Positions 1-64,000 of a DNA stretch of 64,000 bases are shown here, one piece after another; position 1 is the first letter of the stretch, and each line of letters starts with the position of its first letter. This stretch comes from Psychrobacter maritimus (lineage in GTDB: Bacteria > Pseudomonadota > Gammaproteobacteria > Pseudomonadales > Moraxellaceae): assembly GCF_904846345.1 (NCBI RefSeq), contig NZ_CAJHAJ010000005.1, forward strand, positions 62,001 to 126,000, given 5' to 3'. The translations under genes and the position numbers were made by a program. The notes under the pieces were generated by a model. The model ran no database searches. It was not told the DNA's origin and worked only from the letters and a program-made list of their open reading frames with translations.

Positions 1-211
1 CTGTCCCATCGGTATTAAAAATGCGATAACTAAAATCAACATCCGGACGCATCGGTGGTTCAACAACGAGCAATTGGTCAAAGCCAATGCCCAAATGACG
101 ATCGCCCAACAGTTGCACCAAATCCTTGGTTAACTCTAAGCGCTGGGTCACCAAATCGATGACCATAAAGTCATTACCCAGCCCATGCATCTTTGTAAAT
201 TCTATTAGCAT
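1..211 (-). CDS. dapF: Diaminopimelate epimerase, 5' part only (runs off the window)
   Basis: Translating the minus strand from the ATG at 209-211 gives a protein beginning [15 protein letters not shown], the N-terminal signature of DapF, followed by DLV, a [11 protein letters not shown] segment and R-I-F-N-T-D-G. DapF interconverts LL- and meso-diaminopimelate in the cytoplasm, the last step before LysA and the source of meso-DAP for peptidoglycan. Only about the first 70 codons are in the window. It follows lysA in the same direction, as in many gammaproteobacteria, but here a terminator and tandem repeats separate the two, so it may have its own promoter. A second in-frame ATG at codon 8 is the less likely start. 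Confidence 0.93.
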
Positions 212-359
212 ATCCTTGTTATCCTATCCTATTTTTATGTATGCCTTATATTAGCACGCTGTCAGATACAATCATAATTATCACCGCTATCAAACGCTAA
301 GTTAGTGCTCTACGACCGAACAAATATTCTTAATTAGACTTTGAATTAAAGCAGGCCAT

Positions 360-389
360 AAAAAACCCATTGTCGTTATAACAATGGGT
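360..389 (-). terminator. Intrinsic terminator downstream of lysA
   Basis: Inverted repeat ACCCATTGT (365-373) / ACAATGGGT (381-389). On the minus strand the stem is followed by six T residues (A360-A365 on the plus strand). It lies after lysA and before dapF, so it should stop or reduce lysA read-through into dapF. Confidence 0.75.
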
Positions 390-400
390 CATTTTTAATT

Positions 401-484
401 ATTAAGCTTTCATCATTAAGCTTTAATCATTAAGCTTTAATCATTAAGCTTTAATCATTAAGCTTTCATCATAAAACTTTAATT
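401..484. repeat. 14-bp tandem repeat, six copies, between lysA and dapF
   Basis: Consecutive units start at 401, 415, 429, 443, 457 and 471. The consensus is ATTAAGCTTTAATC; units 1 and 5 have CATC at the end and unit 6 is degenerate (ATAAAACTTTAATT). Each of the first five units contains AAGCTT. The array sits in the 300-bp gap downstream of lysA and ahead of its terminator. No gene is seen in this gap. Confidence 0.92.
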
Positions 485-511
485 ATTAAACATCGCGGCG
501 TTTTTAATAGG

Positions 512-1846
512 CTACTTATCTTGCCACAACATTTCATCAGCATATAACGCTTCAAGCGCTTCACGCTTACGAATCAATTGATGATGATTATCGGCTACCA
601 TCACCTCGCTGGCACGACCGCGCGAGTTGTAATTGCTACTCATAGTAAAGCCGTACGCGCCAGCACCCGTTATCGCTAAGATATCGCCTGTTGCTAATGA
701 CAACAAACGGTCTTTTGCTAAAAAGTCACCGGTTTCACAAATCGCACCAACAATATCCCACGGTTGTGTGCCATCGGTATCGATACCATTCTCAGGTAAA
801 ACGCTTGGAATCACCGCCATTTCAGCTTGATATAAAGCCGGACGAATCAAATCATTCATTGCGGCATCGACAATAGCAAAGTTTTTATGCTCAGTTGGTT
901 TTAACACATCAACCTTAGTTAAGAGCACGCCCGCATTGGCCACGATACTGCGACCGGGCTCAAAGAATACCGTTAAACCAAGCTCACTAAGTTTTGGTAG
1001 TAACGCTTGGGCAAATTCATCGATAGATACGGGCGTCTCATCGATATAACGCACACCTAGACCACCGCCCAAATCGATATGACGCAGCGTAATCCCTTTA
1101 TCACGCAGGCTATGTATCAGCTCAATAACTTTATCTAAAGCTGCTACAAATGGCGCAACTTCCGTCAATTGCGAGCCAATATGACAATCGATACCGACGA
1201 TATCGATATGTGATAATTGCGCCGCTTGCTCATAGACAGCGACGGCATTTTCATGGTCAATACCAAACTTATTGTCTTTTAGACCTGTTGAAATATACGG
1301 ATGGGTCTTGGCATCGACATTGGGATTGACCCGTAGAGATATTGGAGCCGATTTATCCAACTGCTTTGCGACGTCATTGATTAAAGTCAGCTCACTGATT
1401 GACTCAACGTTAAAGCAGCCAATGCCTTGGGTAAGCGCATATTCGATATCGCTATAGGTTTTGCCAACGCCTGAGAATACCACGCGAGCAGCCTCGCCGC
1501 CTGCCGCCAATACGCGCATCAACTCACCACGTGAAACGATATCAAACCCGGCCCCTGCTTGCGCTAAGATACCAAGTACCGCCAAATTAGAGTTGGCCTT
1601 TACCGCATAGCAAATCTGATGCGGTAGACTGGCAAAGCTTGTGGTATAAGCTTGATAGACATCTAGAATGGCTTGTTTTGAGTACACATAACACGGCGTA
1701 CCGTAGTTTTTAACTACTTCATCAATACTGACCTGCTCCATATGCAAGGCACCGCCTCGATAATCGAGCGCGGGCAAATGGGCGGTTAAGGCTTCAGGAT
1801 GCACATACAATCCCTGCTCGGTTTGGGTAGTGACTGACTGACTCAT
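512..1846 (-). CDS. lysA: Diaminopimelate decarboxylase
   Basis: PLP-dependent enzyme of the alanine-racemase fold that decarboxylates meso-diaminopimelate to L-lysine, the final step of lysine synthesis, in the cytoplasm. The 444-residue protein has the PLP lysine in YAVKANSN (about K83), the HIGSQ segment, the phosphate-binding GGGLGVRY loop, the EPGRS motif and the C-terminal CETGDF motif that supplies the dimer-interface active-site cysteine. The length is normal for bacterial LysA. It lies between lptM (upstream, 116 bp from the chosen lptM stop) and dapF (downstream), the classic lptM-lysA-dapF order. The ATG start, followed by MSQSVTTQTEQGLYVHP, fits the family. Confidence 0.98.
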   Translation of the reverse strand: MSQSVTTQTEQGLYVHPEALTAHLPALDYRGGALHMEQVSIDEVVKNYGTPCYVYSKQAILDVYQAYTTSFASLPHQICYAVKANSNLAVLGILAQAGAGFDIVSRGELMRVLAAGGEAARVVFSGVGKTYSDIEYALTQGIGCFNVESISELTLINDVAKQLDKSAPISLRVNPNVDAKTHPYISTGLKDNKFGIDHENAVAVYEQAAQLSHIDIVGIDCHIGSQLTEVAPFVAALDKVIELIHSLRDKGITLRHIDLGGGLGVRYIDETPVSIDEFAQALLPKLSELGLTVFFEPGRSIVANAGVLLTKVDVLKPTEHKNFAIVDAAMNDLIRPALYQAEMAVIPSVLPENGIDTDGTQPWDIVGAICETGDFLAKDRLLSLATGDILAITGAGAYGFTMSSNYNSRGRASEVMVADNHHQLIRKREALEALYADEMLWQDK

Positions 1847-1962
1847 ATAAATATCTCTAATATAATCAATGTATTAAGGTTTTAAGGCATAAAGGTGAAT
1901 AGCTTGCCGAATACGCTAAAAATCGTTTGAGCGTTTGTCTTTTAATAAACAATAATCAACGA

Positions 1963-2301
1963 TTAATAATCGTTGGGATCGGTGCTCGGTTTAGGCAACT
2001 GAAAATTATCTGCGTTTTGCTCGCTATTTTGATTGTCGTCAATTTTAGCAAAGGCGGCATCTTGCGGATGACTGCTGCTATCAAGCACCGGACTATTAGT
2101 CTCAACTGTTTGGCTGCTAGGTTCTACTAGATACAAATCGCCTTTTTGCCCGCAGCCTGTCAATACTGTAGAACCTATCACCAGAGTAGCTGCGATAAGC
2201 TTATAAATAGCAGGGCGACTGGCGCTTACACTTGAAACATTTCTTGAAAAAGCGCTTGCATCAGCGCTTTTAATCTTAGAGGTGCGATGTATAGTAAACA
2301 T
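1963..2301 (-). CDS. lptM: Small lipoprotein, LptM/YifL family
   Basis: Short lipoprotein with a basic N-terminus, a hydrophobic stretch (AATLVIGSTVLTG) and the lipobox LTGC. After the cysteine comes GQKGDLYL, the hallmark of the LptM family (LPS-translocon maturation chaperone), which helps assemble the LptD-LptE outer-membrane complex. The tail is low-complexity and acidic/polar (SSQTVETNSPVLDSSS). The open frame extends further upstream to a TTG at 2394, but I prefer the ATG at 2299-2301; even this gives a long n-region, so a start closer to the signal cannot be excluded. First gene of the lptM-lysA-dapF cluster. Confidence 0.8.
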   Translation of the reverse strand: MFTIHRTSKIKSADASAFSRNVSSVSASRPAIYKLIAATLVIGSTVLTGCGQKGDLYLVEPSSQTVETNSPVLDSSSHPQDAAFAKIDDNQNSEQNADNFQLPKPSTDPNDY

Positions 2302-3019
2302 AGAATGGCTAACCTGTAATCTTGCAACCGTTTGGTTTAAATAAGAGAGGATAGAAATAAAATAACTATCCATAAAAAACAACCAAGGCTGCAATAGGGA
2401 AATAGGACAATTTTTTAATCATAGCATTATTCGATAAAGCTGTGCGCCTACCACTTCTGTTTGAGCCACAAATTTCTTCAAATAAATGACTGAATGTATG
2501 AATATATGGCTTTGATAGATAGGTCTTACAGCATTAATAAAGCATCAATCTATTAACCCAGAAAAATTTACTTACAATTTTTATAGAGTGTATTTTTGTC
2601 TCATTATAGCTGATAAACACTCGCGGCCTTCGGTGTACACTTGTATTAAGCACTTATGAGATTGCTGATTAAAGCCTTATAGTTATCGTGGTATACGCGC
2701 AAAAATATGGTACATTATACTTAACCCTTGTGGCTGTGACGAGGCGCTAGCATGCGTCCTATTAACCTTTAAAAGTACGAAAGCCTAAGTTCTGCAAGAC
2801 CAGATTTCTAAAAACTGGCTTCTAAAAACAGATAGATGCAAACCTTTAACGTCCTTTAAAGCAGTCCCAGCCCAAGAACAATAAAAATCAGCGATGTCAT
2901 TGTTTACGTATGTCAGCTGTTCGGCGTACGCCAGCAAGGATATGGCTGGTTTTTGTTTATACAACCGGTGATAATCGATGACGATTCACCACTTACAAAA
3001 TATAATCTAAGGATAGAGT
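2302..3019. other. 718-bp intergenic region between lptM and ackA (divergent)
   Basis: No open frame with gene-like character was seen. It must hold the lptM-lysA promoter (minus) and the ackA promoter (plus). Candidate elements are a TATACT box at 2716-2721 and, closer to ackA, the palindrome GGCGTACGCC at 2923-2932 overlapping a small hairpin with a T-run (2931-2954). Both are weak predictions. Confidence 0.5.
2923..2954 (+). promoter_or_regulatory. Possible attenuator-like hairpins in the ackA leader
   Basis: A perfect 10-bp palindrome GGCGTACGCC (2923-2932) overlaps the 5' arm of a second hairpin CCAGC (2931-2935) / GCTGG (2945-2949), which is followed by TTTTT (2950-2954). The two structures cannot form together. 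The second stem is only five pairs, so terminator function is uncertain. It lies about 65 bp before the ackA start. Confidence 0.3.
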
Positions 3020-4252
3020 ATGAGTGCCAGCCTAACCACGACTTTTGATGACAAAAATACCGAAACATCAAACTTGACCAACCCCACCTTAGTCCTCAAC
3101 TGCGGTTCCTCTTCTATCAAATACGCGCTCATCAGCGAAGACAATTCTACTCGTATCACAGGTTTGGCCGAAAACTTAGGCCTCGACACCGCCCGTATCA
3201 AACACACGACGTTAAATGGTGAAAAACTAGAAATCGCCATTGCTGGTGGTCGCCACGAACTTGCCTTAAAAAGAATCCTTGAGCTCTTAGAGCAGTATCA
3301 CTTTATCGCGGTCGGTCATCGCGTGGTACATGGCGGCCGTGAATATTCAGAAGCGGTGCGGGTTAATCAGCATGTGCTAGAAGAAGTGAAGCGTCTAAAA
3401 GTGTTGGCACCCTTACATAACCCTGCCAATGCTTTGGGTATCGAAGCGGTACAGGCCATTTATCCTAAAATTCCACAAGTGGTGGTCTTTGATACCGCTT
3501 TCCACCAAACCATGCCGCCTGTTGCCTTCCGTTATCCACTACCAAAAGCCTTTTATGACGAACATAAAATCCGCCGTTATGGCTTCCATGGTACCTCGCA
3601 CGCCTATGTATCAGAGCGCGCCAGCGAAATTACCAGCGCACAAGGCCCGCACGGTTGGTTAACGGCGCATTTAGGCAATGGCTGCTCGGCAACGGCTGTC
3701 TACGATGGCAAAAGTCTTGATACCAGTATGGGTCTGACCCCGCTTGAAGGGTTAATGATGGGCACGCGCAGCGGTGATGTGGATCCAAGCTTACACATCC
3801 ATCTTAAACGCCAACTCGGTATGAGCTTAGAAGAAATTGATAAAGTACTTAATAACGAAAGTGGTCTGCTCGGTATCTCAGGCTTATCAAATGACTTGCG
3901 TACTATTGAGCAGGCGGCAAATGAAGGTCATCAAGACGCTAAGCTTGCTATTGAGATGTTCTGCTATCGTGTCGCTAAATACCTTGCTAGCTTAAGCTGT
4001 GCCCTACCTAACTTTACGGGTATTGTCTTTACCGGTGGTATTGGCGAAAACTCGGTCACCACGCGGACGCGTATCTTAGAGATGATGCCGCATTTTGGTA
4101 TCAAAGTAGATGCCGATAAAAACGCCAGCTTGGTCGGTGGTCGCGAAGGCAGTTTCCAAGCCGACGATAGCAGCATTGAGCTGTGGGTAGTACCGACCGA
4201 TGAAGAATGCCGTATCGCTCAAGAAACGCGTCAAGCCTTGGGTTTACAGTAG
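3020..4252 (+). CDS. ackA: Acetate kinase
   Basis: Cytoplasmic ATP:acetate phosphotransferase that interconverts acetate and acetyl phosphate. The ASKHA-fold N-terminal motif LVLNCGSSSIKYAL is at about residues 24-37, and HRVVHGG, FDTAFHQTMP, RRYGFHGTSH, HLGNGCS and the FTGGIGENS loop are all present. At 410 residues it is close to the usual 400, with about 17 extra N-terminal residues before the first strand. A weak AAGGA-type ribosome site precedes the ATG. pta follows 66 bp downstream in the same direction, so the pair is probably one operon controlling acetate overflow or assimilation. Confidence 0.98.
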   Translation: MSASLTTTFDDKNTETSNLTNPTLVLNCGSSSIKYALISEDNSTRITGLAENLGLDTARIKHTTLNGEKLEIAIAGGRHELALKRILELLEQYHFIAVGHRVVHGGREYSEAVRVNQHVLEEVKRLKVLAPLHNPANALGIEAVQAIYPKIPQVVVFDTAFHQTMPPVAFRYPLPKAFYDEHKIRRYGFHGTSHAYVSERASEITSAQGPHGWLTAHLGNGCSATAVYDGKSLDTSMGLTPLEGLMMGTRSGDVDPSLHIHLKRQLGMSLEEIDKVLNNESGLLGISGLSNDLRTIEQAANEGHQDAKLAIEMFCYRVAKYLASLSCALPNFTGIVFTGGIGENSVTTRTRILEMMPHFGIKVDADKNASLVGGREGSFQADDSSIELWVVPTDEECRIAQETRQALGLQ

Positions 4253-4318
4253 GATTGGTAGCAACGTATAAAGAGTAGTACCACCTCGTTAAAAATATAA
4301 TAAACAGTAGGATATATT

Positions 4319-6475
4319 ATGCAAACTATTTTACTTGTGCCCATCAGCCGCGGTATCGGCGTGACGTCAGCGGCGTTAGGCTTGATTCGTGCTTTTGATT
4401 ATAACGGCATTAAAGCGGGCTTTATGAAGCCGTTTTTGCAAGATGACACCCTCGATAAGCAAAACAGCTTGGACAGCTCAAGCGCCTTGGCCATGCACGC
4501 TTTTGGTCTTAAGCCGCCAGCATCTATCAGCCGTCAACGGGTTGAGCGCATGATAGGTGACGACAATCTTGATGACTTGATGGAAGAAGTGGTCGTCAAC
4601 TACCATACCCTTGGCGATGACTATGATGTGGTCATTTGTGAAGGCTTGGTATCAACGACTGAAACCTCTTATGCCGCCCAAATAAACCGTGCGATTGCCC
4701 ATGCGCTCGATGCCAAGATTATTTTTGTCAGCACCGCTGATACCAGTAAGCCCGCCTATTTGGCCGATAAGCTCGATGTCCATGCCCGCGAATTTGGCGG
4801 TATGGCAAGCGACCGTACGCTTGGCTGTATCTTGATGCGCATGCATGATTTACCAAACGTACAAAGCACCATGGAAAATCAAATAGTTGCACCGGGTGAA
4901 GCAGTTGTAAGCTTGGATGAAGGCTTTATGCAAGAAGTTCAGCGCCTATCACCACACTTTAATACCGAAGAATTCCGTTTAATAGGAGTCGTACCATTTA
5001 GCGATTCATTATCTGTGCCGCGTACATGGGATATCGCCGCTGAGCTCGACGCCACTTGGCTCAATGTTGGTGAAGCAAAATCCCGCCGTATCAACCGTAT
5101 CAGCTTGACCGCGCGCTCGGTTGCGCGTGTCGATGAAGTATTTAAACGTGGCACGCTTATTGTCGTGCCCGGTGACCGTGATGATGTGTTATTGGCAGCG
5201 GGACTTGCCTGTATCAACGGTATCCCATTGGCAGGCTTGGTATTAACCGGTGGCGTGGTACCAAGCCCTACGGTAGCTGAGCTTTGGCAATCAGCGCTCA
5301 AAACTGGTATCCCTGTGATGAGTGTCGAAGATGACAGCTTTGAGACGGTACAGAGCCTGTTACACATGAGCGCTGAGATTCCAAGCGATGATACGGAGCG
5401 CGCTGAAGAAGTGGCGCGTTATGTTGCCGCGCATTTGGATTTGAGCTGGATTAAAGCCTACTTTAGCCAAAACCATGAGCCGCGCCTTTCACCATCAGCA
5501 TTCCGCCATCAAGTGGTTAAAAAAGCGCAAAATGCTAAAAAACGCATCGTGCTACCAGAAGGCTCGGAACCACGTACGGTCGAAGCTGCTTGTATTTGCC
5601 AAAGCCGCGGTATTGCCAATTGTGTATTGCTTGCGAAGCGTAGCGACGTCGAACAGGTCGCTAAAAACCGTGACTTAGTTTTGCCAGAAGGGCTTGAGAT
5701 TATCGATCCTGACAGCCTTGATATGGATAAATATATCGCTGCCGTGGTCGAGCGCCGTAAAGGCAAAACCAATGCCGAAGTCGCTGCTGAATACCTAAAA
5801 GATACGGTTTATTTGGGTACGACCATGCTACAGATGGATGAAGTTGATGGCTTGGTTTCTGGGGCGATACATACCACGGCAAATACCGTGCGCCCAGCGT
5901 TTCAGTTGATTAAAACGGCACCGGAATACTCACTCGTGTCGTCAGTATTCTTTATGCTGTTACCTGAGCAAGTGGTTGTTTATGGTGACTGTGCCATCAA
6001 TCCTGACCCGAACGCCGAAGAGTTGGCCGAAATTGCTATTCAATCGGCGCAGTCTGCCGCTGCCTTTGGTATCAATCCAAAAGTTGCCATGATTAGTTAC
6101 TCAACCGGTTCATCTGGTACTGGTGCGGATGTCGAAAAAGTCATCCGTGCGACTGAAATCGTCCGCCAGCGTGCGCCGCACCTCGCTGTCGATGGACCTT
6201 TGCAGTATGATGCTGCTTCTGTCATGAGCGTTGGTAAGCAAAAAGCGCCTGACTCACCCGTCGCTGGACAAGCAAACGTCTTTATCTTCCCTGACCTAAA
6301 TACGGGTAACACCACGTATAAAGCAGTACAACGTAGCGCCAATGTGGTCAGTGTCGGACCGATGTTGCAAGGCTTAAATAAGCCCGTTAATGACTTATCG
6401 CGTGGTGCATTAGTCGATGATATTATTTATACCATCGCCCTGACTGCGATCCAAGCACATAGCGATGCGATTTAA
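4319..6475 (+). CDS. pta: Phosphate acetyltransferase, long three-domain form
   Basis: Converts acetyl-CoA plus phosphate to acetyl phosphate plus CoA, the partner reaction of AckA. The 718-residue protein is the long enterobacterial-type Pta: an N-terminal P-loop-like/BioD-type domain (PISRGIGVTSAALGLIRAF), a DRTGG-type regulatory domain in the middle (about residues 215-335), and the catalytic PTA/PTB domain from about residue 390, with VLPEGSEPRTVEAA, GLVSGAIHTTANTVRP, SYSTGSSGTG and VDGPLQYDAA. Second gene of the ackA-pta pair, followed by a strong terminator. Confidence 0.98.
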   Translation: MQTILLVPISRGIGVTSAALGLIRAFDYNGIKAGFMKPFLQDDTLDKQNSLDSSSALAMHAFGLKPPASISRQRVERMIGDDNLDDLMEEVVVNYHTLGDDYDVVICEGLVSTTETSYAAQINRAIAHALDAKIIFVSTADTSKPAYLADKLDVHAREFGGMASDRTLGCILMRMHDLPNVQSTMENQIVAPGEAVVSLDEGFMQEVQRLSPHFNTEEFRLIGVVPFSDSLSVPRTWDIAAELDATWLNVGEAKSRRINRISLTARSVARVDEVFKRGTLIVVPGDRDDVLLAAGLACINGIPLAGLVLTGGVVPSPTVAELWQSALKTGIPVMSVEDDSFETVQSLLHMSAEIPSDDTERAEEVARYVAAHLDLSWIKAYFSQNHEPRLSPSAFRHQVVKKAQNAKKRIVLPEGSEPRTVEAACICQSRGIANCVLLAKRSDVEQVAKNRDLVLPEGLEIIDPDSLDMDKYIAAVVERRKGKTNAEVAAEYLKDTVYLGTTMLQMDEVDGLVSGAIHTTANTVRPAFQLIKTAPEYSLVSSVFFMLLPEQVVVYGDCAINPDPNAEELAEIAIQSAQSAAAFGINPKVAMISYSTGSSGTGADVEKVIRATEIVRQRAPHLAVDGPLQYDAASVMSVGKQKAPDSPVAGQANVFIFPDLNTGNTTYKAVQRSANVVSVGPMLQGLNKPVNDLSRGALVDDIIYTIALTAIQAHSDAI

Positions 6476-6518
6476 TTGTCTTAAAACTTATCAGTAATCA
6501 GTAATCACTCTATATTTA

Positions 6519-6549
6519 ACCGACTATCATTATGATGGTCGGTTTTTTT
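6519..6549 (+). terminator. Intrinsic terminator after pta
   Basis: ACCGACTATCA (6519-6529), loop TTA, TGATGGTCGGT (6533-6543), then a run of T to 6549. The stem is 11 pairs with one G-T wobble. Confidence 0.9.
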
Positions 6550-6680
6550 ATGGCTGTTCAACGCTATAGTTAGGCATAATAAAATCGATAAGTGCAATAA
6601 GTGAATAACCACATGCTATAGTCCATCTAAAATAAATTAACCTTAACTACCTTCTTATTTACTTTTTCACTCACTCATTT

Positions 6681-7577
6681 ATGCCAAATACTGTTAAGCA
6701 CCTTCCTATAACCAATACTGCCCCAGCCATTCGCGCTTATTTGGGCGGCTCATTTGATCCTGTGCATAATGGTCATCTACAACTGGCGATGTACGTTTAT
6801 CAAAGTTTACTGCCGCTAGCTGAGCAGCAACAGCGCGAGCTACAGGTGTCATTACTGCCCAATGCGCGCTCACCTTTTAAAGAGGACAGCACCAATCCTG
6901 AGCACCGATTGGCGATGTTAAAGCTGGCAACGCAAGACACGGCGCTACAAATTAACGAGCTTGAGCTCTGGCAAGCGCCGCCCGTTTATACCATCGATAG
7001 CGTACAGACCTTACGCGCCCGCTACCCTAATGACAGTTTGATATTTATCATGGGCATGGACAGCGCGCGCAGTTTGGATAAATGGAAAGACGGTTTAGCA
7101 TTGACTGATTATGTCAATCTATGGGTGTTTAATCGTGAGGAAAACCCTGAGTTGAATAAAAACCTCCTTAAGACTGATTGGCAAACTCCCTTAAAGTCGC
7201 AACTTCCTATGCCGCTGCAACCTTTAACCGTCGATTCAATCACTGAGTTATTAATACATAATATTCAACCTTTAACGGGTAGCAGTGTGTTGAAAAATAC
7301 TTACCAAGGTCGCATTTATATAGACCCGCGCCCTGTGGCAGCGGTATCGAGCACGCAAGTAAGGCGGCAATTGCAGCAACAACTTTACCAACCACTGCCG
7401 CAAGCATCTCAATCGCTAAATATAAAGCACGCTGCCGAAACGCAAATCGCATCTTTACAGCCAATAAATGCTATCATTAGCGATACTGCACCCAATTCAT
7501 TCGCTAAATGGCTAAATCCTGCTGTTTATCAATATATTATTACCCATCAGCTATATTCTGCTGCCCAATTCCGTTAA
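6681..7577 (+). CDS. nadD: Nicotinate-nucleotide adenylyltransferase, extended
   Basis: Adenylates nicotinate mononucleotide in NAD synthesis (cytoplasm). The nucleotidyltransferase signature GGSFDPVHNGH is at about residues 22-32, followed by LLPNARSPFK, FIMGMDSARSLDKW and, near the C-terminus, SSTQVRRQL and WLNPAVYQYIITHQLY. At 298 residues it is well above the usual ~215. The extra length is an N-terminal leader of ~18 residues and low-complexity Gln/Leu-rich inserts before and after the SSTQVRR motif. All catalytic motifs remain, so I expect a functional enzyme. The next gene is rsfS, a common neighbour. Confidence 0.96.
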   Translation: MPNTVKHLPITNTAPAIRAYLGGSFDPVHNGHLQLAMYVYQSLLPLAEQQQRELQVSLLPNARSPFKEDSTNPEHRLAMLKLATQDTALQINELELWQAPPVYTIDSVQTLRARYPNDSLIFIMGMDSARSLDKWKDGLALTDYVNLWVFNREENPELNKNLLKTDWQTPLKSQLPMPLQPLTVDSITELLIHNIQPLTGSSVLKNTYQGRIYIDPRPVAAVSSTQVRRQLQQQLYQPLPQASQSLNIKHAAETQIASLQPINAIISDTAPNSFAKWLNPAVYQYIITHQLYSAAQFR

Positions 7578-7730
7578 AATCGCCTTATACTTTTAATTTT
7601 GCCCACTTTGTCCATTTTGTCTCAAAAAACGTCTGCCTATCTACCTATATGTTAAGGGGCACGTTAGAGAAGGCATTGTGACGATTTACCATTTTATTTT
7701 TAATATTGACGATTCAAGAGATTACAATTT

Positions 7731-8144
7731 ATGACTAACACCATGACTGACGAACGCTTACAAGAGTGCTTAACCCTTGTCCAAAGCGCTCTAGAAGATA
7801 TGAAAGCGAAAAACATCACCGTAATGAATGTAGAAAGTTTGACTGACGTGATGGAGCGTATCGTCATCGCTGACGGTACCTCTAAGCGCCATGTACGCGC
7901 CATGGCTGACAGTGTCGGCGCTGAAGCCAAGCAAGCGGGTTTTATGCCACTTGGCCGTGAAGGCGGTATTGATTCTGACTGGACCCTAATCGATTTGGGT
8001 GCCGTTGTCGTACATATGATGACGCCACAAGCCCGTGATTTCTATGACTTAGAAGGCCTATGGTCATCGCCTGAGCAATTGGCTGAGCTGGTTGCTGTGC
8101 CACGTGAAAAGAAAACCGTTGGTCGCCGCAATAAAAACAAATAA
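7731..8144 (+). CDS. rsfS: Ribosomal silencing factor RsfS
   Basis: RsfS binds ribosomal protein L14 (uL14) on the 50S subunit and blocks subunit joining during starvation. The 137-residue protein has the family core: a VMERIVIADGTSKRHVRAMADSV-type strand-helix, EGGIDSDWTLIDLGAVVVHMM and ARDFYDLEGLWS. It follows nadD by 153 bp in the same direction, the widespread nadD-rsfS pairing. The ATG at 7731 is used; a second ATG (MTDER) is four codons later and equally plausible. A terminator follows. Confidence 0.97.
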   Translation: MTNTMTDERLQECLTLVQSALEDMKAKNITVMNVESLTDVMERIVIADGTSKRHVRAMADSVGAEAKQAGFMPLGREGGIDSDWTLIDLGAVVVHMMTPQARDFYDLEGLWSSPEQLAELVAVPREKKTVGRRNKNK

Positions 8145-8190
8145 GATTATCCATTGCGATAATTGTTCAACACTTAAAAAGCACAAGCAA

Positions 8191-8221
8191 AAAGACCAGA
8201 TAGCTATTCTGGTCTTTTTTT
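8191..8221 (+). terminator. Intrinsic terminator after rsfS
   Basis: AAAGACCAGA (8191-8200) pairs with TCTGGTCTTT (8208-8217), followed by T to 8221. The symmetric A/T flanks could let it work on both strands. Confidence 0.88.
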
Positions 8222-8380
8222 GTTTAAAAATTAGCACTCATAAATCTTAAGCTGCTGATAAACTTTAAACTGCTTAAGCCATATAATCGAATGCCTGATT
8301 AGGCTAAGATAATACGCATCATTCATACCCCTAATGAGTTAACCACTCGCCTAATAAATCCCTATCGATTAGGATAATCC

Positions 8381-9151
8381 ATGAGCATAGAGCAAATAGC
8401 ATCTTCTAGCCAAAAAAATAGCGCTGATTTCAATCAACCCTTACCGCTACATATCGCCAATCTAATCTGCGTCCGTGCTGGCAAAGCCATGCCATTCGCC
8501 CGTGAACAGATGAGCGCGATTGATAAAGCACCCATCAAAGCTCCTGTTGCGGTCAATTTTATGGGTCTCACCACCGATGAACAAGCCGACCGACGCCATC
8601 ATGGCGGCCCGCTAAAAGCCGTGCATCAACTAGCGGTGGCGACTTACGATAAGATTAACGCTGAGTTTGGTCTAAAGGTACGCGTTGGCACATTAGGTGA
8701 AAACCTAACGACCGAAGCGGTCACTGGTCTGCTAGAAATGACGGAAGCCACGGTTTGTATCGGTGACGTCTTTCAGTATGGTCAAGATGAAATCATTGAT
8801 GGGAATGGTGGCGATAGTGTGCAATTACGCATCGTGCAACCGCGCCGTCCGTGCTACAAAATCAATGACCAAATCGGACAGTTTAGTAAAGTGCCCAATA
8901 TCGCCTCTTGGGTGACTAAGCAAGGTATCGCTGGCTGGTATTTTGAGGTCGTACGTGACGGTATGTTTAGCGCTGATTTGCCGGTTTATTTAATTGAGCG
9001 TCCCTATCCTTTTGCCACTCTTGAAAAGCTATGGCAATTATCAAACTCAAAAGAAAAGTTTGATGCAAAGGTTATCGAGCCGTGGCTTGCGATTGAGTGT
9101 TTGGAGGACAGTTGGAAAACGGTTTTGGCGAAGAAGATGCGCAAGGATTAA
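8381..9151 (+). CDS. yiiM: MOSC-domain protein, YiiM-like
   Basis: MOSC domains descend from molybdenum-cofactor sulfurases; E. coli YiiM is a molybdenum-cofactor reductase acting on N-hydroxylated bases such as 6-N-hydroxylaminopurine. Visible family features are VNFMGLTTDEQADRRHHGG, the GTLGENL motif, an ATVCIGDVFQYG strand and the conserved cysteine in QPRRPCYKI (Mo-cofactor ligand by family knowledge). The C-terminal part (VYLIERPYPFATLEKLW) is the helical YiiM extension. Length 256 residues. It stands alone with a leader after the rsfS terminator. The exact substrate here is inferred. Confidence 0.87.
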   Translation: MSIEQIASSSQKNSADFNQPLPLHIANLICVRAGKAMPFAREQMSAIDKAPIKAPVAVNFMGLTTDEQADRRHHGGPLKAVHQLAVATYDKINAEFGLKVRVGTLGENLTTEAVTGLLEMTEATVCIGDVFQYGQDEIIDGNGGDSVQLRIVQPRRPCYKINDQIGQFSKVPNIASWVTKQGIAGWYFEVVRDGMFSADLPVYLIERPYPFATLEKLWQLSNSKEKFDAKVIEPWLAIECLEDSWKTVLAKKMRKD

Positions 9152-9244
9152 AAAGCTTTAAAAATATCTCAATCTTATCTACCTACTATCAATATCAAAT
9201 AAAGGTAAGCATCATCGCCTACCCGTATTCATACAGAGCATTTC

Positions 9245-10129
9245 ATGGCAAAAAATATCTTTTTAGCATTAGCATGTGCCTTAACGCTACCCCTAATTGG
9301 CTGCGCTACGACTAATAACACCCAAATAGCAAATACTGAACCCTTCGTTATTGATAGCGAGACTTACCAAGCCACTGGTAAAAGTGAGCGTATTAAAACC
9401 ATTATTTTGCATTATACGGTGAGCAATAATGCCCGCGCTATTAAGCTTTTGACCACCGGTAACGTCAGCGCCCACTATCTAATTTTGGATAATAACGATA
9501 ATAAAATTTATAACTTAGTGCCTGAAAGCGAACGCGCGTGGCATGCTGGCGCGGGCGGTTTTGCCGGTAGAACGATACTCAACGATACCTCTATCGGCAT
9601 CGAGATTGTCAATGCAGGCATTAAGCCTGAATATCGAGATGCCTTAAAAAACGGCGCGCTCGACTATCATCCTTATAAGCACTATGTAGAATTTAATGAG
9701 TTGCAGATTAAGAAAGTGGCGCAGCTGGTGCAAGAGTTGGCAAAAAGATATAATATCTCAGCAAAGAATATCATCGGTCATGCCGATATGGCACCGTCGC
9801 GTAAAATCGACCCCGGGGCGAAATTCCCTTGGCAGCGATTGCATTTCGATTACGGCATCGGCGCTTGGTATGATGAGTTTGACAAGCAATTCTTTATGAA
9901 TCAAGACGCGTTTGCCGCGGCAACGATACCCGAGATTAAGCAAGCGTTTCGCGATTACGGCTATCAAATCAATGACACAGACGCGTGGGATAAAGCCAGT
10001 CGCAATGTCGTGTATGCCTTTCAATTGCATTTTCGTCCGCAGCAGCCAACGGGCGAGCTGGATTTAGAAACTTATGCTATTTTAAAGGCACTCAATAAGA
10101 AGTATGCTGGTCATGATGACTTTTATTAA
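9245..10129 (+). CDS. amiD: N-acetylmuramoyl-L-alanine amidase, AmiD-like lipoprotein
   Basis: Predicted outer-membrane or periplasmic zinc amidase that cuts the bond between N-acetylmuramate and the stem peptide. A signal peptide ends in the lipobox LIGC (Cys20). The Amidase_2 domain follows: IILHYTVS with the first zinc histidine at about residue 56, AWHAG, IGIEIVNAG and IIGHADMAPSRKIDPG (second histidine, with the catalytic K and zinc D of the SRKxDPG motif). The C-terminal third (FRDYGYQIND...VVYAFQLHFRP...GELDLETYAIL) looks like a peptidoglycan-binding domain. At 294 residues it matches AmiD rather than the cytoplasmic AmpD. A possible operon with the next small gene (29-bp gap). Confidence 0.93.
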   Translation: MAKNIFLALACALTLPLIGCATTNNTQIANTEPFVIDSETYQATGKSERIKTIILHYTVSNNARAIKLLTTGNVSAHYLILDNNDNKIYNLVPESERAWHAGAGGFAGRTILNDTSIGIEIVNAGIKPEYRDALKNGALDYHPYKHYVEFNELQIKKVAQLVQELAKRYNISAKNIIGHADMAPSRKIDPGAKFPWQRLHFDYGIGAWYDEFDKQFFMNQDAFAAATIPEIKQAFRDYGYQINDTDAWDKASRNVVYAFQLHFRPQQPTGELDLETYAILKALNKKYAGHDDFY

Positions 10130-10158
10130 TGGATAAAAAATATTAGGAGACATAAGCC

Positions 10159-10353
10159 ATGAGTAACTCACAATACAACGAGCAAAATGAGCAAGACGAG
10201 CTGCAGAAATATCTAGAAGAAAAAGCCAAACAGGAGCAAGAAAAAGAGCAGGAAGCCGAGCCGCTCTCTGCGTATGATGCTTGTGTGCTAAAAGAAAGCG
10301 CTAGAATTCATGAGTTGATTGCTGAGGCTAAGAAGGGTTTAGAGGATGAGTAA
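10159..10353 (+). CDS. Small charged protein of unknown function
   Basis: A 64-residue acidic, Gln/Glu/Lys-rich protein with a helical, coiled-coil-like first half (DELQKYLEEKAKQEQEKEQ) and a second helix (YDACVLKESARIHELIAEAKK). I do not recognise a family. It is likely real: a good ribosome site (TAGGAG, about 9 nt before the ATG) precedes it, codon use is like the neighbours, and it sits 29 bp after the amidase gene. It is the last host-like gene before the AT-rich island. Confidence 0.65.
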   Translation: MSNSQYNEQNEQDELQKYLEEKAKQEQEKEQEAEPLSAYDACVLKESARIHELIAEAKKGLEDE

Positions 10354-10410
10354 GTTTGTAAAATAGAAATAGTAGCGTACTTAATAATATCAATATCTTA
10401 ATAAAGGATT

Positions 10411-10435
10411 GGTGTTAACATTAGTTAACCTTTTA
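10411..10435. promoter_or_regulatory. Inverted repeat ahead of the defence-like island
   Basis: GGTGTTAAC-ATTA-GTTAACC with two GTTAAC hexamers at 10414-10419 and 10424-10429, followed by TTTTATTTT. It could be an operator for the island operon or a weak terminator of the upstream gene. It is 15-35 bp ahead of the preferred ATG of the first island gene. Confidence 0.35.
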
Positions 10436-10449
10436 TTTTGTGTATAAAC

Positions 10450-11583
10450 ATGTTCAAGATAACAATGTACAACGCTGGAAACGGTGATTGTATTTCAATT
10501 CAAACAAAAACAGATTTTATCTTAATTGATGGTGGCACAGCTCAATCCTTTGAGAGCTGGAAATACAAAATTGTTGGTCAACTTGAAAAGATCGACTTGC
10601 TAATCATCACACATATCGATAATGATCATACTAATGGGATTATTAAGTTACTTGACGCAGAAGGACGCCCTGAAATCAAACAAGTATATTTTAATGGGGT
10701 TGAACAACTATTTAGTAACTTAGATGATGCGAATAAATCTGATAGGCGTATTGATACAAAGCTCAATGCTCTAGCTAGTGAATGTATTCCTTCAAGTGAT
10801 AAAGAAGATATAGGTTATTCCGAGGGTACTTCATTATCATACATTCTTAATAAGCAATTACTAAGATGCAACGAACTTGTTTCAGGCCAAGCTATATTTA
10901 TAGAAAACACTAAGAAATTTGATATTGGTGCTCTAAAGTTTGAGGTTATCGGCCCAGACTCGGCAACATTGTCTGAACTCAAGAATAAATGGCAGTATAA
11001 GCTTGACGAGAGAGGTATAAAACCTAAAATTATAAATAAATCCTTCGCTAATAGCTTTGAAGCATATATTCAAAGTTTTGAAAACTTAACAGCAGATACA
11101 ACCCTCATATCTTCAAACAGTACTAAGAGTATTGAATCGTTGGCTAATGAAAATTTTATACCTGATAGTTCTTTAACTAATAAAAGTAGTTTCTCTCTTT
11201 TAATTGAACATAATCATAAGAAAATACTTTATCTTGGGGACTGCCATGCCGAAACAGTTATATCTTGGCTTGATGGGAACGGAGTACAGAAGATAAAAGT
11301 TGATGCCGTTAAAGTATCCCATCATGGTAGTAAAAATAATACTAGTCTAGAGTTATTAGAAAGAATTGACTGCCAGAAATATCTTATTAGTACAAACGGC
11401 AAATCTCATGGTCATCCCCATCTAGAAACACTTGCAAGAATTGCTTTAATTAATCAAGATGCTAAAACTAATATATATTTTAATTACGATTTGAGAAACA
11501 TACCAACTTGGTTTACAGATGAACTGTGCAAAAATTATAAAAACATTAATCTATGTATGAATGTCGATGAGGTTGAACTGTGA
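10450..11583 (+). CDS. MBL-fold metallohydrolase, ComEC/Rec2-like, first gene of defence-like operon
   Basis: A 377-residue metallo-beta-lactamase-fold protein. It starts MFKITMYNAGNGDCISI, with FILIDGG at about residues 23-29 and the metal motif THIDNDHTNGI (H55-x-D57-x-D59-H60, the HxDxDH variant of HxHxDH). Later come LYLGDCH and VKVSHHGSKNNTS, as in the C-terminal MBL domain of ComEC. No signal peptide or membrane segment is visible, so it should be cytoplasmic. The frame is open from a TTG at 10438, but the ATG at 10450 fits the family N-terminus. Its TGA overlaps the GTG of the next gene (GTGA), implying translational coupling. Base composition is clearly AT-rich compared with the flanks. 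The substrate (nucleic acid, nucleotide or protein) cannot be read from the sequence. Confidence 0.88.
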   Translation: MFKITMYNAGNGDCISIQTKTDFILIDGGTAQSFESWKYKIVGQLEKIDLLIITHIDNDHTNGIIKLLDAEGRPEIKQVYFNGVEQLFSNLDDANKSDRRIDTKLNALASECIPSSDKEDIGYSEGTSLSYILNKQLLRCNELVSGQAIFIENTKKFDIGALKFEVIGPDSATLSELKNKWQYKLDERGIKPKIINKSFANSFEAYIQSFENLTADTTLISSNSTKSIESLANENFIPDSSLTNKSSFSLLIEHNHKKILYLGDCHAETVISWLDGNGVQKIKVDAVKVSHHGSKNNTSLELLERIDCQKYLISTNGKSHGHPHLETLARIALINQDAKTNIYFNYDLRNIPTWFTDELCKNYKNINLCMNVDEVEL

Positions 11584-13037
11584 TTGAACTGCAGCTGGAT
11601 AAAGAATACAAACTCGACTCTATACATATCATAGAATCCTTTTTTGAAGATAAAAGCAAGGCAAGTAAAAGAGGTACTTGCTTTTCGATTTCTAAGAAAT
11701 TATTGCTTACGGCATACCATGTGATAAAAGGTTCAAATGACTTAAGGATATACCTATCAAGTGACTCCTATATAAATGAGGAACACATTATTGCTAACTG
11801 TATATATTTTAATGAAGAATATGATATAGCTATTTTAGAGATATTAGATGAACGCTTAGATAATTTCATAACACTTTATTCTACGAGTGTAGGTTTAGAT
11901 AGTGATGTTCAGGTATGTGGTTATCCTGTCGAAAAACAACATTATCATGCACCAATGAATGCAAAAGTAACTAATAATTTTGAAAGAATTAATAGTCGAG
12001 AGTATAGTTTTGAAATATCACAATCAAACACTATCAGTAAGTATGCTGGGATGTCTGGATCTCCAATAATCTATAATGACAACTGTATCGGAGTACTAAG
12101 AATACAACAGGGCAAAAATACTTTGTACGCAATATCTATAAAAGATTTATTAAGTGATCCTGCACTGATCAATATTTTGCAAAAAAACCAAATTGTTGTA
12201 AACATTCAAGAAGGTATCGATTATCAACCTCCAAAACATCCAAAATCACCATTCAAATACTGTTTAAGTTGTAACGCTGAGCAACCAAGTATCAAAGGTA
12301 TTGATATTGGATTTGTATTCCAACAATGGAATATTAGTTCTTTCACAGAGACAGTGCATGATTGGATTATTGATTACTGTCTAACACAAAAAGAACAAGC
12401 AAACTTTGAAGGAGGTCAAAGAAGTCTTTTTAAGTATGCTAGAACAAACTATCCTGATAATAATTTAGATGCACTGGGTGATCTATGTCTACATATAGCT
12501 ATTCGAGAATCTTATAAAACTATACCTATAATTAACAAAGTATTTGATATGAACAATAAGACATTCTCATGCACACATGCAGTATTAAATTTTGATAGTT
12601 TGGAATTATGGATTGGTGCATCTTCAGTTAGTGCAAGCATAGAAGAAGGAATTCAGTCAGCTATTACAAGTATTAACTACATTAATGAAATACAGTCACT
12701 GAAGAATAGACTTTTTATGCTCAATTCAGAAATTGATAAATCATGGCCTCACAAGGATAAGTTAGAAAGATTATCTAATTCAACTTTAGATCTAGACAAA
12801 AGATTTGATAAAATCATAATTCCAATTTTTATTATGCACAATAGCGAATTAATATCGAGTTATGATGAACAAAATTTTATGAAATTATTTAACGAACATG
12901 CTCAATCATGCAGGGAACTTTTAAAAAGAGACCTTGAAGATGGTTCAGTTGACTTTATTAACCTACGTGTATTTTATTTTCCAGTCTCTGATATCGAAGA
13001 GCTGAATAGTGCTCTGCTAGAGGAGCTGCACTCATGA
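11580..13037 (+). CDS. Trypsin-like protease fused to a HamA-like (DUF1837) domain
   Basis: A 485-residue fusion. Residues ~1-205 are a trypsin-fold serine protease: GTCFSISKKLLLTAYHV (H47), EYDIAILEI (D82) and YAGMSGSPII (S159) give a full catalytic triad, and no signal peptide is present, so it acts in the cytoplasm. Residues ~228-485 resemble DUF1837/HamA, the Hachiman effector: GDLCLHIAIRES, LNFDSLELWIGASSV, a helix SIEEGIQSAITSIN, and a C-terminal IIIPIFIMH strand. Where HamA relatives as I recall them carry E-x-K after W-x-G, this protein has A347-S-S349, so the nuclease site looks lost. GTG start overlapping the previous stop; the stop overlaps the next ATG (ATGA). AT-rich. Confidence 0.82.
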   Translation: MIELQLDKEYKLDSIHIIESFFEDKSKASKRGTCFSISKKLLLTAYHVIKGSNDLRIYLSSDSYINEEHIIANCIYFNEEYDIAILEILDERLDNFITLYSTSVGLDSDVQVCGYPVEKQHYHAPMNAKVTNNFERINSREYSFEISQSNTISKYAGMSGSPIIYNDNCIGVLRIQQGKNTLYAISIKDLLSDPALINILQKNQIVVNIQEGIDYQPPKHPKSPFKYCLSCNAEQPSIKGIDIGFVFQQWNISSFTETVHDWIIDYCLTQKEQANFEGGQRSLFKYARTNYPDNNLDALGDLCLHIAIRESYKTIPIINKVFDMNNKTFSCTHAVLNFDSLELWIGASSVSASIEEGIQSAITSINYINEIQSLKNRLFMLNSEIDKSWPHKDKLERLSNSTLDLDKRFDKIIIPIFIMHNSELISSYDEQNFMKLFNEHAQSCRELLKRDLEDGSVDFINLRVFYFPVSDIEELNSALLEELHS

Positions 13038-15229
13038 ACTATGTAAGTGAGATAGATAGTGCAGTTGATAGCACTTGGTATGTAAGTGCTCATAAGCAAG
13101 TCAGTGACCAAAATTTTAGAGATTGGGATACTTTCTTAGTATCATTAATAAATAAGTTTAATAGTCATACTAACAATCACTTAGTTCAAGACATTTTAAT
13201 CCGTGCATTGGAAAGAAGAAATGAAATAAGCAAAGATTTTATATTAGATCATTTGCTTGGTGAGCTAGGGCTATTTCCTTATATTGAAACTGACTTGAGC
13301 TCTAAAGATAAATTAAGACGTAGTATCTTCACTACTCCTCAAGATGAGGATATGGTTTTTCATATTCGTCAAGCAGAAGTTTTTCATAGGATAATGAATG
13401 GTGAAAACATTATTCTAAGTGCTCCTACTAGTTTTGGTAAAAGTCTTATAATAGAGGCTTTGGTTGCCAGTAATGAGTTCGACAATATAGTCATTGTTGT
13501 ACCCACAATAGCTTTGATTGATGAACTAAAAAAGAAGTTGTTTAAATATAAAGCTTTTTATAAAATAATAACGCAGGCCAGTCAAGAATCTAGTGAAAGA
13601 AATATTTATATTTTCACTCAAGAAAGAGTTTTAGAGTATTCAGAAAGTATATTGGTCGACTTTTTTATTATTGATGAATTTTACAAACTCGCTCCAACTA
13701 GTAGAAATGATGAGCGTTGTGATCGTTTGAACTTAGCTTTAAAAATGTTGTATTTGAAGTGTAAACGCTTCTATATGCTTGGTCCAAATATTGATGGTTT
13801 AGTATCAGGTATACAAGAAGAGTTAAGATCTAATTTTTTAAAATTCGATTCATATATAACTGTCGCAACTAACGAAAAATACTATCCCTTAACTACAACT
13901 GGTAGAGATGCCGATATAGATATTGAAAGAGATGCAATATTATATCCTTTAGTAGAGTCTATAAAACCTAATGAACAGACGGTTATTTACTGTAAATCAC
14001 CCCAAAGAACAAGTATATTAATGCGGAAGTTAATAGACTCTGGCTTATTAAAGTCAAATAACAATAATAATGATTTATCTGTATGGCTCTCTGAAAACTT
14101 TCATCCTGAATGGTATTTAATAAAAGGGCTAAAGCATGGAGTCGCATATCATCATGCTCAATTACCGCGAGCTATAGGAGCAAAGATTGTTGAACTATTC
14201 AACGACTCTAAAATCAATTTCTTAATTTGCACTTCAACACTTATTGAAGGTGTAAATACGAATGCAAAAAACATTATCATATATGATGATTGTATTACTC
14301 GTAAAACAAAGCTCGACATGTTTACATTCAATAATATATCAGGTCGTTCAGGTAGGATGTTTGAACACTTCGTAGGAAACGTATTTATTTTAGGCGATAG
14401 TCCCCAAGATGAACTACCATTTATAGATATACCTATAATTACTCAAAGTGATAATGCTTCCGAAGCATTACTATTACAAATTGGAGGTGACATAAACGAA
14501 AAGAATATGAGTAAAGTCCAAAAATTCCATGATCAAGAAATATTGCCAATATCTCTACTGATGAAGCATCAAGGTATTGATCCTAATAAGCTGATTGATT
14601 TTGCTGAAGACTTAACTAGTAATAGAGACTCATGGAATAGTCTTATGATTTGGAATGGTGCATTTTTAGAAAATGTACAGTTAAAGCACCTTTGTATGAT
14701 TTTATTTAACTACTTCAATGTCTCTAGGATGGCTGGAGGAACTGTACGTTCGAAAGAACAACTGAACCGAAAACTCATTGATATTATTCAGCAAGCAGAG
14801 GATAAAAATCTTATTCTTTCAGACTTCACCTATTGGAATAGAATAGACCCTGAACACAGCGTTGACGATTCCGTAAACAATATTTTTAAATTTAAGAAAA
14901 ATTTAGTTAATTATAATTTACCGAAAATTATATATGCTATTAGTGATATTCAGAAGGAAGTATTTAATAGATATGGTCTTAATTTTGGCGATTACCAAGT
15001 GTTTGCATCAAAGTTAGAAAACTTTTATTATCCATCAGCTATAAACTCATTAGAAGAATTTGGTATTCCTAGCCAAATATCCAAGAAGTTATTAAGTAAT
15101 ATTGAGTTTGAGAATGTTGAAAGCATCGACTCAGTTATAGAAAAACTAACTAAGCTTGACGATAGCTCATTTAGTTTTTTAACAGATATTGAGGCAAGTT
15201 TTGTTAAGAAAGCAGTATCGTACATGTGA
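13034..15229 (+). CDS. SF2 helicase, HamB-like
   Basis: A 731-residue superfamily 2 helicase. Motif I is APTSFGKS (130-137), motif II is IIDEFYK (DEFY, 212-218), motif V is CTSTLIEGVNT (399-409) and motif VI is ISGRSGR (435-441). A QDED...RQ segment just before motif I resembles a Q-like motif. The N-terminal ~100 residues and the C-terminal ~260 are helical and family-specific. This layout and the partner DUF1837 gene point to HamB of Hachiman (or AbpB), which monitors or unwinds damaged or phage DNA and controls HamA. It starts with an ATGA overlap on the protease-HamA gene, so the three products are probably made together. AT-rich throughout. Confidence 0.85.
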   Translation: MNYVSEIDSAVDSTWYVSAHKQVSDQNFRDWDTFLVSLINKFNSHTNNHLVQDILIRALERRNEISKDFILDHLLGELGLFPYIETDLSSKDKLRRSIFTTPQDEDMVFHIRQAEVFHRIMNGENIILSAPTSFGKSLIIEALVASNEFDNIVIVVPTIALIDELKKKLFKYKAFYKIITQASQESSERNIYIFTQERVLEYSESILVDFFIIDEFYKLAPTSRNDERCDRLNLALKMLYLKCKRFYMLGPNIDGLVSGIQEELRSNFLKFDSYITVATNEKYYPLTTTGRDADIDIERDAILYPLVESIKPNEQTVIYCKSPQRTSILMRKLIDSGLLKSNNNNNDLSVWLSENFHPEWYLIKGLKHGVAYHHAQLPRAIGAKIVELFNDSKINFLICTSTLIEGVNTNAKNIIIYDDCITRKTKLDMFTFNNISGRSGRMFEHFVGNVFILGDSPQDELPFIDIPIITQSDNASEALLLQIGGDINEKNMSKVQKFHDQEILPISLLMKHQGIDPNKLIDFAEDLTSNRDSWNSLMIWNGAFLENVQLKHLCMILFNYFNVSRMAGGTVRSKEQLNRKLIDIIQQAEDKNLILSDFTYWNRIDPEHSVDDSVNNIFKFKKNLVNYNLPKIIYAISDIQKEVFNRYGLNFGDYQVFASKLENFYYPSAINSLEEFGIPSQISKKLLSNIEFENVESIDSVIEKLTKLDDSSFSFLTDIEASFVKKAVSYM

Positions 15230-15330
15230 AAATACTCTAAAGATCTTAAATCTGCCTTCTTATACTAGATTTATTCTCATAAAAAAATTGATTACTTATA
15301 AATTTTAGTAAACTTAAAACAAAATATGGC

Positions 15331-15475
15331 GGTGCTTTTTAGCCCTAATTGAAGCGGATATACTTGGTTGATCACTGGGCTGCGGGGGCTTGGCTAGAGG
15401 TGGTCGCTCGAATGTTGGAACGCCTCTCGCCTTAGCCACCGCCCTTGTGCTAGCCAAGATAGTAGCGAAAAGCAG
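15331..15475. repeat. Nested inverted-repeat element (possible structured RNA or mobile-element remnant)
   Basis: Three nested complementary pairs: TGCTTTT (15333-15339) with AAAAGCA (15468-15474); CTTGGCTAG (15389-15397) with CTAGCCAAG (15450-15458); and GGTGG (15399-15403) with CCACC (15436-15440). GGCGG near 15329 and CCGCC near 15484 extend the symmetry. The element is GC-rich between AT-rich DNA and purL. I do not recognise it. Confidence 0.5.
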
Positions 15476-15516
15476 GATTAGCTCCGCCTACTTCTTAAAA
15501 CTCAAATCCCAAATAC

Positions 15517-15547
15517 AAAAAAGGTGAGCCGAAGCCCACCTTTTTTT
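15517..15547 (-). terminator. Intrinsic terminator downstream of purL (probably bidirectional)
   Basis: GGTG-A-GC (15523-15529), loop CGAA, GC-C-CACC (15534-15540) with one A/C mismatch, flanked by six A (15517-15522) and seven T (15541-15547). Works for purL on the minus strand and, with the T-run, for anything read from the island side. Confidence 0.8.
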
Positions 15548-15586
15548 ATGTCAAAGATAATGTTCTAAACTAACTTAGCCTATATC

Positions 15587-18500
15587 TTAACGCAACCAAG
15601 CACGGGCGTTACGGAACATACGCATCCACGCGCCGTCCTCATCCCACTCTTGTGGCTTCCAGCTATGATTGTAGGCACGTAGCGTACGCTCAGGGTGCGG
15701 CATCATGATGGTGACGCGACCGTCGGTGCTACACAGACCCGTGACACCGCCGAGCGAACCGTTTGGATTGAGCGGATAAGTCTCGGTTGGATGACCTTGG
15801 CTATCGACGAAGCGCATGGCGAGCTGACCGTGTTTTGCCATACCGTCGATCTCGGTATTGTCCAGCGTGGCATAGCCTTCACCGTGCGCGACAGCGATTG
15901 GTAAGATACTGTCTTGCATACCTTTGAACAAGATAGACTTGGTACGCTCAACTTTGACGTTGACGGTACGCGCTTCAAAGCGGGCTGATTTATTGGCGAT
16001 AAAGCGTGGGAAGTTTTCCGCGCCTGGGATGAGGTCTTTTAACTGGGCCATCATCTGACAACCGTTACAGACGCCTAAGCTAAAGGTATCCGGACGGGCA
16101 AAGAAACGCACGAACTGCATGCGCAATTCATCATGGAACAAGATAGAGTTTGCCCAGCCCGAGCCTGCGCCCAGTACGTCACCGTAGCTAAAGCCACCAC
16201 AAGCGACCAGACCATCGAAGTCACGTAGATTGATGCGCCCTTCAAGTAAATCACTCATGTGCACATCGACCGCTTCAAAGCCAGCTTGGGTAAAGCCTGC
16301 TGCCATTTCGGTCTGACCGTTGACGCCTTGCTCGCGCAGGATTGCAACTCTTGGCTTAGTGTCACGGCTGTTTAAGTATGGTTCTTCAACCTTTTGATTG
16401 AGATCAAAGTTTGGCGCAGCGATAAGACCTTGATGGCTAGTATCAGCAATCAAGTCATATTCTTGCTGGACGCAAGCTGGGTTATCACGGCGGCGGGCAA
16501 TTTGATAGCTGACCTGACTCCATTCTTGTTGCAGCTCAGAGCGCTTAAAACGTAGAGTGTCATCACCCATCAGTGTTGGCGTTTGGATTAGTAGGCTATC
16601 TTCTTCTGAGCTTTGACCGACTAGGCTCAGCATATCGCTGACGTTAAATTCTTCTGCTAATTGCATTAAAGCCGCAACGTTTTCTGGTAATACTTGAATC
16701 ACTGCGCCCAGCTCTTCACTGAACAGCTGACCGAGCAAGTTATCATCAGTTAATGATAGCTTGATACCTTGGCGACTGGTGAATTGCATCTCTGCGATGG
16801 TCGCAAGCAAACCACCATCACCGATATCGTGATAAGCACTAATGACGCCTTGCGCGTTACCCGCTTGGATAAAGTTAAAGAAGTCGACCAAGTCACTTGG
16901 CTGCGCTAAATCTGGGCAGTCATTACCTAATTTGCTTAGAGTCTGTGCGAGGATTGAACCGCCTAGACGCAATTTACCTTTCGACAAGTCAATACGGTAA
17001 AAGGCGCTATCACCATTGATTAGCTCAGGCGTTAAGGTTTTTGCCACATCAATAACAGGTGCAAAAGCAGTAATAACCAAGCTCATTGGTGAAACGACTG
17101 ATTTATCTGTGCTGCCGTCTTCGTTGCTATCCGTCCAGTTGGCACGCATCGATAGTGAGTCTTTACCAACTGGAATGGCGATACCCAATGCTGGACATAG
17201 TTCTTCACCAACGGTATAGACGGCGTCAAACAATGCCGCGTCTTCTACGTCTTCGCCACATGCTGCCATCCAGTTTGCTGACATAGTGATATCAGATAGC
17301 TGAGTAATACGCGCGCCTGCGATGTTGGTAATCGCCTCACCAACAGCCAAGCGTGCAGACGCTTTTGGATTAATCAAAGCAACAGGCGTACGTTCACCGA
17401 CACTCATCGCCTCACCGCTCATTGGCTGACCATCTAACGCAATCAAGCCTGAAGCGGTCACTGCGCAATCTGATACTGGCACTTGATAGCGACCTACATA
17501 CTGATCGCGAACGACCATACCTGTGATAGAGCGGTCGCCAATGCTAATCAAGAATGATTTGCTAGCGACAGTAGGATGACGTAATACATCTTTGATTGAT
17601 TCGGCTAGATTGACGTCGCCAAGCTCTAATGCTGGCAAAGTAGTTTCTTGACGCTCAAAACTGCGCTGCATTTGCGGCGTACCACCAAGCAATACTTGCA
17701 TCGGCATATCGACTGGCTGCTCAGGGAGCAATTCGTCATTAACGACAAGCTGACGGATTTCCGTGGCTTCACCCAAGATGGCATACGGGCAGCGTTCACG
17801 CGCACAGATGGCATCAAATTGATCTTTGCTCTCTGGGCGAATCGCCAATACATAACGCTCTTGCGCTTCGTTCGACCAAATCGCCATTGGCGACATGCCC
17901 GCTTCTAACGATGGAATTTTCCGTAGATTGAGCACCGCGCCCATTTCATGGTCATTGACCAATTCTGGCATGGCATTGGATAGACCACCGGCACCGACAT
18001 CATGTAGCGAAACGATTGGGTTACCATCTTTGCTGTTATTGCTTGCGTCGATATCGTTACCAGCTAGTGCCCAGCAGCGATCGATAACTTCCTGACAGCG
18101 ACGTTCCATCTCAGCGTTATCACGCTGTACAGAAGCAAAGTCCAAGCCTTCATCGAGTGAGCCACTATCGACAGAAGACGCTGCACCGCCACCTAAACCA
18201 ATTTGCATGGCTGGACCACCAAGGACGATTAATAGATCACCTTGCTGAATGGCATTTTTTTCAATCAGATTGCGTTTGATATTACCGTAACCACCGGCAA
18301 GCATGATTGGCTTATGATAGCCGCGCATTTGGCTACCGTCTTTTGCCGCTGAAGTGTCCAATTGGAAACTACGGAAATAACCGCATAAGTTTGGACGACC
18401 AAACTCATTTGAGAAATTGGCTGAGCCTAATGGCGCTTCAGTCATAATTTCAAGACTGGTTGCCATACGATCTGGCGTACCATAATCCTGCGTACTTAAT

Positions 18501-19597
18501 TGGCCTGACTGCTCCCATTTTTCCGCAAGCTCTGGAATATGCAGATGTGACACATGAAAGCCCGTTAAACCGGCTTTGGGCTTACCGCCACGACCGGTTG
18601 CGCCTTCATCACGAATCTCACCGCCCGCGCCCGTCGCTGCACCGGCATAAGGAGCAATCGCCGTTGGATGGTTATGGGTTTCAACCTTCATTAAGATATC
18701 GATTTTTTCTTGATGGAAATCGTAAGGATGCGCTGAATTGGCATCCATTGCATCAGTAGGGACTGGGTAGAAGCGCATACCCTCAGAACCTGCCATTACC
18801 GCAGCATTGTCTTTATAAGCCGATAAGATACCTTGAGGATTGGCTTTATAAGTATTCTTAATCATTTGGAACAATGATTTTGGCTGAACTGCGCCATCTA
18901 CCGTCCATTCAGCGTTAAAGATTTTATGACGGCAATGCTCTGAGTTTGCTTGGGCAAACATCATCAGCTCAACGTCGGTTGGATTGCGCTTTAGCTCATT
19001 GACATACGCATTCATCAAATAGTCAATATCTTCGCTCGATAGCGCAAAGCCAAATTCTGTATTGGCTGCTTCAAGCGCCGACTGACCTTGGCCAATGACA
19101 TCGATATGATTGAGCGATGCCGGCTTTTCATCGTCAAACAATTTATTCACATCGTTTAAATCATAGACCAAGCTTTGGGTCATGCGGTCAAACAGTAATT
19201 GCTCAGCGGCTTTAGGTAGCGTTGCACCCATTTCGCCGTCTGCTTTTCCATCAATGGTTAGCGTATAAACAATGACGCGCTCAACACGGTTAATCTCAAT
19301 ATCACAATTATTAAAAATATCGGTCGCTTTACTCGCCCACGGCGAAATCGTACCAAAACGCGGGCCTACGATGACTTGTAATTGGTTGTTTTGTGGAGCG
19401 GCAAGTTGGGTGTCTGCCTTAACCCCAAATAGGTCCAGCGCTTTTTTCTGCTCATCACCTTCAAGCTTGCGTGATAGCACATAAACTTGCTGAGTATTGA
19501 TGTGGCTGACATTTAGCTCGGTTTTTTGCTGAAACTGACTGATGAGTTGCTGCGTCTGAAAATCGGTAAGAAACGGTTGTCCGGCGATGGTCATCAT
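15587..19597 (-). CDS. purL: Phosphoribosylformylglycinamidine synthase
   Basis: Large single-chain FGAR amidotransferase (1336 residues) of de novo purine synthesis: FGAR + glutamine + ATP to FGAM. Order: N-terminal PurS-like domain (~1-150), linker with FAQANSEHCRHKIFNA, first AIRS-type half with KVETHNHPTAIAPYAGAATG and GGGAASS, second half with VGKDSLSM and YHDIGDGGLLATIAEM, and a C-terminal class I glutaminase with GVCNGCQMM (nucleophile Cys) and MPHPERTLR. The length equals gammaproteobacterial PurL (~1290-1300) plus a little. Monocistronic, with a terminator downstream. Confidence 0.98.
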   Translation of the reverse strand: MMTIAGQPFLTDFQTQQLISQFQQKTELNVSHINTQQVYVLSRKLEGDEQKKALDLFGVKADTQLAAPQNNQLQVIVGPRFGTISPWASKATDIFNNCDIEINRVERVIVYTLTIDGKADGEMGATLPKAAEQLLFDRMTQSLVYDLNDVNKLFDDEKPASLNHIDVIGQGQSALEAANTEFGFALSSEDIDYLMNAYVNELKRNPTDVELMMFAQANSEHCRHKIFNAEWTVDGAVQPKSLFQMIKNTYKANPQGILSAYKDNAAVMAGSEGMRFYPVPTDAMDANSAHPYDFHQEKIDILMKVETHNHPTAIAPYAGAATGAGGEIRDEGATGRGGKPKAGLTGFHVSHLHIPELAEKWEQSGQLSTQDYGTPDRMATSLEIMTEAPLGSANFSNEFGRPNLCGYFRSFQLDTSAAKDGSQMRGYHKPIMLAGGYGNIKRNLIEKNAIQQGDLLIVLGGPAMQIGLGGGAASSVDSGSLDEGLDFASVQRDNAEMERRCQEVIDRCWALAGNDIDASNNSKDGNPIVSLHDVGAGGLSNAMPELVNDHEMGAVLNLRKIPSLEAGMSPMAIWSNEAQERYVLAIRPESKDQFDAICARERCPYAILGEATEIRQLVVNDELLPEQPVDMPMQVLLGGTPQMQRSFERQETTLPALELGDVNLAESIKDVLRHPTVASKSFLISIGDRSITGMVVRDQYVGRYQVPVSDCAVTASGLIALDGQPMSGEAMSVGERTPVALINPKASARLAVGEAITNIAGARITQLSDITMSANWMAACGEDVEDAALFDAVYTVGEELCPALGIAIPVGKDSLSMRANWTDSNEDGSTDKSVVSPMSLVITAFAPVIDVAKTLTPELINGDSAFYRIDLSKGKLRLGGSILAQTLSKLGNDCPDLAQPSDLVDFFNFIQAGNAQGVISAYHDIGDGGLLATIAEMQFTSRQGIKLSLTDDNLLGQLFSEELGAVIQVLPENVAALMQLAEEFNVSDMLSLVGQSSEEDSLLIQTPTLMGDDTLRFKRSELQQEWSQVSYQIARRRDNPACVQQEYDLIADTSHQGLIAAPNFDLNQKVEEPYLNSRDTKPRVAILREQGVNGQTEMAAGFTQAGFEAVDVHMSDLLEGRINLRDFDGLVACGGFSYGDVLGAGSGWANSILFHDELRMQFVRFFARPDTFSLGVCNGCQMMAQLKDLIPGAENFPRFIANKSARFEARTVNVKVERTKSILFKGMQDSILPIAVAHGEGYATLDNTEIDGMAKHGQLAMRFVDSQGHPTETYPLNPNGSLGGVTGLCSTDGRVTIMMPHPERTLRAYNHSWKPQEWDEDGAWMRMFRNARAWLR

Positions 19598-20148
19598 AAA
19601 GGCATAATCCGTAAGATCAAGGCATCTCTGCCATGCAAAGTAAATGGTCTGCGTATTATAACAAGAAGCCCCGTAATAAGCAGGTCAAAACCGAGATAAA
19701 TTGCTGAAAAGCTCAGTGAGTAAGTCAGTTACTAAGCTATAAACCGTTATAAAATAGCGCTTAGCAGATAACTGTTCTGAGTTAGGTTTTAGCAGCTTTT
19801 TCAATTGCTTTATTAACTGCCATTTTAAACTTCCCTATTAACCTACAACTTTTACAAATAATTTTTCTCAACAGAAAGCCTTAATGAATGAAGTCCAGCG
19901 TCACAATTTTTACCCAATGCTTATAGTCCTTACAAACACTCACATCGCATTACTGGCAGCCTATATAAATCTCCTACGGGTAATCGTTATCCTAGATGGC
20001 AGTTGCTGGCGAGTTAAGCGCTTATCTATTTGCTTATTTAGCTAAAGCTTGACCGTTTAAACTAAAGATTCAATGAAACAAAAACGTAATCAATAACAAT
20101 AATCCATTAACGAAAAATCAATCACTACAATGAAAAAGGATAATCACC
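19598..20148. other. 551-bp divergent intergenic region, purL / PNPOx-like gene
   Basis: No gene seen. It should contain the purL promoter (minus) and the promoter of the gene at 20149 (plus). A small near-palindrome GGGTAATCGTTATCC lies near 19980. No convincing PurR box or riboswitch was recognised. Confidence 0.4.
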
Positions 20149-20643
20149 ATGAGTAACCAAGAGCATATCGCTAAAATTCAAGACGTTATTAAAGATGTAA
20201 AGTTCGCCATGATGAGTACCACCAATAAAAAAGGCGATATCCATGCTTGGCCGATGACCACTAATGAGGTCAATCTCGATAAGAAAGAAATTTGGTTTAT
20301 CGGCGATAAATCCTCAGACGTCGTCAAAGATATTCAGGATGATGCAAGAATCGGTCTGACTTATGCCACTCAAGATGAAAAGAACTTTGTTTCTATTAGT
20401 GCTAACGCTGAATTGCCGACAGACAAAGCTAAATTGGATGAGCTTTGGTCGCCGGTTTATAACGCTTTCTTTGAGCATGGTAAAGAAGATGAAAACGTAC
20501 AATTGATTAAAGTCGTGCCTCATGGTGCAGAATGCTGGCTTAGCGGCAGTACCGTCGTGAATATGTTTAAGATGGCAGCCGCAGCGGTACAAGATGGCAA
20601 AACTGCTGAAGATATGGGTGAAACCTTTTCAGTCTCTCTATAG
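20149..20643 (+). CDS. Pyridoxamine 5'-phosphate oxidase-like (general stress protein 26 type) flavin-binding protein
   Basis: A 164-residue split-barrel protein of the PNPOx-like superfamily. Visible: KFAMMSTTNKKGDIHAWPMT (first strands of the flavin barrel), EIWFIGDKSSDVVKDIQDDARIGLTY (second half, typical of stress protein 26), FVSISANAEL and a C-terminal CWLSGSTVVNMFKMAAA. Such proteins bind FMN/FAD or F420 and are often stress induced; the reaction here is unknown. Strong ribosome site AAAAGGA before the ATG. Single gene followed by a bidirectional terminator. Confidence 0.85.
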   Translation: MSNQEHIAKIQDVIKDVKFAMMSTTNKKGDIHAWPMTTNEVNLDKKEIWFIGDKSSDVVKDIQDDARIGLTYATQDEKNFVSISANAELPTDKAKLDELWSPVYNAFFEHGKEDENVQLIKVVPHGAECWLSGSTVVNMFKMAAAAVQDGKTAEDMGETFSVSL

Positions 20644-20720
20644 ACCCTATGACTATGCTTTTAGAAACTAAAGTATGGTTTAAGAAACTAAAATATTAGA
20701 ATTTTATAGACGCCTCCATA

Positions 20721-20758
20721 AAAAAAACGCCAGTCGTATAATGCGACTGGCGTTTTTT
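20721..20758. terminator. Bidirectional intrinsic terminator between convergent genes
   Basis: CGCCAGTCG (20728-20736) pairs with CGACTGGCG (20744-20752). Seven A precede (20721-20727) and six T follow (20753-20758), so it serves both the PNPOx-like gene and pgsA. Confidence 0.92.
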
Positions 20759-20781
20759 AGCAAGCTTATTTTTAATCTATA

Positions 20782-21468
20782 TTAACCGCTTTGTTTTAAA
20801 TAAGGCCACGCGGCTTTTAGATAAATGAGCATCGACCATAAGGTTAAAATCACCGCGGCAACCATTAATACATAACCTATCATCTCAAGCGATTGCCAGT
20901 TTAATAATAAAACGGTGATGGCTATCATCTGAAAAGTGGTTTTGAGTTTACCGACATAAGAGACCGCCACACTGGTGCTTTTACCGAGCTCAGCCATCCA
21001 TTCACGTAGCGCCGATACGGCGATTTCACGCGAGATAATCACAATCGCGGCTATCGCCATAATGATATTCGGATGCCACTGCACTAAAATAATCAAGGCA
21101 GCTGCGACCATTAATTTATCGGCAACGGGGTCCAAAAAGCGCCCAAAGGCCGATACTACATTGAGCTTACGAGCAAAATACCCATCAAGCCAATCGGTAA
21201 TTGCCGCGATAATAAAGACGCCGGTCAGCAGTAAATGGCGCAGTAAGCTGTCGCTAAATTCACTCATGCCGACCCGAGCGATGACGTTATCCGAAATCGC
21301 GGGCATCCCAATACCTAGGGCGGGTGGCCAATAGGCAATTGCTACAAATAGCGGAATCATTAAAATACGCGCAATCGTTAGATTATTGGGCAGATTAAAA
21401 ATACTTTTATCATTTTGCGCCGGTAGCGGTTTTTGTTCTGGCGTGTGCAGCTGTGTACTCTCGGTCAT
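20782..21468 (-). CDS. pgsA: CDP-diacylglycerol-glycerol-3-phosphate 3-phosphatidyltransferase
   Basis: Inner-membrane enzyme making phosphatidylglycerophosphate, the committed step of phosphatidylglycerol and cardiolipin synthesis. The CDP-alcohol phosphatidyltransferase signature D-G-x2-A-R-x8-G-x3-D-x3-D is present as DWLDGYFARKLNVVSAFGRF followed by LDPVADKL. Several hydrophobic segments match the membrane topology (TIARILMIPLFVAIAYW, LLLTGVFIIAAITDW, ILVQWHPNIIMAIAAIVII, TFQMIAITVLLLNW, YVLMVAAVILTLWSMLIYL). At 228 residues it is longer than E. coli PgsA (182) because of a polar N-terminus and a loop. Confidence 0.96.
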   Translation of the reverse strand: MTESTQLHTPEQKPLPAQNDKSIFNLPNNLTIARILMIPLFVAIAYWPPALGIGMPAISDNVIARVGMSEFSDSLLRHLLLTGVFIIAAITDWLDGYFARKLNVVSAFGRFLDPVADKLMVAAALIILVQWHPNIIMAIAAIVIISREIAVSALREWMAELGKSTSVAVSYVGKLKTTFQMIAITVLLLNWQSLEMIGYVLMVAAVILTLWSMLIYLKAAWPYLKQSG

Positions 21469-21779
21469 GGCAAACCCAGTTGATAGTGAACGATAAGAAT
21501 GTGGTTAGCTTAGCATTTTTACGGCATGGCGTCATGCCATCTCTATAGGTTGGTTTTGGCTTTGATTCGTTACCCTTTATTTTGACCAATAAACGCTTAT
21601 AAATAGAGATTTATAATAGCCTTATTATTTTACTACTTCTTGACAATATAGGCAGGTATAACGCCCTCAAAACGTAATGACATGTAAGCAAACTAGGTAA
21701 ATCAGCCATTTTCGGTTATCATGGTCAAATAAATACAGTTGTACACTGATAGTTGTAAGCAGATGTAAGAAATTCTTGA

Positions 21780-21936
21780 AATAGCGGATTCTGACATCAT
21801 CTTTATATTAACAATAATAAATCTTGATCAATTTATTTGTGACTCGTTTACATCAAAATCGTTAATAGCAAAAGTAACTCGGTCGCATGATAAGTTTTCC
21901 TCAGCCCACGACACCTCCTTCGTGGGCTCTTTTTTT
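21780..21936 (+). ncRNA. Putative small RNA ending in an orphan terminator
   Basis: The hairpin AGCCCACG (21903-21910) / CGTGGGCT (21921-21928) followed by CTTTTTTT is a textbook intrinsic terminator on the plus strand, yet no ORF lies upstream for over 400 bp on that strand. Candidate promoter: TTGATC around 21825 with TTTACA 17 bp later, which is weak. The 5' end is a guess; only the terminator is solid. No sRNA family was recognised. Confidence 0.4.
21903..21936 (+). terminator. Orphan intrinsic terminator
   Basis: Eight-pair GC-rich stem AGCCCACG/CGTGGGCT with a 10-nt loop and a C plus seven or more T. It is not downstream of any plus-strand gene. Confidence 0.85.
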
Positions 21937-22037
21937 GCCTGCGCTTTAGCATTATCAATGCTTAAACATTTCTATAGCTAAATATAGTCTGGTACTGCTA
22001 TCTTGCAGAACTAAATACCGCTAAATACTATCAAGCA

Positions 22038-22469
22038 TTAAAGCTTATGTTTTGATTTAAATGGCTCTGAGAACTGCAAAATTAAAAAGCCCACAAAAGA
22101 TAAAATAATGGCAATCTCATAGCGACCGTAGGCGACCGAGATACCTATAGCGCCCGTATTCCAAAGACTGGCTGCCGTTGCCGTGCCTTTTGAGCCTTCT
22201 TCGTTTTTAAAAATCGCCCCACCGCCGATAAAGCCCATACCGGTGATAATGGCGTACATGATTCTCGCCTCCCCAGCTGAATCATAAATATCCATGCCTA
22301 CAAGCATAAAAGCACAGGAAGCAATCGTTACGAGCGGAAAGGTTCTAAGCCCTGCGCCGTTGTCTTTCATTTCACGGTTTAGGGCAATCGGTAGGGAGAG
22401 AATAAAGGCAATACCCAATTGAAAAAAATGATATTGCATCAGCTCTATATCGATATCAAATCCAAACAT
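22038..22469 (-). CDS. MgtC/SapB family membrane protein
   Basis: A 143-residue inner-membrane protein with about four transmembrane segments (HFFQLGIAFILSLPIALN, FPLVTIASCAFMLVGMDIY, MYAIITGMGFIGGGAIF, YEIAIILSFVGFLILQF). The MgtC/SapB signatures GAGLRTFPLVTIASC, GMGFIGGGAIFKNE and GTATAASLWNTGAIGISVAYGRY are clear. It lacks the soluble C-terminal domain of Salmonella MgtC, so it is the short SapB-like form. Family members modulate magnesium-limited growth, in some cases through F-ATPase; a role here is inferred. A very strong ribosome site (AAGGAGGT) precedes the ATG. Confidence 0.9.
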   Translation of the reverse strand: MFGFDIDIELMQYHFFQLGIAFILSLPIALNREMKDNGAGLRTFPLVTIASCAFMLVGMDIYDSAGEARIMYAIITGMGFIGGGAIFKNEEGSKGTATAASLWNTGAIGISVAYGRYEIAIILSFVGFLILQFSEPFKSKHKL

Positions 22470-22507
22470 GGCGTCCTACCTCCTTTTATTTAGTTCGCAC
22501 AGATGAC

Positions 22508-23755
22508 TTAACCCGCACTAATTAATGAGTGCGCGTAAATCCTTGCCACTGTTTGTGTTGCCATCTGATAACAGCTCTCGATATTGCCCTGCCCGCACCA
22601 GTCGCCGCTGACAATCCATTGCTGCTCGTTATCGACCAATATGCCTACTGCTTCTTTATTAGCATCTGTATTATTAGAATCTGTATTAGAAGCCTTGACG
22701 GTCGCAGCATAACGCCAGCGATGACAGTCAATTTGGCTTGGTGTACTGTCTGCATTCCAACCTAAAGCTTGCTTGGCGGCTGCTAATAACTGCGCTTTTA
22801 TCGTATCCATATCGGCATCAACGTGCTGCTCTGACCAATCATTGCGCGCATGAATAGTAATACTGGGTAATAGCTCATCATGGGCAGGCTTTTGCTGCTC
22901 GATAAAGATTCTATCAAGTATAGAATCCTGCACATACGCTACATCCCATACCATTTCCTGATACTTTAATGATTCAGGCAATGGCTGCTTATCATCCCAG
23001 CCAAGCATCAAGCTATAGCAGGCTTGCATTTGTGGCTCAGTGATTTTTGCTAATTCAGAAAAACCACTATTTGCCATCAGCTCTACAGCTTGAGCATTTG
23101 GTGCGGTACAAATGACCCAATCAAAACTGCCAAGACTGTTGCCGTCTTCATTAAATAACTCGGTTTTCTGACTGGTTTTTTTGCTGACTTTATTAGCGAG
23201 AGTTTGGTTATATTCTGCCAAAGCCACGACGCGGGTTTTAAATGTTATGGTCGTATACTGTAACTCATCGGCTAATGCTCGCCCCCAACTGGTCATTTTT
23301 GGCGTGCTGATATAGCGCGCCTGAACCCTACTCCATTGCTCTCTAGCTTGAATATCAGCTGTCTGATTATTCGCATCTATTGGCGTTAAGCTCACTACTT
23401 GCGCGCACCAAGGCTGTAGCAAACCTGTCTGTATCCAAGGCTCAATAAACTGCTGAAAGCTTGTACTCTTGGCGGTAAAAAACTGCGCACCAAATGCCCA
23501 TTGCCAGTTTTTATTAGTGTGGCTATCGGTGCGATAACGAGTCGCTAAACGACCGACGCTGCGCGACTTTTCAAAAATAGTAATTTCTGGTATCAAGGCT
23601 TTGACATTAATTTGCTGGTGATTAATTTGCTGGTTATTCATTTGGCTAAAAGCACGCTCTAATAAGGTTGCGGTAAATAAGCCCGTTAAGCCGCCACCAA
23701 TAATGGCAATTTTCGGCGATGATGTCTGAGCAAGCGGCAAAGAAGAGTCAGGCAT
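22508..23755 (-). CDS. Renalase-like FAD/NAD(P)-binding oxidoreductase
   Basis: FAD-dependent amine-oxidase-fold protein. The dinucleotide-binding loop IAIIGGGLTGLFTATLLERAF is at its N-terminus, followed by a FEKSRSVGRLATRYR segment and WAFGAQFFTAKS, typical of bacterial renalase-like proteins, and a C-terminal GDWCGQGNIESCYQMA FAD-contact segment. Renalases oxidise mis-reduced NAD(P)H isomers; the substrate here is not shown. The frame opens from a TTG at 23803, but the ATG at 23753-23755 puts the first strand directly after a short leader, giving about 415 residues. The stop is 38 bp before the mgtC-like gene, so the two may be co-transcribed. Confidence 0.88.
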   Translation of the reverse strand: MPDSSLPLAQTSSPKIAIIGGGLTGLFTATLLERAFSQMNNQQINHQQINVKALIPEITIFEKSRSVGRLATRYRTDSHTNKNWQWAFGAQFFTAKSTSFQQFIEPWIQTGLLQPWCAQVVSLTPIDANNQTADIQAREQWSRVQARYISTPKMTSWGRALADELQYTTITFKTRVVALAEYNQTLANKVSKKTSQKTELFNEDGNSLGSFDWVICTAPNAQAVELMANSGFSELAKITEPQMQACYSLMLGWDDKQPLPESLKYQEMVWDVAYVQDSILDRIFIEQQKPAHDELLPSITIHARNDWSEQHVDADMDTIKAQLLAAAKQALGWNADSTPSQIDCHRWRYAATVKASNTDSNNTDANKEAVGILVDNEQQWIVSGDWCGQGNIESCYQMATQTVARIYAHSLISAG

Positions 23756-23814
23756 AATGACAGTAAACCTTATAAAATAGGGAGCAAAATATAGTAGATT
23801 CAATGTAAAAAAAC

Positions 23815-23892
23815 ACCGTGCTGCTGGGATGAATTTTTCGAAGCTTCTGGAGTGCGAAGTGCACAGTAAGCGAGGAAAATTTATACCAGCAG
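23815..23892. repeat. Dispersed intergenic repeat, copy 1
   Basis: CTGGGATGAATTTTTCG-A-AGC (23824-23844), then TCTG, ACAG-T-AAGC-G-AGGAAAA. It matches copy 2 at 32031-32090. This copy is bounded by a 7-bp inverted repeat CTGCTGG (23821-23827) / CCAGCAG (23886-23892) and has an inner GTGC...GCAC pair. Lies about 65 bp upstream of the renalase-like start. Confidence 0.7.
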
Positions 23893-24025
23893 AAGATTGT
23901 TTTGAACGTGCCTCTTTTATCTTGAACTGACTATAGAAACCATAGAAGCTGGAGCCATAAAACAGCGCAGCTATGTTAAATATATTGAACCTTTAAAGCC
24001 GGTCAATATCAATAACGTCTACGTA

Positions 24026-24060
24026 AAAGAGCCATGCTATTTTTGCTAACATGGCTCTTT
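24026..24060 (-). terminator. Intrinsic terminator downstream of acs
   Basis: AAAGAGCCATG (24026-24036) / CATGGCTCTTT (24050-24060), 11 perfect pairs and a 13-nt loop. On the minus strand it is followed by TTTT, placing it about 135 bp after the acs stop. Confidence 0.75.
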
Positions 24061-24166
24061 ATTGTTTCACTTACACTTATAAAAGCTTATTTATAAGCCT
24101 AAGTATTTGCTATTGGCGCTAAAAAATTACTTTTGACTATTTTATCTATCGATAATTATTCGATAC

Positions 24167-24188
24167 CTATTAGATAGCTATCTAATAG
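24167..24188. repeat. Perfect 22-bp palindrome just after acs
   Basis: CTATTAGATAG (24167-24177) is the exact reverse complement of the following CTATCTAATAG (24178-24188). It begins 6 bp past the acs stop codon. No T-run follows, so it is not an obvious terminator. Confidence 0.85.
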
Positions 24189-24194
24189 CTACTA

Positions 24195-26156
24195 TCAGTC
24201 TCCGCGTTCAGCTTTCACCACATCAACTAGCTCATTGATAACGGTGCTATCGGCAAGGGTTGATAAATCACCCAGTCCAACATATTGCCCTGCTGCAAGA
24301 TTGCGCAAGATACGGCGCATGATTTTCCCAGAGCGCGTCTTGGGTAACACATTGACCATATAGATAGCATCTAAATTGGCAATCGGACCAATCTCCATAC
24401 GCACATGGCGGTTCAGCTCTGATTTTAGTGATTCGGTGGCAGTTTCACCCGATTTTAGAATAATAAAGGCGCAAATACCCATACCGCGAATGTCGTGCGG
24501 CATACCAACGATAGCCGCCTCAGCGGTCGCCGGATGCGCGACTACCGCGCTTTCAATCTCTGCGGTGCCCAATCGATGTCCTGAGACATTGAGCACGTCA
24601 TCTACCCGTCCGGTAATCCAATAGTGCCCGTCTTCGTCTCGCTGCGCGCCATCACCCGTAAAGTAGTAGCCCGGATATTCTGTAAAATAGGTTTTTAAAA
24701 AGCGCTCATGATCATTATAAATGGTACGCATCTGCCCCGGCCAACCACCACTAATTGCAAGGTTGCCTTCGGCCGAGCCTTCGAGTATCTCGCCATCACC
24801 GTCAACGACGACGGGTACAATACCATACAAGGGATTCATCGCCGCACCCGGTTTCATATCTACCGTGCCCGGTATCGGCGCCAGTAAAATACCGCCGGTT
24901 TCCGTCTGCCACCAGGTATCGACAATCGGACATTTACCGCCGCCGACAACATGATAGTACCAATCCCACGCTTCCGGATTAATCGGCTCACCAACGGTGC
25001 CGAGCAAGCGCAAACTTGAACGATTTGACTCACGGACAAAGGTATCACCCTCTTTCATCATGGCGCGAATCGCCGTCGGTGCTGTGTACAAGACCGTGAC
25101 TTGGTGTTTATCAATAATATGACCGATACGCGCCCACGTTGGATATTCTGGTACCCCTTCAAACATAACGGTCGTCGTGCCATTGGCAAGCGGCGCGTAA
25201 GTAGCATAGGTATGACCCGTCACCCAACCGACATCCGCGGTACACCAGTAGACATCGTCTTCTTTAATATCAAACACATCACGGAAGGTAGAAAGCGCAT
25301 AAGTGATATAACCGCCAGTGGTATGCAACACGCCTTTGGGCTTGCCGGTTGAGCCTGAGGTATATAACAAAAACAGCGGGTCTTCGGCATTCATCACTTC
25401 AGGTTCGCAATGCTTTGATTCACCATCGACCAAACTGTGATACCAAACATCGCGGCGACCACTCATTGGTACAGAATTGCCCGTACGATGGACGACAATG
25501 ACGTTGGTCACACTATCGGTGCCATCCATGTCTAAAGCGCGGTCGACACTGGCTTTGAGCGGCGTGCGCTTATTACCACGGATACCTTCGTCAGCGGTAA
25601 TGACCAGTTTAGACTGACTGTCAATAATACGGTTACCCAAACTCTCAGCAGAAAAGCCGCCAAACACCACCGAATGCACCGCCCCAATGCGGGTACACGC
25701 CAGCATTGCCACCATTGCTTCTGGTATCATAGGCATATATAAAGTGACGCGATCGCCCTTTTTGACCCCAAGTTTGCGCATGGCATTGCCTAGGCGACAA
25801 ACCGCTTCATGCAGCTCTTTAAATGAGATAATTTTATGCAGTGACGGATGGTCACCTTCCCAAATAATCGCCGGTTTATAGGGGTTATTTTTAACATGGC
25901 GGTCAAGGCAGTTGACTGAAATGTTCAGCTCACCATCTTCATACCATTTGATATGAAAATCTTCTAAATCATAATTAACATTGCTAATTTTGGTGGGCTT
26001 TTTTATCCAATCAATCAGCTCGGCACGCTTCGCCCAAAAGGCATCGTTTGCCTCAGGTGACGCAATGGATTGTTGGTATTCTTTAGTGTATTGTTCAGCG
26101 GTGGTATTGGCAGCGGCGACAAATTCAGCCGTGATAGGAAATGATTTCTGAGTCAT
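24195..26156 (-). CDS. acs: Acetyl-CoA synthetase
   Basis: AMP-forming acetate:CoA ligase, the high-affinity acetate assimilation enzyme (cytoplasm). Motifs in order: N-terminal ACAS domain ([14 protein letters not shown]), [20 protein letters not shown] (P-loop-like), [57 protein letters not shown] and the C-terminal [19 protein letters not shown] with the lysine normally acetylated to switch the enzyme off. Two ATGs occur; the Shine-Dalgarno AAAAGG abuts the first (26165) but is well spaced from the second (26156), so I chose the second (653 residues). A candidate promoter is listed separately. Confidence 0.98.
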
Positions 26157-26270
26157 CGTAGTCATCCTTTTCTAATTATTATGACCGGTAGCGGCTTTCA
26201 TGAAGCGACTGACGTCAAACACCAGTCGTCAAACAACAATCGCTGCTACAGGTGATAAGCGTCATCTTCC

Positions 26271-26300
26271 ATAATGTGACACCTAAGGATAGTTTGACAA
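26271..26300 (-). promoter_or_regulatory. Candidate acs promoter
   Basis: On the minus strand TTGTCA (26295-26300) and CATTAT (26271-26276) are separated by 18 bp, about 115 bp upstream of the acs start. Prediction from sequence only. Confidence 0.4.
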
Positions 26301-26537
26301 ATAAGCGCGAGGGTTGCAAGACATCAACCGTGAATCACAACAATTCCGCTGCACAGCTGTATACTTGATAAAGCATTACATATCTTGATGAATCGATTGA
26401 TTATTCAATAATATTCTCTATACCTGCATTTTTAGAATCTTTGGCAGTTTTCAGTGCATAGAGAATCTCTCATCGCCTTATTTAATCCTTGTAAGCTGAA
26501 AGAAAACATGGACAATGGCTAGCCTAAAGATCGGCTT

Positions 26538-26579
26538 AAAAATAGCGGTAAGCTATACTCAGTAGCCTGCTATTTTTTT
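26538..26579. terminator. Orphan terminator-like hairpin
   Basis: AAAAATAGC (26538-26546) pairs with GCTATTTTT (26569-26577), with T continuing to 26579 and A-runs on the other side. It lies in the acs leader region and could act on either strand. Confidence 0.45.
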
Positions 26580-26706
26580 GCCTCAAAATCTACTATTTGT
26601 TTTACTGCTAATTTTATTGTTAATGTTATAGCTACTTTTATTACTGCCTTTATAGCTACCTTTTATTTTAACCTTTATAACCTCTCGCTTTTTGGAACAT
26701 ATCGTC

Positions 26707-28008
26707 ATGGAAAATACCCGCAATGCACCATCACACAATCACTATGATGTCATCGTCATCGGCGCTGGTGCGTCAGGGTTATATTGTGCGCTCACCGCTG
26801 GTCGCCGTGGTCGCCGCGTCTTGGTGCTCGACCATGCCAATAAAGCCGGTAAAAAAATCCTCATGTCAGGTGGCGGACGCTGCAACTTTACCAATTACTT
26901 TGTCGAGCCTGAGCATTTTATCGGTAGCAATGCGCATTTTTGTAAATCAGCGCTCAGTCGTTATCCGAGTTGGGAATTCATCGGCATGGTTGAGCAGCAT
27001 AAAATCCCTTACCATGAGCGCGAGCACGGGCAGCTATTTTGTGATGATTCGGCGCAAGATATTTTAACCATGCTCCTTGATGAATGCGCCGCCGTGGGTG
27101 TGCAAGTCAGACTCAATACCCACATCGAACAAGTAAAAACTCACGAAAATAATCAAAAATCTCGCTTTGAATTAATTACCAGTAAAAGCCTCAGTAAAAA
27201 AGAAAAACAAGAGAGAAAAGACAGCGGCAATCAAAGCAAGCTGCCGCAAACCAGCTATCGCTGCGAGTCGCTCGTGGTAGCGACGGGCGGCTTATCGATT
27301 CCGACACTCGGCGCGAGCGGATTTGGTTACGAGCTTGCGCAGCAGTTTGGACATACGCTGGTAGCAACCGATGCCAGCCTTGTACCTTTTACCTTTACCG
27401 ATAAAACCGGTGAGCTGATTCGCACGCTTGCCGGTATCAGTCTGCCGATGATTGCCAGTAATGAGCGCATCTCCTTTAAGCTACCGCTGCTCTTTACCCA
27501 TCGCGGACTTTCTGGTCCGGCTATGCTGCAACTGTCCAACTATTGGCATGTCGGCGAAACCATCAGCATCAATTTGCTGCCTGATGTAGATATGACGGTG
27601 CTTTTTCTTGCCCATAAAAAATCACACCCACGCCAGCTTATCCGGACGATTTTGGCGGACAATACCGACAATGCTTTGCCGAAAAAACTGCTGGCAGCGC
27701 TACAAACGCATTTGTGGGACGATATCAAAGATACCGAGCTTGCCAATATTAAAGATGAGCGCTTGATAGAGCTTGGCGCAACACTCAATGGCTGGCAGCT
27801 GAAACCGTCTGGCACCGAAGGCTATCGAACGGCTGAAGTCACACGCGGCGGTATCACAACCGATGAAGTTTCGTCAAAGACCATGCAAAGCAAACATCAA
27901 GACGGGCTATATTTTATCGGCGAAGTGCTCGATGTCACCGGTTGGCTTGGCGGCTATAACTTTCAATGGGCGTGGGCCAGCGGTTTTGTTTGCGGTGAAG
28001 TGGTTTGA
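26707..28008 (+). CDS. HI0933/YhiN-family NAD(P)/FAD-dependent oxidoreductase
   Basis: Flavoprotein of the HI0933 family (also called BaiN/YhiN). The N-terminal FAD site is VIVIGAGASGLYCALTAGRRG, followed by the family-specific GKKILMSGGGRCNFTN, GQLFCDDSAQDILTML, ATGGLSIPTLGASGFGYELAQQFGH, THRGLSGPAMLQLS and the C-terminal GLYFIGEVLDVTGWLGGYNFQWAWASG. Length 433 residues from the ATG at 26707. An upstream TTG (26692) in frame is less likely because the ATG has a GGAA-type ribosome site. The physiological reaction of the family is not settled. Confidence 0.92.
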   Translation: MENTRNAPSHNHYDVIVIGAGASGLYCALTAGRRGRRVLVLDHANKAGKKILMSGGGRCNFTNYFVEPEHFIGSNAHFCKSALSRYPSWEFIGMVEQHKIPYHEREHGQLFCDDSAQDILTMLLDECAAVGVQVRLNTHIEQVKTHENNQKSRFELITSKSLSKKEKQERKDSGNQSKLPQTSYRCESLVVATGGLSIPTLGASGFGYELAQQFGHTLVATDASLVPFTFTDKTGELIRTLAGISLPMIASNERISFKLPLLFTHRGLSGPAMLQLSNYWHVGETISINLLPDVDMTVLFLAHKKSHPRQLIRTILADNTDNALPKKLLAALQTHLWDDIKDTELANIKDERLIELGATLNGWQLKPSGTEGYRTAEVTRGGITTDEVSSKTMQSKHQDGLYFIGEVLDVTGWLGGYNFQWAWASGFVCGEVV

Positions 28009-28026
28009 TATTAATGCATACCTTTA

Positions 28027-28080
28027 ATTCAAACGACAGCTATTCAAACACCAGTTATCTAAACGCAGGTTATCCAAATG
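28027..28080. repeat. 15-bp degenerate tandem repeat
   Basis: Units at 28027 (ATTCAAACGACAGCT), 28042 (ATTCAAACACCAGTT), 28057 (ATCTAAACGCAGGTT) and a partial unit at 28072 (ATCCAAATG). It starts just after the flavoprotein stop codon. The rest of the 287-bp gap up to the pirin gene shows nothing recognisable. Confidence 0.65.
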
Positions 28081-28295
28081 AGATAGAAACCACTAAACGC
28101 TTGATAATTGTGAATATAATCATTATATAGACTCATATAAATTTAGAATTACTTAATAGTTAGCAGAACATTATTATTGAAGCATTATTATTTAATCATG
28201 AGCATTTAAATAACTCGTGTTAGATAATTGTGGCTAAAGAATAACCGTTAACTAGATGGGTATTTATTAATACGCTTAGGCTTACGAGGTGTTCA

Positions 28296-29279
28296 ATGCG
28301 TTCCATCAAACATATTCATGGCGATAAAGAGCCGCATTGGGTCGGCGACGGTTTTTATGTCAAAACCTTGTTCAATCACCTAGATGATAGTCCTGATTTT
28401 AATCATCGTCATACTGACCCATTTTTATTATTAGACTATGGTCAGCCGACCAATTTTGCCCCAAATCCAAACTATAAGACGCAGCCGCACGGCGTCGGGC
28501 AGCATCCGCATAAAGGTTTTGAGACGGTAACGATTGCCTATGCCGGCGAGATTAGCCATGCTGATTCGGCCGGTGGTTATGGGGTTATCCAAGAAGGCGG
28601 TGTGCAATGGATGACCGCAGGGCGCGGTATTATGCACGAAGAATTCCACTCGCCAGCCTTTGGCCAACGTGGCGGTCCTTTTAGCATGGTGCAATTATGG
28701 GTCAATTTGCCAAGCGCCCATAAGCTGACTGAGCCCAAATATCAGACGCTGAAACGCGATGACTTACCTATCGTTAATTTAACCGATAATGAAAACGGAA
28801 ATGAGATAGGTAAAGCAGCGATTATTGCAGGTGAGTGGCAAGATACGACAGGCGCGGCAAGTACCTTTACGCCTATCAATATGTGGGATATCGAACTACA
28901 TAGCGCTGGCTCAACGACGCTGCAAGTGCCAAACAGCCATAATGTCATGATATTGGTACAAGAAGGTACGCTACTGATTAACGATACGCCAGTGAGCGCA
29001 GGCAGTCTGATTCAGTTTGCCACGCCAACTGATACTGATCTTGATTCTGATATCAATGCTGCCAATGAACCATCAGCAACGCAGGTAAGCGATAGCATTA
29101 AGCTAACATACCCTAAGCTCTCCGATGATGAACAAGCGCCAAGTACGGTTAAGTTATTACTATTAAGTGGTGAACCTATCGGTGAGCCAGTAGCAGGCTA
29201 CGGTCCGTTTGTCATGAATACCCAAGCGGAGTTAAAGCAAACGTTTCGTGATTACCAAATGGGTAACTTTGGTAAATAG
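28296..29279 (+). CDS. Pirin family protein
   Basis: Bicupin protein of the pirin family (327 residues). The N-terminal metal-site cupin has DPFLLLDYG, GQHPHKGFETVTIAY (two metal histidines), GEISHADSAGG (third histidine), GGVQWMTAGRGIMHEE (metal glutamate in HEEFH) and MVQLWVNLP. The C-terminal pirin_C domain carries LLLLSGEPIGEPVAGYGPFVMNT. Some bacterial pirins have quercetinase activity and others bind regulators; this one is unassigned. Monogenic, with a strong terminator shared with the convergent OYE gene. Confidence 0.94.
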   Translation: MRSIKHIHGDKEPHWVGDGFYVKTLFNHLDDSPDFNHRHTDPFLLLDYGQPTNFAPNPNYKTQPHGVGQHPHKGFETVTIAYAGEISHADSAGGYGVIQEGGVQWMTAGRGIMHEEFHSPAFGQRGGPFSMVQLWVNLPSAHKLTEPKYQTLKRDDLPIVNLTDNENGNEIGKAAIIAGEWQDTTGAASTFTPINMWDIELHSAGSTTLQVPNSHNVMILVQEGTLLINDTPVSAGSLIQFATPTDTDLDSDINAANEPSATQVSDSIKLTYPKLSDDEQAPSTVKLLLLSGEPIGEPVAGYGPFVMNTQAELKQTFRDYQMGNFGK

Positions 29280-29295
29280 TCAAATATTACCCATT

Positions 29296-29335
29296 AAAAA
29301 AGCCACCTTGCTGATTATCGCAGGGTGGCTTTTTT
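29296..29335. terminator. Bidirectional terminator between pirin and OYE genes
   Basis: AAAAAAGCCACCTTGC (29296-29311) pairs with GCAGGGTGGCTTTTTT (29320-29335) with one wobble. A- and T-tracts on both sides suit both convergent genes. Confidence 0.9.
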
Positions 29336-29396
29336 ATGCACTGTCACTTTATCCTAATCAATAAAGCCAATTTAAAGACAGCTATCCGATCAACAT

Positions 29397-30500
29397 TTAT
29401 GCTTGGTTTAAAAACGGATAATCGGTATAGCCTTCCGTACCACCACCATAAAACGTTTGCGGATGTTGCTCATTAAGCGGCGCACCTTCACGGATACGTT
29501 CCGCTAAGTCAGGATTAGCAATATAGTCACGACCAAAAGCCACCGCATCGATATAGCCATCTTTAATGTTCTGCTCTGCTTTTTCAGCGGTATAGCCACC
29601 AGCAGCAATAATCATCTGCCCAAAAGCATTACGAACACGCTGACGGAATTCAGGACTATAAGGCGTACCACCTGCCCAGTCAGGCTCAGAGAGATGCAGA
29701 TACATCAAACCGCGCTTATTAATCTGCTCAATGAGCCAGATATTCTCGTCTTCATTGTAGCCCGCTTCGACATTATTAAACGTACCAAGCGGTGATACGC
29801 GAATACCAACATGGTCAGCATCCCACGCAGCGACACAAGCATCGATGACATCAAGGGTCAAACGCGCACGATTCTCGCGGCTACCGCCATATTCATCATC
29901 ACGTTGGTTGGTTTGCTCAACCCAAAACTGATGCAACAAATAACCATGCGCGCCATGAATCTCTACGCCATCAAAACCTGCTTCTTTGGCATTTTTGGTC
30001 GCAAGCCCAAAGTCAGCGATAACTTGCTGCACTTCCTCAAGTGTGGCTGGGCGTGGCGGTGTGGCAGCAACGCGAATCGCTTGATTATTACTGTCACGCA
30101 ATGAGGTACGTACACCAACATCAATATCAGACGCTGAGATAGGCGCTTTGCCATCTGGTTGGACGCTTTCGTGGGCGACCAAACCCGTGTGCCATAACTG
30201 GACGACAATCTTGCCGCCTTTAGCATGGACATTATCAACGATGGTTTTCCATGCCGTCGTTTGGTCTTCGGTATGGATACCGGGCGCGCCCGCATAGCCT
30301 TTTGCTTGAAAAGATACCTGCGTCGCTTCGGTAATGACCAATCCTGCACCACTACGCTGCGCATAATATTCACTTGCTAACGCCGTAGGAACATCGCCCG
30401 GTTCAACCGCACGTAAGCGGGTCAACGGTGCCATGATGATGCGATTTTTTAGAGTTTGAGTGCCCATTTTTACGGGTTCGAATAAGTTATCGTGTGCCAT
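29397..30500 (-). CDS. Old Yellow Enzyme-family alkene reductase (NemA-like)
   Basis: FMN-dependent NAD(P)H:flavin oxidoreductase (367 residues). Typical features are LFEPVKMGTQTLKNRIIMAPLTRLRA, the AQRSGAGLVITEATQVS segment, VQLWHTGLVAH, the HGAHGYLLHQFW motif with the substrate-binding His-x2-His pattern, ENRARL, and AFGRDYIANPDLAERI. It resembles NemA/xenobiotic reductases that reduce activated alkenes, nitro compounds or electrophiles. The ATG gives MAHDNLFEPVK. Single gene, sharing a terminator with the pirin gene. Confidence 0.94.
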   Translation of the reverse strand: MAHDNLFEPVKMGTQTLKNRIIMAPLTRLRAVEPGDVPTALASEYYAQRSGAGLVITEATQVSFQAKGYAGAPGIHTEDQTTAWKTIVDNVHAKGGKIVVQLWHTGLVAHESVQPDGKAPISASDIDVGVRTSLRDSNNQAIRVAATPPRPATLEEVQQVIADFGLATKNAKEAGFDGVEIHGAHGYLLHQFWVEQTNQRDDEYGGSRENRARLTLDVIDACVAAWDADHVGIRVSPLGTFNNVEAGYNEDENIWLIEQINKRGLMYLHLSEPDWAGGTPYSPEFRQRVRNAFGQMIIAAGGYTAEKAEQNIKDGYIDAVAFGRDYIANPDLAERIREGAPLNEQHPQTFYGGGTEGYTDYPFLNQA

Positions 30501-30874
30501 GAGATGCCTTGTTTGTTGTTATAAAAATACGGATTTAACAGTGGTTAAATATTGATAAATAGCGCTTGTCATTATCACTTATCATATTGTCACTTATCAT
30601 TATGAAGCCGTCTATTTATCAGCCGTGTTCTTTATAGGGGGTAGAGAGGAAGATTCCAAGTAAAACTTACAAACAAAAACACCGACACAAGTATATTTTC
30701 AGTCTTTTAAACGCTATTATTTATGTGACCTTATAAAGGTATTAAGATAATAAAATCAGTGGAAATTTTATTAAACGTTATATGCGCCACTCACTCTTCT
30801 TTTGCCAATTTTTTAAATAACTATCACCATTATTAGTCTTCACTTTTTTGGCATTTACTTAAGGGATAGAGTCC
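30501..30874. other. 374-bp divergent intergenic region, OYE / lipoprotein
   Basis: No gene seen. Two adjacent 15-bp direct repeats ATT(A/G)TCACTTATCAT lie at 30571-30585 and 30586-30600, about 70-100 bp upstream of the OYE start, a position where an operator could sit. The remainder is AT-rich without clear signals. Confidence 0.45.
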
Positions 30875-32023
30875 ATGCAAAAAACCATATTATCACTTAC
30901 GATAGGGCTAATTTTCCTCTTGGGTGTGAGCGTGGGTGTGAGCGCTTGCCAACCCAAATCAGATGCGTTATCTGAAGCAAATGAGGCGAAAAATACAGAA
31001 CAAGTCAATAAGCAGGCATCCTTAGAAAAATCAGCAACCAAAACGACTACCGCAACAGACTCAGCGCTAGATGCAAAAACCTGCTTAGCATTGAGTAAAT
31101 CCATGGGAAAAGTGGATAACAGCAGCAAGATTGACGCTATTTATGCCATCCAAAAACAATTAACAGCCTGTTTGCCAACAGCCAGTAATGCCGAAGTCTT
31201 AAATCTGCTAAAAGATTATCAAGCGATGTATAAGCGTTTTTTATGGCAGGAAACTGATATTAGTGATTCAGAATTTGACCAAGATTTTTTTGACGTGATG
31301 AATGCCTTAGAGGAAGGCGAAAAAGTAGCGGAAGAAAAACTAAACAATCTGAGCCCACGCGTACGCTACTTGATTGGCCTCATCCAAAATGATGCTGATG
31401 TTAGAGTTTACAATTTAGGCGAAGGTTACTATGCCTTTAATCATGATTTGAAAGCAATGGCAGATATTTTTACCCCTTATTTGCGCCAAGACCAAAAAGC
31501 ATTTATCCAGCGGATGGCAAAGGATAATCAAGACATTTTTTTGAGTGATGCCGCCATTACTACCTCTTTTGAAGAGTTGGTTGAGCGTGCGGTATTTTGG
31601 GAAGATTATATAACGCGTTATCCAAATGGCTACGCTGTACAAGATGCAAAGATGCTACTAGATTCGTATCGCTATTACTTATTTTTTGGCTCAGACAATA
31701 CCGGATGGACGGATGATGACATTCGTGAGTTTCTAGAACCAGAGTATAAGCAGACGATGGTCGCGCTCACAAAACGACCTAATAGTATCTTGGCAAAAGA
31801 TGCAAAAAACTATCTTAATTTTATGGCGCTATCCGATAGCGAACGTCAACAGCTTTATCCAGCGCCTAGTACCGATGAAGATGGTGACGGGATGCACTAT
31901 AGGTCAATGACCTATTATCGATTAAATCAAGCGATGCAGATTCCATCCATTTGGCATACTGAGGGTGATAATCGAGAATGCTTGGAAGGGTTGTTTTGCC
32001 AAGATATAGTAGAATTACTTTAA
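30875..32023 (+). CDS. Putative lipoprotein of unknown function
   Basis: A 382-residue secreted protein. The N-terminus MQKTILSLTIGLIFLLGVSVG ends in the lipobox VSAC (Cys25), so it is a predicted lipoprotein. A Ser/Lys/Thr-rich linker (about 30-65) leads to a mostly helical, acidic domain containing LLKDYQAMYKRFLWQ, LSPRVRYLIGLIQ and YITRYPNGYAVQDAKMLLDSYRYYLFF, and a second GYAVQDAK/NSILAKDAKNYLNFM pair that may be an internal repeat. I do not recognise the family. It stands alone between divergent and convergent neighbours. Confidence 0.72.
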   Translation: MQKTILSLTIGLIFLLGVSVGVSACQPKSDALSEANEAKNTEQVNKQASLEKSATKTTTATDSALDAKTCLALSKSMGKVDNSSKIDAIYAIQKQLTACLPTASNAEVLNLLKDYQAMYKRFLWQETDISDSEFDQDFFDVMNALEEGEKVAEEKLNNLSPRVRYLIGLIQNDADVRVYNLGEGYYAFNHDLKAMADIFTPYLRQDQKAFIQRMAKDNQDIFLSDAAITTSFEELVERAVFWEDYITRYPNGYAVQDAKMLLDSYRYYLFFGSDNTGWTDDDIREFLEPEYKQTMVALTKRPNSILAKDAKNYLNFMALSDSERQQLYPAPSTDEDGDGMHYRSMTYYRLNQAMQIPSIWHTEGDNRECLEGLFCQDIVELL

Positions 32024-32030
32024 AATCGAT

Positions 32031-32090
32031 ACAGTGCGACTGGGATGAATTTTTCGTAGCCTCTGTGATAACAGCAAGCAAGGAAAAAGC
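32031..32090. repeat. Dispersed intergenic repeat, copy 2
   Basis: ACAGTGCGACTGGGATGAAT, then TTTTTCGTAGCCTCTG and ACAGCAAGCAAGGAAAA. The CTGGGATGAATTTTTCG core (32040-32056) is identical to copy 1 at 23824-23840. Placed between convergent genes. Confidence 0.7.
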
Positions 32091-32117
32091 ACCTGCTTTT
32101 TAAAGTAAGTGCTTTTT
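32084..32117. terminator. Bidirectional terminator between lipoprotein and fadL-like genes
   Basis: AAAAAGCAC (32084-32092) / GTGCTTTTT (32109-32117) with a 16-nt loop. Its left arm overlaps the end of repeat copy 2. Confidence 0.7.
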
Positions 32118-32154
32118 CTAATCGTTATTTTTAACAAACAATCTCAGTTATTTT

Positions 32155-33543
32155 TTAAAAATGATAACCAAGCTTCATGCCAAGTGCGTAGCCCGTTCCA
32201 TCATCGATATTGGCCACGCGACCATCAACCTTGGTATCGACTGGACCGCCTTCAAACCACATATATTGACCGCCCGCAGAAACATTAAGCTGCTCGGTCA
32301 ATTTGTATTGCGCGCTTAATCCTAAGCTTTTGATAGAGTCATAAGGTCCCAATAAACTGAGCGGCGCACCGGTGCCATGGTCATAACCCAAGCGTACTTC
32401 GCCTGAAACTTTTGGATTGAACTGCTTACCCAATGCCACCTCAACCGCATAACCGTCTTTTTTATAGGCCGCTAGTGGCTCTTGTGTTGATAACGATGCC
32501 AAAGGCGGGGCAACACTAAAGTTACTCCAATCTACCCAGCGCGCGTTGACCATACCTAAAAGCTGATACTTTTCACTGAGGCCGGTTTGGAAATCTAAAT
32601 TGACTGACTGCGGCATCTTAACTTCGGTCTTACCCGCTAACGGTAAGGCAACTTCGTCAGTAGCTGGTCCCGGTGTTACATCATCACCGCCAGCGATAGG
32701 CGGCAAAATAACTTGCAGGTTTTCTACCCCAGATACCTGATATTTGGCGGGCGCGCGATACGTTAATGCTGCACGCAAGGCAATCTCTGGCTTTTCATAC
32801 GCCATACCAATCACTGGCGCGAGCGTGCTTTCGTTTTCAAAGTCTAACGTATAATAGGTCGGTGCTTCAGCTACCGTGCTCGCCAAGCCATTAACCATAT
32901 CTAAAGTAGCAGACTCATCTGGCGTAATCGTACCGTTATTTTGCTTATCTACCAAATTATAATAATCAGCCGTAGACAAACCCAAGACCTCTCCGACTTG
33001 TGACACTGCAGTAGTCAGACCGACTGGCTGCGCGCCAGTAATTTTGCCTTTTAGCGTTTGGTATTCAAGACCACCATATAACCAGACATTATTGCTAATC
33101 TTACCGCCGCCTAAAAGCGTGATACCAGTTGTCTCTACTCGCGCCTCGGTCGTGCCCATGCTATTGTTAAATATATTCCCTGCTGGATATTGGGTATCAA
33201 CACCAAAGGGTTGCTCGTAAATTACTGCCAATGCCGTATTGGCTGTCGGGGCGATTTTAATAGCGGCTCCGGGTAAATCAAAGTCATCCATCATGTCGCC
33301 GATTTTATTACCAGCGGCATCGGTGCCTTCAATTTTTGGGTCAACATACGCATAAGATAGCTCGGCATAATTACCCGGCTCAAAAAAAGGCGCGACCGAT
33401 TGTTTGCTGTATTCGATGCCAGCGGCATGCGCTGAGCTGATGGCGAGACTTAACGCCGTCAAAGAGCCGGCAGTGAGCAAATAGCGCGGAGAACGAGAAA
33501 GGGTAGCAGAATTCATAAATCCTAAAAACAGCTGGGCGCTCAT
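32155..33543 (-). CDS. fadL: FadL/OmpP1/TodX-family outer-membrane transport protein
   Basis: Outer-membrane beta-barrel for long-chain fatty acids or other hydrophobic compounds (462 residues). A signal peptide ends at about SSAHA|AGIEYSKQS, followed by the FadL-type hatch region, alternating barrel strands, the PQSVNLDFQTGL segment, and a C-terminal GYALGMKLGYHF ending in the aromatic residue recognised by BAM. A good ribosome site (AAGGATATTGTC-ATG) sets the start. Its substrate is inferred; the presence of fadH and an acyl-CoA synthetase 10 kb away fits fatty acid use. Confidence 0.92.
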   Translation of the reverse strand: MSAQLFLGFMNSATLSRSPRYLLTAGSLTALSLAISSAHAAGIEYSKQSVAPFFEPGNYAELSYAYVDPKIEGTDAAGNKIGDMMDDFDLPGAAIKIAPTANTALAVIYEQPFGVDTQYPAGNIFNNSMGTTEARVETTGITLLGGGKISNNVWLYGGLEYQTLKGKITGAQPVGLTTAVSQVGEVLGLSTADYYNLVDKQNNGTITPDESATLDMVNGLASTVAEAPTYYTLDFENESTLAPVIGMAYEKPEIALRAALTYRAPAKYQVSGVENLQVILPPIAGGDDVTPGPATDEVALPLAGKTEVKMPQSVNLDFQTGLSEKYQLLGMVNARWVDWSNFSVAPPLASLSTQEPLAAYKKDGYAVEVALGKQFNPKVSGEVRLGYDHGTGAPLSLLGPYDSIKSLGLSAQYKLTEQLNVSAGGQYMWFEGGPVDTKVDGRVANIDDGTGYALGMKLGYHF

Positions 33544-33865
33544 GACAATATCCTTTTGTCAGTTAAAAACACAACCAAACCATAAAATTATTTACACTTT
33601 TTATAGTTGGCATTGGTTTCTAGATTAAATAGCGAATGTCGACCTTTGTCAATATATCAGCAGCAACTTTATGGGATTCTCTATTTAATTGAACAGCGAC
33701 AAAGGTTAAGCTCTTAACGCTTCTCTAATTTTTTTCGCTAAAACTTTAATGCGTTACTTGTATCCATTTAGCAAATTAGTCAACTTATTTATGAAAAATT
33801 GGCTTAATATCATACTTAGCAAGTCTCTAGATTGCCTTTTATTGTATTAAGCAGAGAAAAATATA
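33544..33865. other. 322-bp divergent intergenic region, fadL / lipoprotein
   Basis: AT-rich, carrying the promoters of both genes in principle. I see no clear operator, repeat or RNA structure in it. Confidence 0.4.
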
Positions 33866-34588
33866 ATGTCAAAATCACTTTCCAAACTATGTTTAGCTGG
33901 CTCATTAGTTTTAGGCTTAAGCGGTTGTATCGTCAGCGAAAAGCTCGATTATCAATTGATGGTACAAGAAGATGCCAAATGGGTGGCCGATGAGCAATTT
34001 ACCGACACGATTATTGCTGTCGGTAAGCCCGCCGCGCCTATTCAAGGCGTTGAGCATGCGATTGTATTTGCCGGAGAAAAGCGCAGCTATTTGGTGCAGA
34101 GCGCCAAGAGAGATCGTGAGTTTATTGATATTTTAGAGCAAGTAGATTTGGCTTATTTTTCCTTTAAGCCCATGCCGGCATTCAATGCGCCATATTTTAG
34201 AATAAGAATAGGCGAGCAAGGATGCACCTCAGCGCAAGGATGTATTGCCACCATATTATGGTTTGAAAAACCGACCCATCTACTAGCCGCCGGTGAAACG
34301 GCTAAACTTGAAGGGTTTGATTTTACTTGTCATGATGGTTTTGCAGGTGGTATGACACGCTGTACAAAAAATCTCTGGCGCCTTCCTGTGACGGTGGCTC
34401 CGGCGGTGAAAAATATCGAAACGCTCGCCTATCGCTTGCCGCAACCGACCACGCTAAAGTTTTATCATTATCAACCAGACAAAGCATTAGCAGAAGAAAA
34501 AAGGCTGAAAGCGCTGATGCCATTTGCCAAGGCGTTTGACATCATTACCTTTCCCATTCAATTTATTATGGTAGAAGGTGTTAATTAA
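33866..34588 (+). CDS. Putative lipoprotein of unknown function
   Basis: A 240-residue protein with a clean lipoprotein signal, MSKSLSKLCLAGSLVLGLSGC (lipobox LSGC, Cys21). The mature part contains VEHAIVFAGEKRSYLVQ, APYFRIRIGEQGCTSAQGC (a possible disulfide pair) and FIMVEGV at the end. No family was recognised. It is convergent with the EamA transporter gene 47 bp away and otherwise monocistronic. Confidence 0.75.
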   Translation: MSKSLSKLCLAGSLVLGLSGCIVSEKLDYQLMVQEDAKWVADEQFTDTIIAVGKPAAPIQGVEHAIVFAGEKRSYLVQSAKRDREFIDILEQVDLAYFSFKPMPAFNAPYFRIRIGEQGCTSAQGCIATILWFEKPTHLLAAGETAKLEGFDFTCHDGFAGGMTRCTKNLWRLPVTVAPAVKNIETLAYRLPQPTTLKFYHYQPDKALAEEKRLKALMPFAKAFDIITFPIQFIMVEGVN

Positions 34589-34635
34589 GCGCCATTGATT
34601 AAAAGGCTATTTATCAATTAGAAAAAATCAATATC

Positions 34636-35538
34636 TTAGGATTTCAGCATATTTTTGATAGACAATTCCAAAGACAGATAGGTACCAAACAATATCACCA
34701 CCGAGCCGATAATCGCTGGCGTGTCTAAAGCCTCACCAAGCAGCAGATAGCCTAAAATAATGGCAAAAATCGGAATCACTAAGGTAATACTGGTCGCTCG
34801 CATCGGACCGATACTTTTAATCAATTGATTCATAAAAATCAGCGCGATGGCGGTTGAAAAGACGCCAATACAAATCACTGACGTCCAAGCAGTGAGGCTA
34901 ATGGTTTTGCCATAGGGAAACTCATAAACCGCTATCGGCAGCATGATAATACTGGCGATGATAAGCGAGCCTGCGGTAATCGCCACCGGCGAGACATCGT
35001 ATAAATAGTTTCTGGTGATATTGGCGCCGACGGCATAACCGACACAGGCCAATAATGCGTAGCCCATCGGCAGTAACCCTGAGCCTGACTCAGCGCCCTG
35101 CCCGCTGCCGCCAAATAAGTTCTCACTCATCAAAATAATCACGCCGATAACGCCAATGATTAAGCCGATAATTTGTTTTTTTGACAGTCGATCTTTAAAA
35201 AAGGTGCTGGCGATAAAACCGCTCATCATCGGTACGGACGCATTAAGCACCGCCAACACCCCAGCATTGACCGAGCGCGCTGAAAAGGCAAACAGGATAA
35301 AAGGGATAGCGGCAGAAAACAGTCCGACTAGGGTCAAAACTTTCCAGTTATCACGTATGCCTGCTCTGTTTTTTGAGCTGATTAAGACAAAAACCAGCAT
35401 CACCAAACCGGCAAATACCACCCGCAAACTGGCAAACGCTAGCGAGCCAAATTCTGGCACGCCGATACGGTAAAAAATAAAAGACAGCGACCACATAAAG
35501 GACAGTGTCATAAAAATAATGAGGTCGCGGTTGGACAT
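34636..35538 (-). CDS. EamA/DMT-family transporter
   Basis: A 300-residue inner-membrane protein with ten predicted transmembrane segments in two EamA repeats (for example IIFMTLSFMWSLSFIFYRIG, LRVVFAGLVMLVFVLI, VLTLVGLFSAAIPFILFAFS, IIGLIIGVIGVIILM, YALLACVGYAVGANITRN, AITAGSLIIASIIMLPIAV, VICIGVFSTAIALIFMNQL, SITLVIPIFAIILGYLLLGE). Family members export amino acids or metabolites. It lies 97 bp after trpB in the same direction, but a terminator separates them, so a link with tryptophan is only a possibility. Confidence 0.92.
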   Translation of the reverse strand: MSNRDLIIFMTLSFMWSLSFIFYRIGVPEFGSLAFASLRVVFAGLVMLVFVLISSKNRAGIRDNWKVLTLVGLFSAAIPFILFAFSARSVNAGVLAVLNASVPMMSGFIASTFFKDRLSKKQIIGLIIGVIGVIILMSENLFGGSGQGAESGSGLLPMGYALLACVGYAVGANITRNYLYDVSPVAITAGSLIIASIIMLPIAVYEFPYGKTISLTAWTSVICIGVFSTAIALIFMNQLIKSIGPMRATSITLVIPIFAIILGYLLLGEALDTPAIIGSVVILFGTYLSLELSIKNMLKS

Positions 35539-35551
35539 GGGTGAATCCTAT

Positions 35552-35600
35552 CAAGCGTTAGACGTTAAAAAAACCACGATGATAACTGGTTAAACGCTTG
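35552..35600 (-). terminator. Terminator between trpB and the EamA gene, inside a larger inverted repeat
   Basis: Inner hairpin AACCA (35572-35576) / TGGTT (35587-35591) followed on the minus strand by seven T. An outer pair CAAGCGTT (35552-35559) / AACGCTTG (35593-35600) encloses it, so two alternative structures are possible. Confidence 0.6.
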
Positions 35601-35635
35601 AGAGCTGTTGTCTTTTTATACTGTTTGCAGATTTT

Positions 35636-36862
35636 TTATAGCTTTACCTTATCCAAAATAAAATCAATATCTTTATCGCCGCGCCCTGATAGATTAACCA
35701 AAATCGTCTCATCCGCTGACATATCTTTGGCGATTTTCATCGCATAAGCAATAGCATGTGCCGACTCTAAAGCAGGGATAATACCCTCAAGGCGTGATAG
35801 CGCCATAAAGGCTTCTAAACATTCTGCATCAGTCGCTGATTCATACGTAGCCAGTTGTAAATCTCGTAAATGCGAATGCTGTGGTCCAACTCCCGGGTAA
35901 TCTAGACCAGAGGCAATCGAATGTACCGGTGCTGGCTCGCCTTTTTCATCGAGCAATACATAACACTTAAACCCATGAATCTCGCCTTTGACGCCAAGCG
36001 ACATTGTAGCCGCATGATTGGGCGTATCCAAGCCTTCACCTGCAGGTTCCACGCCGATTTTTTGTACCTCTGCATCATCAAAAAAGCCGCTAAACATGCC
36101 AATAGCATTGGAGCCGCCGCCAACACAAGCGACCACCTTATTAGGCAGCTTACCCGTCGTCGCTAAGAACTGCGCCCGTGCTTCATGTCCGACCACCGAT
36201 TGAAAGTAGCTGACCATTTCAGGATATGGCGCTGGTCCCAATGCCGATCCAATCGCAAACATACTGGTATCAAGCTCATTCAAATAAGTCTCAAAAGCGC
36301 TATCGACTGCTTCTTTTAGCGTACCAGCACCGCGTGAGACTGGTACGATATTGGCACCCAAAATCTTCATCCGGCTGACGTTTGGATGTTCTTTTTTAAT
36401 ATCGACCACACCCATGTGAATCTCACACTCCAACCCCATCAAGGCCGCTGCCGTTGCCAACGCTACGCCATGTTGCCCCGCACCCGTTTCCGCAATCACC
36501 TTTTTTTTGCCTAATTTCTTAGCTAATAACACTTCACCCAAACAGTGATTAATTTTGTGTGCGCCCGTATGGTTTAAATCTTCACGTTTAAAATAAATCT
36601 GCGCGCCGCCGCAATGCTGGGTCAAACGCTGCGCATGATAAATGGGACTTGGACGACCAACATAAGTCTCACGCAAGCGCTTCATCTCTTTGATAAAGTC
36701 GTCGTCTTTGATAATTTCACGAAAACCTACTTCGATCTCGCTCATGGCTTTGGCAAGCTCGGGATGAGCAATTTTGCCACCGAACTCACCATATAGACCC
36801 TCGCTATTCGGCAAGATGGATTGATGTAAACCGTAGCCAGTGGCGGTATTTTGCGTTGTCAT
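35636..36862 (-). CDS. trpB: Tryptophan synthase beta subunit, without adjacent trpA
   Basis: PLP enzyme joining indole and serine to give tryptophan. At 408 residues it is normal for TrpB1. The PLP lysine lies in [19 protein letters not shown], the catalytic glutamate in AETGAGQHG, the phosphate loop in [11 protein letters not shown] and the C-terminal serine in NLSGRGDKD. Slight departures from common TrpB are HKINHCLGE (often HKINNALGQ) and [12 protein letters not shown] (often SGSxTLKDA). No trpA, trpF or other trp gene is next to it; upstream is a divergent GMC oxidase and downstream an EamA transporter. It may be a paralogue or a dispersed trp gene. Confidence 0.94.
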
Positions 36863-37256
36863 AGTTAAGCCTTATTGTTTTAAATTAATTACTACTATTG
36901 TTGTCTTTGCCGAATTATTTAGCGTTTTTAATGATAAGAATATTTTAATGTATTTGTGTTCTAGTACATTGAAACAAGATAATAAGCGAAATTCCCTATT
37001 TGGTCAAGTTTACGCCTTACTATAAAAATAATTGACTAAGTAACTGGCTAAGTGATTGACTAAAAACTGGTAAGAGTAATCGATGAACGAAAGCCCGATT
37101 TGTCTATAAGTATTACAGCAATCGTGTGCCTGAAATAATAACGCAACCTATGTTTGCTAATATGATGCTCGCTTGGCTAAGCGCACCTTTACAGTCAAAA
37201 GCTAATATTATTCAACTCGGGCTTTTTTTAGCTTAAATATCAAATTAGGATACACC
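36863..37256. other. 394-bp divergent intergenic region, trpB / cholesterol oxidase
   Basis: No gene seen. On the plus strand, AAAGCCCGA (37090-37098) is complementary to TCGGGCTTT (37217-37225), and the latter runs into a T-tract 25 bp before the oxidase start, so a long-range stem or attenuator is possible. No trp leader peptide was found in front of trpB. Confidence 0.45.
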
Positions 37257-38855
37257 ATGCAACGACGCCAACTGATTAAAGCCATGGGTTTAAGCTTAAG
37301 GGCTATCAGCACCTCCGCTGCGGTGAGTGGTTGCCAAACGCTTGCCAAGCAGCCAAAGCTACCAAGCAAAATTACTCAAGCTGGACACTTTTCCAATATC
37401 ATCGTCGGTAGTGGTTACGGCGGCGCGGTATCAGCGCTACGATTAAGCGAAAAAGGTCATAAAGTATTAATACTTGAGATGGGTATGCGCTGGGATAGAA
37501 CGCCCGAGCACGATACCTTTTGCAAAATGATTAGCGCCGATAAACGCTCAAGCTGGTTTAGCAATATGCCAAACGCCCCTATCCCGATTCCAATTCCTAT
37601 CAGAAAATACCCGGGAGTTTTGGATTTAATCGAATACGACGATATGAAAGTATTCGCAGGGCGTGCTTATGGCGGCGGCTCCATCGTCAATGGCGCGATT
37701 GCCATTCAGCCAAGACGCGCGCATTTTGAAGCAGTGTTTCCTTGGATTGATTCTAATGAGATGTACGATACTTATTTTCCCCGTGCCATGAAAAATCTGA
37801 AAGTCAGTAAAATCCCTGAATCGTTTTTTAATGAGTCCGAGCATTATGAATACACTCGCGCAGCTGAACGCCAAGCAGCAAAAGCGGGACTAAAAACAGA
37901 GTTCTTTGGTAATAGCTATGACTTTGATTATATGCAAAAGGAAGCGCGCGGCGAAGTCTATGCCTCAGCACTCGGCGGCGAAGTGATTTATGGCAACAAT
38001 GCGGGCAAGTATTCACTCGATTTAACCTACCTAAAAGACGCTGAAGCCACAGGCAATGTCACGGTGAAAACCCTGCGCAAAGTAAATACTATTCAAGCGC
38101 TCGATAACGAGCAACTCAGATTAGAAGTTCATGTGTTAAATACTACAGGCGGCATCGATAAAATTGAGCATTATACTTGCGATAAACTGTTTCTAAATGC
38201 GGGCAGTACTGGCACTTCAGAGCTCCTACTTAAAAGCCAAGCGGAAGGCAAATTAAACAACCTAAACGAACATATCGGACAACATTGGGGACCAAACGGT
38301 AACATCATGACCGGTCGCAATTTCGTCCACGCTGCTGGCACTACCCAATCTACCATTCCGGTCAAAGGCATCAATATGTGGGACGGCGATAGAGACGGCT
38401 CAAAATACAAAATCTTTGCCGAACTCGCGCCATTGCCATTGGGACTTGAGACTTGGACAACGCTATATCTCGCCATCACTGACAATCCAGAACGCGGCAA
38501 TTATTATTATGATAAAACCACTAAAACCGTCAAACTCAACTGGAAACGCGAGCAAAATGAGTACTCGGTAAACGCTGCCAAAGAGCTGATCGAAAAACTC
38601 GCCAAAGTAAATGGTGGCTCTACTTCAAGCTTATTATTTACCAAAGGCTTCGGCGATAACTTCTGCTATCACCCGCTCGGCGGCTGCGTATTAGGCAAAG
38701 CGACTGATGAAGTTGGACGCGTCAAAGGGCATAAAAATATCTACGTGCAAGATGGCGCATTAATCCCCGGTAGCGCTGGCGTCAATCCATATGTCTTTAT
38801 CACCGGACTTGCTGAGCGTAATATGGCGAGTATTTTGAGGGAAGATTTTGGATAG
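37257..38855 (+). CDS. Cholesterol oxidase-type GMC oxidoreductase with Tat-like lipoprotein signal
   Basis: A 532-residue FAD enzyme. The N-terminus MQRRQLIKAM is twin-arginine-like and is followed by a lipobox-like VSGC (Cys26), suggesting export by Tat and possible lipid anchoring. The FAD loop is VGSGYGGAVSALRL (50-63). Key residues of Streptomyces/Brevibacterium cholesterol oxidase are all present: GLETW with E398, NFCYHPLGGCVLGKATD with H472, and GVNPYVFI with N510; GGGSIVNGAIAIQPRR and YGNNAGKYSLDLTYL also match. Those enzymes oxidise and isomerise 3-beta-hydroxysterols to 4-en-3-ones. The sterol substrate here is inferred. Monogenic. Confidence 0.92.
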   Translation: MQRRQLIKAMGLSLRAISTSAAVSGCQTLAKQPKLPSKITQAGHFSNIIVGSGYGGAVSALRLSEKGHKVLILEMGMRWDRTPEHDTFCKMISADKRSSWFSNMPNAPIPIPIPIRKYPGVLDLIEYDDMKVFAGRAYGGGSIVNGAIAIQPRRAHFEAVFPWIDSNEMYDTYFPRAMKNLKVSKIPESFFNESEHYEYTRAAERQAAKAGLKTEFFGNSYDFDYMQKEARGEVYASALGGEVIYGNNAGKYSLDLTYLKDAEATGNVTVKTLRKVNTIQALDNEQLRLEVHVLNTTGGIDKIEHYTCDKLFLNAGSTGTSELLLKSQAEGKLNNLNEHIGQHWGPNGNIMTGRNFVHAAGTTQSTIPVKGINMWDGDRDGSKYKIFAELAPLPLGLETWTTLYLAITDNPERGNYYYDKTTKTVKLNWKREQNEYSVNAAKELIEKLAKVNGGSTSSLLFTKGFGDNFCYHPLGGCVLGKATDEVGRVKGHKNIYVQDGALIPGSAGVNPYVFITGLAERNMASILREDFG

Positions 38856-39052
38856 GGTGTTGAGGTTATTAGATCTGATTATATTTAGAACGCTCTTGAA
38901 TGGCGTTCTTTTTGAGTGGAAATAATGCTATTTTTTTTAGACAAGTATTAGATGCTGGGTTACGCTATCGCTGACCTAATATACACGCTTCTATTAATAG
39001 GAGTAAGGCTAATGGGAACTTGTATATGGGATCTAATACTTGTGAGTAAATT

Positions 39053-39643
39053 CTAGCTTTTTCCTGAACCTAATTTTTTAATTGCTTTATCAATATTTTG
39101 TAATTGATCATTAGTTTTTATTAAGCTTTCTGAAATTTTCTTATCCCAGTTTGCGTCAGAAATATCTGTTCCATAAAATGCTTCAACAAAAAGCTGAGAT
39201 GAGCTAGATGATCTACTAAACCAAAACTTAGAGTTAGCTTTTCTATATTGAGTCTTGACTATAATATTATCCCCTCCCATATATTTTTTCAGTCCTCCAT
39301 ATTGTCCCCAAGAAATAATAATTTTTTGGCCAGGGGCTAAGAACGGAATACCATCTATAATAGGCCCAGATGCCATAGTCTTTGGCATGATCTGAGGTTC
39401 TTCTATACTGAATGCTTTTTCAGGTAGACCTCTTGATGTTTCAAAAGTTATATTTTCTGCTGGACCTTTACCTATATTTTCAATAATTAAAACAATAAGT
39501 GAGGGTCGCTTCTTATCTGTATCAGCATAAACAATAACTTCTGGATCAGTTGAGGAACGATAGACTGCGTAAGTTATTGCAGCTGACGCCGTTGCTATTA
39601 AAGCTAGAAACACAGATATCCAATTTGCTAAATCTATTTGCAT
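39053..39643 (-). CDS. Membrane-anchored protein of unknown function (two-gene islet)
   Basis: A 196-residue protein with one N-terminal transmembrane segment (WISVFLALIATASAAITYAVY) and a soluble domain containing VLIIENIGKGPAENITFE, FLAPGQKIIISWGQ and a Ser-rich stretch SRSSSSSQLF, ending in a charged helix. I do not recognise it. It is AT-rich relative to the neighbours, and the upstream gene (39689-40135) reads the same way with a 45-bp gap, so the pair is probably an operon acquired by transfer. Confidence 0.7.
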   Translation of the reverse strand: MQIDLANWISVFLALIATASAAITYAVYRSSTDPEVIVYADTDKKRPSLIVLIIENIGKGPAENITFETSRGLPEKAFSIEEPQIMPKTMASGPIIDGIPFLAPGQKIIISWGQYGGLKKYMGGDNIIVKTQYRKANSKFWFSRSSSSSQLFVEAFYGTDISDANWDKKISESLIKTNDQLQNIDKAIKKLGSGKS

Positions 39644-39688
39644 GCGTAACTCTCCAACTAATTTAGAACTGTGTTTACTCTTAATATT

Positions 39689-40135
39689 TTAAACGTTTTC
39701 TTTCCACTCGCTCATTCGTCGTTGAGATATTTCTACAGCACTTTCGGAAAACAGTTCAGGATAGCGAAGTATTACTGCTTCGAAAGCATAGGCTTCCAAG
39801 CCCATTTCTAATAATGCGGTATAACCTTTTGTCTCAGCTTTACGATCAACGGCGCGCTCGATAGCATTAATTATTCCGTATTTTTGAATCATTGGCCAAG
39901 TTCTAGATGCGCGTGTTTTCTTACCATTTCTGGCACTTAGCACCTCCTCATAAGCATAGACTGCCTTTATAGCTTCTCTCTCAGCTAATGTTTCAGCACC
40001 GTAATCTTCAGCTTTTAGTTCAATAGCACGCTCTTTTGCTTGTTTTGCCAAATCTTCTCTATCCTTAAGCAAAGCATTTTTAGCAAAAACCTCACATTTC
40101 TTGGGAGTGTCCAAATTTTTCACTCTATCATCCAT
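39689..40135 (-). CDS. Helical protein of unknown function (two-gene islet)
   Basis: A 148-residue charged, helical protein. It begins MDDRVKNLDTPKKCEVFAKN and ends in a distinct motif block RAVDRKAETKGYTALLEMGL plus AYAFEAVILRYPELFSESAV, which looks like a conserved domain though I cannot name it. The frame extends to TTG at 40141, but ATG 40133-40135 has a good AGAAGAG ribosome site 8 nt away. First gene of an AT-rich pair with the membrane protein at 39053-39643, between the sterol oxidase gene and lplA. Confidence 0.7.
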   Translation of the reverse strand: MDDRVKNLDTPKKCEVFAKNALLKDREDLAKQAKERAIELKAEDYGAETLAEREAIKAVYAYEEVLSARNGKKTRASRTWPMIQKYGIINAIERAVDRKAETKGYTALLEMGLEAYAFEAVILRYPELFSESAVEISQRRMSEWKENV

Positions 40136-40366
40136 AATCAAATCTCTTCTTATGTATTAGGTAGCCGGTTTGAACTAATGTCGTTTTTTACTTAATATCA
40201 ATCGTAATCATATCAGAAAGACTCAAAATAAGTTAGCTTGTCAAAATTTAAAAATTAAGTACACTCGCTCTTACCACCCCCATTGAAATCCAACCTCGCA
40301 TCGGCAACAATGACAGTACTTATTTATAAAAGCCAAACTAAAAATTTCTGCCCAAAAGGACAAACA

Positions 40367-41386
40367 ATGAAACTGCGCATCTTAAAGTCTGCCGTGACTA
40401 ACCCTTGGTTTAATCTTGCGACCGAAGACTGGATATTTAACACCCTCAATCCTGACTCGCACACGCTATTCTTATGGCGCAATAGCGAGACCGTGGTCAT
40501 TGGGCGCTCGCAAAACCCATGGGTAGAATGCAAAATCGATAAGATGGAAGCTGACGAAGTGTTTTTGGCGCGGCGTCAGAGTGGTGGTGGCGCGGTGTTT
40601 CATGATTTGGGCAATACCAACTTTACCTTTTTATCGCCTAAAGACGACTACGACCAAGAAGCGAACTTTACCATTATCATCAATGCGCTAAAAAAATTAG
40701 GTATAGACGCTGAGTTATCTGGTCGTAACGATATGCAAGTCGGTGATAAGAAAATATCAGGCAGCGCCTTTAAACACGCGGCTGATCGCAGCTTTCATCA
40801 TGGCACATTACTAGTCAATGCCAATATGCAAAAGCTGGGCGATTATCTTAATCCGCATCCACTTAAGCTTAAAGCCAAAGGCATCAAGTCTGTACGCGCG
40901 CGAGTCGCTAATCTGGTTGAGTTTAATGAAGACATCAATCACGAGACGTTATCTGATGCAATTATCGAAGCGTTTTGCGAATACTATCGCGACAAAGATT
41001 ATGGTTACACTGCGCCAATAGAAGAATTGGATGAAGCCAGTCTCGCTAAGCAGCCTGCGCTTAATAAATACTATCAGCAAATGGCAGATTGGGATTGGCG
41101 CTTTGGCAAGACGCCTGAATTTACCCATCATATCGAGACGCGATTTGATTGGGGTATTATTGATTTGCATCTTGATGTGAAGCAAGCAGTGATACGCGAA
41201 GTGGTCATCTTCTCTGACGCGCTAAACGTTGAGTTGATTGAGCTATTAAAAGAGGCGTTGACAGATATCAAATATGATAGACATGAAGTAAAAGACAAGC
41301 TTGCTGAGCTGGGGCAAGCGCATCCTGATTTGGTAGCGCAGATTGATGACGTATCTGCATGGTTGCTTGGAGAGATGGAAGGGTAG
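40367..41386 (+). CDS. lplA: Lipoate-protein ligase A
   Basis: Attaches free lipoate, via lipoyl-AMP, to E2 subunits of 2-oxoacid dehydrogenases and to GcvH (cytoplasm). Motifs: FNLATEDWIFNTL, NSETVVIGRSQNPWVEC, RRQSGGGAVFHDLGNTNFTF (lipoate/ATP loop), GRNDMQVGDKKISGSAF (catalytic lysine) and HGTLLVNANM, followed by the C-terminal accessory domain (LRHIETRF-like HHIETRFDWG). From the ATG at 40367, with AAAGGA six bases before it, the protein has 339 residues, the length of E. coli LplA. The longer frame from 40283 is not supported. Confidence 0.96.
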   Translation: MKLRILKSAVTNPWFNLATEDWIFNTLNPDSHTLFLWRNSETVVIGRSQNPWVECKIDKMEADEVFLARRQSGGGAVFHDLGNTNFTFLSPKDDYDQEANFTIIINALKKLGIDAELSGRNDMQVGDKKISGSAFKHAADRSFHHGTLLVNANMQKLGDYLNPHPLKLKAKGIKSVRARVANLVEFNEDINHETLSDAIIEAFCEYYRDKDYGYTAPIEELDEASLAKQPALNKYYQQMADWDWRFGKTPEFTHHIETRFDWGIIDLHLDVKQAVIREVVIFSDALNVELIELLKEALTDIKYDRHEVKDKLAELGQAHPDLVAQIDDVSAWLLGEMEG

Positions 41387-41513
41387 ATTTTTGCTCGTTA
41401 TTAATAATAAATAAAGACACTAAACCTCCTCTTGCAGTCAAGTTATCAAAAGCTTTCATATTTTACGCCGACTAAGGTTGTCATATCATTTATAGCTTTA
41501 AATAAACTTAATT

Positions 41514-41543
41514 TTGATATTTTGCGCTTTTGCCATCTATAAT
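41514..41543 (+). promoter_or_regulatory. Candidate sigma-70 promoter of the PAAR gene
   Basis: TTGATA (41514-41519), 18-bp spacer, TATAAT (41538-41543), about 63 bp before the PAAR start codon. Close match to consensus. Confidence 0.55.
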
Positions 41544-41606
41544 GTGATGCAAATAATAGATCTGCTATGAAAATCCAAACTTTAAATATTTAACCAAGGT
41601 AGCACT

Positions 41607-41927
41607 ATGGCAGCCTATATAACCGTCGGCGCAAAGACCTCTCATGGTGGGACGGTCATCTCCGGCTCACCGCATACCACTCATAACGGCATTCCTGTCG
41701 CGCGTAAAGGCGATAAAGTCATCTGTAAAAAATGCAAAAAGGTCACCATTATTGTGAGTGGTGATGACTCTTTTATCATTGATGGCGCGCCCATTGCGCG
41801 CGGCGGTGATGTCACCAGCTGCGGTGCTAAGCTGATTGCTAATCAACAGTCGTTTGCTGAATCGGATTTTAAGGTGTTTGGAGTTGAGCAGGCGGCGCCT
41901 TTGCAGTTTCCTAAGGCAACTTTATAA
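41607..41927 (+). CDS. Orphan PAAR-domain protein
   Basis: A 106-residue single-domain PAAR protein. Residues ~5-90 form the PAAR repeat (TSHGGTVISGSPHTTHNGIPVARKGD ... IDGAPIARGGDVTSCGAKL), which folds into the sharp tip on the VgrG spike of type VI secretion systems. Metal ligands are plausible among H13, H23/H26 and the cysteines in VICKKCKKV and TSCGA. No T6SS gene, VgrG or toxin/immunity gene lies in the window, so it is an orphan tip that may carry or recruit effectors. Good ribosome site (AAGGTAG). Confidence 0.9.
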   Translation: MAAYITVGAKTSHGGTVISGSPHTTHNGIPVARKGDKVICKKCKKVTIIVSGDDSFIIDGAPIARGGDVTSCGAKLIANQQSFAESDFKVFGVEQAAPLQFPKATL

Positions 41928-42024
41928 AATAGTTTATTCCCTAAAGGTAATTTCTCCTAAGAATAACAAGTCTTTAAGATAGAATTCAATAGCTGAATTA
42001 GCGAAAAAGCTCATCATTACCTAA

Positions 42025-42057
42025 CAAAAAAACGGCAGGAAATTTCTCCCCTGCCGT
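42025..42057 (-). terminator. Intrinsic terminator downstream of fadH
   Basis: ACGGCAGG (42032-42039) / CCTGCCGT (42050-42057). On the minus strand a seven-T run follows, placing it about 35 bp after the fadH stop. Confidence 0.88.
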
Positions 42058-42092
42058 CTTCTCAATTTAAACTTTTAATTCAAATTAGAATT

Positions 42093-44684
<2,592 letters not shown>

Positions 44685-46349
44685 ATGACAGACTTCCACA
44701 CCGGTCTTGGCAAAAACGCTGCCAACTATCAACCGCTTACCCCTATTGACTTCATCATCCGTAGCGCACAGGTCTATCCTGATAAAACCGCTATCATCTA
44801 TGACGATTTAGAACACAATAACCTCACGCAAACGTGGCAACAGACCTACGATCGTTGCCGTCAATTGGCGGATGGTCTGCGCAAATTGGGGATTGATAAA
44901 AATGACACCGTGGCGGTCATGATGCCAAATACCCCAGCGATGGTCGAGTGTGCCTTTGGCGTACCCATGTCAGGTGGCGTACTTTGCACTTTAAATACCC
45001 GTCTAGATATCAATGCGTTAAGTTTTTGTTTGCAACACTCAGAAGCCAAAGTATTAATCTTAGACAGCGAGTTTGCTGAGCATGCTGAGATGATTGATGA
45101 AGCTTTTCCTAATCTCATCGTTATTCATGCAACCGATGCGGCGCTCGATATTGAACGTTTTGGTCGTATGAGCTATGAAGAATTAATCGCCAGCTCAGAC
45201 AGCTTGGATAATTGGGAAAAACCTCTCGATGAATGGGATGCCATTGCGCTCAACTATACCTCTGGCACCACTGGCAAGCCCAAAGGTGTGGTCTATCACC
45301 ATCGCGGTGCGACACTCAATGCCGTGTCCAACATTTTAGATTGGGATATGCCCAAGCACCCGATGTACCTATGGACGCTGCCATTATTTCATTGTAATGG
45401 TTGGTGCTTTCCATGGACCATCGCTGAGCGCGCGGGCGTCAATATCTGCTTGCGTAAGATTGACGCTGATTTAATTTTGCAGCTGATTGCCAAGCATAAA
45501 GTCACGCATTATTGCTCAGCGCCGGTAGTACACAATATGATTGCTGGCGGCAAACCTGAATATAAAGAAGCCATTAACCATGAAGTCAAAGGCTGGGTCG
45601 CTGGTGCGCCGCCGTCTGAGACCATGCTCGCTGCTATGGAAGCAATGGGTTTTCATATCTCGCACGTTTATGGTCTCACCGAAGTCTATGGGCCGGTCAC
45701 TGTCTGCGCTGAGCAACAAGAATGGGATGCGCTTGATGTCGCTGCTCGCGCGCAGAAAAAATCACGCCAAGGTGTGACGTCGCATTTGATGACAGGCTTT
45801 GAGCTTTTTAAACAAGGCACCACTGAGCCGGTTGCTGCTGATGGCGAAGAGATGGGCGAGCTGGCACTGCGCGGTAATATGGTAATGAAAGGCTATCTAA
45901 AAAGCCGTAAAGCGACCGAAGAAGCCTTTGCTGATGGTTGGTTCCGCACCGGTGATTTGGGCGTCAAATACCCTGATGGCTATATCAAAATCATGGATAG
46001 GCTTAAAGACATCATCATCTCAGGTGGCGAAAATATCTCTAGTATCGAAGTCGAAAACGTCTTATATAAAATGCCTGAAGTACAAAGCTGTGCTGTCGTC
46101 GCCGCGCCGCATGATAAATGGGGCGAAGTGCCTGTTGCCTTTATCGAGATTCATGCTGGTAGCACCTTACAACGCGATAATGTGATGGAGCACTGCAAGC
46201 AGCATTTAGCTGGCTTTAAAGTACCGAAATATATTATCTTTGCTGAAATCCCAAAAACCAGCACCGGTAAAGTTCAGAAATTTGAGCTGCGTCAGGCGGC
46301 AAAATCATTGGCACATGAGACCCCAAAAGTCAGCCCAAGTACCACGTAG
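44685..46349 (+). CDS. Acyl-CoA synthetase (medium-/long-chain fatty acid CoA ligase, AlkK-like)
   Basis: AMP-binding adenylate-forming enzyme (554 residues) that activates carboxylic acids as CoA esters. Motifs: LNYTSGTTGKPKGVVYHHRG (AMP-binding), LFHCNGWCFPWTIAERAG, HVYGLTEVYGPV, GWFRTGDLG, DRLKDIIISGGENISSIEVE and the C-terminal KTSTGKVQK with the catalytic lysine. It resembles AlkK/FadD3-like ligases for medium-chain or related acids more than E. coli FadD. Divergent from fadH, which suggests a fatty-acid catabolism cluster. The chain-length preference is not visible. Confidence 0.93.
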   Translation: MTDFHTGLGKNAANYQPLTPIDFIIRSAQVYPDKTAIIYDDLEHNNLTQTWQQTYDRCRQLADGLRKLGIDKNDTVAVMMPNTPAMVECAFGVPMSGGVLCTLNTRLDINALSFCLQHSEAKVLILDSEFAEHAEMIDEAFPNLIVIHATDAALDIERFGRMSYEELIASSDSLDNWEKPLDEWDAIALNYTSGTTGKPKGVVYHHRGATLNAVSNILDWDMPKHPMYLWTLPLFHCNGWCFPWTIAERAGVNICLRKIDADLILQLIAKHKVTHYCSAPVVHNMIAGGKPEYKEAINHEVKGWVAGAPPSETMLAAMEAMGFHISHVYGLTEVYGPVTVCAEQQEWDALDVAARAQKKSRQGVTSHLMTGFELFKQGTTEPVAADGEEMGELALRGNMVMKGYLKSRKATEEAFADGWFRTGDLGVKYPDGYIKIMDRLKDIIISGGENISSIEVENVLYKMPEVQSCAVVAAPHDKWGEVPVAFIEIHAGSTLQRDNVMEHCKQHLAGFKVPKYIIFAEIPKTSTGKVQKFELRQAAKSLAHETPKVSPSTT

Positions 46350-46393
46350 GACAATGCAGTATAAGCTTTTTGTGTAATAATTAATTGAGCATA

Positions 46394-46430
46394 AAAAAGG
46401 TCAGCCTAATGAATGTAGGCTGACCTTTTT
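46394..46430. terminator. Bidirectional terminator between convergent genes
   Basis: Perfect 15-pair stem AAAAAGGTCAGCCTA (46394-46408) / TAGGCTGACCTTTTT (46416-46430), 7-nt loop. Serves the acyl-CoA synthetase and the YeeE pair. Confidence 0.92.
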
Positions 46431-46454
46431 GCTTAGCTATTATTAACCAAACGA

Positions 46455-46874
46455 CTAATTCAGTTTTGGCTCAAGCCATTGATAGACCAGCATGCCGATT
46501 ATCATCGCTGGGATAAAGACGTAAGCTTGCCATTGTCCTGTACCTAGCAGCACGATACCCGGTCCTGGGCAAATACCCACCAAGCCCCAACCGATACCGA
46601 ATAGCATCGCGCCGATTAGCAGTTTTTTATTGATGGTGGTTTTGGTTGGCATCTCAATCAAGGTGCCAATCCAGCTATTCTTTTGTCGCTTAGCCAGTTG
46701 CACGCCGACTATCGCCACCGCCAGACCGCCGCCCATTACCAGTGCTAGAGAAATATCCCACGCACCAAAGACGTCCAAAAAACCCTGTACTTTAGCAGGA
46801 TCGGTCATCCCTGATATCAGCAGTCCAAAACCGAATAATAACCCTGCCAGTAATCCAATTATATTTTTTAGCAT
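46455..46874 (-). CDS. YeeE/YedE-family half-transporter (DUF6691 type), second of pair
   Basis: A ~139-residue membrane protein with four hydrophobic segments, including LLAGLLFGFGLLISGMTDPAKVQGFLD and the conserved LFGIGWGLVGICPGPGIVLL with its Gly-x-Cys-Pro-Gly motif. It is one of two consecutive short YeeE/YedE genes that together correspond to one full-length YeeE (thiosulfate/sulfur uptake family). The frame opens at GTG 46889, but ATG 46874 (MLKNIIGLL) is the more natural start. Its partner ends 112 bp upstream in the same orientation. The sulfur substrate is inferred from the family. Confidence 0.9.
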   Translation of the reverse strand: MLKNIIGLLAGLLFGFGLLISGMTDPAKVQGFLDVFGAWDISLALVMGGGLAVAIVGVQLAKRQKNSWIGTLIEMPTKTTINKKLLIGAMLFGIGWGLVGICPGPGIVLLGTGQWQAYVFIPAMIIGMLVYQWLEPKLN

Positions 46875-46986
46875 GTTTGTTTCTCGCACCTAATGTATTA
46901 ATCCAAGCTGTTATAACAATCTATTATGACTAGCTGTTATAAACGATATTCATCGCTGTCTTCGCAACGTACTGCCTATATGACTT

Positions 46987-47424
46987 TTAAATCAAGCCCA
47001 AGACATGGCGACCAACATAAACCGTCACAATACCAAACAACATAAAGGTCACCGTCGCCGCCATCGAGCGTGGTGACAGTCGCGCATTACCGCAGATACC
47101 ATGTCCGCTGGTGCAGCCTGAACCTAAACGCGTGCCAAAACCGACCAGCAAACCTGCGCTAATTAATAACGGTATAGAAGTACTTACTTCTATCACTGGT
47201 AACGGATTGACCAAACGATATAATAACGGCGAGATAACAAGACCGGCGATAAATAACACCTGCCACATCTCGACACGCTTGGGTTTTAAAAGACTTGAGA
47301 AAATACCACTAATACCCGCAATACGACCAATACCCAATAGCAGAATAACGGTCGCCACCCCTAGCATCAGACCACCTACCAAGGAGATTGGCGTAAATGC
47401 CTGCCAGTCTATTTGTATACTCAT
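46987..47424 (-). CDS. YeeE/YedE-family half-transporter (Sulf_transp type), first of pair
   Basis: A 145-residue membrane protein: LVGGLMLGVATVILLLGIGRIAGISGIFSSLL, a second segment MWQVLFIAGLVISPLLYRL and the signature LVGFGTRLGSGCTSGHGICGNARLSPRSMAATVTFM with conserved cysteines in GCTSGHGICG. These residues line the thiosulfate path in full-length YeeE. It is followed by the partner half. No rhodanese or sulfur dioxygenase gene is adjacent, although such partners are common. Promoter region is very AT-rich, with the palindrome ATTATATAAT at 47484-47493. Confidence 0.92.
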   Translation of the reverse strand: MSIQIDWQAFTPISLVGGLMLGVATVILLLGIGRIAGISGIFSSLLKPKRVEMWQVLFIAGLVISPLLYRLVNPLPVIEVSTSIPLLISAGLLVGFGTRLGSGCTSGHGICGNARLSPRSMAATVTFMLFGIVTVYVGRHVLGLI

Positions 47425-47483
47425 AATGTTTACCTAAGCCAATTTTTATCAAATACAGATTTAAATTCGTTTTATATAAATAC

Positions 47484-47493
47484 ATTATATAAT
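47484..47493. promoter_or_regulatory. AT palindrome upstream of the YeeE pair
   Basis: ATTATATAAT about 60 bp before the first YeeE start, in a very AT-rich tract. It could be an ArsR/BigR-type operator or just a -10 region; the sequence alone does not decide. Confidence 0.25.
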
Positions 47494-47511
47494 AAAATAT
47501 AATAAATAGGT

Positions 47512-47545
47512 AAAAAAATACTGAACCCTCGTTACACAGGCTCAG
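47512..47545 (-). terminator. Intrinsic terminator after the class V aminotransferase
   Basis: CTGAACC (47521-47527) / GGCTCAG (47539-47545) with one G-T pair when read on the minus strand, followed there by a seven-T run (47512-47518). Confidence 0.7.
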
Positions 47546-47612
47546 TATCCTTTTTACTATAAAAACAGCTTAATAAATACAGTCATTATTATAAATATAG
47601 TAATTATTTAAA

Positions 47613-48746
47613 CTATTTCGCCAATACTTCATCAAGCGCTTTTTCAAAACGCTGTACCGCACCGTCGACATCGGTCAATTTATCAAGACCAAATAAACCT
47701 AAGCGGAAGGTTTTAAAGTTATCAGGCTCGCCTACTTTTAACGGTACACCAGCAGCGATTTGCATGCCAGCTTCAGCAAAGGCGCTCCCTTTATGCATAT
47801 CATCACGCTCGGTATAAGCAACCACGACGCCCGGCGCTTCAAAACCTTCTGCCGCAACGCTCTCAATACCTTTAGTAGCTAATACTTCACGGACGCGCTT
47901 ACCAAGCTCCCACTGTGCCGCACATAGTTTATCAAAGCCCACTTCTTTGGCCTCATTAACGGTATCGCGGAACTGACGTAAGCTATCGGTTGGCATCGTT
48001 GCATGGTACGCATGACCGCCATTTTCATAGGCGCGCATGATGTTTAACCACTGTTTTAAATCTAGGCTAAAGCTATCAGACTCGGTGCTGTCTACTTTTT
48101 GCACCGCAGCGTCGCTTAGCATGACCAAACCTGCGCCCGGTGTGCTGCTCCAGCCTTTTTGCGGCGCGCTAATAAGCACGTCAATGCCCAAGTCTTTCAT
48201 ATCGAGCCAGACGCAACCTGAAGCGATACAGTCAATGACTAATAAGCCGCCAACGCTATGAACGGCCTCGGCCAATGCTTTGATATAATCTTCTGATAAA
48301 ATAATACCAGATGAGGTTTCAACGTGCGGAGCAAAAACCATGGCTGGTTTTTCAGCTTTGATTTTAGCAACCGCTTCATCGATAGCAACTGGAAAAAACG
48401 GCTTTGGGGTATCACCCTCTTCACGATTGGCAGTCAATACTGTAGACGACTTGGCAATTTTGCCTTTTTCTAAAATTTGCGTCCAACGATAGCTAAACCA
48501 ACCGTTACGGATAATCAGGCAATCTTCATCATTGGCCAATTGACGCGCCACGGCTTCCATCCCATAAGTACCAGAACCAGGAACGATGGCAACGGCATCA
48601 GCGTTATAGACTGATTTTAAGTCGCTAGATAAGTCGTTCATGACTTGCTGAAAGACTTTTGACATGTGGTTTAGGGCGCGGTCAGTATAGACCACTGAGT
48701 ATTCTAATAAGCCGTTTGGATCAATATCTTGACGTAATGCAGTCAT
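47613..48746 (-). CDS. Class V aminotransferase (alanine-glyoxylate aminotransferase-like)
   Basis: PLP-dependent fold-type I enzyme, 377 residues. Visible: VPGSGTYGMEAVARQLA (PLP phosphate region), VFAPHVETSSGIILS, GGLLVIDCIASGCVWLDM with the PLP-contacting aspartate, and SAPQKGWSSTPGAGLVMLS with the Schiff-base lysine. It belongs with alanine-glyoxylate/serine-pyruvate and 2-aminoethylphosphonate aminotransferases; the substrate pair cannot be fixed from sequence. It stands between hemA and the YeeE genes, with its own terminator. Confidence 0.9.
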   Translation of the reverse strand: MTALRQDIDPNGLLEYSVVYTDRALNHMSKVFQQVMNDLSSDLKSVYNADAVAIVPGSGTYGMEAVARQLANDEDCLIIRNGWFSYRWTQILEKGKIAKSSTVLTANREEGDTPKPFFPVAIDEAVAKIKAEKPAMVFAPHVETSSGIILSEDYIKALAEAVHSVGGLLVIDCIASGCVWLDMKDLGIDVLISAPQKGWSSTPGAGLVMLSDAAVQKVDSTESDSFSLDLKQWLNIMRAYENGGHAYHATMPTDSLRQFRDTVNEAKEVGFDKLCAAQWELGKRVREVLATKGIESVAAEGFEAPGVVVAYTERDDMHKGSAFAEAGMQIAAGVPLKVGEPDNFKTFRLGLFGLDKLTDVDGAVQRFEKALDEVLAK

Positions 48747-48931
48747 AGGACGCTCCTAGTATAATAAGAGAAAATTTGATTACTGGGTTTTGAGTTTTGG
48801 GCATGGTTGAGATTTTGCCACATCACTGATGTTTTTTGCTCTATCGATTATAGGGGGTAATTTAGCAAAAAACCAACCCGTGTTTAGCAAATCATTTAGC
48901 GGCTAGTTAGATGAGTGGTTTGATAAATGGC

Positions 48932-50311
48932 TTAGCGACCGCGATGCGCCTCTTGTAATCCCGACACCACAAAATCTAGCAACTCATTATCGCCTTCACG
49001 GGCCGCTTTACGCATCAGCTTCGATGGCGCATGGGTCAGCGTCTGGGTCAAACGTCGCGACAGTTCAATAAGAATGTCCTCAGGGCTGGCATTATCCTGT
49101 TGCAGCTTAGCAATAGATTCATGCAGCAGCTTATCGACTTGGTCATGGGTGCGCGCGCGATACCGCTGAATATCTTTGCCGACTTGGCGCACTTGAAAGC
49201 GCCGATCCATCTCAACGACCAATTGACTGACGAGCAGCTCAGCATCGACCGCCGCTTGCCTGCGCTGCTCAATATTACCAGCAATCACGTGTTGCAAATC
49301 ATCGACAGAATACAGATAAACATCATCGATACGGCTAATGGTCGAATCAATATCGCGCGGCACCGCCAAGTCAATCATCAGCATCGGCTGATAGCGACGG
49401 CTTTTAAGCGCGCGCAAGGTCATGGTTTTATCAATCAGCACATCCATGCTGCCACTACAGCTACTGACAATATCGGCTTCTGCCAATACTTGCGGCAACT
49501 CTTGCAGCGCTCTCACCTCTATAATGCGATCAGGTCGACGCAATTCAGCGGCCAATGCTTCAGCACGCTCAGGATTACGGTTACAAATAATAACCCGACC
49601 GACCCCAAGCCCTGCAATATGGGTCGCTACCAAGCGATTCATCTCGCCTGCTGCGACGACTAATAAGGTACGACTGGGCAAATCGTCAAATATTTGCGTG
49701 ACCAATTTGGCGGCAGCATAGCTAAGCGATACCGCTTGAGCGCCCACTTGGGTTTCGTTACGCACGCGTTTGGCGGCGGCAAATACCTGATCGACAATCC
49801 AGCCAAGCTGATTGCTTAGGGCTTTTTGATCCTGCGCCAAATGCACAGAGCGCTTGATTTGACCAAGTATCTGCGGCTCACCCAATATCATCGAGTCAAG
49901 ACCAGCGGCGACTCTGAGCCAATGGGTCAATGCATGAGTATCACGGTGCACATAAAGATAAGGGTCAATCTCATCCAACGACAACTGTTTAAAATCCGCC
50001 AGCCATGTTTTTATTTTTAGAATATGGGCGCTGATGGCCGCTGAAGCAGTCTGCACAGCGACTGCATTATTGCTGGCAATAGTAGCAACTTGCGGCTCTA
50101 CTAAATGTGCGCCTGATTCTGGTGCTAATGAAAGCTGCGGGACGAGCGCATAAATCTCAGTACGGTTACAAGTAGAGACAATGACGCTACCATCGGTAAA
50201 GCGCTCTAGCTGTTTAAGGGCGATATTCACATCGTCACCAACAAGCGCCAAGCGCTCTCGTAGAGCGACTGGTGCGGTTTTGTGATTGACCCCAATGACC
50301 ACTAATCTCAT
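48932..50311 (-). CDS. hemA: Glutamyl-tRNA reductase
   Basis: NADPH-dependent reduction of glutamyl-tRNA(Glu) to glutamate-1-semialdehyde, the entry step of C5 tetrapyrrole synthesis. Start MRLVVIGVNHKTAPVALRERLA is canonical. Catalytic Cys is in STCNRTEIYA (about residue 50), the tRNA/substrate domain has HWLRVAAGLDSMILGEPQILGQ, the NADP domain has LLVVAAGEMNRLVATHI and ICNRNPERAEALA, and the C-terminal dimerisation helices end with LMRKAAREGD. 459 residues, slightly longer than E. coli (418) owing to an insert of about 40 residues at ~75-115 (EPQVATIASNN). Divergent from the TPR-lolB-ispE cluster. Confidence 0.98.
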   Translation of the reverse strand: MRLVVIGVNHKTAPVALRERLALVGDDVNIALKQLERFTDGSVIVSTCNRTEIYALVPQLSLAPESGAHLVEPQVATIASNNAVAVQTASAAISAHILKIKTWLADFKQLSLDEIDPYLYVHRDTHALTHWLRVAAGLDSMILGEPQILGQIKRSVHLAQDQKALSNQLGWIVDQVFAAAKRVRNETQVGAQAVSLSYAAAKLVTQIFDDLPSRTLLVVAAGEMNRLVATHIAGLGVGRVIICNRNPERAEALAAELRRPDRIIEVRALQELPQVLAEADIVSSCSGSMDVLIDKTMTLRALKSRRYQPMLMIDLAVPRDIDSTISRIDDVYLYSVDDLQHVIAGNIEQRRQAAVDAELLVSQLVVEMDRRFQVRQVGKDIQRYRARTHDQVDKLLHESIAKLQQDNASPEDILIELSRRLTQTLTHAPSKLMRKAAREGDNELLDFVVSGLQEAHRGR

Positions 50312-50964
50312 TATTGATAGACCATAAATATAACGTTTACCTGCCAGCCAAATGCTCTTAGAATGTTAAGAAATCCTATTCAATCAGCAGTGCTAAAAAA
50401 CAGCTTTTCACAGACAGCGCTTGATAAACTGCCTTTGAAAAAATGTCTTTAATAAACAATGCGCACAATACGCCACGAGAGACACAGTGTGAACGCCTAA
50501 AAAGCGCTTATTATATCATTATTGCCAGCTTTATTTAACAGGCAACGCTTGGCGATGGTATTTGTCTGTATCTGGGCATGGCCGCGATAAATCAACTGCT
50601 ATGACGGCTTTTCAAGTAAATGCTGCTAAATAGATAAGTTTAAAAAACGCTAGTAGCGTTCATCTTGTTTATTAGCAATGACCGGCAGCAATGGCTAGCA
50701 ATGACCGGCGGTGATGATTAGCAATGGCAGGTTCTTCAATAATTGAGTGATTACCGCCAACTTAGGATAATTTAGCAGTTACTTAATCCTCTAAATATTG
50801 CTAATATCTGAGTAACACGGACGCTATTGTTTATCCCCTCAATCTACTCTTATAATGCTAGTGACGGGTTTTCTTCGCAGCTATCTCTAGAATAATAACA
50901 ATAAAATCACCTTGTTATGCTGCAAACGATTTGACGGGTAAATAATGGGTAAACACTGCTAGCT
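50312..50964. other. 653-bp divergent intergenic region, hemA / TPR gene
   Basis: No gene seen. Contains a perfect palindrome AACGCTA-G-TAGCGTT (50646-50660) and, directly after it, a degenerate 23-bp tandem repeat (50672-50731). Promoters for both flanking genes must lie here, but none was clear. Confidence 0.5.
50672..50731. repeat. Degenerate 23-bp tandem repeat
   Basis: Unit 1 at 50672-50694 and unit 2 at 50695-50717, both of the form (T/C)TAGCAATGACCGGC then (A/G)(G/T)(C/G)AATG-like, with a partial third unit TTAGCAATGGCAGG to 50731. Confidence 0.6.
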
Positions 50965-52959
50965 ATGATTTTTTTTGGCTCATCCTTTAGATTGCAACCT
51001 ATGCATCATGATCAGTCTCGCCTGCGCGCTTTATTGCACGCTATTATTGAGCGGCTATGCCAGCGCCATCAGCTAACTTTATCGTTGGCCGTTTGCTTAT
51101 GCCTAGGATTACCTGCCCACGCCAAATACATCAGCCCCTCATTATATATCAGCTCCTATGACATCTCTGCCGTCGTCGCCAGTGATGCCATTACTAATAA
51201 TGTAAATATTAGTGATGTAAACATTAATGAGGCTAGTAGTGAAAATTCTATTAATACTCCTGCTCATAAAACGCTTACCAAGCAATCATTTAATCAACAG
51301 CCACAAACCACTAAAAACGTAGCTAATATCAACAGCCTAGCACCGACAAGCGGCGGACAAGTGACGCTTAGCGAGCCAAGTCTGTACGCGCTTTTAGATG
51401 CAGAGTTTGCCGCAGATCGCGATGATACCGAGCGCGCGCTGACCATCTATAAGCAGCAGTCTTTTAAGCAAGATGCGACCGCAGTATTTGAGCGCGCGCT
51501 AAGCCTATCTTTACGTAATGAGAGCGTTGAGGATTCGCTGCGCTTTGCCAAAACTTGGCAAGACCAAAACCCCGACCATGTGCCCGCGTGGTTCTATGTG
51601 GCGCATTTAGCCTTGCGCGCTCATGATTATGAATTGGCAGGCGAAAGCCTAAATCGTATTTTAAGCTATGATCCGCGTGCCGATCTTAGCGAAATTCTGA
51701 TTGGCATTTATCCCAGTACTGATGAAGACAAACGCGAATTACTTGCTGCCCTGCAACCTATCGATAGTGAGCAGAATGCTTCTTTGTCAGTGTTAAAAGC
51801 CGGTTTGCTGTATCAGTTTAATGAACCTGAGGTTGCCATTGTCCATATCGATCGCGCTTTAGCCCGTCAACCTGATTATGTGCCTTTCATCACCTTAAGA
51901 GCCGATATATTGCGCAAGACTGAGCCATCAGAGGCAGTCATTCATTATATTAGCCAAGCCCGCCTACGTAATCCTGATAGCAAGAGCTTATATTTATATG
52001 AGATTCGCTACTTACTGGATTTAAAACAAAGCGAGCAGGCTTGGCAGCTGTTACTTGACGCCCATGAGCGCTTTGTCGATGATGAAGAAATTACCTTGCT
52101 AGCCGCACTGGTTAGCTTAGACGTTGAAGAATACGCCAGCGCTGACCAACTACTCAATATGTTGGCCAAAAGTCCGGCTTATCTTGACCAAGCCTACTAC
52201 TATCTTGGTATCAGTGCCGAGCGCCAGCAGCGCTTTGAGCAAGCAAAGCACTATCTCAATGGCGTCATGCAAGAGGACTTGGTATTAGAAGCGCGTCGAA
52301 AAGTGGTTTCGTTTGAGCTGCTCAATGATGATGTCGAGGCAGCCATCGCAACTTTAGAGAAGCTGCGTAAAGACTTTAGCGTCTTCGCCCCTGATAGCTT
52401 TGTGATGCAAGCGGATATCTTGTGGCAGCAAAACGAAGCCGATGAAGCGCTACGGTTATTAACGCGCGCCGCTCGCAAATACCCTAATAATGAGATGCTG
52501 CTATTTGCCCGCGTCCAACTCCTTGATGACAAAAACGATTATATCGTTAAGCGTACTTTGCTCAATCACTTGCAAGCGCTTGACCCGACCAATCTCTCCT
52601 ATCAGCTCAGTTACGCGCAGCTATTGCTAGCCAATGAGCGCAGCTCTGAGCAAGGTTTAGCGTTGGCAACGTCTATTATCCAAATCCGTTATGATGACCC
52701 GCGCTATGACAATGAGCTGCACCTGCAAGCACTCAACATACTGGCAGCGGATGCCTTAGCGACCGAGGACTACCAGCAGGTCATCGACTATCTACAAACG
52801 CCGTATGACGTCTTCCCGACCCTACGTTCAGGCACGCTGTTACTACGCGCTTATCAAGGTTTGGGCAATAATGAGAAAGTCGAAGCATTACTGGCAGACT
52901 TACAACAGCGTTTCTCATTTGGGCAGCGCAATATCAACGACCGGATACAGCTTTATTAA
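50965..52959 (+). CDS. TPR-repeat protein, exported, upstream of lolB-ispE
   Basis: A 664-residue protein with an N-terminal signal-like segment (LTLSLAVCLCLGLPAHAKY, cleavage after AHA likely) and a low-complexity Asn/Ser/Thr-rich stretch to about residue 120. From about 130 onward the sequence is an array of TPR-like helix pairs (for example DPVPAWFYVAHLALRAHDYELAGE-type, YYLGISAERQQRFEQAKHYL). TPR proteins in this location (before lolB in Moraxellaceae/Pseudomonas) are often named PA4667-like. The start is uncertain: ATG 50965 or ATG 51001 (MHHDQ). Role in envelope assembly is inferred from the context. Confidence 0.85.
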   Translation: MIFFGSSFRLQPMHHDQSRLRALLHAIIERLCQRHQLTLSLAVCLCLGLPAHAKYISPSLYISSYDISAVVASDAITNNVNISDVNINEASSENSINTPAHKTLTKQSFNQQPQTTKNVANINSLAPTSGGQVTLSEPSLYALLDAEFAADRDDTERALTIYKQQSFKQDATAVFERALSLSLRNESVEDSLRFAKTWQDQNPDHVPAWFYVAHLALRAHDYELAGESLNRILSYDPRADLSEILIGIYPSTDEDKRELLAALQPIDSEQNASLSVLKAGLLYQFNEPEVAIVHIDRALARQPDYVPFITLRADILRKTEPSEAVIHYISQARLRNPDSKSLYLYEIRYLLDLKQSEQAWQLLLDAHERFVDDEEITLLAALVSLDVEEYASADQLLNMLAKSPAYLDQAYYYLGISAERQQRFEQAKHYLNGVMQEDLVLEARRKVVSFELLNDDVEAAIATLEKLRKDFSVFAPDSFVMQADILWQQNEADEALRLLTRAARKYPNNEMLLFARVQLLDDKNDYIVKRTLLNHLQALDPTNLSYQLSYAQLLLANERSSEQGLALATSIIQIRYDDPRYDNELHLQALNILAADALATEDYQQVIDYLQTPYDVFPTLRSGTLLLRAYQGLGNNEKVEALLADLQQRFSFGQRNINDRIQLY

Positions 52960-53182
52960 TACGTTTTTTGCTTAAAACTTATTTAATATTCGTCATAGAA
53001 TGCGCATAAAAATAAAAAAACGCTTGCCATAAAAACTACAAGCCAGTTATAAGAAATGAACAGCCACGCATCAGCGAGTAACAAATAACGCTTAAGCTAA
53101 GCTCTTTTTAAGCTTTTAAATATATGAGCTTCTAAATATCAAAACATTAATTTTGTAGATTTGTCACTTTTGAGGAATAACC

Positions 53183-53806
53183 ATGACCGTATTAAAAAAA
53201 AGCCAGCCAACTAAACTGGCGCTATTCACCGCTTTAACCACCGCTCTTATGATTACCTCTGGCTGCCAGTCATTAAAAACCGCTAATGCTACCAATCAGC
53301 CTATTGGCACGGTACAAGGTCAACCAAAAAAACTTGAGAGCTTTAATATCACGGGCAAAATCGGGGTCACAACCCCTAGTAAGGACAATTCAGGAAACCA
53401 AGGCGGTAGTGCGTTTTATGCATGGGGTCAACAAAATGACCGCTTTGCCATCGAATTGATTGGCGCGCTCGGCATTGGCAAAACCAATATCGAATACAAT
53501 GGTCAGTCGGCGACTTTAGTCAGTGAAAAAACCGGTACTTTAACCGCCGATGACCCTGAAACTTTGCTAAAAAAAGCGACTGGCTGGCAAGCGCCGATTT
53601 CACAAATGCTGTACTGGATATCGGGTCGCCCAGCGCCTTCAGACAGCGCGCCACAGCTTGATGCCCAGAACCGTTTGATTAGCTCAGTGAATGGTGAATG
53701 GCAAGCCAGTTTCACTTATAAGGGCAATGATAAACTGCCAAATAAAATCAGTGCGATGCAGTCACAAGGCAATAAAGTGGTGATGACCATCGATCATCAA
53801 AAATAA
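53183..53806 (+). CDS. lolB: Outer-membrane lipoprotein LolB
   Basis: LolB receives lipoproteins from periplasmic LolA and inserts them in the outer membrane. The signal MTVLKKSQPTKLALFTALTT ends in lipobox TSGC (Cys28). The mature protein has ESFNITGKIGVTTP, GSAFYAWGQQNDRFAIELIGALGIGKTNI (LolB open-barrel strands with the conserved leucine loop region) and LLKKATGWQAPISQMLYWISGRPAP. 207 residues, as expected. GAGGA ribosome site. lolB-ispE spacing is 64 bp, the standard gammaproteobacterial pair. Confidence 0.96.
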   Translation: MTVLKKSQPTKLALFTALTTALMITSGCQSLKTANATNQPIGTVQGQPKKLESFNITGKIGVTTPSKDNSGNQGGSAFYAWGQQNDRFAIELIGALGIGKTNIEYNGQSATLVSEKTGTLTADDPETLLKKATGWQAPISQMLYWISGRPAPSDSAPQLDAQNRLISSVNGEWQASFTYKGNDKLPNKISAMQSQGNKVVMTIDHQK

Positions 53807-53870
53807 TAGCAATACGCAGAAAGCAGAATATATTGTTATCTTTACGAACAATTCATAAAGACATTTATTT

Positions 53871-54827
53871 ATGACTGAACGCACCACAACAACATCGGTT
53901 ATCACGCGCTTATCACCGGCAAAGATTAATTTATTTTTGCATATCACCGGTAAGCGCGTTGATGGCTATCATAATCTGCAAACCGTCTTTCGCCGGCTTG
54001 ACTGGGGCGATTATCTGCATTTCACGCTTGTAGACGACGCAGCATTTTCTATTATAGATAAGACCTTAGACGCTGATAAGCTATGTGACCAACTTCTCAC
54101 GCTGTCTGGTGCCGACACCATAACCAGCAGTATCAACGACAATCTTATCTTTAAAGCCGCCCGTGCATTATTAGCATTTGCCATTCAAGCAAACAGACTA
54201 ACTCAGCAGCTGGCGCCAGTACAAATCACCTTAGATAAACACCTACCGATGGGTGCAGGTTTGGGCGGTGGTTCATCCAACGCTGCGACGACATTATTAG
54301 TCTTAAATGAGATTTGGCAGCTTGATGTTAATCAAAATGAGCTAATAAAAATTGGCGCAAGCATTGGCGCCGATGTGCCGATATTTATCTTTGGGAAAGA
54401 CGCCATTGCCATGGGGATTGGCGAAGAGCTGACAGCCATTAATTTGCCCGAGCAACAGTATTTAGTGTTAACGCCTAATGCGCATGTGAACACTGCTAAG
54501 CTTTTTTCGCATCCACAACTACAACGAGATATCGCCCATCTATCGATTGAAACCATTCAGAGCCAGTCCAATGAATATGTGCAACATTTAAACTCGCCTT
54601 ATCAAAATGTCTTTACGCCAGTAGTCACAAGCCTTGCTCCTGCTGTCGATGAAGCAATATGTTATTTGCAAGGGTTAGAGTCACAAGCATTGGGCACAGC
54701 ACGCATGACCGGCTCTGGTAGCGCGGTGTTTTTGCCATTGGATACGAGTGTTATTGATGATAAGACGCTGTTGGCAAAGTGGGTTGAAGGTGCGCCTTGT
54801 TCAGGATATGTAGTGGGGAGTTTATAA
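53871..54827 (+). CDS. ispE: 4-diphosphocytidyl-2-C-methyl-D-erythritol kinase
   Basis: GHMP kinase of the MEP isoprenoid pathway; phosphorylates CDP-methylerythritol. LSPAKINLFLHITGKRVDGYHNLQTVF at the N-terminus and the ATP loop LPMGAGLGGGSSNAATTLL (about residues 124-143) are diagnostic, followed by GADVPIFIFG, and ARMTGSGSAVFLP near the C-terminus. 318 residues against ~283 in E. coli, with the extra in the middle and near 205-230. Usually followed at once by tRNA-Gln and prs; here an AT-rich unknown gene intervenes. Confidence 0.97.
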   Translation: MTERTTTTSVITRLSPAKINLFLHITGKRVDGYHNLQTVFRRLDWGDYLHFTLVDDAAFSIIDKTLDADKLCDQLLTLSGADTITSSINDNLIFKAARALLAFAIQANRLTQQLAPVQITLDKHLPMGAGLGGGSSNAATTLLVLNEIWQLDVNQNELIKIGASIGADVPIFIFGKDAIAMGIGEELTAINLPEQQYLVLTPNAHVNTAKLFSHPQLQRDIAHLSIETIQSQSNEYVQHLNSPYQNVFTPVVTSLAPAVDEAICYLQGLESQALGTARMTGSGSAVFLPLDTSVIDDKTLLAKWVEGAPCSGYVVGSL

Positions 54828-54904
54828 CTGCGCAATTTTTTATAGATAGGTGAAAAGGTAAAAGCCGCAAATACTATCAAGCCTAAAGCATTTAAGAGCA
54901 AAAT

Positions 54905-55384
54905 ATGATCACTCTCGGAAATACAGAAACTATTGCTTTTAAAATACACGAAATGGAAAAGCCATTCATAGTGATGGATATCATTGTGAACTCAGTAAAC
55001 ATCAGTTATCAAGATAATAATTATTATGCGTTTCCACTTGTTAACAATATTAAGAAAGAAATAGAACTTATTACTGATGGCGAATTTCACCTAAACAAAA
55101 GCTTGATCAATAAACCACTAAGCAAGCTACACCATATTTTTTATGAAACTGAAACTGGAGTGTACGATAGCAATAGTGAAAGAACTAACTTTTTGTTCTA
55201 TGACTTATCTACTAACAAATCTCTATTTTACGTTTACCAAGAAGATGAATGTCTGATATTTTTTGGGAAATTTTTTGATAGTAATAATACTATCACTTCA
55301 AGAATAAAGAAAAGTGAGTTCTTAGCTACATTGCTAAAGCTGTTGCATACAGTTGAGTCTTACGCTACTCCTCGGAACATATAA
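54905..55384 (+). CDS. AT-rich gene of unknown function between ispE and tRNA-Gln
   Basis: A 159-residue acidic protein with no signal peptide (MITLGNTETIAFKIHEM...). It is conspicuously AT-rich and uses rarer codons than ispE or prs, which points to recent acquisition at the ispE-tRNA junction. The N-terminal pattern (M-I-x-LGN-x-E-x-IAF-x-I, then a WLFG-like strand region) vaguely recalls polymorphic-toxin immunity proteins of the Imm42 sort, but this is a weak guess. No toxin gene is adjacent. Ribosome site weak (GAGCAAAAT). Confidence 0.6.
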   Translation: MITLGNTETIAFKIHEMEKPFIVMDIIVNSVNISYQDNNYYAFPLVNNIKKEIELITDGEFHLNKSLINKPLSKLHHIFYETETGVYDSNSERTNFLFYDLSTNKSLFYVYQEDECLIFFGKFFDSNNTITSRIKKSEFLATLLKLLHTVESYATPRNI

Positions 55385-55557
55385 AACTATTTTGGAAATC
55401 CTATACCAGACACACTAGTCTCAAGCTCACTAATATAGCCCCACGAGAGAATATAAGTAAGGCATAAATCCTTATTACCGACTTTCACCATATACCTATC
55501 GAAATCATACCGTCCTTGATGAATTAAGAATAAATACTAGAAAAAGGCACAAATCAC

Positions 55558-55585
55558 TTGCAAATTCTGAAAATTTAATTATAAT
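55558..55585 (+). promoter_or_regulatory. Promoter of the first tRNA-Gln
   Basis: TTGCAA (55558-55563), 16-bp spacer, TATAAT (55580-55585), 13 bp ahead of the tRNA 5' end. Confidence 0.65.
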
Positions 55586-55598
55586 AGGTCGCCTCAAT

Positions 55599-55674
55599 AG
55601 GGGTATAGCCAAGTTGGTAAGGCATCAGGTTTTGATCCTGACATCCGTTGGTTCGAGTCCAGCTACCCCTGCCA
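55599..55674 (+). tRNA. tRNA-Gln (anticodon TTG), copy 1
   Basis: 76 nt including encoded CCA. Acceptor AGGGGTA (55599-55605) pairs with TACCCCT (55664-55670), followed by discriminator G and CCA. The anticodon stem CAGG/CCTG encloses loop TTTTGAT, anticodon TTG (reads CAA). T-loop GGTTCGAGTCC is standard. It lies between ispE and prs, the usual Moraxellaceae place. Confidence 0.97.
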
Positions 55675-55917
55675 TTTTTTAGTACGAAGCGTTTGATATG
55701 CAGTGATCATAGGTGGTTTATAAATAGCCGCTTATCTTATTGACATTGACAACGTTATCCCAGTTTCGGTATAGTTCGCAATGGACACCGCTAGGGAAAA
55801 GTTATGTTGTAGACGGTTTATCCGTTTATAAAATAACGAACAGGTCGTGACGCTATTCTAAGCGTAATTTTATTAAAAGTTGCTATTAGATATCGACGTA
55901 CACAGCCTAGACATTAC

Positions 55918-55993
55918 AGGGGTATAGCCAAGTTGGTAAGGCATCAGGTTTTGATCCTGACATCCGTTGGTTCGAGTCCAGCTACCCCTGCCA
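55918..55993 (+). tRNA. tRNA-Gln (anticodon TTG), copy 2
   Basis: Identical in all 76 positions to copy 1, 319 bp downstream, and likewise ending in GCCATTTTTTA. The intervening 240 bp show no gene and differ from the flank of copy 1, so only the tRNA itself is duplicated. A TATAAT-like box is not obvious directly before it. Confidence 0.97.
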
Positions 55994-56103
55994 TTTTTTA
56001 CTGTAATAGTAGTCATCAATACTTTTCAATACTCTTTTCTTAATTTGAGCAGTTTGACACTGCTTAGCGGTCGCTGCTTGAGTCAATCAATAGGACTTCT
56101 GTC

Positions 56104-57051
56104 ATGCCTTATTTGGCGATTTTTACGGGTAATGCTCACCCTGAATTAGCAAAAACCGTAGCCGATCATCTTCATATACCTCTTGGTAAAGCTGACATCA
56201 CGCGTTTTTCTGATGGCGAAATTGCCGTGGAAATCAAAGAACACGTACGCGGTAAAGACGTGTTTATCATGCAGCCTACTTGTGCACCGACCAACGACAA
56301 TTTGATGGAAATCATGATGATGGCCGACGCCTTGCGTCGTTCTAGTGCTGGCCGTATCACCGCTGTCATGCCTTACTTCGGTTATGCCCGTCAAGACCGT
56401 CGTCCGCGTTCAGCTCGTGTACCTATCTCTGCTAAAGTCGTCGCTGACATGCTAAACATCGTTAGCATCGATCGCGTCATGACCGTTGATTTGCACTCAG
56501 ATCAGATTCAGGGCTTCTTTGATATCCCAGTCGATAACATCTACGGTACCCCTGTATTATTGAACGATCTTAAAAAACAAGATTATGACAACATCATGGT
56601 GGTTTCACCTGACGTTGGCGGTGTGGTGCGTGCGCGTGCCATGGCTAAGCAATTGGGCGATACAGATATGGCGATTATTGATAAACGCCGTGCCCGTGCC
56701 AATGAGTCACAAGTGATGCATATCATCGGTGATGTTCGTGACCGTGATTGCGTCATCGTTGATGATATGGTCGATACCGCAGGTACGTTATGCAAAGCCG
56801 CTGAAGCACTAAAAGCAAACGGCGCGCGCCGCGTATTGGCTTATATTACTCACCCTGTCCTATCGGGTAATGCGCTGAAAAATATCAGCGAATCGGCATT
56901 GGATGAGATTGTCGTTACCGATACCATCCCATTGTCTGACGCTGCTAAAGCCTGTAGCAAAATTCGTCAAGTGAGCATCGCACCGATGCTGGCTGAAAGC
57001 TTACGCCGTATCAATAACGAAGAATCAATCAGCGCCATGTTTGATACCTAA
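56104..57051 (+). CDS. prs: Ribose-phosphate pyrophosphokinase
   Basis: Makes PRPP from ribose-5-phosphate and ATP for purine, pyrimidine, NAD, His and Trp synthesis. 315 residues. Class I PRPP synthase features: [45 protein letters not shown] (flexible ATP loop), [39 protein letters not shown] and the PRPP loop [14 protein letters not shown]. Starts at ATG 56104 after TAGGA. A good terminator follows, so it is transcribed apart from rplY. Confidence 0.98.
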
Positions 57052-57070
57052 GATTTTCTGCTGCTAGAAC

Positions 57071-57104
57071 AAGCGCTAAGTTTTATTACTTGGCGCTTTT
57101 TTTT
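57071..57104 (+). terminator. Intrinsic terminator after prs
   Basis: AAGCGCTAAG (57071-57080) / CTTGGCGCTT (57089-57098) with one wobble, then eight T. Loop TTTTATTA. Confidence 0.9.
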
Positions 57105-57291
57105 ATATCCTAATTTTGAGCGGCTTTGATATGTAGGCTTTGTATATATCAACACCGCAAGTAAGAAAAACCTATTTCCGTAGCGCTTTATAACTTTTAT
57201 CTTTCTTTTATTTAGGATTGACTATAGTTTTCTGCCGAGGCGTTTTATATAGCCATTTCACGTAGGTCTTTATTATTACTACAAAAGCACG

Positions 57292-57297
57292 TATAAT
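57292..57297 (+). promoter_or_regulatory. -10 box of the rplY leader promoter
   Basis: Perfect TATAAT at 57292-57297. The -35 region 17 bp upstream (TTTATT) is weak. Transcription would begin about 57304, giving a ~250-nt leader before rplY. Confidence 0.5.
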
Positions 57298-57304
57298 GCG
57301 CGCC

Positions 57305-57510
57305 TGTACTGACCGTTTTTTATGATTTAAGACAGTCAGTATACTTAAAAGTGCTGATCACGCTAAAAACCCATAACTTTCCTCATTACGATGAGGCTGA
57401 AAATTGGTTATTAGCGAATGGCTTAAGAGAATAGTGGTTTATTTTTATTAACGCTTATTTCTTTTAGCTATCATCACCCATTAGTGGATTGGTCGCAAAT
57501 CCACTTTTTT
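57305..57510 (+). promoter_or_regulatory. Structured 5' leader of rplY with terminator (putative attenuator)
   Basis: Three stem-loops in order: TACTGAC (57307-57313) / GTCAGTA (57335-57341); a large stem CGCTAA-A-AACC (57361-57371) / GGTT-A-TTAGCG (57406-57416) that encloses CCTCAT (57381-57386) / ATGAGG (57391-57396); and AGTGGATT (57483-57490) / AATCCACT (57498-57505) followed by six T. The last is a perfect intrinsic terminator only 40 bp ahead of the rplY start. Some gammaproteobacterial rplY leaders are known autoregulated elements; whether this is the same structure I cannot tell. Confidence 0.6.
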
Positions 57511-57551
57511 ATGACCAGACACTTCCTCATTCTTTTTATAGGATTATATCC

Positions 57552-58226
57552 ATGAGCATTAATCATTTTGAATTAAACGCAGTTGACCGTTCTGCTGAGC
57601 TACAAGGTAAAGGTGCGAGCCGCCGCCTACGTAAGCAGAACCTAGTTCCTGCTATCATCTATGGTGGTAACGAAGAGCCAGCCGCTATCTCTATCAAAAT
57701 CAACGAGCTAGTAAAATCTCTTGAATTTGAAGCGTTCTTCTCACACATTTTGACTCTAAATGTAGATGGCGAAGCACATCAAGTGGTTATCAAAGACCTA
57801 CAACGCCATCCAGCTAAAGGCTTCCCAATGCATGCTGATTTCCAGCGCGTTGTGAAAGGTCAGAAAATCAACATGAACGTTCCATTACATTTTGCTGGTC
57901 GTGAAGAAGCACCTGGTACTAAAGCTGGCGGTGTTCTATCTACGCTAGTGACTGATATCGAAATCGTTTGCCTACCATCACAACTACCTGAATACTTAGA
58001 AGTTGACGTATCAGGCATGGAAATCGGTGATCTATTCCGTCTATCAGACATCAAACTACCTGAAGGCGTTATCATCTTTGATCTTGACATGGAAGATGCA
58101 CACGACCGTACTATCGTTAACATGCAGCCACCAACTGTTGAAGAAGTTGACGAAGACGCTGCAGAAGTTGATGCCGCTGACGTACCTGCGACTGAGCAAG
58201 CTACTGAAAACAAAGACGGCGAATAA
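57552..58226 (+). CDS. rplY: Ribosomal protein L25 / general stress protein Ctc, long form
   Basis: Binds 5S rRNA in the 50S subunit. The L25 N-domain (NAVDRSAELQGKGASRRLRKQNLVPAIIYGGNEEPAAIS) is followed by the C-terminal TL5/Ctc beta domain (PLHFAGREEAPGTKAGGVLSTLV...DIEIVCLPSQLPEYLEVDVSG) and an acidic Ala/Glu/Asp-rich tail. 224 residues from ATG 57552, preceded by AGGA with eight-base spacing. The frame is open from 57489, but that start lies inside the leader terminator and is not credible. Next gene pth. Confidence 0.97.
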   Translation: MSINHFELNAVDRSAELQGKGASRRLRKQNLVPAIIYGGNEEPAAISIKINELVKSLEFEAFFSHILTLNVDGEAHQVVIKDLQRHPAKGFPMHADFQRVVKGQKINMNVPLHFAGREEAPGTKAGGVLSTLVTDIEIVCLPSQLPEYLEVDVSGMEIGDLFRLSDIKLPEGVIIFDLDMEDAHDRTIVNMQPPTVEEVDEDAAEVDAADVPATEQATENKDGE

Positions 58227-58298
58227 TAAACCACCGTTACATAGAGACTGCAATCTAGCGTTTACTATGTAATACAAAGTTCGTTTAGTCAAAAAAAT

Positions 58299-58328
58299 AG
58301 CAGGTGATGAATATCTCCTGCTGTTTTT
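58299..58328 (+). terminator. Intrinsic terminator after rplY
   Basis: AGCAGG (58299-58304) / CCTGCT (58317-58322) followed by GTTTTTG, with an inner GA/TC pair possible. Likely moderate strength, so some read-through to pth. Confidence 0.6.
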
Positions 58329-58423
58329 GTAAGTAAGGTTTGAAAAATAACAGTTGTGCTATCAATAAATAGCATCATCGCAAACCTTACCACTCATTTA
58401 TTAAATTTAAGCAGGGTGTTTTT

Positions 58424-59005
58424 ATGGCCATAAAGCTTATTGTCGGTCTTGGTAATCCTGGTCAGCAGTATATGTTTACGCGTCATAATGCAGGATTTTG
58501 GTTCGTGCATCATTTGGCTCAGCAGTTTAATATCGCCCTCGCCCCTGACAAAAAATTCCACGGGGTGACAGGACGCGGGCAAATTCATGGGCATGACGTG
58601 CGTCTGCTGATGCCACTGACCTTTATGAATAAATCCGGTCAGTCGGTGGTGCCGATGGTTAATTTTTATGGCATTAAAAATGATGAATTGCTGATTGCCC
58701 ATGATGAGCTCGATATTCCAGCCGGCAGCATCAAGCTCAAAACTGATGGCGGTCATGGCGGTCATAATGGTCTACGTGATATCACGCCGCATATAGGCAA
58801 TGACTTTCATCGTCTGCGTGTCGGCATTGGTCATCCTGGTCATAAGTCTAAAGTCAGCGGTCACGTGTTATCGAAAGCATCTCCCGATGAGCAAATCGCC
58901 ATTGATAGTGCCTTAAGTGCTGCTTTTGATGCCTTGCCATTGCTATTAGACGGCGATATTGAAAAAGCACGCTCACAGATTAATGGCTTTAAAGTACCGG
59001 AATAA
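58424..59005 (+). CDS. pth: Peptidyl-tRNA hydrolase
   Basis: Recycles tRNA by cutting dropped-off peptidyl-tRNA. IKLIVGLGNPGQQYMFTRHNAGFWFVHHLA contains the catalytic histidine (TRHNAGF, H23), followed by PLTFMNKSGQSVVPMVNFYGI, LLIAHDELDIPAGSIKLKTDGGHGGHNGLRDI and RVGIGHPGHKSKVSGHVLSK. 193 residues, normal. Close downstream of rplY as in many gammaproteobacteria. Confidence 0.98.
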   Translation: MAIKLIVGLGNPGQQYMFTRHNAGFWFVHHLAQQFNIALAPDKKFHGVTGRGQIHGHDVRLLMPLTFMNKSGQSVVPMVNFYGIKNDELLIAHDELDIPAGSIKLKTDGGHGGHNGLRDITPHIGNDFHRLRVGIGHPGHKSKVSGHVLSKASPDEQIAIDSALSAAFDALPLLLDGDIEKARSQINGFKVPE

Positions 59006-59158
59006 GCTGCCGTTATTTGCATTACTTTAAGTCATTTAAATTACTAATGCGTAAATTTAGCAGTGACTTTTAGGCAAATAACTTTTATTCTAGCAACCTT
59101 GTCCCCATTAAGCTTTTGATTTGACTCATTTATATCAGTTACCCTAAGGAAGCAACCT

Positions 59159-59539
59159 ATGCTACTTAACATGCTCAAGTGCAAATTACATCGCGCCCGT
59201 GTTACTCATGCTGAGCTGCACTACGAAGGCTCATGCGGTATCGACGGTGACTTACTCGACCTTGCTGGTCTACGCGAAAACGAATCTATCGACATCTACA
59301 ATGTCACCAACGGCAAACGCTTTCGCACCTATGCGATTCGCGCTGAAGCGGGCTCTGGTATTATCTCGTTAAATGGTGCCGCCGCACATATGGCAGATTT
59401 AGGCGATATCGTCATCATCTGTGCTTATGCCCATTTTGATGAAGTAGAAGCAGCAACCTATCAGCCAAAACTGGTTTATTGCAACGAAGACAATACCGTC
59501 AAAGACACTGCCAATATCATTCCGGTACAAGTGGCTTAA
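59159..59539 (+). CDS. panD: Aspartate 1-decarboxylase (pyruvoyl enzyme)
   Basis: Makes beta-alanine for pantothenate/CoA. The 126-residue zymogen self-cleaves between Gly24 and Ser25 in [16 protein letters not shown] to give the pyruvoyl group. Other motifs: [45 protein letters not shown] good AAGGAAG ribosome site sets the start. Single gene before a strong terminator. Confidence 0.97.
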
Positions 59540-59634
59540 TAACTATTAACGTTAAGGTGTTTATTTTCACAAAAACACGCTTAATGCTAATAAATAGTGG
59601 ATGGTTAGCTACGTAAATACGGTATTTTAATAAG

Positions 59635-59667
59635 AAAGCCGAATCTAAATAGGATTCGGCTTTTTTT
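59635..59667 (+). terminator. Intrinsic terminator after panD
   Basis: AAAGCCGAATC (59635-59645) / GATTCGGCTTT (59653-59663), then T to 59667. 11 perfect pairs. Confidence 0.9.
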
Positions 59668-59712
59668 ACATTTATTTATCCATTTATCCATCTATAAGAA
59701 AGGAAATTACTG

Positions 59713-60726
59713 ATGTGGTTGGCGGTTGTTGCAGTATTGCTTGGTTTGGCAATTTTGGTTTGGAGCGCGGATGTTTTTATTGATGGCGCGACCGCACTGG
59801 CAAAAAAGCTAAATGTGCCAAGTTTTTTGATTGGGGTGATTATTTTAGGGCTTGGCACGTCAGCGCCTGAAATGGTGGTATCAGTATTAGCCGCATTAGA
59901 AGGCAGCCCTGAATTGGCATTGGGTAACGCTTACGGCTCAAATATCATCAATATCGCTTTGGTATTGGGTGCAACGGTACTGATAAGCCCCATTATCATC
60001 CATAAAGGCATCGTTAAGCGTGATCTGCCGATACTGTTAGTAATTACCGCTTTGGCGGCGTGGCAGCTGCGTGACGGGCTACTAAGCTTTACTGATGGAT
60101 TGGTGCTGTTGGCGTTGCTTGTGGTGGTTTTGACTATTCAAATCGTGATGAGTTTACGTGAAGGCAGCTCAAAACACGTAGATGAAATCAGTAACGGCAA
60201 TATCGTAGATAGTGAGTTATTAGAAAGCCAAGCAGAAAAATTAGATAATACTGAACCCAGTTTAATACGGGGTTTGGGTGGGCTATTTCTTGGATTATTG
60301 ATGTTGGTTGCCAGCTCACGCGCGATTGTTTGGGGTGCGGTTGAATTGGCGACTTTTTGGGGGTTGAGCGAGCTGATTATTGGTTTGACCATCGTCGCTA
60401 TTGGGACGTCTTTGCCTGAACTGGTCGCAAGCTTATCCGCCGCTCGTAAAGGCGAGCATGATATGGCATTGGGCAATATTATTGGCTCTAATATCTTTAA
60501 TACCTTGGGCGTTGTTGGGCTTGCAACGCTTATCGCACCAATTACAGCCAATCCAATCATCTTATCGCGTGATGTGATGACGATGGGCGTCATCACCTTA
60601 TTGCTTGTCGTTTTATCTCTCTTTGCCTTTATCATCAAACGCCCATTTGGTCGCACGTCTGGCGCGACGCTGATGCTGTTCTTTGTCGGCTATACGCTAT
60701 GGCTGATGCAAACCGCCAATATGTAA
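59713..60726 (+). CDS. Calcium/sodium antiporter, YrbG-type (CaCA family)
   Basis: A 337-residue inner-membrane cation exchanger of the Ca2+:cation antiporter superfamily. Both alpha-repeats are visible: GLGTSAPEMVVSVLAALEG...LGNAYGSNIINIALVLG and AIGTSLPELVASLSAARKG...LGNIIGSNIFNTLGVVG, with the GTSxPE and GNxxGSN motifs that bind the ions. About ten transmembrane segments with a hydrophilic central loop (about 150-190). E. coli YrbG is the closest named relative. Probably monocistronic, reading from just after the panD terminator. Confidence 0.95.
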   Translation: MWLAVVAVLLGLAILVWSADVFIDGATALAKKLNVPSFLIGVIILGLGTSAPEMVVSVLAALEGSPELALGNAYGSNIINIALVLGATVLISPIIIHKGIVKRDLPILLVITALAAWQLRDGLLSFTDGLVLLALLVVVLTIQIVMSLREGSSKHVDEISNGNIVDSELLESQAEKLDNTEPSLIRGLGGLFLGLLMLVASSRAIVWGAVELATFWGLSELIIGLTIVAIGTSLPELVASLSAARKGEHDMALGNIIGSNIFNTLGVVGLATLIAPITANPIILSRDVMTMGVITLLLVVLSLFAFIIKRPFGRTSGATLMLFFVGYTLWLMQTANM

Positions 60727-60753
60727 AGCCGTTTAGCCGTTTAACATTAGAAC

Positions 60754-60800
60754 CTCTTAACACTAAAGACTCTTAACATTAAAGATTTTAAATACTAAAC
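60754..60800. repeat. 16-bp tandem repeat after the antiporter gene
   Basis: CTCTTAACACTAAAGA (60754-60769) and CTCTTAACATTAAAGA (60770-60785), followed by a degenerate third unit to about 60800. It lies between the convergent antiporter and RDD genes. Confidence 0.7.
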
Positions 60801-60803
60801 ATA

Positions 60804-61457
60804 TTATTTATTGGCTTTGCGATTTCTAATCACCCGCCATAACCCTTCATTTTCTGTTTTTGGCATCTTTAAGGTGATGGTATTCGAGAGCATATCTTGT
60901 ACCGCGAGACCGCGACGGTTAAACAGACAAAAGGCATAGTTAAAGACAAAACCTAAAAAGGCACTGGTCAATAAGATAGCCCGTGAGCCACCGATGACAC
61001 TACCAATAAGGCCAAATATGAGCGGCATCAGACTTGCGGCCAAGATACGCTTAAACGACTGTCCCCATGTTAGCAGATGACCACTATTATTGACCGTCTT
61101 TAAGCGCCACGTTTGCATACCTAATGTTTGCCCGCCGCGGCGCCAAAACAGTCCATAGAAGCCCACGAGTGTCAGTATAAATGACGGTGTCATTATGGCA
61201 TTCTGATACCACGTCGGTAGCGATCTGGCTTGTTGCGATTGCGTGCCCGTCTCCATCGTCAATAGCGTACCAATCACGGTCAGTATGGTCCCGACCAAAA
61301 ACAATAAAGCCAAAATCAACATACCATCATAAAGAATAGCTGCCAAGCGCGTGCCAGGTTTGGCAACCATCGCTTCTTCAACAGCAGGGGTTTGATGCGC
61401 TGATTGTTTGCGTGGCGATTTTGCTTTAGGAGCAGCTTTTGGTGACGATTTTGACAT
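60804..61457 (-). CDS. RDD-family membrane protein
   Basis: A ~217-residue protein with a Lys/Pro/Ala-rich basic N-terminus (MSKSSPKAAPKAKSPRKQSA) and an RDD domain: TRLAAILYDGMLILALLFLVGTIL, ILTLVGFYGLFWRRGGQTLGMQTW and the C-terminal LVSGSRAILL-like and FNRRGLAVQDMLSNT segments. RDD proteins have unknown or osmolyte/ion-related roles. The frame opens at a GTG (61514), but the ATG at 61457 starts the typical basic leader. Downstream convergent neighbour is the antiporter. Confidence 0.88.
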   Translation of the reverse strand: MSKSSPKAAPKAKSPRKQSAHQTPAVEEAMVAKPGTRLAAILYDGMLILALLFLVGTILTVIGTLLTMETGTQSQQARSLPTWYQNAIMTPSFILTLVGFYGLFWRRGGQTLGMQTWRLKTVNNSGHLLTWGQSFKRILAASLMPLIFGLIGSVIGGSRAILLTSAFLGFVFNYAFCLFNRRGLAVQDMLSNTITLKMPKTENEGLWRVIRNRKANK

Positions 61458-61723
61458 GATACAAGCCCATAACAAGCGGAGAATAGAGCGCTCATTGTAC
61501 CGTAATTCAGGCACTTAGCGTACATTATGATAAGACAAGACTTCTGATGCAAAAGGCTGTTGACTGAAACTTAGAAGGAAGGCAACAAATTGAGATAGAA
61601 GCTCATTAAAATAGCAACTCTACAAAAACGACAGACATAAAAAAATCGCCAAATTGTCATAAGACAGGCGATTGATTTAGTTTTAGCTTAATAGTTACAT
61701 GAACAAATAAGCTAGTATGCAAA

Positions 61724-61800
61724 TGGTGCGCTTGGAGAGATTCGAACTCCCGACCCCTTAGTTCGTAGCCAAGTGCTCTATCCAACTGAGCTACAAGCGC
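61724..61800 (-). tRNA. tRNA-Arg (anticodon ACG)
   Basis: 77 nt with CCA. Acceptor GCGCTTG pairs with CAAGCGC, then discriminator A and CCA. The anticodon stem CTTGG/CTAAG encloses loop CTACGAA, anticodon ACG (reads CGU, and CGC/CGA after deamination to inosine). D-arm GCTCAGTTGGATAGAGC and T-arm GGGTCGGGAGTTCGAAT are normal. Confidence 0.97.
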
Positions 61801-61987
61801 GTACTTTGCACATTATCTACTGAATTATTCAAGAACAATTGCAGTAAATTAGGTTGGTCATTATATAGATAATCTCGCTTGTGTCAACATCTTTTTTAGT
61901 TAAATTCAAATTATTTTTAATAATTGATACTAAAAAAATCATTAACGCCAATTTCTGCGTTATTACTCTTTATAACAACTGAATAAA

Positions 61988-62077
61988 TGGCGGTGAAGGA
62001 GGGATTCGAACCCTCGATACGCTTACACGTATGGTTCCTTAGCAGGGAACTGGTTTCAGCCACTCACCCACTTCACC
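61988..62077 (-). tRNA. tRNA-Ser (anticodon GCT)
   Basis: 90 nt including CCA. Acceptor GGTGAAG / CTTCACC, discriminator G. The anticodon stem GTTCC/GGAAC encloses CTGCTAA, anticodon GCT (AGC/AGU). A long variable arm TACGTGTAAGCGTA marks the class II serine tRNA. T-arm GAGGGTTCGAATCCCTC. Confidence 0.97.
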
Positions 62078-63228
<1,151 letters not shown>

Positions 63229-63249
63229 AATAATCTATAGATGGTAAAT

Positions 63250-63287
63250 AAAAAAAGGCGCTCTATATTTTATAGAGCGCCTTTTTA
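63250..63287. terminator. Intrinsic terminator after thiD
   Basis: GGCGCTCTATA (63257-63267), loop TTT, TATAGAGCGCC (63271-63281), flanked by A-run and five T. Serves thiD and, on the other strand, yggT. Confidence 0.92.
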
Positions 63288-63331
63288 TTCAGTGTTCGAT
63301 TTTATACTAACTTTAACTTAATGAATTTAAC

Positions 63332-63385
63332 TTAGCCCACCATTGGCATTTAGCCCACCATTGGCATTTAGCCCAACATTGGCAT
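63332..63385. repeat. 18-bp tandem repeat covering the end of yggT
   Basis: Three units TTAGCCCA(C/A)CATTGGCAT at 63332-63349, 63350-63367 and 63368-63385. Unit 3 encodes the last five codons and stop of yggT (minus strand, MPMLG-stop); units 1 and 2 would encode MPMVG-stop, so the repeats duplicate the C-terminal codons and the stop itself. Confidence 0.9.
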
Positions 63386-63937
63386 AAAGCTTGATGCCAA
63401 TCCACCGATAAATATCTCAAGTAAATAAAAGGCGAAAAAGGCAACCATCGGTGATAAATCAATCATACCTAGGTTTGGCGTAATGCGGCGAAACGGCGCT
63501 AAAATTGGCTCCGCTAAATTAACAATAATGCCAATAATCGGATGCTGAGATTGGGTAAACACCACAATCCAGCTGACAATGATAGAACCAATAACAAGAT
63601 AGCGGCACATACGCAAAAAGTCTAATACCAAGCTGATAGTACCAGTAAAAAATAGCGGCACAGGCGCAATGCCTTTATGTGTCAAAGCCGCCTTACCAGA
63701 GATATCAATCAGACGAATTAAAAACATCAATACAATGGCAGCAATACTAATACGACCTTGGGCGACGGTTGGGAAAATACGCCCGAACACATCGACGATA
63801 TGGGTGGCTTTATAAGCAGGGGCAACCATAGGATTGCTAGCATCCATTCCAGCAAACTGCAGCATAAAACGGATAAACACCAACATCATGGCGAAGGTAG
63901 TGACCAAATCAAAAATTTGCAATAACAGGTTGTTCAT
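63368..63937 (-). CDS. yggT: YggT-family membrane protein
   Basis: A 189-residue membrane protein with two YggT repeats. Each has an amphipathic/hydrophobic segment then an inward loop: LVTTFAMMLVFIRFMLQFAG, FPTVAQGRISIAAIVLMFLIRLI, LVLDFLRMCRYLVIGSIIVSWIVVF and ILAPFRRITPNLGMIDLSPMVAFFAFYLLEIF. E. coli YggT lies in the yggS-proC-yggT cluster and is linked to osmotic or potassium responses; YlmG/YggT homologues occur near division genes. Here the upstream gene is outside the window. The C-terminal codons overlap an 18-bp tandem array. Confidence 0.92.
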   Translation of the reverse strand: MNNLLLQIFDLVTTFAMMLVFIRFMLQFAGMDASNPMVAPAYKATHIVDVFGRIFPTVAQGRISIAAIVLMFLIRLIDISGKAALTHKGIAPVPLFFTGTISLVLDFLRMCRYLVIGSIIVSWIVVFTQSQHPIIGIIVNLAEPILAPFRRITPNLGMIDLSPMVAFFAFYLLEIFIGGLASSFMPMLG

Positions 63938-63961
63938 GAAGTGCTACTCAATGTGACATTA

Positions 63962-64000
63962 TTAACGGGATTTAGGATGACGAATGTCATTATCAGGCAT
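63962..64000 (-). CDS. Possible 3' end of an upstream gene (proC position)
   Basis: On the minus strand a frame of 13 codons (ending HPKSR, stop TAA at 63962-63964) is open to the window edge, 25 bp upstream of yggT. In relatives proC or yggS precedes yggT, so this may be the C-terminus of that gene. The fragment is too short to identify. Confidence 0.3.
   Translation of the reverse strand: MPDNDIRHPKSR

Follow-up and report, generated by a model that had tools for sequence, protein, structure and literature searches.

A conserved GGUCGC hairpin in the rplY leader of Psychrobacter maritimus, a probable L25 operator

In a 64,000-nucleotide stretch of the Psychrobacter maritimus genome (the whole stretch is called the window), the gene for ribosomal protein bL25 is preceded by a long leader whose last hairpin has the form of an intrinsic terminator. 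What does this hairpin do? A sequence-only reading of positions 57292-57551 had proposed a transcription attenuator in which one hairpin may mimic the 5S rRNA site that L25 binds. The gene neighbourhood was annotated as follows.

56104-57051: prs (Pfam)
57071-57098, + strand: intrinsic terminator 3' of prs (11 pairs, T-tract)
57552-58226, + strand: rplY, encoding a two-domain bL25 of 224 amino acids
58424-59005: pth

The terminator at 57071-57098 sets prs apart from the rplY unit. We noted by eye AGCAGG...CCTGCT followed by GTTTTT at about 58299-58329, 3' of rplY, a likely rplY terminator; because it comes after the gene, rplY is probably its own transcription unit. The two domains of the encoded protein are L25p and the TL5 C-terminal domain (TL5_C) in Pfam. 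PDB 8rd8 is a solved ribosome with a bL25 very similar to that of the window (218 residues aligned), and we take it to be a Psychrobacter ribosome. Elsewhere in the window, a 159-amino-acid open frame at 54905-55384, with a GHMP-kinase gene on one side and tRNA genes on the other, gave no Pfam matches at E<=0.001.

Promoter, fold and core hairpin of the leader

The leader comprises the following features.

57292-57304, + strand: -10 element TATAAT (57292-57297) and G+C-rich discriminator GCGCGCC, probable rplY promoter
57305-57343, + strand: leader hairpin H1 (fold; some compensatory pairs when 11 leaders are aligned)
57349-57360, + strand: 5' strand of enclosing helix P1, AAGUG-CUG-a-UCA (fold)
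57361-57416, + strand: leader hairpin H2, a variable insert (fold, 11-leader alignment)
57418-57471, + strand: leader hairpin H3, AUGGCU with AGCUAU (fold, 11-leader alignment)
57483-57505, + strand: core element, a hairpin with conserved apical GGUCGC, probable L25 operator
57505-57510, + strand: T6 tract, which makes the operator hairpin terminator-like in the Psychrobacter lineage
57512-57524, + strand: 3' strand of helix P1, UGA-c-CAG-a-CACUU (fold, 11-leader alignment)
57540-57551, + strand: ribosome-binding site AGGA (57540-57543), overlapping a small GGAU/AUCC hairpin

The TATAAT from which the sequence-only reading started is indeed present at 57292, with GCGCGCC right after it. A consensus promoter scan listed nothing at this position, and a good -35 element is absent; TATAATGCG, TATAATACG or TATAATATG was found 5' of the hairpin in 51 out of 51 Psychrobacter leaders. 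The discriminator suggests a growth-controlled rplY promoter; Aseev is said to have described, in 2015, ppGpp control of E. coli rplY.

From the predicted start to rplY the leader spans about 250 nt. The segment 57302-57553 had a folding energy of -66.6 kcal/mol; 200 shuffled sequences averaged -43.8 (sd 4.1), and none of them reached as low an energy (z -5.5). Where three hairpins had been claimed, the fold shows four (H1, H2, H3 and 57483-57505) and, in addition, the enclosing helix 57349-57360/57512-57524. The minimum-energy fold contained the operator hairpin in 49 out of 51 Psychrobacter leaders and helix P1 (AAGUG.../...CACUU) in 35 out of 51. P1 can also be read in shorter leaders, such as L006 with AAGUAU/AUACUU; the alignment of 11 long leaders neither backs nor opposes it, because most P1 pairs are invariant there. 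All 51 Psychrobacter leaders carry an AGGA or AAGGA ribosome site. A mini-hairpin over this site, GGAU-UAU-AUCC, is conserved in the consensus fold of aligned Psychrobacter leaders and might form a further layer of translational control.

The core hairpin reads AGTGGATT-GGTCGCA-AATCCACT, with eight contiguous pairs and a loop of seven, and folded alone at -9.6 kcal/mol. Its loop, GGUCGCA, occupies 57491-57497 and lies 61 nt from the rplY start. The perfect 8-bp stem and six T that had been reported at 57483-57510 are there, the T-run at 57505-57510 including the last stem base, so that the window has an intrinsic terminator-like site before rplY; between 56500 and 58800, five terminator-like sites were observed and 2.0 expected. 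This site had been placed just before the ribosome site, but 29 nt separate the T-run from AGGA.

Conservation of the loop and its stem

We counted, by script, the leaders with GGTCG at most 150 nt from the rplY start, over all leaders read in each GTDB group. The motif was present in 51 out of 51 Psychrobacter leaders, 63 out of 64 from other Moraxellaceae, 22 out of 22 from the rest of the order and 88 out of 113 from the rest of the class, where 25 were without it. The one miss in the family was L075, whose start the script had misplaced and where GGTCGCAA is present; the same sequence stood upstream of rplY in all 54 Moraxellaceae loci first examined. The order set consisted of 19 of the 21 other-family genomes plus three more, and the family and order sets together cover part of the genomes in which rplY was detected. 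For the class set, 110 of the 121 genomes with PF01386 were read, nine being left out and two (G000 and G061) already belonging to the family set, and three further members brought it to 113. GGTCGC was the commonest hexamer in the class set, occurring in 88 sequences against 4.0 expected from shuffles, and the sixth loop base was C in 217 of the 224 rows found by GGTCG. In a phylum sample from outside the class, of which 17 out of 45 leaders were read, GGTCG occurred in 4 out of 17 and GGTCGC in 2 out of 17 (0.45 expected). Named loci ranked by protein similarity, partly from the same genomes, had GGTCG within 200 nt in 80 out of 80 cases and stems of at least five pairs in 51 out of 80, and they included Pseudomonas, Acinetobacter, Marinobacter and Alteromonas loci, all of this among the matches listed. 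The GGUCGC loop is thus found upstream of rplY in most gammaproteobacterial genomes sampled, far outside the E. coli-like bacteria for which control of this type has been described.

Whether the stem recurs in relatives had been left to comparison, and it does. Among rows with GGTCG, at least five contiguous pairs flanked the loop in 51 out of 51 Psychrobacter leaders, compared with 1 out of 51 when the flanks were shuffled; the corresponding counts were 58 and 4 out of 63 for other Moraxellaceae, 10 and 1 out of 22 for the rest of the order, and 63 and 7 out of 88 for the rest of the class. The hairpin comes in two forms. In form 1 the loop is GGUCGCA and the closing pair is usually U-A (almost every Moraxellaceae row, 14 out of 22 order rows and 18 out of 88 class rows); in form 2 it is GGUCGC, closed mostly by U-G (61 out of 88 class rows).

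We built two alignments, A1 (85 rows) and A2 (48 rows), from distinct rows with at least five contiguous pairs, which means that both were selected on structure. In A1 each of the eight pairs shows both-sided changes in at least some rows, and 95.4% of cells pair. Covariation scored 1.07, compared with 0.27 for shuffled rows, and both-sided changes were counted in 294 cells (79 after shuffling). The values for A2 were 91.7% of cells pairing, a score of 0.90 against 0.26, and 155 both-sided changes against 51. Among 142 distinct rows taken without selection, pairing at the five inner positions reached 91.1%; it was 42.5-54.5% when slid, and the shuffled maximum was 60.7%. The lowest figure, 78.2%, came from the rest of the order, where 7 out of 22 rows had all five inner pairs.

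A covariance model built from A1, R1, was used to search 118 Moraxellaceae genomes at E<=0.01 with stricter filters. Matches were obtained in 99 out of 118 genomes, and 96 out of the 111 genomes bearing rplY had one within 250 nt of that gene. Because many of these leaders trained R1, the matches at rplY arise partly by construction, and the informative part is the small number elsewhere: nine in 118 genomes, scoring 22.7 to 28.2 bits. In one genome, G075, the match elsewhere (28.2 bits) exceeded that at rplY (27.5 bits). Fifteen of the 111 rplY-bearing genomes had no match at rplY, nine of them from the genus g34. Second copies in the window's own genome were looked for and rejected: the pattern TTGGTCGCAAAT gave four matches, as many as the reversed control, and the next R1 match, at 24.2 bits, lies within coding sequence. 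Across these genomes, then, the element occurs almost only at rplY.

Taken together, the leader element is real, is conserved over a wide range of genomes and reaches beyond the described family. Conservation falls on the loop, GGUCGCA, rather more than on the terminator form. The idea of a structured, probably autogenous rplY leader was right in kind, and the leader is conserved; the roles assigned to individual hairpins were not supported. The last hairpin had been read only as a terminator, with the L25 site sought in another hairpin, yet it is the last hairpin that holds the conserved loop. Nor did the proposed mimicry of 5S rRNA loop E survive at the sequence level, where no loop E sequence was found in the leader. 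The genome's own 5S rRNA reads CAAUGGUAGU and GUGAGAGUAGG; it lacks GGUCGC and, compared by eye, has only UGGU in common with the loop. In H3, GAGAAUAG faintly resembles 5S but occurs in just 2 out of 51 Psychrobacter leaders.

Ligand and read-out of the hairpin

We consider it likely that the hairpin at 57483-57505 is a cis-regulatory element of the rplY leader, a variant of the E. coli type, that binds bL25 through GGUCGC and lowers rplY expression. L25 as the ligand, repression and regulated termination are what we infer from these comparisons. On this model, bL25 would bind the GGUCGC loop in the leader of its own gene, and rplY expression would fall when L25 exceeds free 5S rRNA. In this Psychrobacter lineage T6 follows the hairpin, which sits inside a larger domain enclosed by P1, so that L25 on the nascent loop could also stabilise a weak intrinsic terminator (-9.6 kcal/mol).

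The T-run bears on how binding might be read out. We counted T-runs after the stem in rows with stems of at least five pairs, with a shuffle expectation that ignores shared descent. They followed the stem in 32 out of 51 Psychrobacter rows (17.1 expected), 33 out of 58 from other Moraxellaceae (11.2 expected), 2 out of 10 from the rest of the order (1.05 expected) and 20 out of 63 from the rest of the class (8.8 expected). The T-run does not define the element, because it is absent in 19 out of 51 Psychrobacter, 8 out of 10 order and 43 out of 63 class rows. Psychrobacter leaders come in two layouts, a long one, as in the window, mostly with a T-run and a shorter one mostly without. Attenuation, as had been proposed, may operate: T-runs exceed the shuffle expectation in all four groups, and they are not universal. 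In the consensus fold of 11 leaders the hairpin persists, and no competing helix that could act as a conserved antiterminator was seen. We also considered pairing by eye, in the window, between the operator arm AAUCC and the ribosome site GGAUU; it was dropped because stems such as AGACU/AGUCU (L006, L021) mismatch while the ribosome site stays.

It is quite plausible that the element is a purely translational operator, as in E. coli, in which case the T-run would be a U-rich stretch that aids ribosome loading, with no regulated termination. That mechanism is reported for E. coli in passages of a review (PMC10931766), and the many Psychrobacter and class rows that lack a T-run fit it. The excess of T-runs over the shuffle expectation argues against it, as does the AGGA ribosome site, given that in E. 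coli a change from GAGA to GGAGG abolished control, according to the same passages (PMC10931766).

Tentatively, a single 23-nt hairpin could serve as both sensor and switch, with L25 stabilising the nascent terminator and an ancestral loop being read out by translation or by termination, depending on the lineage. The loop would then be an ancestral gammaproteobacterial L25 signal that was already in place when E. coli-like bacteria lost the C-terminal domain.

A ligand other than L25, either another protein or an antisense RNA, is unlikely. L25 binding here is deduced, and loop bases kept while stems vary are expected of any loop-recognised element; against this, the 118 genomes show the element almost nowhere but at rplY, and it stands at rplY in E. 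coli too, where the neighbouring gene differs. Very improbable is a plain intrinsic terminator, with the loop incidental, that serves to terminate the prs transcript or to release a separate small RNA from the leader. The perfect stem with T6 and the T-run excess in Moraxellaceae outside Psychrobacter (33 out of 58) suit it, but a terminator of prs is already present at 57071-57098 with a conserved -10 in between, the loop (sixth base C in nearly all rows) is conserved in more leaders than the T-run, and in E. coli the loop hairpin is present although rplY does not adjoin prs. A terminated leader RNA may yet have some function in its own right.

If L25 is indeed bound by this loop, the control that the review ties to short bL25 would also apply to the two-domain protein in much of the sampled class. 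The comparison also yields a covariance model, together with a six-base signal missed by the current Rfam model; lineages with and without the T-run make translational and transcriptional read-outs of one protein-RNA contact comparable.

Comparison with known leaders

Other rplY leaders in our samples looked different. In the class of G292 (probably Alphaproteobacteria; L251, L258, L263 and L366-L389), a different conserved hairpin precedes rplY: 56 genomes had a match, and in the 30 leaders read from among them [CT][CT]TGGAGG occurred in 22 and ACCC[CT]TGGAG in 20, the motif being looped out by stems such as GGGCGGGC/GCCCGCCC. None of L251, L258 and L263 matched a leader in Rfam 15. This hairpin appears to be a separate type of L25 leader, unrelated to the GGUCGC element. 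A third pattern upstream of rplY, seen by eye in 5 out of 17 phylum-sample leaders outside the class (L264, L266, L268, L275 and L276), has a core often like CACGGGAC(G/A)ACCCG. One record titled Streptomyces cinereus JCM 3040 (L290) carries a Moraxellaceae-like rplY (74% identity) and is probably mislabelled.

We made the comparison with the Rfam L25 leader that the sequence-only reading had suggested. RF03131 (Rfam 15, the L25-Gammaproteobacteria leader; cut-off 34.1 bits) scored 46.9 bits in E. coli, 44.7 in L277 and 35.0 in L265. It had no match to the window, either at the gathering cut-off or at E<=10, and none to 20 relatives at E<=10; Rfam leaders searched against the window region gave two unrelated matches, far below threshold. 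Passages of Eckert and Weinberg (2020, PMC7247131) name an L25 leader in Enterobacteria only, and RF03131 presumably stems from that work. Passages of PMC11109978 make no mention of rplY or L25.

In E. coli K-12, rplY comes after radD, not prs, and CCUGUUGCU-GGGUCGCC-UGUAGCAGG stands about 20 nt before its start. This hairpin folds with 8 bp, a U.U mismatch and GG[GUCG]CC; the 79-nt leader as a whole folds no better than shuffles (z -0.5). The passages of PMC10931766 describe autogenous translational repression that needs the hairpin before the ribosome site together with a weak GAGA, and state that such features are found only with short bL25. In the matter of the hairpin loop our data differ from the review, as the loop stands before a two-domain bL25: this is so in the window, and 10 out of 10 class proteins picked by strand from those whose genes follow the loop had both L25p and TL5_C, and by open-frame length 120 of the 121 bL25 genes in the class sample have at least 171 codons. 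With regard to the ribosome site, which is AGGA here, our data agree with it.

Ribosomal-protein leaders may also act by transcription attenuation, as in L4 control of the S10 operon. Like such leaders, the window has a leader hairpin and a U-tract before a ribosomal-protein gene; unlike them, its consensus fold has no competing conserved helix, and the conserved part is a terminal loop.

The closer likeness is to the E. coli operator, to which the window element is probably homologous. Because RF03131 gives no score, this homology rests on the shared hexamer, its apical loop and the shared place: in both, a hairpin with apical GGUCGC lies just upstream of the rplY ribosome site. The window differs in having the loop GGUCGCA with a U-A closing pair on an uninterrupted stem of 8 bp, a ribosome site that reads AGGA in place of the weak GAGA, 61 nt from loop to start, and a T6 tract within a larger P1-enclosed domain; its bL25 has two domains, unlike the short bL25 of the controlled species in the review. 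We therefore do not file the element as a member of RF03131, and propose that it would work like the E. coli operator.
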